Shown here: positions 1-64,000 of the stretch, in pieces | How positions within the stretch are numbered: position 1 is the first letter of the stretch | Layout: every line of letters starts with the position of its first letter | DNA from: Ilumatobacteraceae bacterium | Lineage (GTDB): Bacteria; Actinomycetota; Acidimicrobiia; Acidimicrobiales; Ilumatobacteraceae | NCBI GenBank assembly: GCA_024643255.1 | Contig: JAHENF010000097.1 | Span: forward strand, 30,798-94,797 | Length of the DNA stretch: 64,000 nt | Reading direction: 5' to 3' | Position numbers and translations under genes: made by a program | The notes under the pieces: generated by a model | Told to the model about the DNA's origin: nothing | Seen by the model: only the letters and a program-made list of their open reading frames with translations | Databases searched by the model: none

Positions 1-8
1 GTGGGGGG

Positions 9-1739
9 TCACATCTGCTCCGGGGCGTCGATGCCCAGGAGGTCGAGACCGTGCGCCAGCGTTCGGGCGGTGAGGTCGGCGAGCGCCAGCCGGCTCGTCC
101 GAATCGGCTCGTCGGCCTTGAGGACCGGACAGTGTTCGTAGAACGCCGTGAAGTCGGTGGCAAGCTCGTACACGTACGTGCACAGCTTGTGGGGGCTGTA
201 GGTCTCGAGAGTGGTGTCGATCGCCGTCGGATAGGCGAGCAACCGCAGCGCCAACCCTCGTTCCTGCGGCGTGTCGATCAGGATCGGCAGACCCCGCACC
301 GACGAGCGCTCGATGTCCGCGCGCCGGAAGATCGAACAGATCCGCGCATGGGCGTACTGGAGGTACGGCCCGGTGTTGCCGTCGAACGACAACATCCGGT
401 CCCAGTCGAAGACGTAGTCCTTGACGCGGTCGGTCGACAGCTCCGCGTACTTGACCGCGCCGATGCCGATCATGTGGATGGTCTCGCCCCGTTGATCCGC
501 CGTCAGGTCCGGGTCCTTCTCGTCGATGGCGACTGCGGCACGCTCGAGCGCCTCATCGAGCAATTCCACGAACTTCATCGGCTCACCCGAACGGCTGCGC
601 AACCGCTTGCGGTCGGTCCCGAGAACGATGCCGAACGCAACGTGCACCGCCTCACGTGGCGGCGCCAGCCATCCCGCCATTTCAGCGACAGTGAACACCA
701 TCTGGAAGTGCTGCTGCTGGCCCGCATCCACCACATACAGGATCAGATCGGCACCGAGTCGCTCGACCCGGTCGATCACACAGGCGAGGTCGCTGGTCGC
801 GTAGTTGAACCCGCCGGCGCCCTTCTGGACGATCAGCGGCAGCGGATCGCCGTCTCGGTTCGTGAATCCGGGCGGGAAGACCACGTCGGCGCCGTCGGAT
901 TCCGTGAGGAGGTCGAGCCTGCGGAGTCGCTCGATCACTTCAGGCATCAGCGGCTGGTACGTGCTCTCACCAGCGAGATCGTCATCGGTCAGATGAACCC
1001 CGAGCATCTCGTAAACCGTGTTGAAGTGCTTGGTCGACAACTCGACGAGCAGCCCCCACAATCGTTGCGTCTCGGCGTCGCCTCCCTGGAGCAATACGAC
1101 TCGCTGTCGCGCCCGGGCCTGGAACTCCTCGGACGCATCGAACGCAGCCCTTGCCTCCTTGTAGAAGCCGTCGAGATCCCCGAGCGACAGGTGCGCTGCG
1201 GCACGTTCCTCACCGAGGTCGACGAGGTGCTCGATCAACATGCCGAACGGCGTCCCCCAGTCGCCGATGTGGTTTTCCCGGATCACGCGATGACCCCGGA
1301 ACTCCATCATCCGCACCAGCGCATCACCGATCAACGTGGTGCGCAGGTGGCCGACGTGCATCTCCTTGGCGACGTTCGGGGCTGAGTAGTCGATCACCAC
1401 CGTCTTGGGGACCGTGGTGGCGGGCACGCCGAGACGATCGTCGGCGGAGACCTCGGCGAGCTGGTTCGCCACGAACTCGGGCGAGAACGTGACGTTGACG
1501 AACCCTGGCCCGGCGATCTCGAGTTCGCTCGCCACAACGTCGAGCACGCCGGAATCGACAACCGCCTGTGCGATGTCCCTCGGATTGCCGCCGATCCTCT
1601 TCGCGAGCGGCAGCGCCCCGTTGACCTGGGCATCGGCCCGATCCGACGGGCGCACGGTCGGGTCGGCGGACTCGCCGCCGTTCAACGCGGCGAAGATCGG
1701 TGCGAGCAGGTCCGAGATCGTGGCGATGGGGTCCGACAT
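9..1739 (-). CDS. argS: Arginyl-tRNA synthetase
   Basis: ORF 9..2168(-); internal start MSDPIATISDLLAPIFAAL at 1739; class I motif 'SAPNVAKEMHVGHLRTTLIGDAL' (HIGH-like HVGH) and C-terminal DALR-like end. Confidence 0.95.
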   Translation of the reverse strand: MSDPIATISDLLAPIFAALNGGESADPTVRPSDRADAQVNGALPLAKRIGGNPRDIAQAVVDSGVLDVVASELEIAGPGFVNVTFSPEFVANQLAEVSADDRLGVPATTVPKTVVIDYSAPNVAKEMHVGHLRTTLIGDALVRMMEFRGHRVIRENHIGDWGTPFGMLIEHLVDLGEERAAAHLSLGDLDGFYKEARAAFDASEEFQARARQRVVLLQGGDAETQRLWGLLVELSTKHFNTVYEMLGVHLTDDDLAGESTYQPLMPEVIERLRRLDLLTESDGADVVFPPGFTNRDGDPLPLIVQKGAGGFNYATSDLACVIDRVERLGADLILYVVDAGQQQHFQMVFTVAEMAGWLAPPREAVHVAFGIVLGTDRKRLRSRSGEPMKFVELLDEALERAAVAIDEKDPDLTADQRGETIHMIGIGAVKYAELSTDRVKDYVFDWDRMLSFDGNTGPYLQYAHARICSIFRRADIERSSVRGLPILIDTPQERGLALRLLAYPTAIDTTLETYSPHKLCTYVYELATDFTAFYEHCPVLKADEPIRTSRLALADLTARTLAHGLDLLGIDAPEQM

Positions 1740-2020
1740 GGTCGGCCCAGTCTGCCGGATGGCGCACCCGACCTCACAGGCCATTCGCGAACGGTCACCG
1801 ATCGTCGATCGATCGGGCACGGGCCAGATGCGCGGCGAGATCCCGGTACCCGACGAGCCTGCGGTCGAAGCCCCGGTGGGGCCGCTTGCGTCGACTGGGA
1901 TTCGTGAGGAGGTGGAGCTCGGCGCTCTCCGGCCACTCCCGGTCGAGGCCCGGCCCGCTCGACGACCTCCGAGGACGTGGAGCGGGTACAGGGTCAGGCC
2001 CCGAGGCCCGAGGTCTTGCG

Positions 2021-2062
2021 TGAGAACACTTGTTCTCATAGAGTGAGGATACTCATTCTCAC
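2021..2062 (+). promoter_or_regulatory. Two adjacent palindromic operator candidates upstream of DUF1348/TetR operon
   Basis: TGAGAACA-CT-TGTTCTCA (2021..2038) and imperfect palindrome GTGAGGATACTCATTCTCAC (2043..2062), just before SD AGGAGGA and ATG 2078. Confidence 0.6.
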
Positions 2063-2077
2063 AGGAGGAACCGCAAC

Positions 2078-2539
2078 ATGGACACCGACACCCGACCACC
2101 GGTCCCGCCGTTCGACGAGGCCTCCGCCGAGCGCAAGGTCCGCGCGGCCGAAGACGCCTGGAACTCACGTGACCCCGAACGAGTCGCCGGCGCCTACACG
2201 CCGGACTCCGTCTGGCGGAATCGTTCGGAGTTCGTCGAGGGCCGTGACCAGATCGTCGAGTTCCTGCGCGCCAAGTGGGAGCGCGAACTCGACTATGCGC
2301 TCCGCAAGGAGCTGTGGGCGTTCCACGACAACCGGATCGCCGTCCGGTTCCACTACGAATGGCACGACGCCGACGGACAGTGGTTCCGGTCGTACGGCAA
2401 CGAGAACTGGGAATTCGACGACGCCGGATACATGCGCCGGCGCGAGGCCAGCATCAACGACGTCGCCATCGCCGCGTCCGAACGCCGCATCCACGGCCCC
2501 CGAGCCGAGGACGACACGAGCGGACTCCCGCTGCGATGA
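2078..2539 (+). CDS. DUF1348 (NTF2/SnoaL-like) family protein
   Basis: 153 aa; '[44 protein letters not shown]' typical of the DUF1348 family. Confidence 0.85.
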
Positions 2540-3114
2540 GCCCCGCCGCAACCATGACCGTCGACGACTCGCGGCGCTCCGTACTGCGTGCGGCCGACGA
2601 GCTCTTCTACTCGCGCGGCATCACCGGCGTCACGATGGGCGACATCCGCGACGTCTCGGGCGTCTCGATGCGGCGCCTCTACTCGATGTATCCGTCGAAG
2701 GACGATCTCGTCGCAGGTTGGCTGACCGACCGCCACGAGTCGTGGATGAGCTGGTTCACGGCGACTGTGGATCGGCACCTCGCTGACGGCACCGATGCCG
2801 TCCTCGCCACGTTCGACGCGATCGGCGAATGGGTGACCACCCCCGGCTACCGCGGTTGCGCCTTCATCAACTCCCTCGCCGAGACGAGCGAGACCACCCA
2901 TCGGACGATCATCGCCCGCCACAAGCGTGAACTCAACGACCACCTCGCCGGCTTGGCCGCACGGGACCACCCGACCGCACCCGAGTGGCTCCCCGCAGCA
3001 CTCGGCGTGATCCTCGACGGCGCCATCGTCCAGTGCGCCGTCTTCGACGACACCGACCCCCTCGACGCGGCCCGAGCCGCGACCCGCCACCTCCTGGAAA
3101 CGATCCCGACATGA
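2536..3114 (+). CDS. TetR/AcrR family transcriptional regulator
   Basis: ATG 2536 overlaps upstream stop (ATGA); '[44 protein letters not shown]' TetR HTH. Confidence 0.9.
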
Positions 3115-3749
3115 CCCTCACCGTCGGCGCCCTGTGGCGCTACCCCGTCAAGACGCTCGCCGGCGAGCAGCTCGACGTCGCCGAGATCACACCGAACGGC
3201 ATCGTCGGTGACCGTGTCGTCCACGTGCGCGGTCCCGAGGGTGTGCGCACCTCGCGGCGTCATCACAACCTGCTCGGACTGCACGCGGTGCTCGGCCCCG
3301 ACGGCGAACCGCTGGTCGACGGCGAACCCTGGATGTCGGCGACCGTCCTCGACCGCGTCCGCGCTGCCGCGGGAGCCGACGCCACCCTGGCCCGTTACGA
3401 CGGCCCCGAACGCTTCGACGTGCTCCCGCTGCTCGTCGCGACCGACGGCGCCGTCGGCGAGTTCGGCCACGACGTCCGCCGGCTGCGGCCCAACATCGTC
3501 ATCGACGGTGTCGACGGCATGGACGAGATCGACTGGCCCGGCTCCGAGCTCCGCATCGGCGACGTCGTCATCGCGGTCGACTCGCGGCGCGGCCGGTGCC
3601 CGATGACGACCGTCGACCCCGACACCCTCGAGGTCGACCGCGACGTGCTCAAGGACATCATCCGACGATTCGACGGCAAGCTGGCGCTGAACGCCGACGT
3701 GATCCGACCGGGCACCATCCGCGTCGGCGATACCGTCGAACTCGTCTGA
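3111..3749 (+). CDS. MOSC domain-containing protein
   Basis: ATG 3111 overlaps TetR stop; 'LWRYPVKTLAGEQLD...GDRVVHV' and 'RGRCPMTTVDP' MOSC signatures. Confidence 0.85.
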   Translation: MTLTVGALWRYPVKTLAGEQLDVAEITPNGIVGDRVVHVRGPEGVRTSRRHHNLLGLHAVLGPDGEPLVDGEPWMSATVLDRVRAAAGADATLARYDGPERFDVLPLLVATDGAVGEFGHDVRRLRPNIVIDGVDGMDEIDWPGSELRIGDVVIAVDSRRGRCPMTTVDPDTLEVDRDVLKDIIRRFDGKLALNADVIRPGTIRVGDTVELV

Positions 3750-3849
3750 GGTCGCCGACCTGTCGACAACGAGGTGGCCACCGCCTGCATGGTCACAGCG
3801 GCCCACGACGGGAGCGCACGGCAGGCCGAGCGTACTCGGAGACCAGCAG

Positions 3850-3921
3850 CGCCCTCGGCAGGATTCGAACCTGCGCACACGGCTCCGGAGGCCGATGCTC
3901 TATCCCCTGAGCTACGAGGGC
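3850..3921 (-). tRNA. tRNA-Arg (anticodon CCG)
   Basis: Reverse complement folds as cloverleaf: GCCCTCG acceptor / GCTC..GAGC D-arm / CTCCGGA anticodon loop / GCAGG-TTCGAAT-CCTGC T-arm. Confidence 0.92.
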
Positions 3922-4002
3922 TGGAGCCCGGCAGGTTATCGCTCCGGCCACTGTTCCGGCGGCGGGCTCGTCGATGGTCGCGTCTGCAACACTGAGCCCG
4001 CG

Positions 4003-5397
4003 ATGAACGAGCAGCTCGAGTTCCCGACCGGCTTCCTCTGGGGTGCGGCCACGGCCAGCTACCAGATCGAGGGCGGAGCCCGCGACGGTGGCCGCGGCGA
4101 GAGCGTGTGGGACGTGTTCTCGCACACCGAGGGCAAGGTGGCACACGGCCACAACGGCGACGTGGCATGCGACCACTACCACCGCTTCGACGACGACATC
4201 GCAATGATGGCCGACCTCGGCCTCCAGACATACCGGTTCTCGATCTCGTGGTCGCGTGTGCTGCCCGAAGGTCGCGGCCGGGTCAACCGCGAGGGGGTCG
4301 ACTTCTACCAGCGGCTCGTCGATCAACTGCTCGCACACGGGATCGTGCCGTGCCCGACGTTGTTCCACTGGGATCTCCCCCAGGGTCTGGAGGAGATCGG
4401 CGGGTTCCGCAACCGCGACACGGTCAGCTGGTTCGGCGACTACGCCGCGCTGATGGCCCGCGAGCTCGGCGATCGGGTCCACATGTGGTCGACGTTCAAC
4501 GAACCGTGGTGCTACGCCTATCTCGGCCACGCGGCGGGCGTCCACGCACCGGGGCTGACCGACCCGCACGCCGCCGTCACCGTCGCTCACCACGAGCTGC
4601 TGGCCCACGGACTGGCGGTGCAGACCATGCGCGCCGAACGCGACGACCTGCGACTCGGCATCGTGATCAACCCGTCGAACATCGTCAGCGAGACGACCCG
4701 GCCCGCCGACGACGGGCAGATCCGTCTGATCGATGCAATCCACAACCGGTGGTGGTTCGACGCCATCTTCCGAGGCCACTACCCCGCCGATCTGCTCGAC
4801 TCATACGGCCCGCTCGCCGACGCGATCCAGCCAGGCGACCTCGACACCATCAGCCAACCGCTCGACTGGCTCGGCATCAACTACTACTTCGACATCATCG
4901 TGCGCGGCCTCGACCACGACGACGACGCCACGCGACGGATGCTGGCGTACCCGACCGTGCACGGCGTCACCGAAGCCGACGAGGCCGAGATCCACACCGA
5001 CATGGGGTGGCCGATCACACCTGACGGACTCACCGAACTGCTCGTGCGGCTCCGCGACGACTATCCGGATCTCCCACCGATCCACATCACCGAGAACGGC
5101 TGCGCGTACGACGACCCGGTGATCGGTGGCCGGTGCTCGGACCCGCGCCGCATCGACTATCTCGATCGCCACCTTCGAGCGATCAAGGACGCGATCGACG
5201 CCGGTGTCGACATCCGCGGCTACTACCAGTGGTCGCTGATGGACAACTTCGAATGGGCGCTCGGCTACGACAAACGTTTCGGGCTCGTGCACATCGACTT
5301 CGACACGCTCGTTCGCACCCCCCGCGACAGCGCCTACTGGTACCGCGATGTCATCCGCCACAACGGTCTCGTCGAGCGCCGAACCGGCGCTCAGTAG
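4003..5397 (+). CDS. GH1 family beta-glucosidase
   Basis: 'FPTGFLWGAATASYQIEGG', 'TFNEPW', 'ITENGCAYDD' GH1 catalytic motifs. Confidence 0.95.
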   Translation: MNEQLEFPTGFLWGAATASYQIEGGARDGGRGESVWDVFSHTEGKVAHGHNGDVACDHYHRFDDDIAMMADLGLQTYRFSISWSRVLPEGRGRVNREGVDFYQRLVDQLLAHGIVPCPTLFHWDLPQGLEEIGGFRNRDTVSWFGDYAALMARELGDRVHMWSTFNEPWCYAYLGHAAGVHAPGLTDPHAAVTVAHHELLAHGLAVQTMRAERDDLRLGIVINPSNIVSETTRPADDGQIRLIDAIHNRWWFDAIFRGHYPADLLDSYGPLADAIQPGDLDTISQPLDWLGINYYFDIIVRGLDHDDDATRRMLAYPTVHGVTEADEAEIHTDMGWPITPDGLTELLVRLRDDYPDLPPIHITENGCAYDDPVIGGRCSDPRRIDYLDRHLRAIKDAIDAGVDIRGYYQWSLMDNFEWALGYDKRFGLVHIDFDTLVRTPRDSAYWYRDVIRHNGLVERRTGAQ

Positions 5398-6155
5398 CTC
5401 GACGTCCCCGCGACATCCGCCTCACCGGCGATCACGGCGAGCAGCGAGTCGAGCAGCCCGCTCGCTCCGAAACGGAACGTCGCGGGCGTCGCCCAGCCCT
5501 CCCCCATCACCGAGTCGGCGAGGCCGATGTAATCCAGCGCCTCGTCGAACGTACGGATCCCTCCCGATGGTTTGAGACCCACCCGGCGATCGGCGCCGGC
5601 GATGACGGCGAGCATCGCCGCCGCCGCTTCGAGACTGGCGCCTGCCGGGATCTTCCCGGTGGAGGTCTTCACGAAGTCGGCCCCGGCATCGATGGCGAGC
5701 TGCGCCGCCGACGTGACCACGGCGTCATCGCCGAGCGCACCGGTCTCCAGGATGACCTTGAGCAATCTTGGCGCTTCGACCATGTCCCGCACCGCCGCGA
5801 CCATGCCCGCAGCGCGATCGGTGTCTCCGGCGAGCAGGGCTCGGTAGGGAAGGACGACGTCGATGTCGTCGGCGCCGTCGGCCAGGGCGGCAGCGACCAT
5901 TGCCGTGACGGTGGCGATCGGTTCGTCGCCCGACGGGAAGTTGACGACGGTCGCCACCCGGACGTCGGTGCCCTGCAACCGGTCCGCGCACGTTGCGACG
6001 TACTCGGGCCAGACGCACACGGCGGCCGTCGCATGCTCACGGGCTCGACGGCACAACTCGTCGATGCCTCCGGGTGCATGGTCGTCGGCGAGGTCGGTCA
6101 GGTCGATCAACCCGATCGCCCGGCGCGCTGCGGCAATTCGTTCGAGGTCAGTCAT
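5391..6155 (-). CDS. deoC: Deoxyribose-phosphate aldolase
   Basis: 'DFVKTSTGKIPAGASLEAA', 'VGLKPSGGIRTFDEAL' DeoC motifs. Confidence 0.93.
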   Translation of the reverse strand: MTDLERIAAARRAIGLIDLTDLADDHAPGGIDELCRRAREHATAAVCVWPEYVATCADRLQGTDVRVATVVNFPSGDEPIATVTAMVAAALADGADDIDVVLPYRALLAGDTDRAAGMVAAVRDMVEAPRLLKVILETGALGDDAVVTSAAQLAIDAGADFVKTSTGKIPAGASLEAAAAMLAVIAGADRRVGLKPSGGIRTFDEALDYIGLADSVMGEGWATPATFRFGASGLLDSLLAVIAGEADVAGTSSY

Positions 6156-7374
6156 CGAGACCGACGGTATCTGCTGGCGGCTCGCCGTCGAACCGGAGCT
6201 GACGCTCCTCCGGCGCAGTCGGCAACACGCCGGCGAGGTAGTCGGCGAGCGCATCTGTGGTCCTGACCTCGCCGCCGCGCCGCTCCGCCATCAGGTAACG
6301 GTGTTCGAGCAGCTGATGGAAGAGCTCCGGAGGCTCGAGGTGCGAACGCATGTCGGCGGGGATCGCGTCGACAACCGGCTGATAGACGTCGGCGAGCCAT
6401 CGAGCCGTCGCCACCGCGCGAGGTATCGACACCTGCTCACGCCGCTCGAGCCATGCCCTGTGCTGGTCGATGTCGGCGAGCAGCCGTCGAGCCTGATTCT
6501 CCTGCACCTCGAGTCCGGTCCGCCCGCGCAGTTCTCGGGAGTGATGGCCCTCCTCGATCAGCACCGGCTTGACGGACAGCGTGCGCCCGTCGCGGCTGAT
6601 CGACAGCTCCTCCACGTCGAAGCCGAGGTCGTTGATGCGCCTGACCCGCTGCTCGATCCGCCACGAATCGTCGAGATCGAACTCCTCGACACGCGTGAGT
6701 TCGCCCCACAGCGCCTCGTACCGGGTCCGCAGGGTTTCCGCGATCTCGACGTGGTCGACCTCGTAGCCGATGCGCCCGCTCGCTTCCAGCTCGAGCAGGC
6801 CGCCGACGATGTTCTCGACCGCGATGTCGATGTCGTACGCGCGCATCCGGTCCGAGATCGTGGGTCGCCGTTCGGTGGTCTCGGCGTCGACCAGATAGGC
6901 CATCATCGCTCCGGCATCTCGTCTCCACAGGATGTTCGAGAGCGAGCAGTCCCCCCAGAACACCCCTTCGAGATGAAGCCTGACGAGCAGCACGACGCCG
7001 GCGTCCATCAGCCGGTCGGCCAGCACCGGGTCGTTGCGGCCGAGGAGGTACCAGTACGGCAGCGAGAAGTCGAGATACCGGGTGATCAGCACGGCGTCGC
7101 CCGTCCCCGGAGCGTCGGACACGACACCCACCGGCTCGACGACCGGGAGGTGGTCGTCGCGCATGTCGCGCAGCACGCGGTACTCGCTCTGCGCCGCGGC
7201 GATCGATGTCGCCTTGAGCGCGTACACACGCTCGTCGAATCGCACGAACCGCACGATGTGACGACTGATGCCGTGGGCCATCTTCACGAGTCGGGGATGC
7301 TCCCACTCGACGAGCGGCACGTCCCATGGCAGATCGAGGAAGGCCGGATGTCCCTGCTTGGTCACGATCTCCAT
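6148..7374 (-). CDS. DUF4032 / lipopolysaccharide-kinase-like domain protein
   Basis: 408 aa; kinase-like 'VYALKATSIAAAQSEYRVLRDM...WGDCSLSNILWRRDAGAMMAYLVDAETTE'. Confidence 0.8.
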   Translation of the reverse strand: MEIVTKQGHPAFLDLPWDVPLVEWEHPRLVKMAHGISRHIVRFVRFDERVYALKATSIAAAQSEYRVLRDMRDDHLPVVEPVGVVSDAPGTGDAVLITRYLDFSLPYWYLLGRNDPVLADRLMDAGVVLLVRLHLEGVFWGDCSLSNILWRRDAGAMMAYLVDAETTERRPTISDRMRAYDIDIAVENIVGGLLELEASGRIGYEVDHVEIAETLRTRYEALWGELTRVEEFDLDDSWRIEQRVRRINDLGFDVEELSISRDGRTLSVKPVLIEEGHHSRELRGRTGLEVQENQARRLLADIDQHRAWLERREQVSIPRAVATARWLADVYQPVVDAIPADMRSHLEPPELFHQLLEHRYLMAERRGGEVRTTDALADYLAGVLPTAPEERQLRFDGEPPADTVGLDD

Positions 7375-7410
7375 GAAGGTCCCTCTCCGGTACGGCGCCG
7401 ACTCAGGACG

Positions 7411-9048
7411 TCACCCCCGAGTCCAGACTGCCGTGTCGACGGGGAGTCGTCCGTCATCGAGCGGACCCGAGGCGAGCAGCACGTCACCGGCCGGCATGGG
7501 CGACGAGTCGCCGCTCATGTTCACCGTGCACACGAACGACGGACCGCGGCGGAACGCAAGTACCCCGTCGGGGCTGTCGATGAGTTCGAAACCGGTCTCG
7601 TGTTCGAGAAGCGCACGCCGCAGTTCGAGTGCACTGCGGTACAGCGCGAGCATCGAGGCCGGGTCACCGTCTTGGACCGACGCGGAGAGCGATGCGAACG
7701 CGGGCGGCTGGGGCAGCCAACCCGGACCGTCGCCGAAGCCCAACGACGCCCCGGTCGCGTCCCACGGGATCGGGACGCGGCAACCGTCGCGACCCTTCAC
7801 CGTGTGACCCGAATCGTGCCAGATCGGATCCTGGAGCACGTCGGGCGGCAACTCCCACGCTTCGGGCAGTCCGAGTTCGTCGCCCTGGTAGATGTACGCC
7901 GAGCCCGGAAGAGCGAGCGTGAGGAGTGCCGCGGCGCGGGCGCGACGGGTCCCCTTGGCCTCGTCGAGGAGTTCGTGCGGCCCGTCGAGCAGCCAGAGCC
8001 CGGGTTCGACACCATCGGGGAGTCCGTATCGCGTGGCGTGCCGGACGACATCGTGATTCGACAACACCCATGTCGGATTGGACCCGACCGCGTCGGCCGA
8101 GCGCACGCTGGCCTCGATGATCCGCTCGAACTCGTTCGCGCTCCACGGGGCCGTGAGCAGGTCGAAGTCGAACGCCTGGTGGTACTCGTCGGGGCGGAGA
8201 TAGAGGGGTCGACGCTCGGCGGCCACCCATGCCTCTGCCACCATCATGCGGTCGTCGTACTCGTCGAGCACCCTGCGCCACTGCTGCACGATCGGATGGA
8301 TGTCGTCACGGTCGAAGTACGGGAGCGGATCGAGGGTGCCGCGTCCGTCGTTGAACTCCCGACCAGCGTCGGGATAGCCGGGCGCCTTCGTCAGCGAATG
8401 AGCGACGTCGATGCGAAACCCTGCCGCTCCCCGGTCGAGCCAGAACCTCATCACGGCTTCGAACTCCGCGGGCACGTCCGGGTGCTCCCAGTTGAGATCC
8501 GGCTGGCTCTCGTCGAACAGGTGCAGATACCACTGTCCGTCGGGGACCCGGGTCCACGCCGACCCGCCGAACACCGAGTGCCAGTCGTTCGGTGGGAGTT
8601 CCCCGTCAGGGCCGCTGCCGTCGAGGAAGTGGTACCGACCGCGTGCGGACGATCCGGGCGCGGCGACCAGCGCCTCCCGGAACCAGACGTGCTCGGACGA
8701 ACTGTGGTTCGGCACGAGGTCGACGAGCACCCGGATGCCGTGTCGTCGGGCCTCGGCGATGAACACCTCTGCCTCGGCGGTCGTGCCGAACTGTTCGTTG
8801 ATCTCGCGATAGTCCGCGACGTCGTACCCGCCGTCGCGCAGGGGCGACCGGTACCAGGGATTGATCCAGAGCGCATCGACACCGAGGCGTTCGAGATATG
8901 CGAGGCGACGCTGCATGCCGGCGATGTCGCCGGTGCCGTCACCGTTGCCGTCGGCGAAGGATCGGACGTAGATCTGATAGACGACCGCGTGGCGCCACCA
9001 CTCACGAATCGACGGCGTCGGCTGGGGGGATACAGGCTCCGTTTCCAA
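7411..9048 (-). CDS. Alpha-glucosidase / GH13 alpha-amylase family glycosidase
   Basis: 'WWRHAVVYQIYVRSFADGNGDGTGDIAGMQRRLAYLERLGVDALWINPWYRSP', 'GFRIDVAHSLTK', 'LSNHDVVRHATRYG'; TTG start at 9048 is a guess. Confidence 0.9.
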   Translation of the reverse strand: METEPVSPQPTPSIREWWRHAVVYQIYVRSFADGNGDGTGDIAGMQRRLAYLERLGVDALWINPWYRSPLRDGGYDVADYREINEQFGTTAEAEVFIAEARRHGIRVLVDLVPNHSSSEHVWFREALVAAPGSSARGRYHFLDGSGPDGELPPNDWHSVFGGSAWTRVPDGQWYLHLFDESQPDLNWEHPDVPAEFEAVMRFWLDRGAAGFRIDVAHSLTKAPGYPDAGREFNDGRGTLDPLPYFDRDDIHPIVQQWRRVLDEYDDRMMVAEAWVAAERRPLYLRPDEYHQAFDFDLLTAPWSANEFERIIEASVRSADAVGSNPTWVLSNHDVVRHATRYGLPDGVEPGLWLLDGPHELLDEAKGTRRARAAALLTLALPGSAYIYQGDELGLPEAWELPPDVLQDPIWHDSGHTVKGRDGCRVPIPWDATGASLGFGDGPGWLPQPPAFASLSASVQDGDPASMLALYRSALELRRALLEHETGFELIDSPDGVLAFRRGPSFVCTVNMSGDSSPMPAGDVLLASGPLDDGRLPVDTAVWTRG

Positions 9049-9128
9049 GACGTCCGAACGTACCGCACCCGGTCGCACGTGCGCGGTCCTGGGCACTCGC
9101 GGAACCGCCCGGGCGCGGGCCGGCGTGT

Positions 9129-9142
9129 TGTAAGCGCTTACA
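9129..9142. promoter_or_regulatory. LacI-family operator, divergent promoter region
   Basis: Perfect palindrome TGTAAGCGCTTACA between divergent glucosidase and lacI-type genes. Confidence 0.8.
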
Positions 9143-9153
9143 CTCGTGCCGCT

Positions 9154-10197
9154 ATGGGACCGATCACCGAGCCGACCACCCCTCGGCCACGTCGGCCACG
9201 GATCGAGGACGTTGCCCTCGAGGCCAACGTGTCCGTCGCCACGGTGAGCCGTGCACTGCGCGGGCTGCCCAACGTCGCCGAGTCGACGCGCAGCCGGGTC
9301 CTCGAGGTCGCGACCCGCCTGCGCTACGAGCCGGATCCGGCGGCGGCACGCCTCGCTGCCGGGAGGACGCACACGGTGATCGTCGTGGTGCCGCACCTTG
9401 CCAGCTGGTACTTCTCGACCGTCATCGCCGGCGCGGAGGCGGTCTGCAACGAGTCGGGCTACGAGTTCCTCGTCGTGGGGGTCGGCAACATCGCCGAATG
9501 CGATCGCCTGCTCGACGAGCAGTACCGGATCGAGCGCCGGACCGATGGGGTCGTGCTGGTCAACATCGTGGCGACCGACGCCCAGGCACAGTCGCTCCGC
9601 GAGCGCGGCGTGGCGCTGTCGACGGTTGGGACGCGAGCCGCTGGTTGCCCGTCGGTCTTCATCGACGACGTCGAGGTGGGCCGTCTGGCCGCCGAGACGC
9701 TCGCGGGACTCGGTCACCGGCGCATCGGTCTGATCAGCGGCCTCGGAGAGGACCCTCTGAACTTCGACGTACCGAAGCGCCGACTGGCGGGGTTCACGAT
9801 CGGCCTTCGCGAGTTCGGATTGAGCCTCGATGCCACGCTCGTCGTGGGAGGGAACTTCGGGATCGACGGCGGCGCCGAGGCGATGGCGCACCTGCTCGAC
9901 CTCGGTGAGCCGCCGACCGCCGTCTTCGCGATGTCCGACGAGATGGCCTTCGGCGCGTTGATGGAGATGTCACGCCGTGGCCTTCGACCCGGAGTCGACG
10001 TGTCCGTGCTCGGCGTCGACGACCACGAGGTCGCCCGGGTCCTGTCGCTGACCACCATTCGTCAGCACGTTGCGTCACAGGGCGCCGCCGCAGCTCGCTC
10101 GCTGATCGCCGTCATGGCCTCGACGCCGGTCAGTCTCGAGCCGGTGATCTCACCGATCGAACTGGTGATCCGCGCCACCACCGGACCTCCCGCCTGA
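9154..10197 (+). CDS. LacI family transcriptional regulator
   Basis: 'RIEDVALEANVSVATVSRALRGLPNVAESTRSRVLEVATRLRYEPDPAAARLAAGRT' LacI HTH. Confidence 0.95.
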   Translation: MGPITEPTTPRPRRPRIEDVALEANVSVATVSRALRGLPNVAESTRSRVLEVATRLRYEPDPAAARLAAGRTHTVIVVVPHLASWYFSTVIAGAEAVCNESGYEFLVVGVGNIAECDRLLDEQYRIERRTDGVVLVNIVATDAQAQSLRERGVALSTVGTRAAGCPSVFIDDVEVGRLAAETLAGLGHRRIGLISGLGEDPLNFDVPKRRLAGFTIGLREFGLSLDATLVVGGNFGIDGGAEAMAHLLDLGEPPTAVFAMSDEMAFGALMEMSRRGLRPGVDVSVLGVDDHEVARVLSLTTIRQHVASQGAAAARSLIAVMASTPVSLEPVISPIELVIRATTGPPA

Positions 10198-10305
10198 GCC
10201 GGGCGCGACGCGCCGACGTCTCGCGACGCAGGGTGGTCGCATCACCTCGGAGCCGACTCGTCGCCAACTTCGTTTGCTCTGGGCTTGACGGTGAGGGGTC
10301 GCGTC

Positions 10306-10319
10306 TGTAAGCGTTTACA
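10306..10319 (+). promoter_or_regulatory. LacI-family operator upstream of sugar ABC transporter
   Basis: TGTAAGCGTTTACA, one mismatch to the 9129..9142 site. Confidence 0.75.
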
Positions 10320-10366
10320 TCGCCGAAACACTTTTCGGTGACCAACCATCAGAGGGGGAGGACCCT

Positions 10367-11719
10367 ATGAACAAACGCTGGCTGAAGCTGGCTGCTGTAC
10401 CGGTTGCTCTGTCGTTCATCGCCGCGGCTTGCGGCAGCGACAGCAGCTCGAGTAGCGACAGCACATCACAGAACACGACCGCAGCAGGTGAGGGCGGCGA
10501 CTTCGGAGGCGTGACGGTCACCATCACCGGCCCCGAACGCGACGACCCGTCGATCGCCGCCATCAACGACACGCTCAACGCGTGGGGCGAGACGGTGAAC
10601 CTGAAGGTCGAGTACACCGGCGACGCCGACTGGGAAGCGAACATCAACACGCAGGTCGAAGGCGGCAACCCGCCCGACATCTCGTTCTTCCCCCAGCCCG
10701 GCAAGCTCGCCGACTTCGCACGCGCCGGCTACATCGTGCCCGTGACGGACGAAGTGAACACCACGCTCGATGAGTTCTGGGCCGACGGCTTCCAGAAGTA
10801 CGGCAACGTCGACGACGTCCAGTACGGCGTTCCCGCCAAGACCGACCTCAAGTCGCTCGTGTGGTACCAGCCGCAGGCATTCGCCGACGCCGGCTATGAA
10901 GTGCCCACCACGTACGACGACTTCGTCGCCCTGGTCGACCAGATGGCCGCCGACGGTGGCCCGAAGCCGCTGTGCGTCGGCATCGAATCCGGTCAGGCGA
11001 CCGGCTGGACCTTCACGGACTGGGTCGAGGACATGGTGCTGCGTCAGGCAGGCGCCGACGTGTACGACCAGTGGGTCAACCACGAGATCCCGTTCGACGA
11101 CCCGCAGATCGTCACGGCGATGCAGACCGTCGTCGACCTCTGGACCCCGGAGAACGTCTTCGCAGCCGGTGGCTCGATCGCCGCGACCAATTTCGCGGAC
11201 AACGGCCAGCCGCTCGTCGACGGGCAGTGCTACATGCACCGTCAGGCGAACTTCTTCGCCGGCCTGTTCCCCGAGGGCACCACGTTCGCCGATCCGTCCG
11301 ATCCGACGGCCGTCGACGTGTTCTACTTCCCTGACATCAACGGCGACAAGCCCGTCCTGACCGCCGGCATCTTCGCCTCAGCGTTCAACGACGATCCCGC
11401 AACGATGGCCGTGATGAACTACATCGCCACGGCTGACTACGCCCAGACGCGTCAGAAGAACCAGACCGAAGCCGTCGGCGGCGGTCTGTCCGGCTACCTC
11501 TCGGCAGCCATGAACCAGGATCCGGCGGTCTACCAGCCGCTGGAGCAGAGCTTCCTGACGATCCTCAACGCGTCGCAGATTGCACGCTTCGACGGTTCCG
11601 ACCTGATGCCCGCCGACGTCGGCGCCGGCACCTTCTGGTCGGAGGGCACGTCGCTGGTCAACGGCGACACCACCGCCGCGGATGCAGCTGCTGCCATCGA
11701 GGCCTCCTGGCCGAAGTGA
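10367..11719 (+). CDS. ABC transporter substrate-binding lipoprotein (alpha-glucoside/sugar type)
   Basis: Lipoprotein signal 'MNKRWLKLAAVPVALSFIAAACGSD'; family 1 sugar SBP-like body; upstream SD AGAGGGGGAGGA. Confidence 0.9.
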   Translation: MNKRWLKLAAVPVALSFIAAACGSDSSSSSDSTSQNTTAAGEGGDFGGVTVTITGPERDDPSIAAINDTLNAWGETVNLKVEYTGDADWEANINTQVEGGNPPDISFFPQPGKLADFARAGYIVPVTDEVNTTLDEFWADGFQKYGNVDDVQYGVPAKTDLKSLVWYQPQAFADAGYEVPTTYDDFVALVDQMAADGGPKPLCVGIESGQATGWTFTDWVEDMVLRQAGADVYDQWVNHEIPFDDPQIVTAMQTVVDLWTPENVFAAGGSIAATNFADNGQPLVDGQCYMHRQANFFAGLFPEGTTFADPSDPTAVDVFYFPDINGDKPVLTAGIFASAFNDDPATMAVMNYIATADYAQTRQKNQTEAVGGGLSGYLSAAMNQDPAVYQPLEQSFLTILNASQIARFDGSDLMPADVGAGTFWSEGTSLVNGDTTAADAAAAIEASWPK

Positions 11720-11763
11720 ACACGGCCACCTGACCCGAGATCTGGGCAGGTATCGCACGCGAC

Positions 11764-11804
11764 GGGGCACTGGCACTACGGTGTCGGTGCCCCGCTGCGT
11801 TTTT
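11764..11804 (+). terminator. Intrinsic terminator after the SBP gene
   Basis: GGGGCACTGGCAC-tacg-GTGTCGGTGCCCC stem (11/13 pairs) followed by GCTGCGTTTTT. Confidence 0.7.
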
Positions 11805-11863
11805 CACGTCATCACGCCGGGGTGGACACACCGGGGAAGAACGATCAACGAGGGGGTCGCAGC

Positions 11864-13936
11864 GTGGAAACGCTCGAACGCACAGGAGCCGACGAAGGCG
11901 CGCCGGACCAACCCGCAGCGAGCGCCGGGGGTACGGCGCCAGGCGCAGGACGTCCCACCGAGCTGTACGTCAAGATCGCCGGGGGATTCGTCCTCGCGCT
12001 CGGGGTCCTCTACTGGGCCGTGGTCGAGGAGAAGATTCGCAGCACGCTGCTCACGGTCATCATCGCCGTCGCGGCGAGCGCCGGCATCTGGATCGGCGCC
12101 AACCTGCTGTTCAACCAGGTCCGTGGTCGATGGCAGATGTTCAACACGATCGCCTTCGCCGTCGTCGGAGCCGTCCTCGGCATCGTGCTGCACGGCAACC
12201 TCGTCACCATCGGGTCGGGCAACGGCTTTCTGACCTGGGTCATCGGACCCCTCGCCGGCGCCGCCGCCTTTGGCGGGCTGGGCTTCGCGCTCGCCCAGAC
12301 CGACGATCCGAGCAAGCGACGAGCGATCGCACTCGGCAGCAGCATCGCGATCGGACTCGTCATCGGCGCCGTCATCCGTGACGCCTACCAACCCGGCCTC
12401 GATCCAGTCGCGATCGTCGTCTACACGCTGGTCGGCATCGCCGTCGGCGCCGGTCTCAGCCTCCTGCTCAAGCACCCACCGCTCGGCGGCGCGCTCATCG
12501 GCGCGGCGCTCGGTTGGGTCCTCGGCGCCTGGGGCGCGGCCGATCTCGGAGACGGATCGATCGGCACGTCGATCATCGCCGCCCTCGTGCCGGCCGTGCT
12601 GATCGGGTTGCGGCTCGGCATGACGAAGAACCCGGACTACAAGGCCCGCGTCGCCATCGACAACCGATCACGAGCGGTGATCTTCATCGGTCCGGCCCTG
12701 GCGTTCATCTCCGTGATGCTCGTGATCCCTGCGATCCGCACGGCGTATCTGTCACTGCTCAACAAGGACTCGGTCGACTTCGTCGGCCTCGACAACTACA
12801 AAGCGGTCTTCGACGACAAGAACAGCCTCGATCTCACCAACTGGACGAACATGTTCACGAGCGTTCCCTTCATCCTCGGGGTGATCCTGCTCGCCGTCGC
12901 CGTCGTCGTGGGTGTCTCGATGCAGAAGCGAACCGGTCGTGCGGTCGAGATCGGGAACCCAACCGTCGCCCCGCTCGTCGTGGGCCTGCTGTTCGTGTGC
13001 TTCGGTGCCTTCACGGCGATGCGCGGCACGCTGATCAACAACCTCTGGTGGGTCGTCGTCGTCACGTTCGTCTCGACGGCCATGGGCCTGGCGATCGCCG
13101 TCCTCGCCGATCAGCGAGGCGGTGAGCGCGTCGCGAAGTCGATCATCTTCATGCCGATGGCGATCTCGCTCGTCGGCGCATCGGTCATCTGGCGCTTCGT
13201 CTACACCGCCCGCGACACCTCGACCGAACAGACCGGCGTGATGAATGCCTTGTGGATCGGTCTCGGACGTCTGTCGACCGGGTCGGGACTCCCGACCATC
13301 ATCGCGACGATCTTCCTGGTCCTCGTGCTCGTCGGGCTCTTCATGGTCCTGGCCCGCATGCTCGTGAGATACGGGCCCGGGCGAGCGGTGGTCCCGGGGA
13401 TCTTGATCGTGCTCGTGGGGTGGCTGTTCATCCGGTTCACCGGCATCGTCGGTGGCGGCGTCGGTGGGTTCCAGACCCTGCCTGACGGCTCCGTTGGCGG
13501 CCAGACGGTCTTCTTCGTCCAGGAGACGCCCTACAACAACTTCTGGCTGATGGTCATCATGATCTGGATCCAGACAGGGTTCTCGATGGTGATCCTGTCG
13601 GCCGCCATCAAAGCGGTACCCACCGAGCTCATCGAAGCCGCGAAGATCGACGGCGCCACGACCAGCCAGGTGTTCTGGCGGGTCACGCTGCCGCAGATCG
13701 CCACCACCATCGGCGTGGTGGTCACCACGTTGATCGTCGGAGTGATGAAGGTCTTCGACATCGTCAAGGTCACGACCAACGGGCAGTTCGGATCACAGGT
13801 GCTCGCCAACCAAATGTTCGCGGAGGCATTCAGCTTCCAGAACAAGGGCAAGGGTGCTGCACTCGCAATGTTGATCTTCGTCGCCGTCCTCCCCGTGATG
13901 ATCTACAACATCCGCCGCATGCAGAGGGAGAGCTGA
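11864..13936 (+). CDS. Sugar ABC transporter permease with large N-terminal membrane extension
   Basis: GTG 11864 with SD GAGGGGG; EAA loop 'ELIEAAKIDGATTSQVFWRVTLPQI' in C-terminal half; about 280 aa extra N-terminal hydrophobic region. Confidence 0.88.
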   Translation: METLERTGADEGAPDQPAASAGGTAPGAGRPTELYVKIAGGFVLALGVLYWAVVEEKIRSTLLTVIIAVAASAGIWIGANLLFNQVRGRWQMFNTIAFAVVGAVLGIVLHGNLVTIGSGNGFLTWVIGPLAGAAAFGGLGFALAQTDDPSKRRAIALGSSIAIGLVIGAVIRDAYQPGLDPVAIVVYTLVGIAVGAGLSLLLKHPPLGGALIGAALGWVLGAWGAADLGDGSIGTSIIAALVPAVLIGLRLGMTKNPDYKARVAIDNRSRAVIFIGPALAFISVMLVIPAIRTAYLSLLNKDSVDFVGLDNYKAVFDDKNSLDLTNWTNMFTSVPFILGVILLAVAVVVGVSMQKRTGRAVEIGNPTVAPLVVGLLFVCFGAFTAMRGTLINNLWWVVVVTFVSTAMGLAIAVLADQRGGERVAKSIIFMPMAISLVGASVIWRFVYTARDTSTEQTGVMNALWIGLGRLSTGSGLPTIIATIFLVLVLVGLFMVLARMLVRYGPGRAVVPGILIVLVGWLFIRFTGIVGGGVGGFQTLPDGSVGGQTVFFVQETPYNNFWLMVIMIWIQTGFSMVILSAAIKAVPTELIEAAKIDGATTSQVFWRVTLPQIATTIGVVVTTLIVGVMKVFDIVKVTTNGQFGSQVLANQMFAEAFSFQNKGKGAALAMLIFVAVLPVMIYNIRRMQRES

Positions 13937-13939
13937 CCG

Positions 13940-14911
13940 ATGAGCGCAACCACCACCACCCTCTCGGGTACCGGTCAGCCGGGACCGTCCAGTGCCGGGC
14001 AGTCCGGCGGCATCGTCGACCGCGCGTACCAGTTCCTCCGCCGTATCCCGACCGGGGTGCTGTGGCTCATCGTCGTCGTCTGGAGCATCCCGACGCTCGG
14101 GTTGTTCATCAACTCGTTCCGCGATCGCGATGCGCAGCGAGCCACCGGCTGGTGGAAGGTGAAGCCGAGCGAGTTGACGATCGACAACTACGACACGATC
14201 TTCAGCGCCCGGGCCGGTCTCGGCAGGTCGCTGCTGAACTCGGCGGCCATCGCCATCCCAGCGACGATCATCCCGATCGCGATCGCAGCCTTCGCGGCCT
14301 ACGGATTTGCGTGGATCCCGTTCCGGGGCCGGAAGGGCCTGTTCATCGCCACGGTGGCCCTGCTCGCGATCCCGTTGCAGGTCGCGCTCATCCCGTTGCT
14401 CCAGATGTTCGTCGGTGGAGCCAGCGTCACGCTGCCACTGCTCGACAAGACCATCGTCTTGATCCCCGACTTCGATCTGGCCGGCACGACCACGTCGGTC
14501 TGGCTGACGCACACCGGCTTCGCCATGCCCTTCGCGATCTTCCTGCTGCACAACTACATCAGTTCGCTCCCGAAAGATCTGTTCGAAGCGGCGCGCATCG
14601 ACGGCGCCGATCACTTCACGATCTTCTGGCGGCTCGTGCTGCCGCTGTCGATCCCCGTACTCGCAGCGTTCGCGATCTTCCAGTTCCTCTGGACCTGGAA
14701 CGACTACCTGATCGCGAACACGATGATCGGCGCCAACGCCAGCCAGCAGCCGACGACCATTCTGATCGCCAACCTGGCAGGCGACTTCGGACGCAACGAG
14801 TACATCCTGCCCGCAGGCGCGTTCGTGCAGGCGTTCGTCCCGCTCGTCGTGTTCTTCGCTCTCCAGCGCTACTTCGTGCGCGGCCTGCTCGCCGGCTCGG
14901 TCAAGGGATGA
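13940..14911 (+). CDS. Carbohydrate ABC transporter permease
   Basis: EAA motif 'DLFEAARIDGADHFTIFWRLVLPLSIPVLA'; 6 TM pattern. Confidence 0.93.
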   Translation: MSATTTTLSGTGQPGPSSAGQSGGIVDRAYQFLRRIPTGVLWLIVVVWSIPTLGLFINSFRDRDAQRATGWWKVKPSELTIDNYDTIFSARAGLGRSLLNSAAIAIPATIIPIAIAAFAAYGFAWIPFRGRKGLFIATVALLAIPLQVALIPLLQMFVGGASVTLPLLDKTIVLIPDFDLAGTTTSVWLTHTGFAMPFAIFLLHNYISSLPKDLFEAARIDGADHFTIFWRLVLPLSIPVLAAFAIFQFLWTWNDYLIANTMIGANASQQPTTILIANLAGDFGRNEYILPAGAFVQAFVPLVVFFALQRYFVRGLLAGSVKG

Positions 14912-14934
14912 TCGGACGCGACTAACGTCCGATC

Positions 14935-15834
14935 GTGAGCCTCGTCCAGACCCATCGCCGTCAACTCGCCTCCCTCGGGGAGGTGGGTCCGCTCGCGTTC
15001 GGTCTGTGGCGCTTCACGAACGCTGACGTCGCCACGGCCCAGGGAATCCTCGAGTCAGCGCTGGACGCCGGCATGAACCTGGTCGACAACGCCGACGTCT
15101 ACGGCTTCGACTGGGGCGGCTCGGGGTTCGGCAGCGTCGAGGAGATCCTCGGCTCGGTGCTCGCCGTCGCGCCGAGCCTGCGCGACCGGATGGTGCTCGC
15201 CACGAAGGGGGGCATCCTCCCACCACTCCCCTACGACTCGTCGCCCGAGTACCTCCGCCGGGCGTGCGAGGCCTCGCTGCGCCGGATGCAGACCGACGTG
15301 ATCGACCTCTACCAGATCCACCGCCCCGACCTGTTCGCGCATCCCGCCGATGTCGCCGCGACGCTCGCGGCGTTGCGCGACGAGGGCAAGATCCGCGAAG
15401 TCGGCGTCTCCAACCACACGCCCGCACAGGTCGCCGCGCTTGCTGCGCACCTCCCCTTCCCCCTCGCAACGAACCAACCCGAATACTCCGCGCTCCACCT
15501 CGACCCCATGCGCGACGGCACGTTCGACGACTGCATGCGCACCGGAACGGTCGCGTTGGCATGGAGTCCGCTCGGCGGTGGGCGTCTCGCCACCGGCGAC
15601 GACCTGCGCCCCGAACTGCTCGACGTCCTCGACCGGCTCGCCGGACGCGAAGACGTCGATCGCGCCACGATCGCGATTGCGTTCGTGCTCGCCCATCCGG
15701 CGGCACCGATCGCGATCATCGGCTCGCAGAATCCTCAGCGCATCGCCGCCAGCTCGGCGGCACTCGACGTGACGCTCACGCGCGAGGACGTGTACTCGAT
15801 CATCCAGGCTTCCGAAGGAGTTCCCCTGCCATGA
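14935..15834 (+). CDS. Aldo/keto reductase
   Basis: 'GPLAFGLWRF', 'NLVDNADVYG', 'DVIDLYQIHRPD', 'EVGVSNHTPAQ' AKR motifs; GTG start. Confidence 0.9.
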   Translation: MSLVQTHRRQLASLGEVGPLAFGLWRFTNADVATAQGILESALDAGMNLVDNADVYGFDWGGSGFGSVEEILGSVLAVAPSLRDRMVLATKGGILPPLPYDSSPEYLRRACEASLRRMQTDVIDLYQIHRPDLFAHPADVAATLAALRDEGKIREVGVSNHTPAQVAALAAHLPFPLATNQPEYSALHLDPMRDGTFDDCMRTGTVALAWSPLGGGRLATGDDLRPELLDVLDRLAGREDVDRATIAIAFVLAHPAAPIAIIGSQNPQRIAASSAALDVTLTREDVYSIIQASEGVPLP

Positions 15835-16925
15835 GCACGATCGCCCGACCCGACGTCCCCGAGATCTCGTGGTTCAGCGCACTGTGCGACGACGACTACG
15901 AGTTCCTCGGAGTGCCCGATCCAACGCTCGCGAGTTCGTGGGAGCACTGCTCGGACATCGTCGCGACCGCCGACCGCAACGGCTTCGACAACGTGCTGCT
16001 CCCGTCGGGCTACACGCTCGGCATCGACTCGACAGCGTTCGCCGCGGCCATCGCCACCCACACCGAAGACATCAACTTGCTGCTCGCCGTGCGGATGGGC
16101 GAGATGTGGCTGCCGCAGCTCGCCCGTCAGATCGCCTCGATCGATCAGTTCGCGAACGGACGGCTGTGCATCAACATCATCTCCTCCGACATCCCCGGTG
16201 AGGAACTCGAGTCCTCGCCCCGCTACCAACGCACCCGCGAGTGGATGCAGGTGCTCCGTCAGCTGCTGAACGGTCAACCGATCGACTTCCACGGCGAGTT
16301 CGTCGACCTCACGCTCGACCCTCCGCGCGCCACGACGGTCAATGGCGCGTGTCCACCGATGTACTTCGGTGGATTCTCCCCCGCGGCCAAGGACGTCGCG
16401 GCCGGCGAGGCCGACGTGTTCCTCACGTGGCCCGACACGGTCTCGTCCGTTGCCGCGACGGTCGAGGAGATGACCGCACTGGCGGCTGACCGGTACGACC
16501 GCTCACTCGTCTACGGCCTGCGGGCACATGTGATCGTGCGCGAAACCGAGGCCGAGGCGCGCGCCGCCGCCGATCGTCTCGTGTCCCGTCTCGACGCCGA
16601 CACCGGCGAGGCGATCCGCAACAAGTCGCTCGATGCCGCGTCGGTCGGCGTCCAGCGTCAGGCGTCGCTGCGCGAGAACGCGAGCGACGACGGGTTCGTC
16701 GAGGCGGCACTGTGGACCGGAGTGGGCCGCGCCCGCAGCGGTGCCGGCGCGGCGATCGTCGGCGACCCAGATCAAGTGGTCGCGAAGATCAGGGCCTACC
16801 AGGACGCAGGCATCGGGGCGTTCATCCTGTCGGGGTACACGCACATCGCCGAATGCGACCTGGTCGCGCAGCACGTGCTGCCCAACATCGAACACGCACC
16901 CCTCAAGCGTCGCTGGAGCGCCTGA
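15831..16925 (+). CDS. LLM-class flavin-dependent oxidoreductase (alkanesulfonate monooxygenase-like)
   Basis: SsuD/luciferase-like: 'LLPSGYTLGIDSTAFAAAIATHTEDINLLLAVRMGEMWLPQLARQIASIDQFANGRLCINI'. Confidence 0.88.
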   Translation: MSTIARPDVPEISWFSALCDDDYEFLGVPDPTLASSWEHCSDIVATADRNGFDNVLLPSGYTLGIDSTAFAAAIATHTEDINLLLAVRMGEMWLPQLARQIASIDQFANGRLCINIISSDIPGEELESSPRYQRTREWMQVLRQLLNGQPIDFHGEFVDLTLDPPRATTVNGACPPMYFGGFSPAAKDVAAGEADVFLTWPDTVSSVAATVEEMTALAADRYDRSLVYGLRAHVIVRETEAEARAAADRLVSRLDADTGEAIRNKSLDAASVGVQRQASLRENASDDGFVEAALWTGVGRARSGAGAAIVGDPDQVVAKIRAYQDAGIGAFILSGYTHIAECDLVAQHVLPNIEHAPLKRRWSA

Positions 16926-16948
16926 GCACCCCCACCGGTTCGGGGCGG

Positions 16949-18121
<1,173 letters not shown>

Positions 18122-18279
18122 GCGTTGTCTCCCTTGTCGTCGTCGCGATCGATTCATCCCCACGAACGCGTGCACATCGAACTTAGCCGATCGGCGCCCG
18201 CCGACGCAGAGGTGTGCTCCCTGGCCTGTCCGAACCGTCAACCGCTGACTTCGACGGCGCACAGATAGCGTCGAGCGAC

Positions 18280-18873
18280 GTGAATCAGATGAAGAACCGG
18301 ATGCAGGCGCTCGGCCTGCTCGATCGCTCGTTCAAAGCCGCCACCGACGAGGAGCTCGCCACGGCGATCGAAGCGCTCGATGACGACCACCGCGAGGGGC
18401 TCGAGTCATTCGTCGACGCGCTCACCCCCGACGCACTACGCGCCGGCGTCAAGGCCGGTCGCATCGATGGCGGCATGGAGGCCATCGCCGCCGTGCTGAC
18501 CGATCTCTGCCTCGCCGACTGCATCACGGAGCTCGGCGATCATGCCGACAGCCCCTCGACCGCTCAGCTGCAAGACGTGCTGCCCGGCGTCGTCGAGCGC
18601 CACGGAGTCGCCGTCAGCCGCATCATGCTCGCCTCCACGGTCGCCGGCGAGGCTCCGGCGTCGGCGATCATCCGCGACCTGCTGAAGAGCGACGAACTCG
18701 TCGCCCTGCCGAAGGTCGACGAGATCACGATCGCTCCGCTGATCGACACCCAGAAGCGCTCCGCCGAGGAACAGGCGGCGATGAAGGCCAAGCGCGCCGA
18801 GGCGAAGGCCGCCAAGAAGGAAGCCGAGCGCGCCCGCAAGGCGCAATCGGCCGCGGCCCGCCACCGCGCCTGA
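18280..18873 (+). CDS. Hypothetical protein with Lys/Ala/Glu-rich C-terminus
   Basis: GTG 18280 (or ATG 18289); coding-like composition; no family recognised. Confidence 0.65.
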
Positions 18874-18875
18874 CC

Positions 18876-18906
18876 GGTGACGCCAGTGCCAGGCACCGGC
18901 GTAACC
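18876..18906. repeat. REP-like hairpin (copy 1), possible bidirectional terminator
   Basis: GGTGACGCCAGTGCCAGGCACCGGCGTAACC; 28/31 identical to 19808..19838; lies between convergent genes. Confidence 0.7.
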
Positions 18907-18911
18907 CATCG

Positions 18912-19421
18912 TCACAGCAATCCACGTTCGTGATCGAGAAGCCAGGCTTTCGTGCCGATGCCGCCCGCGAATCCGGTGAGGGCTCCGTTCGCGCCGACCA
19001 CTCGGTGACAGGGCACGACGATCGAGATCGGATTGCGACCGTTCGCCGCGCCGACCGCTCGCGCCTTGCGGCGATCACCCATCCGTGAGGCTTGTTCGCC
19101 GTAGCTGACGGTGGTGCCGTACGGGATCGTTCGCAGCGCCATCCACGCCGACAGTTGGAAGTCCGTGCCGATCGGATCGAGCGGCAGGTCGAATTCTTCG
19201 CGCTCGCCGTCGAAGTACTCGCCGAGCTGGGTGATCGTCGCCTCGATCACCGGGTGCTCAGGCTCAGGAGACGCCGCCGGCAGTCGGACCCGGGCCGCAT
19301 CATCGTCAGGCCACAGGATCGCGCGTACTCCGCGGTGCGACGCAACGATCGTGATCGCGCCGACCGGCGTGTCCATGACGGCGGAGAACAGTTCGGCATC
19401 GGTGTTCGGTTCGTTGTTCAC
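18912..19421 (-). CDS. ogt: Methylated-DNA--[protein]-cysteine S-methyltransferase
   Basis: Active site 'ISIVVPCHRVVGANGALTGFAGG'; GTG start 19421. Confidence 0.95.
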   Translation of the reverse strand: MNNEPNTDAELFSAVMDTPVGAITIVASHRGVRAILWPDDDAARVRLPAASPEPEHPVIEATITQLGEYFDGEREEFDLPLDPIGTDFQLSAWMALRTIPYGTTVSYGEQASRMGDRRKARAVGAANGRNPISIVVPCHRVVGANGALTGFAGGIGTKAWLLDHERGLL

Positions 19422-21022
19422 GGTGTGTCCTTCCCAGGTGGATCGGAGGGCGACAGACTCGCCCAGAGATGGTGGACGGCGTATGACCTCCAGGGCGCCC
19501 AGTGGTCCGCCCGGTCCGCGCTGACGCCGACCGCCTCGAGGGCATGGCGGACGCCGAGGTCGGCATCGAGGAACATGTCCGGGTGGCCGAGGCCGCGCAT
19601 CACGACGTAATCGGCCGTCCACGGTCCGATGCCGCGCAGGCGCAGGAGTTGTTCGCGGGCGACGGAAGGATCGGCACCGACATGCAGTTCGACGGTTCCC
19701 TCCAGGACGGCATCGGCGAGACGGCGAATCGTGTCGCGGCGCGCGTGGGGCATGGAGAATGCGTCGTCGGGCGCCGACAGGAGTTGCTCGGGCCGGGGGA
19801 ACAACCGGGTGACGCCGGTGCCAGGCATCGGCGTCACCAGATCGATCGGGGAGCCGACCGCCTCGACGATCCGCCCGGCGACGGTTCGTGCACCGGTGAC
19901 CGACACCTGCTGGCCGATCACCGCACGCACCGCCGTCTCGAACGCATCGACGCTCGCCGGCGAACGACGACCGGGCACGAGCGTGACGAAGCGATGCATC
20001 ACAGGGTCACGTCCGAGCGCCTCGTCGACCGCCGTCGGGTCGGCATCGAGGTCGAGCAGCCGCCTGACGCGCTGGACTGCCGCCGCGAGGTCTCCCCACG
20101 ACCTCAACGCGAAGCGCGCCGCGACGTGGTCGGCGGCGGCGACGAGGCCGACCACACCGGCACCGCCGGGAAGATCGAGACTGCGCCGATAGGTCGTGCC
20201 GTCCCATGACTCGGTCCCGGCGATCGCCCGCTCACCGATGAACGTCATCACCGCGTCGGCCGCAAACGGTTGACGAACCGGCAGCCTCACCGTGATCGCC
20301 CCCGCGCCACCCACCCCCCCTGTCGGAAATTCGGAGCGGATGTAGCGCTGAGCGGGACGTTCGCTCCGAATTTCGGGGTGGGATGGGTCGGGCGAGTGGC
20401 GTCGGGGTTGGCGGGGTTGGCCTGGGTGGCGGGCGGATCGCAGGGCCGTCGGCGAGGTGGCGAAGACGGCGCGGATCGTGTCGTTGAACTGGCGCACGCT
20501 GCCGAAGCCGGCGGCGAACGCCACGTCGGTGAGCGACATCGTCGTCGTCTCGATGAGCAGCCGGGCAGTGTGTGCTCGCTGAGCCCTTGCGATGGCGAGC
20601 GCGCCGACGCCGAGCTCATCGGTGAGCACGCGATTGAGATGCCGTTCGCTGTAACCGAGCCGACGAGCGAGCCCCGGCACCCCGTCGCGCTCCACGAGGC
20701 CATCTGCGATCAGGCGCATCGCCCGAGCGACGACGTCCTGTCGGACATTCCACTCCGGAGACCCCGGCGACGCATCGGGTCGGCACCGCTTGCAGGCCCG
20801 GAAGCCGTGTTGCTGGGCGGCGGCAGCGGTCGGGAAGAAATCGACGTTGACTCGTTTCGGAGTGATCGCCGGACAGCTCGGTCGACAGTAGATGCCGGTC
20901 GTTCGCACGGCGGTGACGAACCAGCCGTCGAACCGTTGGTCGCGGCTCTGGACTGCGACGTAACAGTGGTCGGGATCGAGCGGCGGCACGAGACCATCAT
21001 GCCCGACCGACAAGCCTCCCAC
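19418..21022 (-). CDS. alkA: Ada-type Zn/AraC domain fused to AlkA DNA-3-methyladenine glycosylase II
   Basis: N-term 'TTGIYCRPSCPAITPKRVNVDFFPTAAAAQQHGFRACKRCRP' (Ada Zn domain), AraC HTH, AlkA HhH 'LLRLRGIGPWTADYVVMRGLGHPDMFLDADLGVRHAL'. Confidence 0.92.
   Translation of the reverse strand: MGGLSVGHDGLVPPLDPDHCYVAVQSRDQRFDGWFVTAVRTTGIYCRPSCPAITPKRVNVDFFPTAAAAQQHGFRACKRCRPDASPGSPEWNVRQDVVARAMRLIADGLVERDGVPGLARRLGYSERHLNRVLTDELGVGALAIARAQRAHTARLLIETTTMSLTDVAFAAGFGSVRQFNDTIRAVFATSPTALRSARHPGQPRQPRRHSPDPSHPEIRSERPAQRYIRSEFPTGGVGGAGAITVRLPVRQPFAADAVMTFIGERAIAGTESWDGTTYRRSLDLPGGAGVVGLVAAADHVAARFALRSWGDLAAAVQRVRRLLDLDADPTAVDEALGRDPVMHRFVTLVPGRRSPASVDAFETAVRAVIGQQVSVTGARTVAGRIVEAVGSPIDLVTPMPGTGVTRLFPRPEQLLSAPDDAFSMPHARRDTIRRLADAVLEGTVELHVGADPSVAREQLLRLRGIGPWTADYVVMRGLGHPDMFLDADLGVRHALEAVGVSADRADHWAPWRSYAVHHLWASLSPSDPPGKDTP
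19808..19838. repeat. REP-like hairpin (copy 2) inside alkA
   Basis: GGTGACGCCGGTGCCAGGCATCGGCGTCACC, encodes TPMPGTGVT in alkA; 28/31 identity to copy 1. Confidence 0.7.
20326..20374. repeat. 49-bp palindromic element, copy A (in-frame in alkA)
   Basis: GAAATTCGGAGCGGATGTAGCGCTGAGCGGGACGTTCGCTCCGAATTTC; 13-bp perfect terminal arms. Confidence 0.85.
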
Positions 21023-21058
21023 TAGCGGAAATCGGACGCCTCGGTCCGAGGGTTCGCG

Positions 21059-22318
21059 TCAGTCGCCGGCGACGGGGATGTACACCGCGGCGTGCTCCAC
21101 CACGGTGGGGCCGGCATCGGGCGATCCGGCCGGAACAAGGCGGTAACGCAACAGGTAGAGCCCCAACACACAGAACATCACGCCACCGAGGAACCCGAGC
21201 TGCTTGCCGACGACCTGGGCGAACGCGCCGATCAGCAGTCCGCCGGCGACGGAGCCGACCTCGAAGAACATCGTGAACGAGCTGACGGCCCATGCCCGGT
21301 CGCTGTCGCTGGCGCGATTGACCGTGAGCGCGAGGAGCGACGGGTAGTTGAACGCCATCCCGAATCCGACGAACGCCGCCGCGACCCACAGCGCGGGGAT
21401 GGTCGGGAACGACGCGAGAATCGTCAGGCCGATCAGCACGTTGCCGAGCGCGATCGTCACCGCGCGACGAGGCCCCAGGCGTTCGGGAAGGGTGGCTCCG
21501 AAGATGCGCACGAGCACCGAGACGAGCGCATAGACCGCGAAGAGCCCGCCCGAACTCGCCATGCCGACCGAGCGGGAGTAGTCGGGAACGAACGCACCGA
21601 ACGCCGAGAACGCGGCGACACCACAGGCGAGCACCACACCCGGCATGATCGCCGCCGGGTGGATGAGCCGTCGACGTCCGTCGGCAGGTACCGCAGACGC
21701 AATGGTGTCGTCGACATCGACCGGGGTTTCGACCCGTGCCGGAGCGAACAGGGCGACGATCGCGGCCAGGAACGCGAACATGCCCGCCACGATGAACGCC
21801 CGCTGGAAATTCGTGTCGTCGAGCAGTGCCTCGCCGATGATCGGCCCCATGCCGATGCCGCCGAACACCGCGACCGAGAAATAGCTCGCACCTTCGGCGC
21901 GCCGGTCGCGAGGCGACATGTCGGCGATCAGGGTGGCCGCGCCGACGAAGAGCGCGGCCTCACCGACGCCGGTCAACCCACGAAGCAGCAACAACTGCCA
22001 GAACTCCGTGATCTGGCTCGAGCCGATCCCGCTGAATCCGGCAAGCGTGGCCCCGCCGACCATCAGCACTCGCCGGCCGTACCGGTCGGCGAGCCGCCCG
22101 AGCAAGGGTCTGGCGCAGATCGCGGCGAGCGCGAACACGGCGACGGTGAGGCCGATCCCGAACTCACCGGCATGCAGCGGACCCTCGATGAAGAGGGGCA
22201 CGATCGGGATGAGAATCCCGATGTACACGAAGAACACGAGCGCCGTCGCCGTCACGATCAGGAACGGGCGCGTCAACAACGACTCGCGCTCCGCTCCAGG
22301 GTTCGTGACCGTCGACAT
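21059..22318 (-). CDS. MFS transporter
   Basis: 12-TM-like; 'GRPLLGRLADRYGRRVLMVGG'-type MFS motif ('ARPLLGRLADRYGRRVLMVGGATLAG'). Confidence 0.92.
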   Translation of the reverse strand: MSTVTNPGAERESLLTRPFLIVTATALVFFVYIGILIPIVPLFIEGPLHAGEFGIGLTVAVFALAAICARPLLGRLADRYGRRVLMVGGATLAGFSGIGSSQITEFWQLLLLRGLTGVGEAALFVGAATLIADMSPRDRRAEGASYFSVAVFGGIGMGPIIGEALLDDTNFQRAFIVAGMFAFLAAIVALFAPARVETPVDVDDTIASAVPADGRRRLIHPAAIMPGVVLACGVAAFSAFGAFVPDYSRSVGMASSGGLFAVYALVSVLVRIFGATLPERLGPRRAVTIALGNVLIGLTILASFPTIPALWVAAAFVGFGMAFNYPSLLALTVNRASDSDRAWAVSSFTMFFEVGSVAGGLLIGAFAQVVGKQLGFLGGVMFCVLGLYLLRYRLVPAGSPDAGPTVVEHAAVYIPVAGD

Positions 22319-22333
22319 CCCCTCATCCAACCC

Positions 22334-22382
22334 GAAATGTGCACAGATATGCCCGCTCAGCGGTCACACCCCTCCAGATTTC
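22334..22382. repeat. 49-bp palindromic element, degenerate copy D
   Basis: GAAATGTGCACAGATATGCCCGCTCAGCGGTCACACCCCTCCAGATTTC; reverse complement matches copy A at 31/49 positions without gaps, including CGCTGAGCGGG core and both ends. Confidence 0.55.
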
Positions 22383-22464
22383 GGGAGGTTCGGGACGTTC
22401 GGGACGTTCGGGAGGTTCGGGACGGGACGTTCGAGACGTTCGCGACGTTCGGGAGGTTCGCGGC
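22381..22464. repeat. Tandem repeat, 9-bp unit TCGGGA(C/G)GT
   Basis: About eight TCGGGASGT units, one interrupted by GACGT, in the MFS/transglutaminase gap. Confidence 0.85.
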
Positions 22465-22475
22465 ACGCGAGGTCC

Positions 22476-23363
22476 TCAGATGCGGGCGACGTCGACGGAG
22501 ACGGCGAGCGACTGGGCCGACGACGGCCCGACGACCACACCGCGCACCGGTGCAACGTCGGCATAGTCACGACCCCAGCCGATGGTGACATGCCTCGACG
22601 GCGCGACGATCCCGTTCGTCGGGTCGAAGTCGAGCCAACCGTGGTCGGGAATCCACACCGAACACCATGCGTGCGACGCGTCCGCACCGATCGTCTTCGG
22701 CTCACCCGGTGGCGGTTCGGTCTCGATGTAGCCACTCACGTATCGAGCCGCGAGGCCGAGCGTGCGCAAACCGCCAACTGCGAGATGCGCGAAATCCTGA
22801 CAGACACCGCGTCGGTCCGCGACGACGACGTCGAGCGGCGTGCTCACCTCGGTGTACGAAGGGTCGAACCAGAACGTCTCGAAGATCTCCGTGCAGAAGG
22901 CGGTCGTCGCCTCGACGATCGGACGTCCCGGACGGAACGACGCCGTCGCGAGGTCGTACAGCGCCAGGCGATTCCGATCGACGGTCACGAACCGCGACGG
23001 CGCAGCGAACGGAACCACGTCGAGCGCAACCGGTCCACGCAGTCCGGCCACGGTTGCCGCCACGCGTTCCCACGCCACGTCCGCCCGTGGAAGCTCCTGC
23101 TCCCAGACGATCGCCTCGGTCACCGCTTCGACGGTGAGCCCGTCGTGCGGGCGGTGCAGACCGAACTGCACGACCCGATTGCCGAAGATGTCGGTTCGCT
23201 CGTCGTACTCGTCGGGCTCGGGGCTCGTGGTCACCACCGACGACGTCACGCTCTGTGAAGGCGTCTGGCGGGCCAGCACGCAGGCGACGCTGTAGCCGTC
23301 GGTCATCGTGGCGCCGTAGCGGTACTCGGTGCGGTGGATCACCCGATAGTGCTGGCCGGGCAT
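22476..23363 (-). CDS. Transglutaminase-like family protein (bacterial transglutaminase-like N-terminal domain)
   Basis: 'YRVIHRTEYRYGATMTDGY', catalytic 'DRRGVCQDFAHLAVGGLRTLGLAARYVSGYI', 'ASHAWCSVWIPDHGWLDFDPTNG'. Confidence 0.93.
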   Translation of the reverse strand: MPGQHYRVIHRTEYRYGATMTDGYSVACVLARQTPSQSVTSSVVTTSPEPDEYDERTDIFGNRVVQFGLHRPHDGLTVEAVTEAIVWEQELPRADVAWERVAATVAGLRGPVALDVVPFAAPSRFVTVDRNRLALYDLATASFRPGRPIVEATTAFCTEIFETFWFDPSYTEVSTPLDVVVADRRGVCQDFAHLAVGGLRTLGLAARYVSGYIETEPPPGEPKTIGADASHAWCSVWIPDHGWLDFDPTNGIVAPSRHVTIGWGRDYADVAPVRGVVVGPSSAQSLAVSVDVARI

Positions 23364-23364
23364 G

Positions 23365-25767
23365 TCAGCTGCGTCCCATCAAACGCGGGTCCACCGGCGC
23401 AGCCAGGTAGGAGCCGACCACGTCGCGGGCGAGAACGTCGCACCCGGCGAACACGTCGGCGAGCGCGGCCACCGTCGCCTCGATCGAACCGAACGACACG
23501 CCGTCGATCATCGTCAGCAAGTCGGTCGTCGTCTCGACGCCCTGCTGCCATCCGAGCAACTCGGCCTCATGACCCACCGCGCGAATCGCCGACGCTGCCG
23601 CTCGCGGGTTGTGCACATCGGCAACGAGGAGATGCAGGGCCGTCTCGAGTTCCACATCGCTGCGATGACGGCGACGATACGCAACCAGGCTCTCGTTGGA
23701 GGCGAGCACGATCTCGACGAGACGCTGTCGTTGGAAGTCGAGGCGATGGTGCGCGTACTCACCGATCGGATCGTCGACGGCCGGGACCTCAGGCGGGAAC
23801 ACCGCGGTGCCCGCTCCTGCATAGAGGCCGAATGCGCCGCGCACGCCATCGATCACGCCGAAGGCCCGCTCGAGACGCCGACCGACCTCGCCGAACCGCC
23901 ATGCGGGACCATGAACGACACTCTCGTTCCAGAGCCCGACGAGTGAGGCGAGGTCGACCAGAATCGATTCGAGGTGCCGACCGTCGATGCGGGCAATGTC
24001 GACCACCGACGGCGACGAACCTTCGTTGCCGAGCAGCCATCGCAACTGCGCTCGGGATTCGGCGAGCCTGGCGAGCATCCGGCCGGCCGTCACCGAGAAG
24101 AACTCGCGCACGCTGGATGCCTCGGCGAGGAACGATCCGAGTTGGTGTGCGAGGGACTCCACCGCCAACGCGAACGTCGCGCCGGCACGATCGGTCGTGT
24201 TCGGATCGATGCGTTCGGTCACGCCGGCGACCGCCGAGAGCATGTCGAGCCCGTGCACCACCCACGGTTCGGCGACCTCGGCATCGACGAGCCCGCTCGT
24301 TCGATCGAGCACGACCTCCATCGCGCGGGCGATGAGCTCGGCTCGTTCCATCGCCCGCCCTGCCCAGAACAACGCCTCGGCGGCTCGTGTGGGAACCGAT
24401 GCGATCAGGTCGACCTGCGGCAGAGGGTCGCGACGACGGACCTCCGGAGGCGCGACCGTTCCGCCGACGACCCAGACGTCCTTGGCCGTGGCGAGCGTCG
24501 GGCGCATGGGATCGTCACCGGCGGCGAGTACACGAGCGCTGCCACCTTGGAGCACGTCGATTCCCTTGTCGCTCGCCACGAGGTGCAGCCGCAGCGTCAC
24601 CGCCCGGTCCACGAGCTCGCGTCCGTCGAAGCTCGGGACCGTCGCCCACGCCGTGGTCGCCCGTTCCTCCGCGGACATGAACGGCAGCGGCCACGTTCCC
24701 TGATAGTCGGCGGTACGACCGGTCAGCCACGCACCCGCCGCGTCCCAGTACTCACCCAGTGCAGGATCCTCGAGCACTCCACAACCGTGGGCATTGGCGA
24801 GGCTGACGCCGTGCGAACGGGCGGCGAGCAGGAGTCCGGGGACGCCGACGCTGCCCTCGGCGTTGACCTCCATCGGGTCGACCCGATCGTCCTCGAGCCG
24901 GCGGAACAACACGTCGACGGGCTCGAGGCCACCCAACGAGCGCAACCAGACGCGTCGTTGTCGCACGACGAGATCGGCACCCTCGGCCAGGTTCAGCCCG
25001 AGGCGGGTCGCGAGATACGACTGCTCGACGTACGAGGCGTGATCGACGCCGCCCGACAGCACGACGATCCGCGGGTTGCGCGTGGCCGCGACGTCGGCGA
25101 GGCCGTCACGGAGGCGATCGGCGAAGGGGTCGAGCGACCGCAGTGCCCGACCGCCGGGCAGACGCGAGATGACATCGCGGTGGACACGGCCCGACACCGA
25201 ACGGCCGAGCAGGGCATAGCCGACCCCGGCCGGGGCGTCGGTCAGATCGCGCACGACACGCCATCGACCCGAGGCGTCTCTGATGACGTCGACGGCATAG
25301 TTCGTCATCCATCGTCGATGTGGACGGGTGCCGAATGCTGCGAGCCGATACTTCCCACTCCCCCACAGCACCGCCGGGTCGACGACCGCATCCTGGAGCA
25401 CCGTGCGCGCCCCGTAGAGGTCGACGAGCAGCGCTTCGAGCATCTGCATGCGAGCAATCGCACCGTCGGCGAGCGTGACGAACTCGTCGCCGTCGATGAC
25501 GAGCGGTATCGGATCGAGCCGCCACGGTCGCGACTCGAGCCCGACCATTCGCCCGTCGGTGCGCAGAGGAAGATCGTGAACGATGTGCCCGGAACCCTCG
25601 GCCGCGATGAGTCGGTCGTGGTCGACCTGTCGGGTGTAGAGATCGGCGAAACCGGCGATCGACGACATCAGGGCATTCGCGTCGACACCACCGGCACTGA
25701 ACCTTCCCGGAGGGAGGCCGGGATCCGGCGCACCGACGTTCGCCTGGAACTGTGTGTGCTCGGTCAT
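23365..25767 (-). CDS. Circularly permuted type 2 ATP-grasp / alpha-E fusion protein
   Basis: 800 aa; N-half CP-ATP-grasp ('VVLSGGVDHASYVEQSYLATRLGLNLAEGADLVVRQRRVWLRSLGGLEPVDVLFRRLEDDRVDP'), C-half alpha-E. Confidence 0.9.
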   Translation of the reverse strand: MTEHTQFQANVGAPDPGLPPGRFSAGGVDANALMSSIAGFADLYTRQVDHDRLIAAEGSGHIVHDLPLRTDGRMVGLESRPWRLDPIPLVIDGDEFVTLADGAIARMQMLEALLVDLYGARTVLQDAVVDPAVLWGSGKYRLAAFGTRPHRRWMTNYAVDVIRDASGRWRVVRDLTDAPAGVGYALLGRSVSGRVHRDVISRLPGGRALRSLDPFADRLRDGLADVAATRNPRIVVLSGGVDHASYVEQSYLATRLGLNLAEGADLVVRQRRVWLRSLGGLEPVDVLFRRLEDDRVDPMEVNAEGSVGVPGLLLAARSHGVSLANAHGCGVLEDPALGEYWDAAGAWLTGRTADYQGTWPLPFMSAEERATTAWATVPSFDGRELVDRAVTLRLHLVASDKGIDVLQGGSARVLAAGDDPMRPTLATAKDVWVVGGTVAPPEVRRRDPLPQVDLIASVPTRAAEALFWAGRAMERAELIARAMEVVLDRTSGLVDAEVAEPWVVHGLDMLSAVAGVTERIDPNTTDRAGATFALAVESLAHQLGSFLAEASSVREFFSVTAGRMLARLAESRAQLRWLLGNEGSSPSVVDIARIDGRHLESILVDLASLVGLWNESVVHGPAWRFGEVGRRLERAFGVIDGVRGAFGLYAGAGTAVFPPEVPAVDDPIGEYAHHRLDFQRQRLVEIVLASNESLVAYRRRHRSDVELETALHLLVADVHNPRAAASAIRAVGHEAELLGWQQGVETTTDLLTMIDGVSFGSIEATVAALADVFAGCDVLARDVVGSYLAAPVDPRLMGRS

Positions 25768-25770
25768 CGC

Positions 25771-26697
25771 TCAGTGCACGACGTACTGCTCGTGCATGAC
25801 CCTGTCGAGTCGAGCCAATGCCACCTGCACGCCCTCCATCGCGGCGTCGAGTGCCGCGCCGTCGTCGGCCGCCGGGCGGCTGCGTCGCAATTGACGGTCG
25901 GCCGCTTCGACGGCGCCGAGCACCGTCGAGTACTCGGGAAGTCGAAGGATCGACGTGCGCATCTCCGCCAGACATCCGGCCACCGAACGCGGAAAGCGGT
26001 GATCGAACAGCAGGAACCTGACGACGGACGGACCGTCGATCGGGCCGCGTGTCGAGCGTTGGTACATCTGCAGCGCCGAGAGCGATCGCAGCACTCCCAT
26101 CCACTGCACCTCGTTGAACTCGTCGGTGGTTCCCGCCGGTACCGAGAGCAGCGTCGCGGCGCGCACGCCGAGCACACGGGTCGTCATGTCGGCGCGTTCG
26201 ATGTACCGGCCGAGTCGCCACATCTCGAACACTTCGTCGCGCGTCATCGTGGAGATCATCACACCGTCGAGACGACGGCTCTCGTCGACCACCCGTGCCA
26301 GGAACCGGTCGCGGCGGCGGCGCTCGACCGACGTCACCGCCGCACCACGCACGTAGATCGACAGGTCGTTGACGGTCTGCCACGCCTCACGTGGCAGCAC
26401 TTCGCGACACGTGCGCAGGTTCTCCCGGCTCGAGTCGACCGTGTTGACGATGCTGTTGGGGTGTTCGCGTTCGGCGATCAGGAACTGTGCGACCTGATTC
26501 TCGTCCGACCCGCTGACCGCCGGCAGCTGGACATCGCTGCCCGAGATGGTCACCAACGGATGCCAGCGCGACGTCGTGATCGGGAGGTCGGCGAGCACGT
26601 CGCCGTAGGCGCGAAGCACCCGTGCCGAGTCCTCGGCGCGTTCGATGTAACGCGCCGCCCAGTACATCCGGTCGGCGACCCGCGACAACAGTGCCAT
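25771..26697 (-). CDS. Alpha-E domain-containing protein
   Basis: 'MALLSRVADRMYWAARYIERAEDSARVLRAYGDVLADLP' alpha-E N-terminus. Confidence 0.92.
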   Translation of the reverse strand: MALLSRVADRMYWAARYIERAEDSARVLRAYGDVLADLPITTSRWHPLVTISGSDVQLPAVSGSDENQVAQFLIAEREHPNSIVNTVDSSRENLRTCREVLPREAWQTVNDLSIYVRGAAVTSVERRRRDRFLARVVDESRRLDGVMISTMTRDEVFEMWRLGRYIERADMTTRVLGVRAATLLSVPAGTTDEFNEVQWMGVLRSLSALQMYQRSTRGPIDGPSVVRFLLFDHRFPRSVAGCLAEMRTSILRLPEYSTVLGAVEAADRQLRRSRPAADDGAALDAAMEGVQVALARLDRVMHEQYVVH

Positions 26698-28169
26698 CAG
26701 CGATCGCCCTGGCTCTGTGACTGCACGGCCTGCTCGGTGTGCCCGTTCGCCGGACCGTCTGATTCGTCGCGATCGACGATCCAGGTGTCCTTGCTGCCGC
26801 CGCCCTGCGACGAGTTCACGACGAGCGACCCCTTGGTGAGCGCCACCCGGGTCAGGCCACCCGCCGTGACGTAGCTGTGCTCCCCCGTGAGGATGAACGG
26901 CCGGAGATCGAGGTGCCTCGGCTCGATCCCCTCGTCGACGAGCGTCGGAGCGGTCGACAGATCGAGGATCGGTTGAGCCACCCAGTTGCGCGGATCGGCG
27001 CGAACCGCGGCCGCCGCGGCCTCGAGCTCGTCCACCGTCGCGCGATTGCCGATCAAGATGCCGTAGCCACCGCTCTCGTTGGCCGGCTTGAGCACGAGAT
27101 CACCGATGTTCGCGAGCACGTGCTCGCGTTCGTCGTCGTACATGCAACGGAACGTCGGCACGTTGGGAATCAGCGGCTCTTCACCGAGGTAGTACCTGAT
27201 CATGTCGGGCACCCAGGCGTACACGCACTTGTCGTCGGCGACACCGGCACCGGGGGCATTCGCGATGGCGACGTTGCCGGCCTTCCACGCCCGCATCAAC
27301 CCGGCGACGCCGAGCATCGAATCGGGCAGGAAGGCCTCGGGGTCGATGAAGAGGTCGTCGATCCGGCGGTAGATCACGTCGACACGTTCGAGGCCCTGGA
27401 TCGTCTTCATGTAGACGCATTCATCGTCGCCGACGACGAGGTCCTGGCCCTCGACGAGCTCCGCGCCCATCCGCTGTGCGAGGAACGAGTGCTCGAAATA
27501 CGCCGAGTTGAAGATGCCGGGCGTGAGCACGACGATCGTCGGGGTCGAGCGGTCGGCCGGCGCGAGCGACACGAGTAGCTTGTTGAGCTCATCGGTGTAC
27601 GCGTCGACCGGACGGATCCGGTGGCGCTGGAACAACTCGGGGAATGCTCGCTTGGCGACGCCTCGGTTCTCGAGCACGTAGCTCACGCCGGACGGGACTC
27701 GCAGGTTGTCCTCCAGGACGTAGAGCTGGCCGTCGCCTGCACGCACGAGGTCGGAACCCGAGATGTGGGCCCACACTCCGAACTTCGGGTGCACGCCGCG
27801 GCATTCGGGACGGAAGTTCGCGGAGTCCTCGAGCAACGCCGCGGGGAATACGCCGTCGGCGATGATCTGCTGGTCGTTGTAGACGTCGTCGATGAATCGG
27901 TTGAGCGCTCGCAACCGCTGAGCGAGGCCACGCTCGACAACGCTCCACTCGTCGCCGCCGATCAGCCGGGGGATGATGTCGAACGGCCACGCCCGGTCGA
28001 TGTTCTCGCCGTCGGAGTAGACGGTGAACGAGATGCCCATCGTGAGGATCTCGAGATCCGATACGCGCTGGCGTTCCCGAACGTCGTCGAGTCCGATGCG
28101 GTGCAGCAGTTCGATCAGATCACGCGCGATCGGCCGGGGGCTTCCATCGGCATCGAGCAGTTCGTCCAC
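26697..28169 (-). CDS. Circularly permuted type 2 ATP-grasp protein
   Basis: 'ENLRVPSGVSYVLENRGVAKRAFPELF', 'VVLTPGIFNSAYFEHSFLAQRMGAELVEGQDLVVGDDECVYMKTIQGLERVDVIYRRIDDLFIDP'. Confidence 0.93.
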   Translation of the reverse strand: MDELLDADGSPRPIARDLIELLHRIGLDDVRERQRVSDLEILTMGISFTVYSDGENIDRAWPFDIIPRLIGGDEWSVVERGLAQRLRALNRFIDDVYNDQQIIADGVFPAALLEDSANFRPECRGVHPKFGVWAHISGSDLVRAGDGQLYVLEDNLRVPSGVSYVLENRGVAKRAFPELFQRHRIRPVDAYTDELNKLLVSLAPADRSTPTIVVLTPGIFNSAYFEHSFLAQRMGAELVEGQDLVVGDDECVYMKTIQGLERVDVIYRRIDDLFIDPEAFLPDSMLGVAGLMRAWKAGNVAIANAPGAGVADDKCVYAWVPDMIRYYLGEEPLIPNVPTFRCMYDDEREHVLANIGDLVLKPANESGGYGILIGNRATVDELEAAAAAVRADPRNWVAQPILDLSTAPTLVDEGIEPRHLDLRPFILTGEHSYVTAGGLTRVALTKGSLVVNSSQGGGSKDTWIVDRDESDGPANGHTEQAVQSQSQGDR

Positions 28170-28243
28170 GCCCGCCGACCGTACTCTGCAAATCCCCTGT
28201 TCCGGGTGTGCACCGTTGCGACTTCGTGAACAAGGTGGACGGG

Positions 28244-29488
28244 TCAGGACTCGTCAGGGGCCTTTGGTTCCTTCGGGAGGCCGAGCACCCGCTCGCCGAC
28301 GATGTTGCGCTGGATCTGGCTCGTGCCGCCCCAGATGGTCTCCGAGCGCGAGAAGAAGAACGACGACATCATCGGGCTCACCGGATACCCCTCGCGTCGC
28401 TGATCCCGTGCCGCTCCCGGCCAACCACCGGACTCGGGGCCGGCATCGATGAGCATGCCGTCGGCGCCGTAGATGTCGACGGCCAACTCCATCGCCCGCT
28501 GGTGCATCTCCGACCAGAACATCTTGTTGGTGGCACCGAGCACGATCGTGCCCATGTCGCTGCCGCCGCTGAGCGTCGCCGACAGGTTGCGCAGCCCGTT
28601 GATGCGCAGGATCTGGATCTTCGTCCAGTACTGCATCAGGCGTTGGCGGATGTGCGGCTCGTCGATCACGCCCTTGTCGGTGGCCGCTTCCACGAGCAGG
28701 CGGTACTCCTCGGCGAAGCGGCGATAGCCGGTGGTGGCCGACTGGCCACGCTCGAACGCCAGGGTCGAGTTGGCGACCTTCCAACCGTTGTTGACCCCAC
28801 CGACGACCGCGTCCTTCGCGCACCGCGCGTTGTCGAAGAACACCTCACAGAACTCGGCCGTTCCGTCGGGCTGGGTGATGCCGCGTACCTCGACGCCCGG
28901 CTGGCGCATCGGGACGAGCATGTAGGAGATGCCGGCGTGCTTCTTGACGTCGGGATCGGTGCGGGTGAGCAGGAAGCAGTAGTCGGCGTGATGGCCCTGC
29001 GTGGTCCACACCTTCTGGCCGTTGATGACCCACTCGTCACCGTCGAGCACTGCCGTGGTCTTCAGACTGGCGAGATCCGAGCCCGAGTTCGGCTCGGAGA
29101 AGCCCTGGCACCAGCGTGTCGTGCCGCTCAGGATGCCCGGGAGGAACTCCTTCTTCTGCTCCTCGGTGCCCCACTGCAGAATCGTCGGACCGACGAGGGT
29201 GTCACCGAAGAAGTCGCCGCGCATCGGCGCCTTGGCGCTCGCGAACTCCTCCGAGAGCACGACGCCCTGCATCGTCGTGAGGCCCTTGCCGCCGTATTCG
29301 GCGGGCCACGTGGCACAGATCCATCCGCCCTCGAAGAGCTTCTTCGGCCACTCCTCGTTGAACTGCTTGCGCTCGGCGTCGGTCATCTCGAAGCCGTCGT
29401 CGAACCATCCGTCGGGCAGGTTCTCCTGCAACCACGCCTTGATCTCGACGCGGAATTCCTCGGCTTCGGGGGGATACGAGAGGTCCAT
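28244..29488 (-). CDS. Acyl-CoA dehydrogenase family protein
   Basis: 'RWCQGFSEPNSGSDLASLKTTAVLDGDEWVINGQKVWTTQGHHADY' ACAD motif. Confidence 0.93.
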   Translation of the reverse strand: MDLSYPPEAEEFRVEIKAWLQENLPDGWFDDGFEMTDAERKQFNEEWPKKLFEGGWICATWPAEYGGKGLTTMQGVVLSEEFASAKAPMRGDFFGDTLVGPTILQWGTEEQKKEFLPGILSGTTRWCQGFSEPNSGSDLASLKTTAVLDGDEWVINGQKVWTTQGHHADYCFLLTRTDPDVKKHAGISYMLVPMRQPGVEVRGITQPDGTAEFCEVFFDNARCAKDAVVGGVNNGWKVANSTLAFERGQSATTGYRRFAEEYRLLVEAATDKGVIDEPHIRQRLMQYWTKIQILRINGLRNLSATLSGGSDMGTIVLGATNKMFWSEMHQRAMELAVDIYGADGMLIDAGPESGGWPGAARDQRREGYPVSPMMSSFFFSRSETIWGGTSQIQRNIVGERVLGLPKEPKAPDES

Positions 29489-29506
29489 TCCCCCATTCTG
29501 GCTCGC

Positions 29507-29528
29507 GACTTGACCCGCGGGTCAAGTC
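29507..29528. promoter_or_regulatory. Perfect 22-bp palindrome, candidate operator of acyl-CoA dehydrogenase gene
   Basis: GACTTGACCCGCGGGTCAAGTC, 11-bp arms, 18 bp from the ATG. Confidence 0.6.
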
Positions 29529-29539
29529 CTTCGCAGCGC

Positions 29540-29561
29540 GAATCGTCGACGCGGACGATTC
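29540..29561. promoter_or_regulatory. Inverted repeat in divergent ACAD/amt promoter region
   Basis: GAATCGTC-GACGCG-GACGATTC. Confidence 0.4.
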
Positions 29562-29684
29562 ACACGCAGGAAACAGTTCGGCGACAAGCGGGAAATCCGG
29601 CGCCTTTATGTTGCGCTCGCAATCCGGGCGGCAACGACGCCACTGGACTCCGCATCCCTGTTCCCGACCCCTCTTGGAGGACCC

Positions 29685-31431
<1,747 letters not shown>

Positions 31432-31583
31432 TCGGCGACCCCTTCGTCGGCGCCGTCGCCGACATCCCCGATCGGGGCGCATCGTTGCGTCCTGCAGGTC
31501 GATCCCCGAGCCTCCTTTGCGTCCTCAGAGGGCTGGCTCGGGGATCGGCGCGTCCCCCGGTCCGATCGGCCCAACACGAACCC

Positions 31584-31632
31584 GAAATTCGGAGCGGATG
31601 TTGCGCTGAGCGCAACACCGCCTCCGAATTTG
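31584..31632. repeat. 49-bp palindromic element, copy B
   Basis: GAAATTCGGAGCGGATGTTGCGCTGAGCGCAACACCGCCTCCGAATTTG, intergenic between PII and second amt. Confidence 0.85.
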
Positions 31633-31681
31633 GGGTCAGGCATTTCCGATCCGGGTCGTCGGCATCTATGGTCTCCCGACC

Positions 31682-32884
31682 ATGAACTCCGGCGACACTG
31701 CATGGGTCCTGATCTCTGCCGCCCTGGTGCTCTTCATGACACCGGGCCTGGCCTTCTTCTACGGCGGCATGGTCCGCTCGAAGAACGTGCTGGGGATGCT
31801 CATGCAGAACTTCTTCGCGATCGGCATCGTGTCGATCCTGTGGGCGATGATCGGTTTCTCGATCGCGTTCGGCGGCACCGGGCCGCTGATCGGCAACACG
31901 GAGTTCGCATGGCTCGCCAACGTGGCGACGCTCGACGGAAACATTCCGGGTCTGGCGTTCGTCGCGTTCCAGATGATGTTCGCGGTGATCACCCCGGCAC
32001 TGATCACCGGAGCGACGGCCGACCGCCTCAAGTTCGGCGCCTACGCCCTCCTCATCGCGATCTGGTCGATCCTCGTCTATGCACCCGTTGCGCGGTGGGT
32101 GTTCAACCCCAACGGCTGGATCTACGAAATGGGTGCCCTCGACTTCGCCGGGGGCGCCGCGATCCACATCAACGCGGGGGTGGCGGCACTCGCCGTCGTC
32201 CTGGTGATCGGCAACCGGCGGGGCCACGGATCGGAACCGATGCCACCGCACAATCTGCCGTTCACCATGCTCGGCACGGGCATCTTGTGGTTCGGGTGGA
32301 TGGGCTTCAACGCCGGTTCGGCGCTCGCGGCCGACGGCGTCGCCGCGCAGGCGGTCGTCAACACCCAGCTCGCGGCGGCAGCAGGGATGCTCGGATGGCT
32401 CCTCGTCGAGCGGATCAAACGAGGCCACGCGACCACCCTGGGCGCGGCGTCCGGTGCGGTCGCCGGGCTGGTCGCGGTCACGCCGTGTGCCGGGTTCGTC
32501 GGAGGGGCATCACCGATGATCATCGGAGCAGTCGCCGGCGCGGGTTGCTTCGCCGCTCTCGGGATCAAGGAACGGATGGACTGGGACGACAGCCTCGACG
32601 TGATCGCCGTCCACCTCGTCGGAGGGATCATCGGCACACTGCTGCTGGGTCTCTTCGCCGACTCTGCGGTGAACGGCGACACCGATGGGCTGTTCTTCGG
32701 CGGTGGCGCGGAGTTGTTGAAGGATCAGTTCGTCGCTGCCGCCGCGGTCGGGGCGTTCTCGTTCACCGTGACCCTCGGGATTGCCGTCGTGATCAGCAAG
32801 ACGATGGGGCTGCGTGTCAGCGAGGACGAGGAACTGCGCGGCCTCGACCAGTCGCAGCATGCCGAGGCGGCCTACTCGGCCTGA
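31682..32884 (+). CDS. amt: Ammonium transporter (second copy)
   Basis: 'WVLISAALVLFMTPGLAFFYGGMVRSKNVLGMLMQNFFAIGIV' Amt signature. Confidence 0.96.
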   Translation: MNSGDTAWVLISAALVLFMTPGLAFFYGGMVRSKNVLGMLMQNFFAIGIVSILWAMIGFSIAFGGTGPLIGNTEFAWLANVATLDGNIPGLAFVAFQMMFAVITPALITGATADRLKFGAYALLIAIWSILVYAPVARWVFNPNGWIYEMGALDFAGGAAIHINAGVAALAVVLVIGNRRGHGSEPMPPHNLPFTMLGTGILWFGWMGFNAGSALAADGVAAQAVVNTQLAAAAGMLGWLLVERIKRGHATTLGAASGAVAGLVAVTPCAGFVGGASPMIIGAVAGAGCFAALGIKERMDWDDSLDVIAVHLVGGIIGTLLLGLFADSAVNGDTDGLFFGGGAELLKDQFVAAAAVGAFSFTVTLGIAVVISKTMGLRVSEDEELRGLDQSQHAEAAYSA

Positions 32885-32961
32885 CCGAGCGATCGGCAGC
32901 GCGACGGCGGCCGTGTGGCTGGCTGTGAAGTGACGGGCGACAGTCGCGTACAGTCGGGCCG

Positions 32962-34167
32962 ATGACCACCGTCGAGTCCCCACCCGAAACGCCCGCCAAG
33001 GCCGGACGATGGACAGCACAGTGGAAGGAGCTGTACGCCGAGGTCATCACGACCGGGCTCTGCACCGGATGCGCCGGATGTGTGGTGACGTGTCCGCACG
33101 ACGTGATCGGCTACGAGCACGAAGAGGGCAAGTACATCCCGTTCCACCTCGAAGAGGAGCTCGGGCTCGACAACTGCGTCCACGGATTCGGCGAAGGCGG
33201 CGGCTGCACTACCTGCACCCGGGCATGTCCCCGTTTCCAGGCGTGGGAGCCATCGGCCGACATGCACCTGTTCGGTCGGGTCCGTGAACCCGACGAGATG
33301 GCCGGCATCTGGCGCCAGCTCTACTTGACCCGGGCGAGCGAGGACATGGTCCACAAGATGGGCCAGGACGGCGGCCTCGTCTCGGCGATGCTGATCTGGC
33401 TGCGCGAGCACGACTACATCGACGCGGCGCTCGTCAGCGGGGTCGAGGACGATGACGCCTGGAAGGCGAAGCCTGCGGTCGTGGCCACCAAGGAGGAGAT
33501 CCTGGCCACCGCCGGCAGCCGCTACACGTATTGCGCAAACCCCCTGGCGCTCCCGGAAGCGAAGGAGAAGGGCTACGAACGCCTCGCGCTCGTCGGCATG
33601 GGATGCCAGACGTCGTCGCCGCCCACCATGTGGGACCGCAAGGCGGGCAAGGTGTCGAAGCCGTTCCTGTTCAACATCGGCCTGCTCTGTTCGAAGACAT
33701 TCGACGACGCGATCTTCACCGAACTGTTCGAGGCCAAGTACGGCCTCAAGAAGCAGGACATGGTGAAGATGAACATCAAGGGCGTCTTCCAGATCTGGAT
33801 GAAGGACGGCTCGTATCACGAGATCGACCTGAAGGAATGCCACGGCTGGACCCGCAAGGGCTGCACACACTGTCCCGACTTCGCCGCCGAGCACGCCGAC
33901 GTGTCGACCGGTGGCATCGGCGAGGACAACGACTGGACGCTCACGATCGTGCGCACCGAACTCGGCGAGGAGGTCATCGAGCGGATGATCGCCGACGGTT
34001 CGATCATCGCCAGGCCCGCCCAGACCGACGAGACAGCGATGCGCCTGCTGCGCCTGCTGTCGATCGTCAGCCGCCGACGCTGGCCGAACGACGCCGACCC
34101 TGCGCCGGCCGTCGGCGTGCCACCACCAAAGAAGAAGGCCGCTGCGCCGGCACCGACACCCGCCTGA
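32962..34167 (+). CDS. Coenzyme F420 hydrogenase/dehydrogenase beta subunit (FrhB)-like protein with ferredoxin-like N-terminus
   Basis: 'CTGCAGCVVTCPHDVIG...CTTCTRACPRF' Fe-S motifs, 'MGQDGGLVSAMLIWL', 'CHGWTRKGCTHCPDFAAEHADVSTGGIG'. Confidence 0.88.
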   Translation: MTTVESPPETPAKAGRWTAQWKELYAEVITTGLCTGCAGCVVTCPHDVIGYEHEEGKYIPFHLEEELGLDNCVHGFGEGGGCTTCTRACPRFQAWEPSADMHLFGRVREPDEMAGIWRQLYLTRASEDMVHKMGQDGGLVSAMLIWLREHDYIDAALVSGVEDDDAWKAKPAVVATKEEILATAGSRYTYCANPLALPEAKEKGYERLALVGMGCQTSSPPTMWDRKAGKVSKPFLFNIGLLCSKTFDDAIFTELFEAKYGLKKQDMVKMNIKGVFQIWMKDGSYHEIDLKECHGWTRKGCTHCPDFAAEHADVSTGGIGEDNDWTLTIVRTELGEEVIERMIADGSIIARPAQTDETAMRLLRLLSIVSRRRWPNDADPAPAVGVPPPKKKAAAPAPTPA

Positions 34168-34223
34168 GGCCCACCGTCATCCCGCAGCCGTCACACGGTG
34201 CCGGGTCAAACGTGACGTTGCTC

Positions 34224-34241
34224 GACGGCGCAGGCGCCGTC
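34224..34241. terminator. Hairpin between convergent genes
   Basis: GACGGCGcagGCGCCGTC-like inverted repeat, no T-tract. Confidence 0.4.
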
Positions 34242-34245
34242 GGGC

Positions 34246-34524
34246 TCAGCGGCAGGCGGCGAGATCGGCTTCGAACTTGGCGAGCTGTTCGTCGGCGGCC
34301 TTCGCCTTTTCGGCATTGCCCCCGACCGAATCGGCACCAAGCGTGTCGAGGTCGTAGTTGTCGATCACGTCGAGCATGCACTTCTGCATCTCGGGCTTGC
34401 CGGCGGTCTCGGTCTCCACGAGGTCCTTCGCGACTCGGGTGGGGCTCGGATCAGACGTGCATGCCGACAGTGCGAGCATGCCGACGAGAGCAACCGTGGC
34501 GAGCGAACGGAGAGAGGTCTTCAC
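34246..34524 (-). CDS. Small putative lipoprotein
   Basis: 92 aa; 'MKTSLRSLATVALVGMLALSACTSD' lipobox. Confidence 0.75.
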   Translation of the reverse strand: MKTSLRSLATVALVGMLALSACTSDPSPTRVAKDLVETETAGKPEMQKCMLDVIDNYDLDTLGADSVGGNAEKAKAADEQLAKFEADLAACR

Positions 34525-35219
34525 AGCGACTCAAGGCTACTGAGCACGACGGCGCGATGGAACACGGCGTCGAGCATCGATTCGGTGAGTCGTTTGGTGA
34601 ACGTGTTCTGCTGGCTCGGGTGGAACGAGCAGATCAGCACCGGGCCACCGCTGACCTGCACCTCCACACCATGACCGAACTTGGGCCGTGGTCTGACACC
34701 GAAGTGCGCGCAGGCCGCGGCGAAACCGAACTGACCGAGACACACGACCACGCGGGCATTGGTCAAGGCGGCGAACTCGCGTTGCAGGAAGGGGGCGCAC
34801 GCGTCGCGCTCGTCGGGGAGCGGCTTGTTCGCCGGCGGCGCGCACTTCACCGCCGCGGTCACCCACGCGTCGGTCAGTCGGAGTCCGTCGTCGACCGACA
34901 CCGACTCCGGCTGATTCGCCAGGCCGGCTCGATGCATCGCCCGGAACAGCCAGTCGCCGCTGCGATCGCCGGTGAACACGCGTCCGGTCCGGTTGGCGCC
35001 GTGCGCCGCCGGGGCCAGCCCGAGCACCACGATGCTCGCGTCCGGGTCGCCGAACCCGGGGATCGGCCTCCCCCAGTACGTGTCGTCGCGATAGGCCGCC
35101 CGCTTGTCGAGCGCAACCTGCTCCCGCCATTCGACGAGGCGCGGGCAGGCCCGACACTCGACCACGTCGCATTCGAGCCTGGCAAGCGGAGTCACGGCCC
35201 TCGACAGTAGGTTGGACAC
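34521..35219 (-). CDS. Uracil-DNA glycosylase (type 5 family)
   Basis: 'CRACPRLVEWREQVALDKRAAYRDDTYWGRPIPGFGDPDASIVVLGLAPAAHGANRTGRVFTGDRSGDWL', 'SFHPSQQNTFT'; GTG start 35219. Confidence 0.92.
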   Translation of the reverse strand: MSNLLSRAVTPLARLECDVVECRACPRLVEWREQVALDKRAAYRDDTYWGRPIPGFGDPDASIVVLGLAPAAHGANRTGRVFTGDRSGDWLFRAMHRAGLANQPESVSVDDGLRLTDAWVTAAVKCAPPANKPLPDERDACAPFLQREFAALTNARVVVCLGQFGFAAACAHFGVRPRPKFGHGVEVQVSGGPVLICSFHPSQQNTFTKRLTESMLDAVFHRAVVLSSLESL

Positions 35220-35224
35220 ACTCC

Positions 35225-35914
35225 ATGGCCACCACGAAGCGACCCTCTCCCCCACGCCCGGCGCCCAAGAAGTCGGCGAGTGCCCACCCGCCGTTCACGA
35301 CGGTTCTGCTCGTGCGACACGGGCAGACACCGACCACCGGCAAGGTGCTCCCCGGCCGGGCCAAGGGGCTGCATCTCGCCGACGAGGGCAGACGACAAGC
35401 CGACATCGCGGCCGCTCGCATCGCCGAGTTGAAACGCGTCGACGCCGTCTACAGTTCGCCGCTCGAGCGAGCGAAGGAGACCGCCGCACCGATCTCGGCC
35501 GCCCGCGGTCTGCGAACCCAGGTCGATCGCGGGTTGCTCGAATGCGACTTCGGCGACTGGACCGGCGCCGAACTGAAGAAGCTCATGAAGCTGCCCGAGT
35601 GGCAGACCGTGCAACGGGCACCGTCGATGTTCCGGTTCCCGAACGGCGAGAGCTTCACCGAGATGCAGACCCGGATGGTGTCCGCACTCGACCGCCTGCG
35701 CGCCGCTCACCCCGGTGGCACCATCGTGTGCGTCTCGCACGCCGACACGATCAAAGCCGCCGTCGCCCACGCCCTGGGCACCCACATCGACCTCTTCCAG
35801 CGCATCGTGATCAGCCCCGCCTCGGTCACGGCAATCACCTGGGGGCCGGGCGGTCCCGCGGTGCTCGCCGTCAACTCCACCGGCCGACCGCTGACCGATC
35901 TGCAACCGTCCTGA
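35225..35914 (+). CDS. Histidine phosphatase family protein (MSMEG_4193-type)
   Basis: 'TTVLLVRHGQTPTTGKVLPGR', 'SHADTIKAAVAHALG'. Confidence 0.9.
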   Translation: MATTKRPSPPRPAPKKSASAHPPFTTVLLVRHGQTPTTGKVLPGRAKGLHLADEGRRQADIAAARIAELKRVDAVYSSPLERAKETAAPISAARGLRTQVDRGLLECDFGDWTGAELKKLMKLPEWQTVQRAPSMFRFPNGESFTEMQTRMVSALDRLRAAHPGGTIVCVSHADTIKAAVAHALGTHIDLFQRIVISPASVTAITWGPGGPAVLAVNSTGRPLTDLQPS

Positions 35915-35916
35915 CC

Positions 35917-36420
35917 ATGAGCATTTTCTTCGAGTTCGACGAGGTGGCCGCATTCACGGTCGGCACGATCGGCCGACCGGGTGAGCGCACGTTCCTCCTG
36001 CAGGCGCGGGCGGACGAGCAGCGGGTCACGGTCAAGTGCGAGAAGCAGCAGACCGTGGCCATCGTGCAGTACCTGCGCAAGGTGCTCGCCGACCTCCCTC
36101 CGGCGGAGGATCGTCCGATGCCCGGAGCGCTCGAGCTACGCGATCCACTCGATGCAGCATTCGTCCTCGGACCGATCGGACTCGGCTACGACCGGGCGAG
36201 CGATCGGGTCCTGATCCAGCTCGAAGAGATCGGCGAGGTCGACGACGAGGGCGAGCCACTCGACGACGATCGTGGACACGTGCGCCTCTATCTGAGCAGA
36301 GGCCAGGCCGCCGCCTTCTGTGATCATGCCGACGGCATCGTCGAGGCGGGGAGACCTCCGTGCCAGTGGTGCAACCTTCCGATCGACCCCGACGGCCACG
36401 TCTGTCCCCGGATGAACTGA
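35917..36420 (+). CDS. DUF3090 family protein
   Basis: 'FTVGTIGRPGERTFLLQARADEQRVTVKCEKQQTVAI...GRPPCQWCNLPIDPDGHVCPRMN'. Confidence 0.9.
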   Translation: MSIFFEFDEVAAFTVGTIGRPGERTFLLQARADEQRVTVKCEKQQTVAIVQYLRKVLADLPPAEDRPMPGALELRDPLDAAFVLGPIGLGYDRASDRVLIQLEEIGEVDDEGEPLDDDRGHVRLYLSRGQAAAFCDHADGIVEAGRPPCQWCNLPIDPDGHVCPRMN

Positions 36421-36426
36421 CCGATC

Positions 36427-37257
36427 GTGGCCACGACCGAGCCTGACGACATCGACTCGTTCGACGACGACTTCGACGACGAAGATTTCGAGGACGAGGA
36501 TCTCGACGACGAGAACACACGCGGTGTCGAGCTGCGCGTGGACCACATCGACGACCCGATCGCCCATCTGCTGCGCGGCGACATCGAGGTCGAAGGCCGG
36601 ATGCCGTACAGCAGCAATGCGACCTTCCTCGTCCACGTCACGCACGACGGCAAGAGCCACCCGGCCATCTACAAGCCGACGCGTGGTGAGCGTCCCCTGT
36701 GGGACTTCGAACCCGGGCTGCATCGGCGCGAGGTGGCGACGTATCTCCTGAGCGAACACCTCCGCCTGCACGTCGTTCCGCCGACGGTGTTGCGCGACGG
36801 CCCGCTCGGTGAGGGCTCGGTCCAGTGGTTCGTCACGGCCGACCACAGCCAGCACTACTTCACCATCCACGAGGCTCACCCGGAGTTGCACGACGAACTC
36901 CGGTCGATGGCGCTGCTCGACATCCTCGCCAACAACACCGATCGCAAGAGTGGCCATGTGCTCCTGATCCCCGCCCGCGAGGGGCGCCCCGCGTCGGTGT
37001 GGGGCATCGACAATGGCCTGTGCTTCGCCGCCGACTACAAGCTGCGAACCGTGATCTGGGAGTTCGGTGACGAACCGATCGACGACGTTCTGCTCGAGCG
37101 GGTCGGTCGGCTGTGCGAGGGTGTGCCCTTGGAGATCGCCGCACTGTTGGCCGACGACGAGGTCGAGGCGCTGCAGGGACGCGCCGCGTGGTGCGTCACA
37201 CACCGTCGGTTCCCGACGGACCCGAGCGGTCGTCGCTATCCGTGGCCGTTGGTCTGA
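36427..37257 (+). CDS. SCO1664 family protein (kinase-like fold)
   Basis: 'PYSSNATFLVHVTHDGKSHPAIYKPTRGERPLWDFEPGLHRREVATYLLSE', 'DNTDRKSGH'-like 'NNTDRKSGHVLL'; GTG start; acidic N-terminus. Confidence 0.9.
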   Translation: MATTEPDDIDSFDDDFDDEDFEDEDLDDENTRGVELRVDHIDDPIAHLLRGDIEVEGRMPYSSNATFLVHVTHDGKSHPAIYKPTRGERPLWDFEPGLHRREVATYLLSEHLRLHVVPPTVLRDGPLGEGSVQWFVTADHSQHYFTIHEAHPELHDELRSMALLDILANNTDRKSGHVLLIPAREGRPASVWGIDNGLCFAADYKLRTVIWEFGDEPIDDVLLERVGRLCEGVPLEIAALLADDEVEALQGRAAWCVTHRRFPTDPSGRRYPWPLV

Positions 37258-37259
37258 GG

Positions 37260-38255
37260 ATGGACGACCACGCCGAGGATTCGAGGCTCGACGAGCTGAT
37301 TCATCGGGCTGACCTCGACGAGCTCGTCCGTCTGATCGACGACCGATGCGCCGCGCGCGACTGGGACGGCGTGCTGCGAATTCGCGATCGTTGCCGGCAC
37401 GCGGTGGCGACCGGGCGTCAGCTGTGGCCGGCGGCGACGCTCTCCGAGTTCAGGCTGGCACTGCTCGCCGGCGCGACCTTCGTCGCCGCGGTCCTCGACG
37501 AGTCCGACGGGTTGTCGGGACGATTCACCATCGGCCCGCTCACCGAAGTCGCCGCGCAGCACCACACGTGGGACGATCTCGCCCCGGTGCTCGATCGAGG
37601 ACCACGGGCAGCGTTCGTCGCGCACGAGCGTGTGCTGCGCGGTGATGTGATCGACGACGACGATCTCCCGGCCGTGCTCGATTTGCCACTCGCGCTCCAG
37701 TCCTGGGAGCCGGACTACGCGCTGGCGACCTACACCGATGAGGGGGCCGAGTTCCCGATGCCATCGCTTCCGGAGCGGTGGTACGACGTCGAGCCGGTTC
37801 CGGACGAGATACTCGACGACGACGTCGAGTACGCCGTGCAACAGCTCGTGGAGCCGTGGACGACCAGCTCGAACGGTCAGGTCGACGTCGTGTGCGTCGA
37901 CGGTGATGTCGCCGGGGCGCTCGGCGCCCTGGGCCTCCGCCGCGCTCGCGTGGTCGATCTCGAGCCCGCCACCGCCATCGCGTGGCTCGCGTGGGCGGGG
38001 GCAAGCGGTGGGGCTCACGGTCGACGGCGTGGTGCTGCGGCGGGGAGATTCGGCGCCTGGTGGACACTGGCAGCGCTGGGCGATCTGACCGACGAGTGGC
38101 CGATCGATCCCGATGAACTCGGTGCGCTGGCGAACGAGCTTCGCTGGTACCGCTGGGATGCGCACGAGCCCGCGATGGGCTGGAATCTTCAGATCGCCGT
38201 CGAGGACCCGGGCGAGTCCGTCTCCTGGGCGATCCTCGCCCGCGACGCCACCTGA
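37260..38255 (+). CDS. Hypothetical protein
   Basis: Uninterrupted 331 aa ORF, coding-like; overlaps nothing on its strand. Confidence 0.75.
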   Translation: MDDHAEDSRLDELIHRADLDELVRLIDDRCAARDWDGVLRIRDRCRHAVATGRQLWPAATLSEFRLALLAGATFVAAVLDESDGLSGRFTIGPLTEVAAQHHTWDDLAPVLDRGPRAAFVAHERVLRGDVIDDDDLPAVLDLPLALQSWEPDYALATYTDEGAEFPMPSLPERWYDVEPVPDEILDDDVEYAVQQLVEPWTTSSNGQVDVVCVDGDVAGALGALGLRRARVVDLEPATAIAWLAWAGASGGAHGRRRGAAAGRFGAWWTLAALGDLTDEWPIDPDELGALANELRWYRWDAHEPAMGWNLQIAVEDPGESVSWAILARDAT

Positions 38256-38282
38256 AAACCCCAAGCACGCCCTGAAAACCCC

Positions 38283-38331
38283 GAAATTCGGAGCCGATGT
38301 TGCGCCCAGCGCAACATTCGCTCCGAATTTC
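38283..38331. repeat. 49-bp palindromic element, copy C
   Basis: GAAATTCGGAGCCGATGTTGCGCCCAGCGCAACATTCGCTCCGAATTTC; 21/23 paired arms with 3-nt loop; between convergent genes. Confidence 0.88.
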
Positions 38332-38371
38332 GGATTGAGAACGATCTCGGGTTCGGGGTGGAGGGGTGCGG

Positions 38372-39340
38372 TCAGCCGCGGGCGGCGAGTGCTTCGAGCA
38401 ACTGCGGCAGGACCTTGTGCACGTCACCGACGATGCCGAGGTCGGCGACACCGAAGATCGGCGCCTCCTTGTCCTTGTTGATCGCGATGATGTTCTTCGA
38501 GCCCTTCATGCCCACCATGTGCTGGGTCGCACCGGAGATGCCGGCAGCGATGTAGACCGTCGGCTTGACGACCTTGCCGGTCTGGCCGACCTGGTAGCTG
38601 TAGGGAACCCAGCCGGCGTCGACGATCGCGCGGGACGCACCCGGCGCACCGTGCAGTGCCTTGGCCAGCGATTCGATCATCGCGTACTTGTCGGCCTCGC
38701 CGAGACCACGGCCACCGGCGACCACGACCGCTGCTTCATCGAGCTTGGGACCCGAGGTCTCCTCGACGTGCACGGCCGTCACGGTCGCACCTGCGGCCGA
38801 ACCCAGATCGGGAACGGGAGCGGCCACGACCTCACCGGCAGCACCGGCGCCGGGTTCGGCGACGAAGCTCTTCGGACGGAAGGCAGCGAGGAATGGACGC
38901 TCGCCCGTGAACGTCGAGTTGACGAGCTTGGATCCGCCGAACACCGGCGTCTGCACCGTGACGGCATCGCCTTCGACGGTGATGCTCGTCGAGTTGGTCA
39001 GCACGGTGCGATCGAGCTTGACCGACAGCCGCGCCATCACGTCGCGCCCTTCGTAGCTCTGCGGGAACATGATCAAGTCGGGCGAGTCGCCGCCGTTGAT
39101 CACGGCCTGCATCGCGGCCGAGACGGCCACGCCGGGCAGGGCCCCGCCGAGATCGCCCGTTGCGTAGACCTTGGCTGCGCCGTGGTCGCCGAGCGCTGCG
39201 GCCACCGCAGCGCCATCACCGGCGATGAAGGCCGAGACGTTGCCGCCGAGGCTGCGGGCCTTGGTGAGCAGTTCGAGCGTGCCCGTCGTCGGCGCGCCGT
39301 CGGCGGCCTGTGCGAACACCCAGATGTTGTCGATTCCCAT
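38372..39340 (-). CDS. etfA: Electron transfer flavoprotein alpha subunit
   Basis: '[73 protein letters not shown]'. Confidence 0.96.
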
Positions 39341-39351
39341 GATCGGTCTCC

Positions 39352-40119
39352 TCAGATGACTTTCAGGTTGTCGAGGAACTCGACGATCTTGTTGAACGAT
39401 TCGCCATCGTCTTCGATGACCTCGCCGGCCTCGCGAGCCGGAGCATCCTCGACGGACGTGATCTGCTGCGCCCACGAGACGGACTCGACGCCGAGGTCGG
39501 CAGCCGTGACGGTGTCGACCGGCTTCGACTTCGCGGCCATGATGCCCTTGAAGCTCGGGTAGCGGGGCTCGACGACGCCGGCGGTCACCGACACGACGGC
39601 GGGAAGCGGGCACGTGACCTCGTCGTAGCCGGCCTCGGTCTGGCGATCGACCTTCAGCGTGCCGTCGGCGATCTCGACCGTCTTGGCGAACGTGATCGAC
39701 GGGAGCCCGAGGACCTCGGCGAGCTGCTCGGGCACCGTGCCGGTGTAGCCGTCGGACGACTCGGTGCCCGCGATGATCAGATCGACATCGCCGAGCCGCT
39801 TCGTGGCGGCCGCGAGCACCTTGGCGGTGGTCAGCGCATCGGCGCCGGCGAGCGACGGATCGCTCACGAGCACCGCTTTGGCTGCACCCATCGCGAGGGC
39901 GGTGCGCAGGCCCGATACTTCGTCGTTCGGGGCCATCGACACGAGGCTGACCTCGCCGCCGCCGGCCGCCGTGACGAGCTGCAACGCCATCTCGACGCCG
40001 TAACTGTCGGACTCGTCGAGGATGAGTTTGCCGTCACGCTTGAGCGTGTTGGTGGAGGGATCCAGCTCGCCCGGCAGGGCCGGGTCCGGGATCTGCTTGA
40101 CGCAGACGATCACGTTCAT
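39352..40119 (-). CDS. etfB: Electron transfer flavoprotein beta subunit
   Basis: '[13 protein letters not shown]...[14 protein letters not shown]', '[23 protein letters not shown]'. Confidence 0.96.
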
Positions 40120-40215
40120 AAGGCTCTCCAAGTTACCGGTGAGTCAAGTTCGACCCAAACTCGTGCGAGCGGTCTCACAGCGAGCATCCCGCTGTCTGCG
40201 TTACCGTCACAGTCC

Positions 40216-41154
40216 TTGAAGGTCCTGCTCGTCGTCAACTCGTTCGCATCGTCGGTCACGGCTCGCAACACCGTGATCGTGCATCGGCGGCTCAGCCGCG
40301 ATCACGACGTCGAGATGGTCGAGACCAACCGGCGCGGGCACGCCACCAGGTTCGCTCACGATGCCGTGCGGCGCGGGGTCGATGTCGTGATCGGTTTCGG
40401 CGGCGATGGGACGCTCAACGAGGTCGCGACCGGCATCGCCGGCTCGGACACCGCGCTCGGTGTGCTCCCGGGGGGATCGACGAACGTCTTCGCACGCACC
40501 CTCGGGATGCCGAACGACCCGGTCGAGGCCGTCGAGTTCCTCGCCAACGGCATCGATGCGGCCGACTTCCGTTCGATCGGACTGGGCCAGGTCAATGGCC
40601 GCTACTTCTGCTTCCACACCGGGATCGGTTTCGATGCCGCGGTCGTCGAGCGGGTCGAGAAGCGGGGATCGCTGAAACGGTGGCTCGGGCATCCCCTGTT
40701 CATCTGGGCGGGGCTCACCACATGGCTGACGGGCTACGACCGCCGGCGGCCGCACTTCAGGGTGATCGAGGACGACGACATCGTCGACGGCTACTTCACG
40801 ATCGTGCTGAACACCAGCCCGTACACGTACCTCGGCAATCGGCCGCTCGACCTCTCACCCGCCGCCACGCTCGACCGCGGCCTCGTCGCGATCACGTTCA
40901 CGAAGATGACGTCCGTGGCGATCCTGTCGTCGTTGACCGGGGCGCTGCGAGGGGGCGGCGTGAAGCCGTCGGCACATCTCGACGTCCGCGAGGACGTCGC
41001 ACAACTGATCATCGAGAACGAGGTGCCGTTTCCGTACCAGGTCGACGGCGACGCGCTCGGGTCGACCACCCGCCTCGAGTTCGTTCATGTCCCCGACGCC
41101 GTGAAGCTGGTCGTGCCGCTCAGCGAGCCGGCCACGACGCCCACGCCGGGCTGA
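40216..41154 (+). CDS. Diacylglycerol kinase-family lipid kinase
   Basis: 'VVIGFGGDGTLNEVATGIAGSDTALGVLPGGSTNVFARTLGMP' GGDGT motif; TTG start. Confidence 0.92.
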   Translation: MKVLLVVNSFASSVTARNTVIVHRRLSRDHDVEMVETNRRGHATRFAHDAVRRGVDVVIGFGGDGTLNEVATGIAGSDTALGVLPGGSTNVFARTLGMPNDPVEAVEFLANGIDAADFRSIGLGQVNGRYFCFHTGIGFDAAVVERVEKRGSLKRWLGHPLFIWAGLTTWLTGYDRRRPHFRVIEDDDIVDGYFTIVLNTSPYTYLGNRPLDLSPAATLDRGLVAITFTKMTSVAILSSLTGALRGGGVKPSAHLDVREDVAQLIIENEVPFPYQVDGDALGSTTRLEFVHVPDAVKLVVPLSEPATTPTPG

Positions 41155-41833
41155 CGACCGCCGCGTCGTCTCCACGGCCGAGCGCCCGCAATGCGACATC
41201 GGGCACGTCGGTGCAGACCCCGTCGACGCCCATCGCGGCGAGATCGACGAGGCGCTCGGGATCGTTGCAGGTCCACGTGTTCACGGCGAGCCCGGCAGCG
41301 TGGCAGCGATCGACGAACTCCTCGGTGACGTTCGGCTCCCAGGGATGCACGGCGCAGTGGCCCGCGTCGGCGATGCCCTCGATGCGATCGAGCGAGACCG
41401 TCGACACCAGCCACGCGGTCGGGATCTCCGGCGCTACGCGCCGACAGGCCTCCAGCGTGTCCCACGAGAAGGACGAGATGAGCCATCGGGACGACGCGGC
41501 CCGACCGCGGCGCCGCAGCACCGACACGATTGGCTCGACCATCGCCATCGTCGGATCGAAGCCGGCGTCGGCCGGCCAGTTCTTGATCTCGACGTTGACG
41601 AGCATCCGTTCACCGCACGCGTCGAGCACGTCGTCGAGCGTCGCGAGACCGAGACGATCGACGTCGTCGACCGAGTCCGGCAACGGGTCGTGGGCGATCA
41701 GCAGGCGGCCATCGGGGACCCGACGAACGTCCAGTTCGATCCCGTCGGCCGACATCTCGTCGGCGAGACGGAACGCGGCCGGTGTGTTCTCGGCCGCGGC
41801 CAGGGATGCACCTCGATGACCCAGCACGAGCAT
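41120..41833 (-). CDS. Glycerophosphodiester phosphodiesterase
   Basis: 'VLGHRGASLAAAENTPAAFRLADEMSADGIELDVRRVPDGRLLIAHDP' GDPD motif; 3' end overlaps lipid kinase by 35 bp. Confidence 0.93.
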   Translation of the reverse strand: MLVLGHRGASLAAAENTPAAFRLADEMSADGIELDVRRVPDGRLLIAHDPLPDSVDDVDRLGLATLDDVLDACGERMLVNVEIKNWPADAGFDPTMAMVEPIVSVLRRRGRAASSRWLISSFSWDTLEACRRVAPEIPTAWLVSTVSLDRIEGIADAGHCAVHPWEPNVTEEFVDRCHAAGLAVNTWTCNDPERLVDLAAMGVDGVCTDVPDVALRALGRGDDAAVVSPAWASWPAR

Positions 41834-42050
41834 GGTCCCATCATGGCGGTGTCGGAGGTCGCCGTTCGAACGCAAGATGAACGCACGTCGAGCAGATCAT
41901 GAACATTCGGGCCAATCGTCCCTTGCGAGGTGGTGATATCGCGCTTACAGTCAACCCCGGCCTGAGGCCCTGTGTCGTCGCTCCGAGCGGCGAAACCGCC
42001 CACAACCCCCGGCGATCCGCTCGCCCCAAACACCTTCGAGGAGCACCAAC

Positions 42051-42350
42051 GTGTCGATCCTTGCGTCCAGCCTGACCCTGGGAGCCGCGGACTACGAATG
42101 GCGAGACGATGCCATCTGCCGTGACACCGATCCAGAGTTGTTCTTCCCGGTGGGGACCACCGGGCATGCGCTGTACCAGATCGATCGAGCCAAGCAGGTG
42201 TGCACGGAGTGCCACGTTGCCAAGCAGTGCCTCGATTTCGCGCTCGACACAAACCAGGATTCCGGCATCTGGGGTGGGCTGACCGAGGAGGAGCGGCGCG
42301 TGATCCGCCGCCGCCGGGTCGCCGCAGCGCGCGCAGCGCGCGCGAGCTGA
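42051..42350 (+). CDS. WhiB family transcriptional regulator
   Basis: 99 aa; C-x(n)-CTECHVAKQC and 'GIWGGLTEEERR' motif; GTG start. Confidence 0.95.
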   Translation: MSILASSLTLGAADYEWRDDAICRDTDPELFFPVGTTGHALYQIDRAKQVCTECHVAKQCLDFALDTNQDSGIWGGLTEEERRVIRRRRVAAARAARAS

Positions 42351-42353
42351 CGC

Positions 42354-43865
42354 TCAGTCGTCGGTCGGCACGGTCAGCTCGATGATCGTGCCGTGCTGTC
42401 GGCTCGAACCGTCACCGATGCCGGACAACTCGAGTTCGATGGTGGTCGCGGGTCGGATCTCGATGGTGCCGTTGAGTTCCGTCGTCACGAGCGTCCTCAC
42501 GATCGAGAGCCCGAGGCCCTTGGCCTGATCGAGTTCGAACGACGGCTCGACACCGCGACCGTTGTCGACCACGCGCACCGTGAGGCGGCCGTCGAGATGG
42601 CTCAGCGCCACGTTGACCTCGCCCCCACCACTGCCTTCCGGGAACCCGTGATCGACGGCGTTCTGCAGCAGTTCGGTGAGCACCACCGAGAGCGGCGTGG
42701 CCGTGTTGGCGGGAATCCGGCCTCCGTCGCCGCCGACGGTGAAGCGCACCGGTCGATCGGGTGACTGCAGGCTCTCCTCGGCGAGACGCAACAGCGGCCG
42801 GACGATCTCGATGAAGGCGATGTCTTCACCGGGCTCACGCGACAGTGACTCGTGGACCAGCGCAATCGTACGGATTCGACGCACCGACTCCTGGACGGCC
42901 GCCTTCGCCTCCGGATTGGTGAGCCGGCGCGCCTGGAGGCGCAACAGCGACGAGATCGTCTGCAGGTTGTTCTTGACGCGGTGATGGATCTCGCGGATCG
43001 TTGCGTCCTTGCTCAGCAGCAGGCGGTCACGCTTGCGGAGTTCGGTCACGTCACGGACCAGGAGCAGGCCGCCGGCGATCTCCGATCCGGACTCGGTCGT
43101 GGTCACGAGCGGGACGCAGCGACACAGCAGCGTCACGTCGGCGCCCTGCTCGAATTCCTCGACGATCGGTTCGCGTCGCTCGAATGCCTGACGAACCGGC
43201 CCGTCGTGGAAGCCGAGTTCGGCGAGGCGCATGCCCACCGGGTTCGCCTGGATGCCGACGCGGTGCAGCGCTGAATTCGCGTTGGGTGAGACGTAGGTGA
43301 CCGTGCCGGTCGCATCGAGCGTCAGCACGCCGTCGCCGACGCGTGGAGCGGCGCTCGAGTCCGCGACGCGACCTGCGAACGGGAACGTGCCGACCTCGAT
43401 CATCTGCGCGAACTCCTCGAAGATGAACGAGTAGTTGCGTTCGAGTTCGCCGAGTGGACGCCCTGCTCTGACCTTCCACTCCTTGGACAACACTGCGATG
43501 ATCTCGCCGTCTCGTCGCACCGGCATCGCCAACATGCGGGCGTGGTTGACGTCGGCGCCACCGCTGTCGTTCTCGATGGCGCCTTCGACACGCTGGCCGG
43601 TCTCGGCCGCCCGTTCGATCAGCTCGGCCTCATCGCCGTTGGCCCACGATCCGATGTAGTCGGTGGCATAGATCGTCTGGTTGGTGGCCGGGCGGACCTG
43701 ATCGACGGTCAGCCACTTCCGGTCGTCGGATCGGACGTAGAGCAGCAGGTCGGCGAAGCACAGATCGGCGAGGAACGCCCACTCCGCCGTGAGGCGGTGG
43801 AGGTGATCGATGTCGTCACGGTCGAGCGTCGTGTGCTCGCGGGCCAGTTCGGCAAGAGAGGTCAT
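42354..43865 (-). CDS. Sensor histidine kinase (PdtaS-like, HWE/HisKA_2 type)
   Basis: 'IREIHHRVKNNLQTISSLLRLQARRL', HATPase 'ELLQNAVDHGFPEG...VVDNGRGVEPSF'; N-terminal GAF-like domain. Confidence 0.92.
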   Translation of the reverse strand: MTSLAELAREHTTLDRDDIDHLHRLTAEWAFLADLCFADLLLYVRSDDRKWLTVDQVRPATNQTIYATDYIGSWANGDEAELIERAAETGQRVEGAIENDSGGADVNHARMLAMPVRRDGEIIAVLSKEWKVRAGRPLGELERNYSFIFEEFAQMIEVGTFPFAGRVADSSAAPRVGDGVLTLDATGTVTYVSPNANSALHRVGIQANPVGMRLAELGFHDGPVRQAFERREPIVEEFEQGADVTLLCRCVPLVTTTESGSEIAGGLLLVRDVTELRKRDRLLLSKDATIREIHHRVKNNLQTISSLLRLQARRLTNPEAKAAVQESVRRIRTIALVHESLSREPGEDIAFIEIVRPLLRLAEESLQSPDRPVRFTVGGDGGRIPANTATPLSVVLTELLQNAVDHGFPEGSGGGEVNVALSHLDGRLTVRVVDNGRGVEPSFELDQAKGLGLSIVRTLVTTELNGTIEIRPATTIELELSGIGDGSSRQHGTIIELTVPTDD

Positions 43866-43884
43866 CACCGTTGATTCTGCCTGA

Positions 43885-45048
43885 TCATCCGCCGTCGCGG
43901 AGGTGACCGGCGAGCGCACCGAGCCCGGCGAGGTCGTGGATGTCGCCCTCCAGCCACGGCACGACCAGCAGCGCAGGTGCGAGATCGGCGAGTTCCGAAC
44001 GGCGATCCGACTCCCTGGCAGCGACGAGTGCGACATCGTCGAACCTGGTGGCGATCTGCTCCAGGACCGCGCTGACCTGCTTGCGCGGAGCATCGAGGCG
44101 AGCGGCGACGCTGTCGGCCAGTTCGCCGTCGGCATGCTCGAGCAGCCCCGCGGCACTCTCGGCGGCCGCCGAGGTCGCGAGGGCGACGGGGAGCACCCGG
44201 TTCGCGACGATCGCGCCGAGCGACATCCCCCGCTCGATCAGGGAGCGAGCAAGGAATCGGGCCTCGTAGCTCGGTGCGGTCTCGAGCGTCGTCACGACGA
44301 CGAACGCCGTGCGGGGATCCCGCAGCAGTGCCTCGACCTCTTTCGCCCGGCGCACGAACCCTCCCTCCATCGCCTGGAACAACACGAAGAAGTCGGCGAT
44401 GTCCTGGAGGAATCGCGACCCGAGGACCCGATCGGCCACTTGGTAGAACGGCTTCGAGGCGACGGTGAAGAGTCGCGAGCGGTACGGAACGGTGAGCCAG
44501 CGCAGCAGGCGACTGCCGAAGAACTCGATCATGCGATTCGGCGCGTCGAGGATCGACAGCGCATTGCGTGACGGTGGCGTGTCGACGATGACGAGATCGA
44601 AATCACCGGTGGCGTGGAGATCGTGCAACTGTTCCATCGCCAGGTACTCGTGGCTGTGCACGAAGCGGCTCGTGATGTTCTCGTACAGCGGGTTGGCGAG
44701 CACGGCATCGCGCGTCGCGTCGTCGGGCGCGTGTCGTGTGATCAGCTCGTCCCAGCCCGCCTTGGTGTCGAGCATCGCGACCCACACCTCACCGCGGACC
44801 TTGACGCCGGCTGCGACGAACGCCTTCGGATCGATCCGGACCGGCGTGTTGCCGAACTCGTCGAGGCCGAGCGCCGTCGCGAGACGGCGTGCAGGATCGA
44901 CGGTGATCACCAGGATGCGGCCCTTGTGCCGTTGGGCGGCCGCGACGCCGAGTGCCGCGGCAATCGTGGTCTTGCCCACGCCGCCCGATCCGGCGACGAG
45001 GATCATCTCGCGACTCGCGAGCAGGTTGTCGAGCTCAGCCACGACCAT
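43885..45048 (-). CDS. ArsA/Get3-like ATPase (Rv3680-type)
   Basis: 'ILVAGSGGVGKTTIAAALGVAAA', 'VITVDPARRLATALGL'. Confidence 0.9.
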   Translation of the reverse strand: MVVAELDNLLASREMILVAGSGGVGKTTIAAALGVAAAQRHKGRILVITVDPARRLATALGLDEFGNTPVRIDPKAFVAAGVKVRGEVWVAMLDTKAGWDELITRHAPDDATRDAVLANPLYENITSRFVHSHEYLAMEQLHDLHATGDFDLVIVDTPPSRNALSILDAPNRMIEFFGSRLLRWLTVPYRSRLFTVASKPFYQVADRVLGSRFLQDIADFFVLFQAMEGGFVRRAKEVEALLRDPRTAFVVVTTLETAPSYEARFLARSLIERGMSLGAIVANRVLPVALATSAAAESAAGLLEHADGELADSVAARLDAPRKQVSAVLEQIATRFDDVALVAARESDRRSELADLAPALLVVPWLEGDIHDLAGLGALAGHLRDGG

Positions 45049-45997
45049 CAACGCCTGACGGTGGTTCGGGGTCGAGTTCGTCGGTGAGTGCCTGCGCGAC
45101 GAGCGAGACGACGCGTGGACCGGACCCTCGAGAGAACAACTCGGGCACGGTGATGATCGGCAGCCCGTCGGCGACGTCACCGCTCGATTCGAGCCAATGG
45201 CGGAGTCGATCGAGATGCTCGGCGCCGGTGCTGCGGCGTGTCTCGGTCAGGCGGGCTGCGTCGACGACGGTTGCCACGGCAGGCCCCGCGACGTCGACCA
45301 GCAGTTCCATCGCGTCGTCGAGTCGGTCGACGACGGCCTGTTCGCGTCGGCTGAACATCGCCGGCAGGACACGATTGGCGATGACCGCGGACGCATGGGC
45401 ACCGGTCTCGTCACGAAGTCGACCGAGGAGATCGATGGTCTCGGTGACCGGCATCTCCTCGGGGGTCGTCACGACGGCCACCCCGGTGCGCATCGGATCG
45501 TCGAGGATGTCGAGCATCCACTGTGTCTGGTCGCGGACCAGGCCGACCTGGACGAGGTCGGCGATCACCTTCGGCGCGCCGATCTGGCTGACGATGTGCC
45601 CGCTGGCCTCCGCGTCGACGACGATGAGGTCGTAGTGGCGTTCGCGTACCTCGTAGCAGAGCTTGCCCACCCCGAGGATCTCCTTCACGCCGGGAGCGGC
45701 GTCGGCGACGAAGTCGAACGTGGACGCGAGCGGCCCGATTCGTCCCAACAAGGGGATGCGTACGAACAATCGGAGGTACTCGCGCAGCGAGTCCTCGGTG
45801 TTCATGGCCATCGCATGCAGTTGAGGCGCGACCTCGGTCGGTTCGAAGCCCAACTCGCCGACGTCGAAGGCGGTGGCGAGCGCTCCCTTCGCGTCCATCT
45901 CGCACACGAGAGTGCGGCGACCATGGCGCGCCGCAACCTCCGCGATCGCGGCCGCGACGGTGGTCTTGCCGACGCCTCCTTTGCCCGTGACCCACAA
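45035..45997 (-). CDS. ArsA/Get3-like ATPase (Rv3679-type)
   Basis: 'WVTGKGGVGKTTVAAAIAEVAARHGRRTLVCEMDAKGALATAF'; exact start uncertain (no good ATG/GTG). Confidence 0.9.
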   Translation of the reverse strand: MWVTGKGGVGKTTVAAAIAEVAARHGRRTLVCEMDAKGALATAFDVGELGFEPTEVAPQLHAMAMNTEDSLREYLRLFVRIPLLGRIGPLASTFDFVADAAPGVKEILGVGKLCYEVRERHYDLIVVDAEASGHIVSQIGAPKVIADLVQVGLVRDQTQWMLDILDDPMRTGVAVVTTPEEMPVTETIDLLGRLRDETGAHASAVIANRVLPAMFSRREQAVVDRLDDAMELLVDVAGPAVATVVDAARLTETRRSTGAEHLDRLRHWLESSGDVADGLPIITVPELFSRGSGPRVVSLVAQALTDELDPEPPSGVDGRG

Positions 45998-46041
45998 CAG
46001 GTCGAGGTCGAGGAGCCCCGGCCGACCCGTCGGGCCCAGGT

Positions 46042-46275
46042 TCAGCCTCCGAAGCCGATCTTGCGATCTCCGTCGGCGGAGCCGAGTTCGATGTAGGCGA
46101 TCTTGGCCGATGGGATGGCGACGTCCTTGCCGCGCTTGTCGGTGATCCAGAGCACGTCGGTGGCTCCAGCGAGGGCGGCTTCGACGCGCGACTTCAGATC
46201 GTCACGGTCAGCGTCTTCGGCGAGTTCGATGTTGATCTCGCGGGGGGCCTGGGTCACTCCGATGCGTACGTCCAC
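46042..46275 (-). CDS. DUF3107 family protein
   Basis: 77 aa 'VDVRIGVTQAPREINIELAEDADRDDLKSRVEAALAGATDVLWITDKRGKDVAIPSAKIAYIELG'. Confidence 0.9.
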   Translation of the reverse strand: MDVRIGVTQAPREINIELAEDADRDDLKSRVEAALAGATDVLWITDKRGKDVAIPSAKIAYIELGSADGDRKIGFGG

Positions 46276-46364
46276 GAACGTCACGCTACCTGTCCGCGCC
46301 CCTCCATGACCCGGCCCGATCGAACTCGCCGACCATGGGCAACTCGGGACCCCGCACTGCTGCC

Positions 46365-46411
46365 TTGACACCTTCTCGCATCGCCCGTAATGTACAACCA
46401 TATGGTTGTAC
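46365..46411 (+). promoter_or_regulatory. Sigma70-like promoter overlapped by palindromic ArsR operator
   Basis: TTGACA (46365) -17 bp- TAATGT (46388); GTACAACCATATGGTTGTAC perfect palindrome 46392..46411. Confidence 0.8.
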
Positions 46412-46749
46412 GTGACGCTCGAGAGCTCAGCGACGCCGACGTCGACCGGATCTTCCGGGCACTGGCCGACGCAACGCGACGCGACATCGTCCGGCGCACG
46501 CTCCTCGGCGAAGCCTCGGTCTCCGAGCTCGCGGGCGCCTACGACATGTCGTTCGCCGCCGTGCAGAAGCACGTCGGCGTCCTGGAGGGAGCCGGACTCG
46601 TGACAAAACACCCGAACGGCCGCGAGCGGATCGTCCGCGGCAACCCCGACACCATCCTGCGCGCCCAGGCGTTGCTCGACAGGTACGAGCAGATCTGGCG
46701 CTCACGTATCGACCGACTCGACGACCTCCTCGCCGGCACCGACGAGTAG
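46402..46749 (+). CDS. ArsR family transcriptional regulator
   Basis: 'DVDRIFRALADATRRDIVRRTLLGEASVSELAGAYDMSFAAVQKHVGVLEGAGLVTKH'; ATG 46402 or 46390. Confidence 0.93.
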   Translation: MVVRDARELSDADVDRIFRALADATRRDIVRRTLLGEASVSELAGAYDMSFAAVQKHVGVLEGAGLVTKHPNGRERIVRGNPDTILRAQALLDRYEQIWRSRIDRLDDLLAGTDE

Positions 46750-46780
46750 ACCCCGACGTACCAAGAAGAAGGACACCACC

Positions 46781-47764
46781 ATGCCCATCACCTCGGTCGA
46801 GAAGGATCTCGACGCCCTCACCATGACCGTCATCGCCGACTTCGACGCCACCCGCGAGCGATTGTGGGAGGCCTATAGCGACCCCCGCCAGATCGAGAGG
46901 TTCTGGGGACCCGTCGAGTGGCCCGCAACGTTCACGCGCCACGACGTGTTCGTCGGCGGACGGTCCGCCTACTTCATGACCGGACCAGAGGGCGAACACT
47001 CAGCGGGCTTCTGGGAGTTCCTCGCCGTCGACGAGGGCAAGTTCTTCGAGGTCCGCGACGGGTTCGCGGGCGCCGACGGTGAGGAGAACACCGCCATGCC
47101 GTCGATGCGGATGACCTTCTCCTTCGAGGACACGAGCAGCGGATCACGCCTGGTCACCATCACCCACTTCGGATCGCTCGAACAGCTCGAACAGCTGCTC
47201 GACATGGGCATGGAAGAGGGCATGACGTCTGCCATGGGCCAAATCGATCGGGTGCTCGCCGACCTCGAATCCTTCGCCGCCGGCCGTGGCACCGAACCAC
47301 AGATCCTCTCCGACACCCAGGTGCGCATCTCGCGCATCATCCGCGGCACCGTCGAGCAGGTGTGGCAGGCCCACCACGACCCCGCGCTGTTGCAGCAGTG
47401 GATGCTCGGCCCCGACGGATGGACCATGCCTGTCTGCGAGGTGGCGACCGAGGTGGGCGGGGTCTACCGCTACGAGTGGGAGCTCGAGAACGAATCAGTG
47501 GACGGCTCACCCCGACAGTTCGGATTCGAGGGCGAGTTGCTCGAGTCCGACCGACCGCACCGTGCGGTCACGACCGAACGCCCGATCGGATCAGCGGGTC
47601 TTGACACCACCAACGAGCTGACCCTCACGCCACACGATGGCAGCACCCTCCTGAACCTCGTCATCACCTTCCCCAACTCCGAGCTTCTCGACACCGTGCT
47701 CGACACCGGCATGGTCGGTGGGATGGAGAGCGGCTACGCCCGCCTCGACCGCATGCTCGCGTGA
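46781..47764 (+). CDS. Tandem two-domain SRPBCC/AHSA1 family protein
   Basis: Two AHSA1-like repeats: 'FDATRERLWEAYSDPRQIERFWGP' and 'IRGTVEQVWQAHHDPALLQQWMLGPDGW'. Confidence 0.9.
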   Translation: MPITSVEKDLDALTMTVIADFDATRERLWEAYSDPRQIERFWGPVEWPATFTRHDVFVGGRSAYFMTGPEGEHSAGFWEFLAVDEGKFFEVRDGFAGADGEENTAMPSMRMTFSFEDTSSGSRLVTITHFGSLEQLEQLLDMGMEEGMTSAMGQIDRVLADLESFAAGRGTEPQILSDTQVRISRIIRGTVEQVWQAHHDPALLQQWMLGPDGWTMPVCEVATEVGGVYRYEWELENESVDGSPRQFGFEGELLESDRPHRAVTTERPIGSAGLDTTNELTLTPHDGSTLLNLVITFPNSELLDTVLDTGMVGGMESGYARLDRMLA

Positions 47765-47791
47765 GCCCGACGGCACGACCGTGCGCTCGAT

Positions 47792-47811
47792 TTGCTGACT
47801 AGGGTCAGCAA
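47792..47811. promoter_or_regulatory. Palindromic operator candidate for MarR-GNAT gene
   Basis: TTGCTGAC-TAGG-GTCAGCAA immediately 5' of ATG 47813. Confidence 0.65.
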
Positions 47812-47812
47812 C

Positions 47813-48706
47813 ATGTCCTCGAGCGTCGTGGCCACCCTCCGGCAGTTCAACCGGTCGTTCACTCCACGCATCGGGGCGCTCGACGAGACCTTCCTCGGTA
47901 CCGGCCGTCCGCTGGCCGCAGCGCGCCTGCTCTTCGAGATCGGAACCCAGCGCGAGGGGTGCGCGGCGACGGTGCAGGAACTGCGCCACCGACTCGGCGT
48001 CGACTCCGGTTACCTCAGCAGGCTCCTGCGCAATCTCGAGGTCGACGGGCTCGTCGAACTCCACCACGACCCCGTCGACGGGCGCCGGCGCATCGTCGAC
48101 CTGACACCCGCCGGGCGCATCGGATGGGACGAGCTCGATCGTCGATCGGACGACATCGCCACCAAACTCGTCGACGCGCTCACCGCAGAACAACGCGCCG
48201 ACCTGGAGGCCGCGCTCGGTGTCGCCGAGCGACTGCTGCAGCTCTCCACGATCGCGATCGAGCCCACCGACTCGGCGGGGGCCGCGGCCGACTCCGCACT
48301 TCGTCAATACATGGCCGAGCTCGACCGACGGTTCCCGGGAGGATTCGACGTCCGTCAAGACACCGACGCAGAACGTCAGGCGATGACGGCCCCATCCGGC
48401 GGATTCCTGATCGTCCACGACGGCGGGGAACCGCTCGGGTGCGGCGGGCTCCGTCGAGTCGATCGCAAGACTGCCGAGATCAAACGGATGTGGCTCCATC
48501 CGTCAGTGCGCGGGCTCGGCTTGGGCAAGCGGCTCCTCGCTGCGCTCGAGGCACTCGCACGCGACTTCGGCTACGACGCCGTCGTGCTCGACACGAACAA
48601 TTCGCTGACCGAGGCGATCGCCATGTACGAGCGCTGCGGCTACACGTCGACCGATCGCTACAACGACAATCCGTACGCCCACCGCTGGTTCCGCAAGGAC
48701 CTGTGA
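47813..48706 (+). CDS. MarR-type HTH / GNAT acetyltransferase fusion
   Basis: N-term winged HTH 'TVQELRHRLGVDSGYLSRLLRNLEVDGLVEL'; C-term GNAT 'KRMWLHPSVRGLGLGKRLLAALEALARDFGYDAVVLDT'. Confidence 0.9.
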   Translation: MSSSVVATLRQFNRSFTPRIGALDETFLGTGRPLAAARLLFEIGTQREGCAATVQELRHRLGVDSGYLSRLLRNLEVDGLVELHHDPVDGRRRIVDLTPAGRIGWDELDRRSDDIATKLVDALTAEQRADLEAALGVAERLLQLSTIAIEPTDSAGAAADSALRQYMAELDRRFPGGFDVRQDTDAERQAMTAPSGGFLIVHDGGEPLGCGGLRRVDRKTAEIKRMWLHPSVRGLGLGKRLLAALEALARDFGYDAVVLDTNNSLTEAIAMYERCGYTSTDRYNDNPYAHRWFRKDL

Positions 48707-48771
48707 CGCGTCGGCGATGCGCGGCGGTCATCGCGCGAATCGGGCCAGAACGAATTCAGTACGGTGACGAC

Positions 48772-49413
48772 GTGACCAGCATCGCGATCCCTCTGTTTGC
48801 ACAGTTCACTGCGCTCGACGGCATCGGGCCCTACGAGGTGCTGCAACGCATACCGAGCTTCGACATCACGTTCGTCGGGCACGAGCGCGGCGTCGTCCGA
48901 TCCGACAACGGCATGCTCGGCATCGAGGTCGACGCGACGTTCGAGGAACTGACGAACCCCGACATCCTGGTGTTCCCCGGCGGTTTCGGGACGAGGGCGC
49001 TCATGACCGACGAGCGGGTGCTCGACTGGGTCCGCAGCGCGCACACGACGACCGCATACACGACGTCGGTGTGCACCGGCTCGCTCGTGCTGGCCGCCGC
49101 CGGTCTGCTCGACGGCCTCACGGCGACCACCCACTGGGGAGCGCTCGACGTGCTCGCCGCGCACGGCGCGATCCCGACGGGCCAGCGCGTCGTCGAGCAC
49201 CTCGATCACCGCATCATCACCGCGGCGGGAGTGTCGAGCGGGATCGACATGGCGCTGCGCCTCGTCGAGATCCTCGTCGATCGCACTGCGGCCGAAGCCA
49301 GCCAGTTGATGATCGAGTACGACCCGCAGCCACCGTTCGACAGCGGCTCGACTGCGAAGGCCAGTACCGAAGTGGTCGAACGCGTCGTCGAGTACGCCGC
49401 CCGACGCCAGTGA
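48772..49413 (+). CDS. DJ-1/PfpI family (class I GATase-like) protein
   Basis: 'DILVFPGGFGTRALMTDERVLDWVRSAHTTTAYTTSVCTGSLVLAAAGLLDGLTATTHW'. Confidence 0.9.
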   Translation: MTSIAIPLFAQFTALDGIGPYEVLQRIPSFDITFVGHERGVVRSDNGMLGIEVDATFEELTNPDILVFPGGFGTRALMTDERVLDWVRSAHTTTAYTTSVCTGSLVLAAAGLLDGLTATTHWGALDVLAAHGAIPTGQRVVEHLDHRIITAAGVSSGIDMALRLVEILVDRTAAEASQLMIEYDPQPPFDSGSTAKASTEVVERVVEYAARRQ

Positions 49414-49432
49414 CTCGATCATGACCCAGTCG

Positions 49433-49461
49433 TCGCGATCGGGGTCTGACCCCAATCGCGA
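49433..49461. repeat. REP-like hairpin between convergent genes (possible bidirectional terminator)
   Basis: TCGCGATCGGGGT-ctg-ACCCCAATCGCGA; core GGGGTCTGACCCC. Confidence 0.7.
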
Positions 49462-50202
49462 TCAGACGGAGGTGGAGCAGAAGGTGTCGCCCTGGGCGAA
49501 GCTCGACTCGGTGACGATGTCGCCGACGTTGTCGTCGGCGTCGACGAGCGCACCGAGCATGCCCTTGACCATGCCGCGATCGACCGCACAGATCACCGGG
49601 TGATCGGTGGCGACGTCGCCGAACGGGCAGTGGTTGTTGATGATCCGCAGCTGATCGTTGCGGCCCTCGGCGTGCGCCGCGAAGCCGTGCGCCGTGAGGG
49701 CATCCGCCACGGCCTGCATCGCCGAGCGCAGCGACCGGCGACCGTTGACCAACGCGTCGCCGGTCAGACCCTCGGCCATCGCCCGGCCGTACTCCTGGCC
49801 GACCTCCTCGGCGATCATCTCGGCCTCGTCGTGCGGCAGCCGATCGAGCGCCCTGCCGAGCAATGACAGCAGCAGGTCGTCGCTGCGGACCGGGAAGTCG
49901 ACGTCGCTCATCCTCAGTGCGTCGCCGACCACGACGTAGCGCTTCGAGGGTCGACCCGCCCCGGCCCCCGCAACCTTGCCGGAGGTCACCTCGAGGTAGC
50001 CGCCGGCGGCCAGCTTGTCGAGATGGTGCCGGGCGACGTTCGCGTGCACGCCCACCTGGGCGGCCACCATCGTGGCGGTGACACCGGTCTCGTCGGCGCC
50101 GGAATGCTCCTTGGCGTACAGGTAGATCGAGCGCCTGGTCGGGTCGCCGAAGGCGTCCGTGATCGCCGACACGGTGGCGGTGAACGACGGGCTCGTGCTC
50201 AT
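49462..50202 (-). CDS. SufR-like iron-sulfur cluster transcriptional regulator (ArsR-type wHTH)
   Basis: 'TATMVAAQVGVHANVARHHLDKLAAGGYLEV' HTH and C-terminal 'IINNHCPFGDVATDHPVICAVDRGMVKGML' Cys motif. Confidence 0.8.
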   Translation of the reverse strand: MSTSPSFTATVSAITDAFGDPTRRSIYLYAKEHSGADETGVTATMVAAQVGVHANVARHHLDKLAAGGYLEVTSGKVAGAGAGRPSKRYVVVGDALRMSDVDFPVRSDDLLLSLLGRALDRLPHDEAEMIAEEVGQEYGRAMAEGLTGDALVNGRRSLRSAMQAVADALTAHGFAAHAEGRNDQLRIINNHCPFGDVATDHPVICAVDRGMVKGMLGALVDADDNVGDIVTESSFAQGDTFCSTSV

Positions 50203-50206
50203 GTCC

Positions 50207-50236
50207 GAATTGTACCTATCCACGTAGTGCAAATTC
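50207..50236. promoter_or_regulatory. Imperfect inverted repeat in the SufR-like/mrp divergent promoter
   Basis: GAATTGTAC-N11-GTGCAAATTC. Confidence 0.4.
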
Positions 50237-50261
50237 GACCGGCCGTCGCCACAATGGATCC

Positions 50262-51413
50262 ATGGCCGCCCCCGTGACCGAAGAACAGATCATCGACGCG
50301 CTCCGCCCCGTCGAGGATCCCGAACTGCACCGGTCGATCGTCGACCTCGGCATGCTGCGTGGCGTCACGATCCGCGACAACGGCGTCGTCGGCGTCCTGA
50401 TCGCGCTCACCGTGCCCGGCTGTCCGCTCAAGAGCGAGATCCAGCGTCGGGTGTCGGAGGCCGCCACGCAACTCGACGGCGTCGAGTCGATCGACCTCGA
50501 ATTCACCGTGATGAGCGACGACGACCGCGAGAACCTTCGCCGCACCCTCCACGGCGATGCCGGCGCGACCGCTGGAGCGAACCAGGCCCACGGTCATGCC
50601 GAAGGCCGTGAGATCCCGTTCTCGAAAAACAGCTCGAAGACGCGTCCGCTGCTGATCTCGTCCGGCAAGGGCGGCGTCGGCAAGTCCAGCGTCACCACCA
50701 ACCTCGCCGTCGCGCTCGCCTCGCAGGGCTACAAGGTAGGTGTCGTCGATGCCGACATCTACGGCTACTCCATTCCGCGCATGCTCGGTACCGACCGAGA
50801 TCCCGTGGTCATCGACGAGATGCTCGTACCGCCCGAGATGTGGGGCGTTCGCTGCATCTCGATCGGCTACTTCGTTCCCCAGGGCCAGGCTGTGATCTGG
50901 CGCGGCCCGATGCTCCACAAGGCGCTCGAACAGTTCCTGACCGACGTGTTCTGGGACGAGCCCGACTTCCTGCTGATCGACATGCCGCCCGGCACCGGCG
51001 ACATCGCGCTCTCGCTGGCGCAGTACCTGCCCCGCGGCGAAGTGTTCGTCGTGACCACCCCGCAGCCCGCGGCACAGAAGGTCGCGTCCCTCTCCGCGGC
51101 GATGGCGGCGAAGGTCAACCTGCCGGTGCGCGGTGTCATCGAGAACATGTCGTGGTTCACCGGCGACGACGGCAAGCGCTACGAAATCTTCGGATCCGGC
51201 GGCGGCCAGGTCCTCGCCGACGAACTCGACGTCCCACTGCTCGGCCGGCTTCCGCTCGTTCCCGCGCTGCGCGAGGGAGGCGACGACGGCAGGCCGATCA
51301 CCGCGGTCGACCCCGAGTCGGAGGCCGCCCAGATCTTCCAGCGCATCGCCGCTTCGATCGCCGTCGACATGAAGCCCAAGAAGGTCTTCTCCGACAAACT
51401 CAAGGTCCTCTGA
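50262..51413 (+). CDS. mrp: Mrp/NBP35 (ApbC) family Fe-S carrier ATPase
   Basis: N-term DUF59 'IIDALRPVEDPELHRSIVDLGMLR'; 'LISSGKGGVGKSSVTTNLAVALA', 'LIDMPPGTGDIALSLAQ', 'GVIENMSWF'. Confidence 0.94.
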   Translation: MAAPVTEEQIIDALRPVEDPELHRSIVDLGMLRGVTIRDNGVVGVLIALTVPGCPLKSEIQRRVSEAATQLDGVESIDLEFTVMSDDDRENLRRTLHGDAGATAGANQAHGHAEGREIPFSKNSSKTRPLLISSGKGGVGKSSVTTNLAVALASQGYKVGVVDADIYGYSIPRMLGTDRDPVVIDEMLVPPEMWGVRCISIGYFVPQGQAVIWRGPMLHKALEQFLTDVFWDEPDFLLIDMPPGTGDIALSLAQYLPRGEVFVVTTPQPAAQKVASLSAAMAAKVNLPVRGVIENMSWFTGDDGKRYEIFGSGGGQVLADELDVPLLGRLPLVPALREGGDDGRPITAVDPESEAAQIFQRIAASIAVDMKPKKVFSDKLKVL

Positions 51414-51428
51414 GCCAACTGTTGTTCG

Positions 51429-51443
51429 TGGTGTCTGACACCA
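51429..51443. repeat. REP-like short palindrome
   Basis: TGGTGTCTGACACCA between mrp and metallopeptidase genes. Confidence 0.55.
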
Positions 51444-51453
51444 TGAGTCACCG

Positions 51454-51792
51454 ATGGAGGTCGTCGCCCGGTACAAGTTCGAGGCACTGGTGGCCGACGC
51501 GCTCGACGATCTTCCCGACGAGTTGCTGCACGTGCTCGACAACGTCGTGGTCCAAGTGGTCGACCGGAACCCCCAGGAGCCGACGTTGCTCGGTCTGTAC
51601 GAAGGTGTTCCGCATACCGAACGAAACGGCAGCGACGGTCCCGACGTCGTCACGATCTACCGGTTCGCACTGTGCGAAGCGTGCGCAGATCTCGAAGAAC
51701 TCGCCGAGGAGGTGTACGTGACCGTCATCCACGAGATCGCTCACGCCGCCGGCATCGACGACGAGCGGCTGCACGAACTCGGTTGGGGATGA
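51454..51792 (+). CDS. Minimal zincin metallopeptidase family protein
   Basis: 'YVTVIHEIAHAAGIDDERLHELGW' HExxHxxGxxD; 112 aa. Confidence 0.92.
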   Translation: MEVVARYKFEALVADALDDLPDELLHVLDNVVVQVVDRNPQEPTLLGLYEGVPHTERNGSDGPDVVTIYRFALCEACADLEELAEEVYVTVIHEIAHAAGIDDERLHELGWG

Positions 51793-53510
51793 CGGCTCCC
51801 TTCGCCCCCGGCGCAGCGATCGCGATCGCCGTCGCGGACGGCGTCGGCGCCGCATTGCTGGCCGACGACGTCTCGATGGTCGTCGACGCCGCCGACGTGT
51901 CGACGGTCCTCGCCGACATCGAACGCGCCGTGGCTCCCCGCTGGATCTGGTGGTCGACCGACACGGCCCGCACGCTCGTGAGCACAGGATTCCGACCGGC
52001 GCGGTGCTGGGATCTCGACGCCGTGCACCGACTCCTCGTCGGCGGGTGGCGCGGAGGTCCGGGACGGATCTGGGCCCAGCGGCAGGGCGTCGACACGATC
52101 GATCTCCCGCGCACCGCAGAACCCGATCTGTTCTCGCTTCCCGGCCACGACGACCACACCGCTCCGGTACGCCCGGACGGTCACCTCGACCCGGCCTGGG
52201 TCGAGGGGTTGTGGCGCTTCGACACCGAACACCTCCGCACGTGGGCGTCGCTCGCGCTCGACGTCCACCACTGGCAAGCGGCCGAGCTGGAGCGTCTCTC
52301 GCAGCGTCCTGCCGCGATCAGCACGGCCCGGTCGGAGTCGGCGGCGGCGCTGCTGTGCGCCGAGCTCGAGACCGACGGACTCCCGATCGACATCGCCGGG
52401 GCCGAGCGGATCATCGCGTCGTTCATCGGGCCCCGGCCCCGCGACGCGGCCGAGGAGCAGCAGTTCGCAGGCGAGCGTGATCAGCTCGTGCTCGAGCACC
52501 TTCCCGGGCCACCGGGCGATCTCGACCTGCGCAACCCGGCGACCGTGAAGTCGTTGCTGCGCCGTGTCGGCATCGAGGTACCGGACACCAGGGCCTGGCG
52601 CCTGGAGCGCCTTCGCGACCAGGATCCGATCGTCGACGCCTTGCTCACCTGGCGTAGGGCCGAACGGATCGCCACCACGTTCGGCTACCGATGGCTCGAC
52701 CAGCATGTCGGTCCCGATGGCCGCCTGCGCGGCCAGTGGTCGGCGTCCGACGGCGCCGCCGGTCGCATGACCGCCACCGCAGGGCTGCACAACATGCCCG
52801 TCGAACTGCGACCCGCGGTCGCGGCCGGGGCCGACCACGTCTTCGTCCGAGCCGACCTCGGCCAGATCGAACCACGAATCCTCGCTGCGGTGTCGAGCGA
52901 CGACGCGCTGGCCGCCGCGACGTGGGAGGACGACATGTACGCGCCCGTGGCCGAACGCCTCGGCGTCACCCGGGACATCGCCAAGGTCGCCGTACTGGGC
53001 GCGATGTACGGCCAGACCACCGGACACGGGGCCGTGGCGCTGCGCGGGCTCGAATCGGCCTATCCGGTCGCCATGGCGTACCTCGACAATGCGGCTCGCC
53101 TCGCCGAGGGAGGCAACGACCTGCGCACTCGCGGTGGCCGTCTCGTTCGCATGTCATCGAACGAACAACTCGACGAGTCAGGCGACGCCCCGGGTCGAGC
53201 AGCGCGGTCGCGCGCCGCCGCCCGCGGACGGTACGGTCGAAACGCCATGGTGCAAGGTGCTGCCGCCGAGTTCTTCAAGACGTGGGCGGCCACCGTCAGA
53301 GCCCGGGTCACACCGATCGGCGCGACGATCGTGCTGTGCCTGCACGACGAACTGCTCGTGCACTGCCACAGCGACGATGCGGCGGCTGTCAGCAGCGTCG
53401 TGACCGATGGCCTGCAGGAGGCGGGCCACCGATGGTCGGTCGGAGTGGCAGCGTCGGTGCGCTTCGTCGCCGACACGAGCGTGATCGAGCGTTGGTCCGA
53501 AGCCAAGTGA
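51789..53510 (+). CDS. Accessory family-A DNA polymerase / 3'-5' exonuclease-like protein
   Basis: 'RADLGQIEPRILAAVSSDD', 'VAVLGAMYGQTTG', 'CLHDELLVHC' PolA motifs A/B/C; ATGA overlap with upstream gene. Confidence 0.88.
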   Translation: MTAPFAPGAAIAIAVADGVGAALLADDVSMVVDAADVSTVLADIERAVAPRWIWWSTDTARTLVSTGFRPARCWDLDAVHRLLVGGWRGGPGRIWAQRQGVDTIDLPRTAEPDLFSLPGHDDHTAPVRPDGHLDPAWVEGLWRFDTEHLRTWASLALDVHHWQAAELERLSQRPAAISTARSESAAALLCAELETDGLPIDIAGAERIIASFIGPRPRDAAEEQQFAGERDQLVLEHLPGPPGDLDLRNPATVKSLLRRVGIEVPDTRAWRLERLRDQDPIVDALLTWRRAERIATTFGYRWLDQHVGPDGRLRGQWSASDGAAGRMTATAGLHNMPVELRPAVAAGADHVFVRADLGQIEPRILAAVSSDDALAAATWEDDMYAPVAERLGVTRDIAKVAVLGAMYGQTTGHGAVALRGLESAYPVAMAYLDNAARLAEGGNDLRTRGGRLVRMSSNEQLDESGDAPGRAARSRAAARGRYGRNAMVQGAAAEFFKTWAATVRARVTPIGATIVLCLHDELLVHCHSDDAAAVSSVVTDGLQEAGHRWSVGVAASVRFVADTSVIERWSEAK

Positions 53511-53583
53511 CGTTTGTCCGATGGCCGTCAGCGGGGGCCGAATGGTGCTGGGCCCACCCATCGGCACAGCTAGGTTGGTGACG

Positions 53584-54402
53584 GTGAGTGACATCCCTCC
53601 GCCACCGGGTGCCGGGGAGCGACCATCGACGCCCCCTCCCCCACCACGGGCTGCGATGCCCCCGCCTCCGCCGAACCTCAGCGCCCCGGCCGGGTACATC
53701 GGGTACGACTCGAACCCGACCCCGAACCGTGCGCTCTCGCGCGTTCGCGGGCTCTCCAAGGCGATCGTCGTGCTCACCTCCGTCGTCGCCGCGGCGACGG
53801 TGATCACGACGCTGCTGAGCATCGGCGTCGCCGGCGACGCGTCCGACTTCCTCGCCGGCGACATCACCGACGACCAGTTCCGAACGTCGCTCGCCCCGCT
53901 CAGCGCGGTGCAGAGCATCGCCGGTGTCGCCACCCTGGCCACCGGGATCGTCACCATGATCTGGATGTTCCGGATCGCCAGCAACGTGCGCGCCTTCGGT
54001 CGCCGCACGACCTGGCATCCCTTGTTCTCGATCTTCGGATGGTTCCTCCCACCGTTCTTCCTCTACGTGATCCCCTTCCTCGTCCTGCGCGAGCAATGGA
54101 AGGCGTCGGACCCATCGGTCGACGGAACCGACGGATGGAAGGCAGAGGCCGACAACCGCACGCTGTGGGGCTGGTTCGCGTTCTACGGCCTGCTGCCCCT
54201 CGTGCTCTTCGCCACCCAGATCGGCTCGATCACGAGTGCCGGGCTCGGCACCGGCAACGTGGAGACCGTCGCCGAGTCGCTCGACCAGGTGAGCGCGCTG
54301 ACCTTCATCTCCGCCGTGTCGGTCATCGGCGCCGCCTTGTTCTGGATCACGTTCGTGCGCCGACTGACGCAACGACACATCGCCTTGACCAACGAGTCGT
54401 AG
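53584..54402 (+). CDS. DUF4328 domain membrane protein with proline-rich N-terminus
   Basis: 'WMFRIASNVRAFGRRTTWHPLFSIFGWFLPPFFLYVIPFLVLREQWKASDP'; GTG start. Confidence 0.85.
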   Translation: MSDIPPPPGAGERPSTPPPPPRAAMPPPPPNLSAPAGYIGYDSNPTPNRALSRVRGLSKAIVVLTSVVAAATVITTLLSIGVAGDASDFLAGDITDDQFRTSLAPLSAVQSIAGVATLATGIVTMIWMFRIASNVRAFGRRTTWHPLFSIFGWFLPPFFLYVIPFLVLREQWKASDPSVDGTDGWKAEADNRTLWGWFAFYGLLPLVLFATQIGSITSAGLGTGNVETVAESLDQVSALTFISAVSVIGAALFWITFVRRLTQRHIALTNES

Positions 54403-54406
54403 CGCC

Positions 54407-54877
54407 GTGAGCACGTCCGACGTCATCTACTTGGTCCGACACGCCAAAGCGGGCGAGCGGCGCACGTGGACCGACGACGACGATGTCAGACCGTTGAGCA
54501 AACACGGTTGGCGACAGGCCCGGGCGGTGTCGATTCGCCTCGCACAGAAGGGGGCCTCGACGATCTATTCGAGTCCGTATGTCCGCTGCGTCCAGACCGT
54601 CGAGCCGCTCGCCGAACTCATCGGCACCAAGGTCACCGTCGACGACCGGCTCGCCGAGGATCGACCCTTCGAACCCGTTCTCGAACTGTTGACCGAGGTC
54701 GATCCCGGCGCCGTCCTGTGCAGCCACGGCGACGTCATCCCGGCCACGGTCGAGGCGTTGGTCCGTCGTGGCATGGAGGTGCAGTCGACCGTCGATTGGC
54801 GCAAGGCCACCGTCTGGGTCCTGAGACGCAAGAACGGCCGCGTCACCAAGGGCAAGGTCTGGCCGCCACCGACCTGA
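54407..54877 (+). CDS. Histidine phosphatase (SixA-like)
   Basis: 'VIYLVRHAKAGERRTWTDDDDVRPLSKHGWRQARAV'. Confidence 0.9.
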   Translation: MSTSDVIYLVRHAKAGERRTWTDDDDVRPLSKHGWRQARAVSIRLAQKGASTIYSSPYVRCVQTVEPLAELIGTKVTVDDRLAEDRPFEPVLELLTEVDPGAVLCSHGDVIPATVEALVRRGMEVQSTVDWRKATVWVLRRKNGRVTKGKVWPPPT

Positions 54878-54914
54878 GACGGCGGCGACATCAGCCGGCC
54901 GGTACTGTCCGTGG

Positions 54915-56072
54915 ATGCGCATCGGGATCCTGACCCGCGAGTATCCGCCGGACGTCTACGGTGGCGCCGGCGTGCACGTCGACTTCCTCGTACGTGAGCT
55001 GGTGCAGCTCGCCGACGTCGAGGTGCACTGCATGGGCGACCCCCGCCCGGGCGCCACCGCCCACTCCGAACGCAACCCGCTGCTCGTCGACGCCAACGCT
55101 GCGCTGCGGACGCTGGCGGCAGACCTGGCGATGGCCGACCAGACCGCGGGATGCGACATCGTCCACTCCCACACGTGGTACGCCAACATGGGAGGCCACT
55201 GGTCGAAGCTGCTCCACGACATTCCCCACGTCGTGACCTCGCACTCGCTCGAGCCCCACCGGCCCTGGAAGGCCGAGCAACTCGGCGGTGGTTACCGGGT
55301 GTCGTCGTGGGCCGAACGCACCGCCTACGAGGGTGCCGACGCGGTGATCGCCGTGAGCCACGGATCCAAGCGCGACGTCCTCTCGGCCTATCCGACACTC
55401 GACGAGGCCAAGGTGCACGTCGTCCACAACGGGATCGACACCGACTTCTACCGGCCCGATCCCGAGACGGACGTCCTCGAGCGGTTGGGCGTCGACCCCG
55501 AGCGTCCGTCGGCCGTCTTCGTCGGCCGCATCACGCGCCAGAAGGGCGTTCCCCACCTGCTGCGCGCGGCGCTCGGCTTCGACGAGTCGGTACAGCTCGT
55601 GCTGCTGGCCGGCGCAGCCGACACACCTGAGCTCGCCGCCGAGACGGACGACCTCGTGGCCACGCTGCGCGCCGAGCGCGACGGCGTCCACCTCGTGTCG
55701 GAGATGTTGCCGCGCGAGCAGGTGCGCCAGGTGCTCACACACGGAACCGTGTTCGTCTGCCCGTCGATCTACGAGCCACTCGGCATCGTGAACCTCGAGG
55801 CGATGGCGTGCGAGACGGCGGTCGTCGCGAGCGATGTCGGTGGGATTCCGGATGTCGTCGTCGACGGGGAGACGGGCCGGCTCGTGCACTACGACGCCGG
55901 CGACCCGGAGGCCTTCGAGGCGGGGCTCGCTGATGCGGTCAACGACGTTGTCCGCGCCCCCGACCGGGCGAGGGCGATGGGCGTCGCGGGGCGTCGACGG
56001 GCGGTCGCCGACTTCGGCTGGGACGTTGCGGCACGGCGGACGATGGCGATCTACGAGTCCCTCGTCGGCTGA
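54915..56072 (+). CDS. glgA: Glycogen synthase, actinobacterial type
   Basis: 'MRIGILTREYPPDVYGGAGVHVDFLVRELVQL', 'GRITRQKGVPHLLRA', 'PSIYEPLGIVNLEAMACETAVVASDVGGIPDVV'. Confidence 0.93.
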   Translation: MRIGILTREYPPDVYGGAGVHVDFLVRELVQLADVEVHCMGDPRPGATAHSERNPLLVDANAALRTLAADLAMADQTAGCDIVHSHTWYANMGGHWSKLLHDIPHVVTSHSLEPHRPWKAEQLGGGYRVSSWAERTAYEGADAVIAVSHGSKRDVLSAYPTLDEAKVHVVHNGIDTDFYRPDPETDVLERLGVDPERPSAVFVGRITRQKGVPHLLRAALGFDESVQLVLLAGAADTPELAAETDDLVATLRAERDGVHLVSEMLPREQVRQVLTHGTVFVCPSIYEPLGIVNLEAMACETAVVASDVGGIPDVVVDGETGRLVHYDAGDPEAFEAGLADAVNDVVRAPDRARAMGVAGRRRAVADFGWDVAARRTMAIYESLVG

Positions 56073-56093
56073 GTGGCCTGAACCGCCCGGGGA

Positions 56094-56855
56094 TCAGCCG
56101 AGTGCGGCGCGGATCTGGTCGGCGAAGCTCGACACGAGCGAGGCGACCTCGGCGGGCGGATTGCTCGCCTCACACTTCTCGATGTGCGGAAGTGCGGCCG
56201 CGGCGTCACCGCGGAACTGGAACTCGACGATCGCCAGGAAGCACTGCGGGTCGGCGTAGTCGGGCTCGAGCTCCGCAGCCTGACCCAGTGCGAGCCGGGC
56301 GGCATCGAGACGATCGGCATTGTTGGGCTGGTCGGGGTTCTGGCGGGTCAGCAACGCGAGCGTCCAACCGAAGTAGGCGAGCGCCTCGGCGTTGTCGCGA
56401 CCCCGATCGCGCTCCATCTCGATCGCGCGTCCGAACAGGGAGTTCGCGAGCTGGAAGTCGCCCTGCCCCATGGCGTCACGGGCGTTGGTGAGCACGATCC
56501 GTGATTCGTCACCGGGCGTCAGGCCCGTCATCTGCTGGCCCGACGACCGCTCACCCCATGCGCCGGCGAGGACGAATCCGACCGCCACCGAACCGACCAA
56601 CACGGCGGCGGTCACCGCGATGATCCGGCTCCACCGGCGCGGCGGCCGTTGCGGCAGTTCGCCGCGGCCCTCCTCGATCTCGCGCAGCACCGTCGCAGCT
56701 CGAACGGTGTAGCCGTCCTTCAGGGTCTGGTAGTCGAGATCGTCGACGTCACCTGCCGCATGTTCCTTCTCGAGATCGGTCAACGAGCGCAGCAGGTACC
56801 GACGTTCCTCCTCGAGCTCGGCGAGCCGATCGAGTTGCGCCCCGCTGGTGCTCAT
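56094..56855 (-). CDS. TPR-containing cytochrome c biogenesis protein (CcmI-like)
   Basis: ATGA overlap with ccmH; single TM plus TPR-like C-terminus; genomic context. Confidence 0.75.
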   Translation of the reverse strand: MSTSGAQLDRLAELEEERRYLLRSLTDLEKEHAAGDVDDLDYQTLKDGYTVRAATVLREIEEGRGELPQRPPRRWSRIIAVTAAVLVGSVAVGFVLAGAWGERSSGQQMTGLTPGDESRIVLTNARDAMGQGDFQLANSLFGRAIEMERDRGRDNAEALAYFGWTLALLTRQNPDQPNNADRLDAARLALGQAAELEPDYADPQCFLAIVEFQFRGDAAAALPHIEKCEASNPPAEVASLVSSFADQIRAALG

Positions 56856-57361
56856 CGTCCCGTGTCCGGTTCGTCGAGTTGGGCGAGCAGCGCCGCCTCG
56901 ACGAGCGCCCGATCGTCGTCGGTCGGTTCGCGCATCCCGCCAGCTTCGCGTTTCCAGCGACGGAAGACGACGACGAGCGCGGCCACGCCGCACGCGAACG
57001 CGACCGCGGGCAGCACCCACACCAGCGCATCGAACCCGCTCGCCTTGGGCACGAGGAGCACCTGGGCGCCATAGCGCGTCTCGATGAACGCGACGATCTC
57101 GGCATCGCTCAGATCGTTGTCGGCAACGAGCTGTTGCACCTGGTTGCGGATCGCCTGCGACGCGTTGTTCTGCGACTCGAAGACGCTCTCGCCGTCGCAG
57201 ATCGGGCACGCGACACGCCGGGCGATCGCATCGACGCGGTCGTCCTGGCTCGCGGGTCCGGTCGACCGGGTTGCACCGACGGCGAGGAACCCGGCGATCA
57301 CGAAGACCAGGAGCACCCAGCCCGGCCAGCGCTTGACCTTGGCGTTCAGTTCGCTGGCCAT
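56852..57361 (-). CDS. ccmH: Cytochrome c-type biogenesis protein CcmH
   Basis: 'RRVACPICDGESVFESQNNASQAIRNQVQQLVADNDLSDAEIVAFIETRYG'. Confidence 0.93.
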   Translation of the reverse strand: MASELNAKVKRWPGWVLLVFVIAGFLAVGATRSTGPASQDDRVDAIARRVACPICDGESVFESQNNASQAIRNQVQQLVADNDLSDAEIVAFIETRYGAQVLLVPKASGFDALVWVLPAVAFACGVAALVVVFRRWKREAGGMREPTDDDRALVEAALLAQLDEPDTGR

Positions 57362-57969
57362 CAGCCGTACTGCTCGCGGAACTGCTGGAGGATCGCGTTC
57401 AGTTGGGCCGCGGTCACCTTGGAGATCAGGCGGAGCTGCACCACACCACTCGGGTCGACGATCCACGTCTCGGGCACCTGCGACACACCGAATGCCACCG
57501 GGAACTCGTCGGCCTTGGAGTAGATCGCCGGCCAGTCACCACCGTTGTCGGCGAAGAACCGCTCGATCTCGGACTGTTTGCCCTTGGTGACCACCGAGTA
57601 GAGCTCGGCCCCGTCGGCGCCGAGCGTCGCCTGGTCCTCGGAGAACGCGACAAGTTCGGGATGTTCCTGGATGCACGGGATGCATGTCGGGTCGAAGAAG
57701 TTGAGCACGACCCAGCTCCCCTTGCGACGCGACAGGTCGAACGACGTGCCGTCGCCGAGCGTGCCGGTCGCCTCGGGGGCGGGTCGCCCGATCAGCGGTG
57801 ATGCGGCGGACTCCTTGCGGCTGGCGTCGGCCCCGGCGAGCACGATGAACAGCCCCACCATCACGACGGCGATCGCGCCGACGATCACCGGAGCGATACG
57901 ACGTCGGCCACCGGCACTGGCACCGTCGTCGGCCGGGCCGGCCTGGACTTCGTCGACCACGTCACTCAT
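57361..57969 (-). CDS. ccmG: Thiol:disulfide oxidoreductase (CcmG/DsbE/TlpA-like)
   Basis: 'GSWVVLNFFDPTCIPCIQEHPEL' CxxC; 'VPETWIVDPSGVV'. Confidence 0.9.
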   Translation of the reverse strand: MSDVVDEVQAGPADDGASAGGRRRIAPVIVGAIAVVMVGLFIVLAGADASRKESAASPLIGRPAPEATGTLGDGTSFDLSRRKGSWVVLNFFDPTCIPCIQEHPELVAFSEDQATLGADGAELYSVVTKGKQSEIERFFADNGGDWPAIYSKADEFPVAFGVSQVPETWIVDPSGVVQLRLISKVTAAQLNAILQQFREQYG

Positions 57970-60026
57970 ACGGGCGCCTCGTTCCGGGTGCCGACGTCAT
58001 CGACGTCGACGTCGACCTGATCGGCATCGGCATCGGCGTCCGCGCCGCTGCCCGACGGCGGTCCGTCGACGGCGATCGGCGCGGAGACCGGGTCGATCGC
58101 CACGCGGCGTCGCGACCCCGGGAAGGCCGCGAGCAGGGTGCCCACGGCCATGATCGCCCCACCGAGCCACAGCCACAGGATCATCGGCTTGATGAAGACC
58201 CGGAGCGTCACCGTCGTGTCGCCGGGCGCGGCCCCCTGGTTGAGCGTCAGGTACACGTCCTCGGTGAGACCGGTGCGCACCGACGGCGTGCCGATGTCGG
58301 CGCCCATGTTGAGGTAGGTGGTGATCGCCGGCCGATAGGTCGAGCCGCCGTCGAGGATCACGTTGGCGGCGACTCGACTCTGGCGGTCGTTGGTTCGTTC
58401 GTCGACCGACACGAGTTCGAAGCTGTGACCACCCCATTCGACGACCTCGCCCTGGTTCAACTCGAGCGTCGCCGAGTGCGTGAAGCTGTTGGACGACGCG
58501 AGCGCGACGGCGATGATGATCACGCCGATGTGGACGATCATGCCGCCGTTGGCCCGACCGACCAGCCCGCGCCATCCCTGACGGCGAGTCGCGAGCGCGA
58601 GCTGTCGACCCGCGGATCCCGCAGCGAAACCCGCGAGCCCGAACGCGACGAGCGGTGCCCATCCGTCGGCGCCGACCAGCACCGCGACGACGAGCGCGCC
58701 CGCACCGCACCACGCCGGCCAGAACAGCCGGTTGCGGAGCAGCTCGGTCGACGCCTTGCGCCACGGCAGCACGGGGGCCACGCCCATCAGGAAGAGCAGC
58801 ACCAGGCCGATCGGCTGCGAGAGCCGATCGAAGTACGGGGCGCCGACGAGGGTCTGCCGATTCTGCAGGGCCTCGACCAGCAGCGGGAACAGCGTGCCGA
58901 GCAGGATGATGAACGCCCAGACGGTGAACAGCACGTTGTTGGCGAGAAACGCTCCTTCACGCGACAGCGGCGAGTCGATGCTCCCGGGCGATCGAAGCCG
59001 GTCGCCGCGCCACGCGATCAGGCCGAGCGAGACGACGACGATCAGCCCGAAGAACACCAGGAGCCAGGTGCCCACCGGCCCGTCACCGAACGCGTGCACC
59101 GAGTTGAGCACGCCCGAACGGGTCAGGAACGTTCCCAGAATCGTGAGCGCGAACGTCGCGACGAGCAGGCTCAGGTTCCAGACCCGGAGCATTCCTCGAC
59201 GCTCCTGGACCAAGACCGAGTGGATGTAGGCGGTGCCGGTGAGCCATGGCAGGAACGACGCGTTCTCGACGGGGTCCCAGGCCCACACGCCCGACCAGCC
59301 GAGCACCTCGTAACTCCACCAGCCGCCGAGCAGGATGCCGATCGTCAGGAATGCCCAGGCGAACAGCGCCCACCGTCGGGTCTCCATCAACCAGCCCTCA
59401 CCCAGACGGCCGGTGATCAGCGCCGCCATCGCGAAGGCGAACGGCACGCTGAATCCGACGTAGCCGAGATAGAGGATCGGCGGGTGGAACAACACCAGGA
59501 TGTGGTTCTGCAGCAGCGGGTTGGGCCCCGGTCCGCTGGTGACCCCCGCCGCACCGGCTCCGAAGGGGTCTGCGGGACCGAAGCTCAGCATGGCGAAGAA
59601 CGCCGAGATCACGAACATCACGATCAGGGCCCAGCCGACGAGTACATCGTCCGTGCGGTCGCGGAAGCGCCAGGCGACCGCCGCGGTGAACACGCCGAGC
59701 ATGAGCGCCCACAACAGGATCGAGCCCTCCAGCGCCGACCACATCGCGGCGATGTTGTACAGCAGCGGCGTATCGGCCGAGCCGACCTGCTGGATGTAGG
59801 CCATCGAGAAGTCGCGAGTCACCAGCGCCCGCTGCATCATCACCACGGCCAGCACGATCCCGCCGAGCGCGAGGAACGCGTACACCGGCCCCTGCTTGAG
59901 GAGGCGCGCGTCCTTGCGGCGGATGCCGTAGAGGACGGCGATCGCGCCGAACACGGACGCGGCCAGCATCAACAGCAGCCCGGCTCGGCCCAGCGCCGAG
60001 TTTGCACTCGCGGCGGCGAGCATCAC
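57966..60026 (-). CDS. ccmF: Heme lyase CcmF/NrfE family
   Basis: 'SALEGSILLWALML', 'GGWWSYEVLGWSGVWAWDPVENASFLPWLTGTAYIHS' WWD domain. Confidence 0.96.
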   Translation of the reverse strand: MMLAAASANSALGRAGLLLMLAASVFGAIAVLYGIRRKDARLLKQGPVYAFLALGGIVLAVVMMQRALVTRDFSMAYIQQVGSADTPLLYNIAAMWSALEGSILLWALMLGVFTAAVAWRFRDRTDDVLVGWALIVMFVISAFFAMLSFGPADPFGAGAAGVTSGPGPNPLLQNHILVLFHPPILYLGYVGFSVPFAFAMAALITGRLGEGWLMETRRWALFAWAFLTIGILLGGWWSYEVLGWSGVWAWDPVENASFLPWLTGTAYIHSVLVQERRGMLRVWNLSLLVATFALTILGTFLTRSGVLNSVHAFGDGPVGTWLLVFFGLIVVVSLGLIAWRGDRLRSPGSIDSPLSREGAFLANNVLFTVWAFIILLGTLFPLLVEALQNRQTLVGAPYFDRLSQPIGLVLLFLMGVAPVLPWRKASTELLRNRLFWPAWCGAGALVVAVLVGADGWAPLVAFGLAGFAAGSAGRQLALATRRQGWRGLVGRANGGMIVHIGVIIIAVALASSNSFTHSATLELNQGEVVEWGGHSFELVSVDERTNDRQSRVAANVILDGGSTYRPAITTYLNMGADIGTPSVRTGLTEDVYLTLNQGAAPGDTTVTLRVFIKPMILWLWLGGAIMAVGTLLAAFPGSRRRVAIDPVSAPIAVDGPPSGSGADADADADQVDVDVDDVGTRNEAPV

Positions 60027-60520
60027 GGCGTTTTGGATGTACCGGCGCAGCCGGCCTGCTCGGCTTCGGTGACGCGCTTGTCGTTGATCGCAACGTATTC
60101 GTCGGAGTGCTTGACCTCGACGCGGTCGCCCAGGAGTTCACCGTTCTCGATCACGCCGTGCACGACGACCGGGATGCACTCCTTGAAGATGCCACCGGGC
60201 TCACCGTCGTAGGTGACCGGAATCGTCTCGCCGTTGAACGAGATCGTGAACACCGTGGTGTTCGCGACCTTCTCGACGGAGCCCTCGTCGACCGTGCCCT
60301 GCAGCCGGATCCGCCGGCCCGCGTCGCACCCGCCGCGCACTCCGACCTCGTCGACGTTGCAGTAGTAGTCGACCGCCGACGTGAGGAACTGCGTGACGAT
60401 CACGCCACCGGCGACGATCACGAGCCCGAGGACGATCATCGGGAACCACTTGCGTTTGGCCTTCGGCTTCGATCCGGCGGGATCGACGGGGGCTCGGGGG
60501 GAGAGATCCATGTCGGTCAT
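60023..60520 (-). CDS. ccmE: Cytochrome c maturation protein CcmE
   Basis: OB-fold 'LQGTVDEGSVEKVANTTVFTISFNGETIPVTYDGEPGGIFKE' and heme-binding HxxxY 'KHSDEY'. Confidence 0.92.
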   Translation of the reverse strand: MTDMDLSPRAPVDPAGSKPKAKRKWFPMIVLGLVIVAGGVIVTQFLTSAVDYYCNVDEVGVRGGCDAGRRIRLQGTVDEGSVEKVANTTVFTISFNGETIPVTYDGEPGGIFKECIPVVVHGVIENGELLGDRVEVKHSDEYVAINDKRVTEAEQAGCAGTSKTP

Positions 60521-60541
60521 GTCAGGTTGCATTCTGCTCGC

Positions 60542-60676
60542 TCAGAGCCAGTATTTCTCCTCGTCCGGCACACGCCGGGCGAGCCGTCGACCTGATCGCA
60601 CATATCGCCATGCGACCAGACCCACTGCTGCGAAGGTCAGCAGATAGCTACCGAAGATGAACCCTGCGTCTTCCAT
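60542..60676 (-). CDS. ccmD: CcmD-like small membrane protein
   Basis: 44 aa 'MEDAGFIFGSYLLTFAAVGLVAWRYVRSGRRLARRVPDEEKYWL', one TM, ATGA overlap with ccmC; not a separate entry in the ORF track. Confidence 0.8.
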   Translation of the reverse strand: MEDAGFIFGSYLLTFAAVGLVAWRYVRSGRRLARRVPDEEKYWL

Positions 60677-61470
60677 CAGTTCGCGCCATCCCCTCGTGCG
60701 ACCGGTTCTCCCTCGGCCCGACGCGCCTCGAGCGCCTCGTCGAGTCCCCGGTCGTCGAGGTAGTCCTCCATGGCCATGCCCCTCGTGCGGTGCATCAGCA
60801 GCCACACGTAGAGCAGCGTGAAGGCCACGACACCGACGAAGAGACTGAACAGCATGAGGCCATCCATGTTCACGTCGGCATCGGTTCCCAGCACGGTGGC
60901 TTCCTGGTGGAGGCTGCGCCAGAGTCGCACGCTCCAGTGAACGAGCGGAATCTCGAGCACGGCGAGCAGTCCGATGACTGCGCTGCGACGAGCGCGCTGC
61001 TCGTGCGTGCCGCCGAGTTGACGTACGGCGAGGTAGCCGATGTAGGTGACGAACAACAATGCCGTCGTGGTGAGGCGGGCGTCCCACTGCCAGAACACAC
61101 CCCAGGTGAGGCGGCCCCAGAGTGCGCCGACCACGAGCGTCACCGCCACGAAGATCGTGCCGATCTCGGCACTCGCGCCCGCCAGCCGATCCCATCCGAG
61201 CGACTTCTTCTTCGTGAACAGGTACATCGCCGAGCCGATCGCGGTCACGACGAAGGCGAGGTATGCGATCCAGATCGTGGGCACGTGGACGTAGAGCAGC
61301 CGCACGGCTTCACGCTGGTCTCGGTCCTCCGGGGAGAATCCCAGCCCGAATGCCACCAGCCATCCCATGGCGATGATCGTGGTGATCCCGAGGATTCGGC
61401 TGCCACGGCTCCCGGTACCGGCCGACGTCGAGACGCCGGTCGTCTCCAGCTTGGAGTCGGTCGTCGTCAT
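60676..61470 (-). CDS. ccmC: Heme exporter/ABC-associated CcmC
   Basis: 'LYVHVPTIWIAYLAFVVTAIG', 'WGRLTWGVFWQWDARLTTTALLFVTYIGYLA' WWD-type motif. Confidence 0.95.
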   Translation of the reverse strand: MTTTDSKLETTGVSTSAGTGSRGSRILGITTIIAMGWLVAFGLGFSPEDRDQREAVRLLYVHVPTIWIAYLAFVVTAIGSAMYLFTKKKSLGWDRLAGASAEIGTIFVAVTLVVGALWGRLTWGVFWQWDARLTTTALLFVTYIGYLAVRQLGGTHEQRARRSAVIGLLAVLEIPLVHWSVRLWRSLHQEATVLGTDADVNMDGLMLFSLFVGVVAFTLLYVWLLMHRTRGMAMEDYLDDRGLDEALEARRAEGEPVARGDGAN

Positions 61471-61520
61471 GTCCGTTCCGTCATTCGTCGGTCCCTGTCA
61501 TCTCGATCCGGGTCACTGGC

Positions 61521-62204
61521 TCATTCGTCGATCAACGGACCGAACGCCAACGATCCGCCGACGCCGAAGGCGACGGCGAAGACGAGCAGCAAGCCCACCC
61601 AGGGCCAGCCGTCCGACACCACTGCGCCTGCGGTGCCGAGCGCTGCTTCGACCGCTCGCGTTGCTCCGATCAGGACTGGCGCCACCGCCGGGAGCGTGAG
61701 CAGCGGGAGCAATGTCTCGCGGCCCCTGAACCCTGCGGCAAGGCCTCCGTACAGGGTACCGACCGCGGCGAGGCCGCACGTCGCGGAGATCAAAGTGGTG
61801 ACGAGAAGCACAAGCCCGTCGACCGGGACCGTCTGCCGGAAGAGCACGACCGCCGCGAACAACAGCACCACTTCGAGCACCAGCAACTGCACGGCCAACC
61901 CACCGGCCTTGCCGAGAAAGATCGCTCGGGGGTCGACGCCGGCGACGCGCAGCGCATCGAGGGCACCATCGTCGGTCTCGACGGCGAACGTGCGTTGGAC
62001 CAGCACCAGCATGCTGAACATGGTCGCCAGCCACACGAGACCCGGTGCCACCCGTTCGAGTACGGCGTCGGAGTCGAGGGCGAACGCGAAGATCACCATC
62101 GTCACCCCGGCGAACGGCAGCACCTGGTTGGTGAGCACGCGACTGTGCCATTCGATGCGCAGGTCCTTGGCGGCGACGAGTCGAGCGATGCGCCACACGC
62201 TCAT
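61521..62204 (-). CDS. ccmB: Heme exporter protein CcmB
   Basis: 'AAKDLRIEWHSRVLTNQVLPFAGVTMVIFAFA', 6-TM pattern. Confidence 0.92.
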   Translation of the reverse strand: MSVWRIARLVAAKDLRIEWHSRVLTNQVLPFAGVTMVIFAFALDSDAVLERVAPGLVWLATMFSMLVLVQRTFAVETDDGALDALRVAGVDPRAIFLGKAGGLAVQLLVLEVVLLFAAVVLFRQTVPVDGLVLLVTTLISATCGLAAVGTLYGGLAAGFRGRETLLPLLTLPAVAPVLIGATRAVEAALGTAGAVVSDGWPWVGLLLVFAVAFGVGGSLAFGPLIDE

Positions 62205-62869
62205 GACGGGTGCTCCTGGTCCGGAGCGACCTCGTGAAGACGTCCCGCCACGACGTCGACGGTACGTGTGGCCAGCGATCCGGCGCGTTCGAGCTCGTGG
62301 CTCGCCACCACGATCGTTGCGCCGGCGGCCGCCGCTTGACGCAGCGTGGCGTCGAGCTCGTCGCGTGCGCTCGCGTCGAGGCCGGCGTGCGGCTCGTCGA
62401 GCAGCCACAACTGGGCCCGACGGGCAACGAGACAGGCGAGCGCCGTCCGGCGCTTCTGCCCCGCCGACAGCTTGCGCACGGGCACGTCGACCAGTCGATC
62501 CGCCACACCGAGCCGCTCCATCGCGGCATGCGTCTCACTGTCACTCGCGCCGACCGTGGCACCCCAGAAGCGGATGTTCTCGCCGACGGTCAGGTCGAGA
62601 TACAGCCCGTTCTGATGGCCGAGCACACCGACGTGCCGGCGAATCGACTCGCGTTGGGTTCCGAGGTCGAACCCCAAGATGCGGCCGCTGCCGCGCACCA
62701 TCGGCACCAGGCCGGCGCACAGCCGCAGCAAGGTCGTCTTGCCGGCGCCGTTGGGTCCGCGCAGCAGCACGATGTCACCCTCGTCGATCCGAATCGATGC
62801 ACCGGCCAACGCCGGGAACGATCCGAGCACCGCGACGGCATCGGTGAGGTCGACCACGGGCGCGGACAT
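62201..62869 (-). CDS. ccmA: Heme ABC exporter ATP-binding protein CcmA
   Basis: 'LLRGPNGAGKTTLLRLCAGLV', 'LSAGQKRRTALACLVARRAQLWLLDEPHAGLD'. Confidence 0.93.
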   Translation of the reverse strand: MSAPVVDLTDAVAVLGSFPALAGASIRIDEGDIVLLRGPNGAGKTTLLRLCAGLVPMVRGSGRILGFDLGTQRESIRRHVGVLGHQNGLYLDLTVGENIRFWGATVGASDSETHAAMERLGVADRLVDVPVRKLSAGQKRRTALACLVARRAQLWLLDEPHAGLDASARDELDATLRQAAAAGATIVVASHELERAGSLATRTVDVVAGRLHEVAPDQEHPS

Positions 62870-62942
62870 TCCGCCACGCTAGGGAGAAACAGTTCGACAA
62901 CCGCGATCGGGTCGGGTCGGGACGCAGCTAGCTTCGAGGATC

Positions 62943-64000
62943 GTGTCGGACGTCGCGGAGCCAGCTGCCAAGTCGGCGCGCGTCCGCAAGTTCGACCGGC
63001 CCCCGCCACCGCATGACTGGCGCTGGTGGGTGGGCGGTCTCGGCAAGACCCTGATCGCCGCGGGCCTGTTGATGTTCGGGTTCGTCGCCTACCAGTTGTG
63101 GGGCACCGGCATCGAGACCGCCCGGGCCCAGAATGCGCTCGAGAGCGAATTCGCCGACCTGCTCGCCGGTACGACCACGACCGACGCGCCTGTCCCGGAC
63201 ACCGTCGCCGACACCGTGCCGACCACGGCTCCCGTGGAGCCACCGACCACCGAACCCGTCGTCGTGGCGATGTTCCAGGAGGGCGACCCCATCGCACGGA
63301 TCGAGATGCCCACGATCGGCGTCGACAACATCGTCGTGGCCGGCGTGGAGAAGTCCGACCTGAAGAAGGGGCCGGGCCACTATCCGGAAACGCCGATGCC
63401 AGGGCAGCTCGGCAATGCCGCCATCGCCGGTCACCGAACGACGTACGGCCAGCCGTTCTTCGACATCGACAAGCTGAACACCGGCGACGAGATCGTCGTC
63501 ACGACCCTGACCGGGCGCTACGTGTACCGGGTGACGGGCCAGCAGATCGTCTCGCCGGCCGACTATCAGGTGATCGCGACCACCGACACCACCCGAGCGA
63601 CGCTGACGCTCACCTCGTGCCACCCGAAATGGACCGCTCGCGAGCGGATCGTGATCACGAGCGAACTCGACACCGCAGCATCGTCGGGGCCGGTCGGTGA
63701 CCCGGTGCTCAACTACGGCCGTCCGATCGAAGGCGTCCCGGCGAATGATCCCGAGGTCGTCGACACGGTCGTGCAGGCGCCGACTGGGTCGACGCCGGTG
63801 GCCGTCGACGCCACCGAGGAACCACCTGCGGACGTTGCACTCGGAGCAATCGACACCGGGATCGCCGACTCGTTCTCCGACGGGTGGTTCAGCGACCCGG
63901 GAGCGAACGGCCAGGTCGCACTCTGGGGCCTGCTGCTGTCGGCCGTGGCCATCGCGTCCTACCTGCTCAGCAAGCGCTCCAAGCGCGACTGGGTCGGCCT
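62943..64000 (+). CDS. Class E-type sortase, truncated by window edge
   Basis: GTG 62943; manual translation gives '...IARIEMPTIGVDNIVVAGVEKSDLKKGPGHYPETPMPGQLGNAAIAGHRTTYGQPFFDIDKLNTGDEIVV...TLTLTSCHPKWTARERIVI'; no stop before 64000, so absent from ORF track. Confidence 0.92.
   Translation, partial: MSDVAEPAAKSARVRKFDRPPPPHDWRWWVGGLGKTLIAAGLLMFGFVAYQLWGTGIETARAQNALESEFADLLAGTTTTDAPVPDTVADTVPTTAPVEPPTTEPVVVAMFQEGDPIARIEMPTIGVDNIVVAGVEKSDLKKGPGHYPETPMPGQLGNAAIAGHRTTYGQPFFDIDKLNTGDEIVVTTLTGRYVYRVTGQQIVSPADYQVIATTDTTRATLTLTSCHPKWTARERIVITSELDTAASSGPVGDPVLNYGRPIEGVPANDPEVVDTVVQAPTGSTPVAVDATEEPPADVALGAIDTGIADSFSDGWFSDPGANGQVALWGLLLSAVAIASYLLSKRSKRDWVG

Follow-up and report, generated by a model that had tools for sequence, protein, structure and literature searches.

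A dispersed family of 49-bp palindromes with species-specific arms on a common scaffold in an Ilumatobacteraceae bacterium

REPs are short palindromes found mainly between convergent or tandem genes near their 3′ ends, with some copies in DNA-repair and helicase genes (PMC3733652). No dedicated transposase is known for the CGTC REPs (PMC3733652). Rickettsia palindromic elements (RPEs) have in-frame copies inside protein genes (PMC3733652), and the class of REP at orthologous RAYTs has been seen to switch between relatives, which is called "orthoswitch" (PMC3686654). The literature searched, which covered few subscription journals, gave no account of repeats of this kind from Acidimicrobiia. 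Here, I analyzed a family of 49-bp palindromes present in an Ilumatobacteraceae genome, starting from a 64-kb window (the whole stretch of DNA under study). Like the GTAG and CGTC superfamilies of REPs, the element is palindromic, dispersed, and mainly extragenic near gene 3′ ends, and some of its copies lie in DNA-repair and helicase genes. It differs from them in its length of 49 bp (REPs are 20–40 bp), its almost full dyad symmetry, and its outward G/T-rich tails. It also differs in that the arm body varies between species while the length, ends, and centre stay constant. The GTAG/CGTC tetranucleotide tag was not found at the ends, which are GAAAT and ATTTC with CCC and GGG outside. On the features tested, the family falls outside the GTAG/CGTC superfamilies and the RAYT-REP pairs.

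As listed in Table 1, the window has four members of the family. The first-pass annotation had described copies B and C as intergenic 49-bp palindromes with a 3-nt centre and conserved ends, and their positions, length, and centre were all confirmed. The one inaccurate detail is the end of copy B, which is ...CCTCCGAATTTG (G) and not GCTCCGAATTTC (C). The word intergenic fits B and C but not copy A, which belongs to a DNA-repair gene. The half-site pattern matches six times in the window and never in 100 dinucleotide shuffles. Thus, a chance origin of the window palindromes is excluded. The folding energies as single-stranded DNA are −25.5 (B), −27.2 (C), and −19.3 (A) kcal/mol, with z values of −9.8, −9.4, and −5.4, respectively. 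A search of Rfam over positions 31400–38500 gave weak matches only, all below the gathering scores. In the G001 genome, the gap orthologous to that of copy B lacks the element and carries a hairpin with a T-run after it, and the copy C gap of the sister species G002 has a palindrome with the same scaffold and other arms.

Table 1. Copies of the 49-bp palindrome and associated features in the 64-kb window.
Feature	Position	Strand	Context or basis
Copy A, 49-bp palindrome	20326..20374		In frame inside the Ada-AlkA gene
Ada-AlkA fusion, 534 aa, host gene of copy A	19418..21022	-	Pfam: HTH_18 at aa 118-196, AlkA_N at aa 244-359
Copy D, decayed 49-bp member, 16/23 pairs	22334..22382		49-bp palindrome scan; overlooked in the first-pass annotation
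G/T-rich tail of copy D, tandem ~9-bp CGGGACGTT units	22382..22460		
Left flank of copy B, within the C-rich side typical of most copies	31520..31583		Family-wide skew
Copy B, 49-bp palindrome	31584..31632		Between gene ending at 31431 (+) and ammonium transporter gene 31682-32884 (+)
Copy C, 49-bp palindrome	38283..38331		Between convergent genes: DUF6183 gene ending at 38255 (+) and ETF alpha gene 38372-39613 (-)
Right flank of copy C, within the G-rich side typical of most copies	38332..38390		Family-wide skew

Does the family extend beyond the window? A covariance model found about 58 sites in the genome, whose assembly is 91.6% complete and in 100 contigs. A pattern of the ends only gave 57 matches per strand, and the reversed pattern gave none in the whole genome. 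In 0.73 Mb of the genome, 42 of the 44 pairs of GAAATTC and GAATTTC lying 25–99 bp apart span exactly 49 bp. The unit is a 49-bp dyad composed of CCC-GAAAT, a 14-bp species-specific arm, GCGC-3nt-GCGC, the complementary arm, and ATTTC-GGG; the commonest centre triplets, TGA and TCA, are one triplet read from opposite strands. The arms covary. Across 38 copies, 11 pairs of the 22-pair helix are changed on both sides, and the covariation score is above all 500 shuffles and all slid registers; since these copies were picked by their ends, the invariant outer pairs are uninformative. Double-changed cells in the arms number 47 (25.8 in shuffles). In 53 copies, the complementarity at the 11 variable arm positions is 7.32 within a copy versus 6.58 ± 0.17 with arms swapped between copies, and seven copies pair fully at all 22 positions. 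The structured REP/MITE-like element that had been proposed from three copies is thus upheld: the copies are scattered, lie mostly outside genes, covary in their arms, differ in presence between sister species, and in some cases are inserted in genes. The antisense peptide KFGADVALSATxAPNFG noticed at each site does recur, but it arises incidentally when one open frame of the palindrome is translated. It was dropped as such, lying outside real genes; the truly coding copies (A and two others) are read in two different frames. Tandem and in-gene copies have 19 G·U and 22 A·C mismatches on the sense strand, showing no G·U preference in a comparison of low power, which leaves selection for the hairpin as transcribed from one strand unsupported.

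Is the element shared by related species? In the 80 nearest genomes, the covariance model of the own family gave two marginal matches only, both at one place. The scaffold pattern GAAAT-N14-GCGCTNAGCGC-N14-ATTTC was then sought in 49 genomes with at most two mismatches, the 49-bp length outside the own genome being built into the search patterns. It was found in 56 copies in the own genome, 12 in G002, 8 in G001, and 5 in G018; two of the other 45 genomes have one weak match each, and the reversed pattern has none in all 49. The arms are GAAATTCGGAGCGAACGTTGCGC in the own genome, GAAATATGCCTGGATTCATGCGC in G002, GAAATTTGCTGTGATTCGCGCGC in G001, and GAAATACCGGGGAGAACGTGCGC in G018, with the pairing kept throughout. 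Palindromes of 49 bp with GAAATTCGG ends and other arms are present in the Actinomycetota MAG SZAS-2 (six copies) and in an Acidimicrobiia MAG (one copy), while single matches in unrelated phyla were set aside as expected by chance. Most G001 copies are doublets, 72 bp from start to start (L221, L223, L224, and L225), and the 23-bp spacer of the doublets is G-rich and then C-rich. The own genome has relics with G002-like arms (L042:1640 and L065:1803). Such relics, together with sister families with different arms, are as expected of successive subfamilies. The conserved ends and centre, the symmetry, and the lack of a strand preference would also suit a dyad bound by a nucleoid-associated or chromosome-organising protein, the copies being selected as binding sites. 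This is highly improbable, since complementarity is kept in an arm body that differs between species, as would be expected more of a hairpin than of a fixed recognition sequence; the copies are also unevenly spaced on the contigs, and two or three lie inside genes.

Six of about 19 loci in G001 and G002 are at or beside the position of an own copy (three in G002, including the copy C locus, and three in G001, two of which are anchored on one side only in the fragmented sister genomes). The binomial probability of six shared positions is 1e-6 to 2e-3, for 18 loci and a 2–8% chance per locus. The remaining sister loci are unshared, and G001 or G014 lacks an element at several of the own positions; in relatives, divergence at the empty sites is too great for junctions or any target-site duplication to be defined. 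The shared positions are either ancestral elements with replaced arms or repeated hits on the same gaps. This resembles the "orthoswitch" in that the repeats of related genomes are of one kind but differ in sequence and have been replaced in part (PMC3686654). It is unlike the "orthoswitch" in that no RAYT was found here and the sites of the repeats are where the switching is seen, the 49-bp scaffold staying the same. Such paired orthologous sites with different arms make the spread and switching of transposase-less REPs and RPEs directly testable.

A RAYT/TnpA_REP partner had been suggested in the first-pass annotation. If the element were an ordinary REP mobilised by a RAYT (an IS200/IS605-like Y1 transposase), the RAYT would have been lost from the genome or be missing in the assembly. 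RAYT-like Y1_Tnp genes with flanking palindromes do exist in relatives (L192 in G002, L193 in G001, L194 and L195 in G009), and a change of REP class between relatives has precedent (PMC3686654). However, the profile search for RAYT (PF01797) had no match in the own genome (91.6% complete), although it is the genome with the most copies. Moreover, the palindromes flanking the relatives' genes have GGGGTCAGACCCC or GGTGCCAGGCACC cores and are not the 49-bp element, whose ends are without the GTAG/CGTC tag. Mobilisation by a RAYT is therefore quite unlikely, and the suggested partner was abandoned. The RAYT-like genes and the GGGGTCAGACCCC and GGTGCCAGGCACC palindromes of this bacterial family look like a REP-RAYT system. 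Palindromes of the GGGGTCAGACCCC type are also dispersed in the own genome, where no RAYT was found (L039:10359, L045:14137, L048:17295, and L050:14962). Two other carriers were considered and rejected. As for an autonomous element bounded by two copies, the nine genes in close-pair intervals are housekeeping genes with no transposase among them in the regions examined; as for viral carriage, viral contigs have no exact match. A search for solitary element ends gave near matches only in the DNA examined.

It was found that three copies, missed as such in the first-pass annotation, lie in frame in conserved proteins (Ada-AlkA, a helicase, and a beta-galactosidase), all at domain boundaries. Copy A falls between HTH_18 and AlkA_N of Ada-AlkA, and the linker is longer than in G001 and G002. 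The copy in the DEAD-box helicase lies just before DUF3516; the protein has 47 extra residues here, while the G001 protein is contiguous. The third copy is between LacZ_4 and Bgal_small_N of the beta-galactosidase, where G014 has a linker of similar length and other sequence. Since the linker is not longer than in G014, the beta-galactosidase case is no plain insertion. A fourth in-gene call (C56) lies upstream of the conserved domain and probably reflects a wrong start. Like RPEs, the in-frame copies are in genes that stay open, and Ada-AlkA and the helicase have extra residues compared with the sister species. Unlike RPEs, the element is mostly intergenic, lacks the CGTC tag of RPE-4 and RPE-6, and has only three convincing in-gene copies. 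This may be a case, from an actinobacterial family that has been little studied, of in-frame insertion into a helicase and a DNA-repair protein.

The gene context was analyzed with gene calls from a home-made codon-usage caller trained on the DNA examined. In total, 18 copies are in convergent gaps, 23 in tandem gaps, 6 in divergent gaps, and 4 inside gene calls. Convergent gaps are enriched for the element (Fisher p = 6e-5 versus tandem and 0.009 versus divergent gaps, with gap statistics drawn from element-bearing regions). With the element masked, other hairpins (score ≥8) were found in 1 of 17 convergent gaps with the element (6%) versus 13 of 27 without it (48%; p = 0.003). Thus, in convergent gaps the element appears to replace the usual hairpin. 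The same contrast is not significant in tandem or divergent gaps, and copy B, which sits downstream of a separate 13-bp stem, is an exception to the replacement. A purely selfish REP/MITE-like repeat, biased to gene 3′ ends by purging elsewhere and with a hairpin devoid of a cellular role, would fit the occurrence of copies in all contexts, divergent gaps and genes among them, and the lack of a sense-strand G·U preference; dispersal and purifying selection suffice for all of this. It is nevertheless an unlikely account, since other hairpins are missing from the convergent gaps bearing the element and the position is partly conserved between species.

The terminator function raised in the first-pass annotation thus gains indirect support from the hairpin replacement in convergent gaps, but RNA-strand-specific selection was not seen. 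I infer that the element may terminate transcripts or stabilise their 3′ ends. It is similar to bidirectional intrinsic terminators in that a strong, symmetric hairpin starts A-rich and ends U-rich, lies between convergent genes, and excludes other hairpins there. It differs from them in that the 3′ side of the stem ends in AATTT followed by CGGG, giving UUU only and no U-tract directly after the stem, and in being one dispersed sequence family that is also present in divergent gaps and genes. At L065:8388-8434, an ABC transporter gene call ends within a copy, the last residues being RNSD before the stop; therefore, the element supplies the stop codon of that call.

Outward G/T-rich DNA, often tandemly repeated and missed in the first-pass annotation, spans about 80 bp on each side of the element. 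The left flanks are C/A-rich and the right flanks G/T-rich whichever way the neighboring genes point, and this holds for copies in divergent gaps and within genes too. The outward GC skew is 0.55 at 0–10 bp, 0.49 at 10–20, 0.43 at 20–40, 0.28 at 40–60, 0.21 at 60–80, 0.08 at 80–100, and about 0 beyond, versus at most 0.16 beside other hairpins of the same genome. Outward skew accompanies the element in G002, G001, G018, and the SZAS-2 MAG as well. Copy-specific tandem repeats, such as CGGGTT × 8.7 and CCAAGAA × 5.9, were found in 28 of the 108 flanks, compared with 13 of 226 gap segments used as controls and 6 of 108 flanks after shuffling. Third codon positions at the gene 3′ ends facing the element carry the same bias (0.53 versus 0.27 in controls). 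Local strand-asymmetric mutation was not retained as an explanation of the skew: a shift is seen at synonymous sites, but inserted tails, gene-end bias, and mutation are inseparable. Over 60 nt, the strand running toward the element is 48% C and 20% G, being C-rich and G-poor as a Rho-type site would be.

Taken together, the element is probably a REP/RPE-like non-autonomous mobile palindrome that is retained at the 3′ ends of genes, where it would serve as a bidirectional terminator or 3′-end hairpin. I infer that the palindrome is mobile and that a mobiliser exists. A trans-acting system would have copied or moved the 49-bp unit in successive subfamily waves, and insertions would be accepted between genes and, in rare cases, in frame in the linkers that join protein domains. 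Copies at gene 3′ ends, above all convergent ones, would be retained because a strong hairpin formed from either strand could end or protect both incoming transcripts, and the element hairpin would take over from the usual terminator hairpin. Counted in favor of this mobile-palindrome reading are the fixed length, the covariation, the presence or absence between species, the shared scaffold, the convergent enrichment, the hairpin replacement, and the C-rich approach strand. Counted against it or its terminator part are the lack of a mobiliser among the genes found, the lack of a U-tract and of a G·U preference, the six divergent-gap copies, copy B after another hairpin, and the beta-galactosidase linker. 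It may be a case of a mobile hairpin taking over termination between convergent genes. What is conserved in the family is the length, ends, centre, and skewed tails, while the arm body is free. More speculatively, and with considerable doubt, the family might represent a class of mobile palindromes set by geometry and not by sequence, with a length of 49, fixed ends and centre, and arms overwritten in each species, sometimes at orthologous positions. Its members might be moved by a hairpin-measuring enzyme that also leaves the outward G/T-rich tandem tails, and be domesticated as terminators of convergent genes.

Two minor observations were made. Near-identical copies with their tails lie at the ends of contigs C26 and C89 (L042:9966 and L069:65) and differ in their tandem-repeat counts; they represent either two variants of a single locus or a recent duplication. 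G002 also has near-perfect long palindromes of other families (GTTCTCGTGAACTATTGCCGACG... and ACGCGTGAACTTGTTGCGCAC...), for example at L164:8728, L157:5022, and L154:5002.
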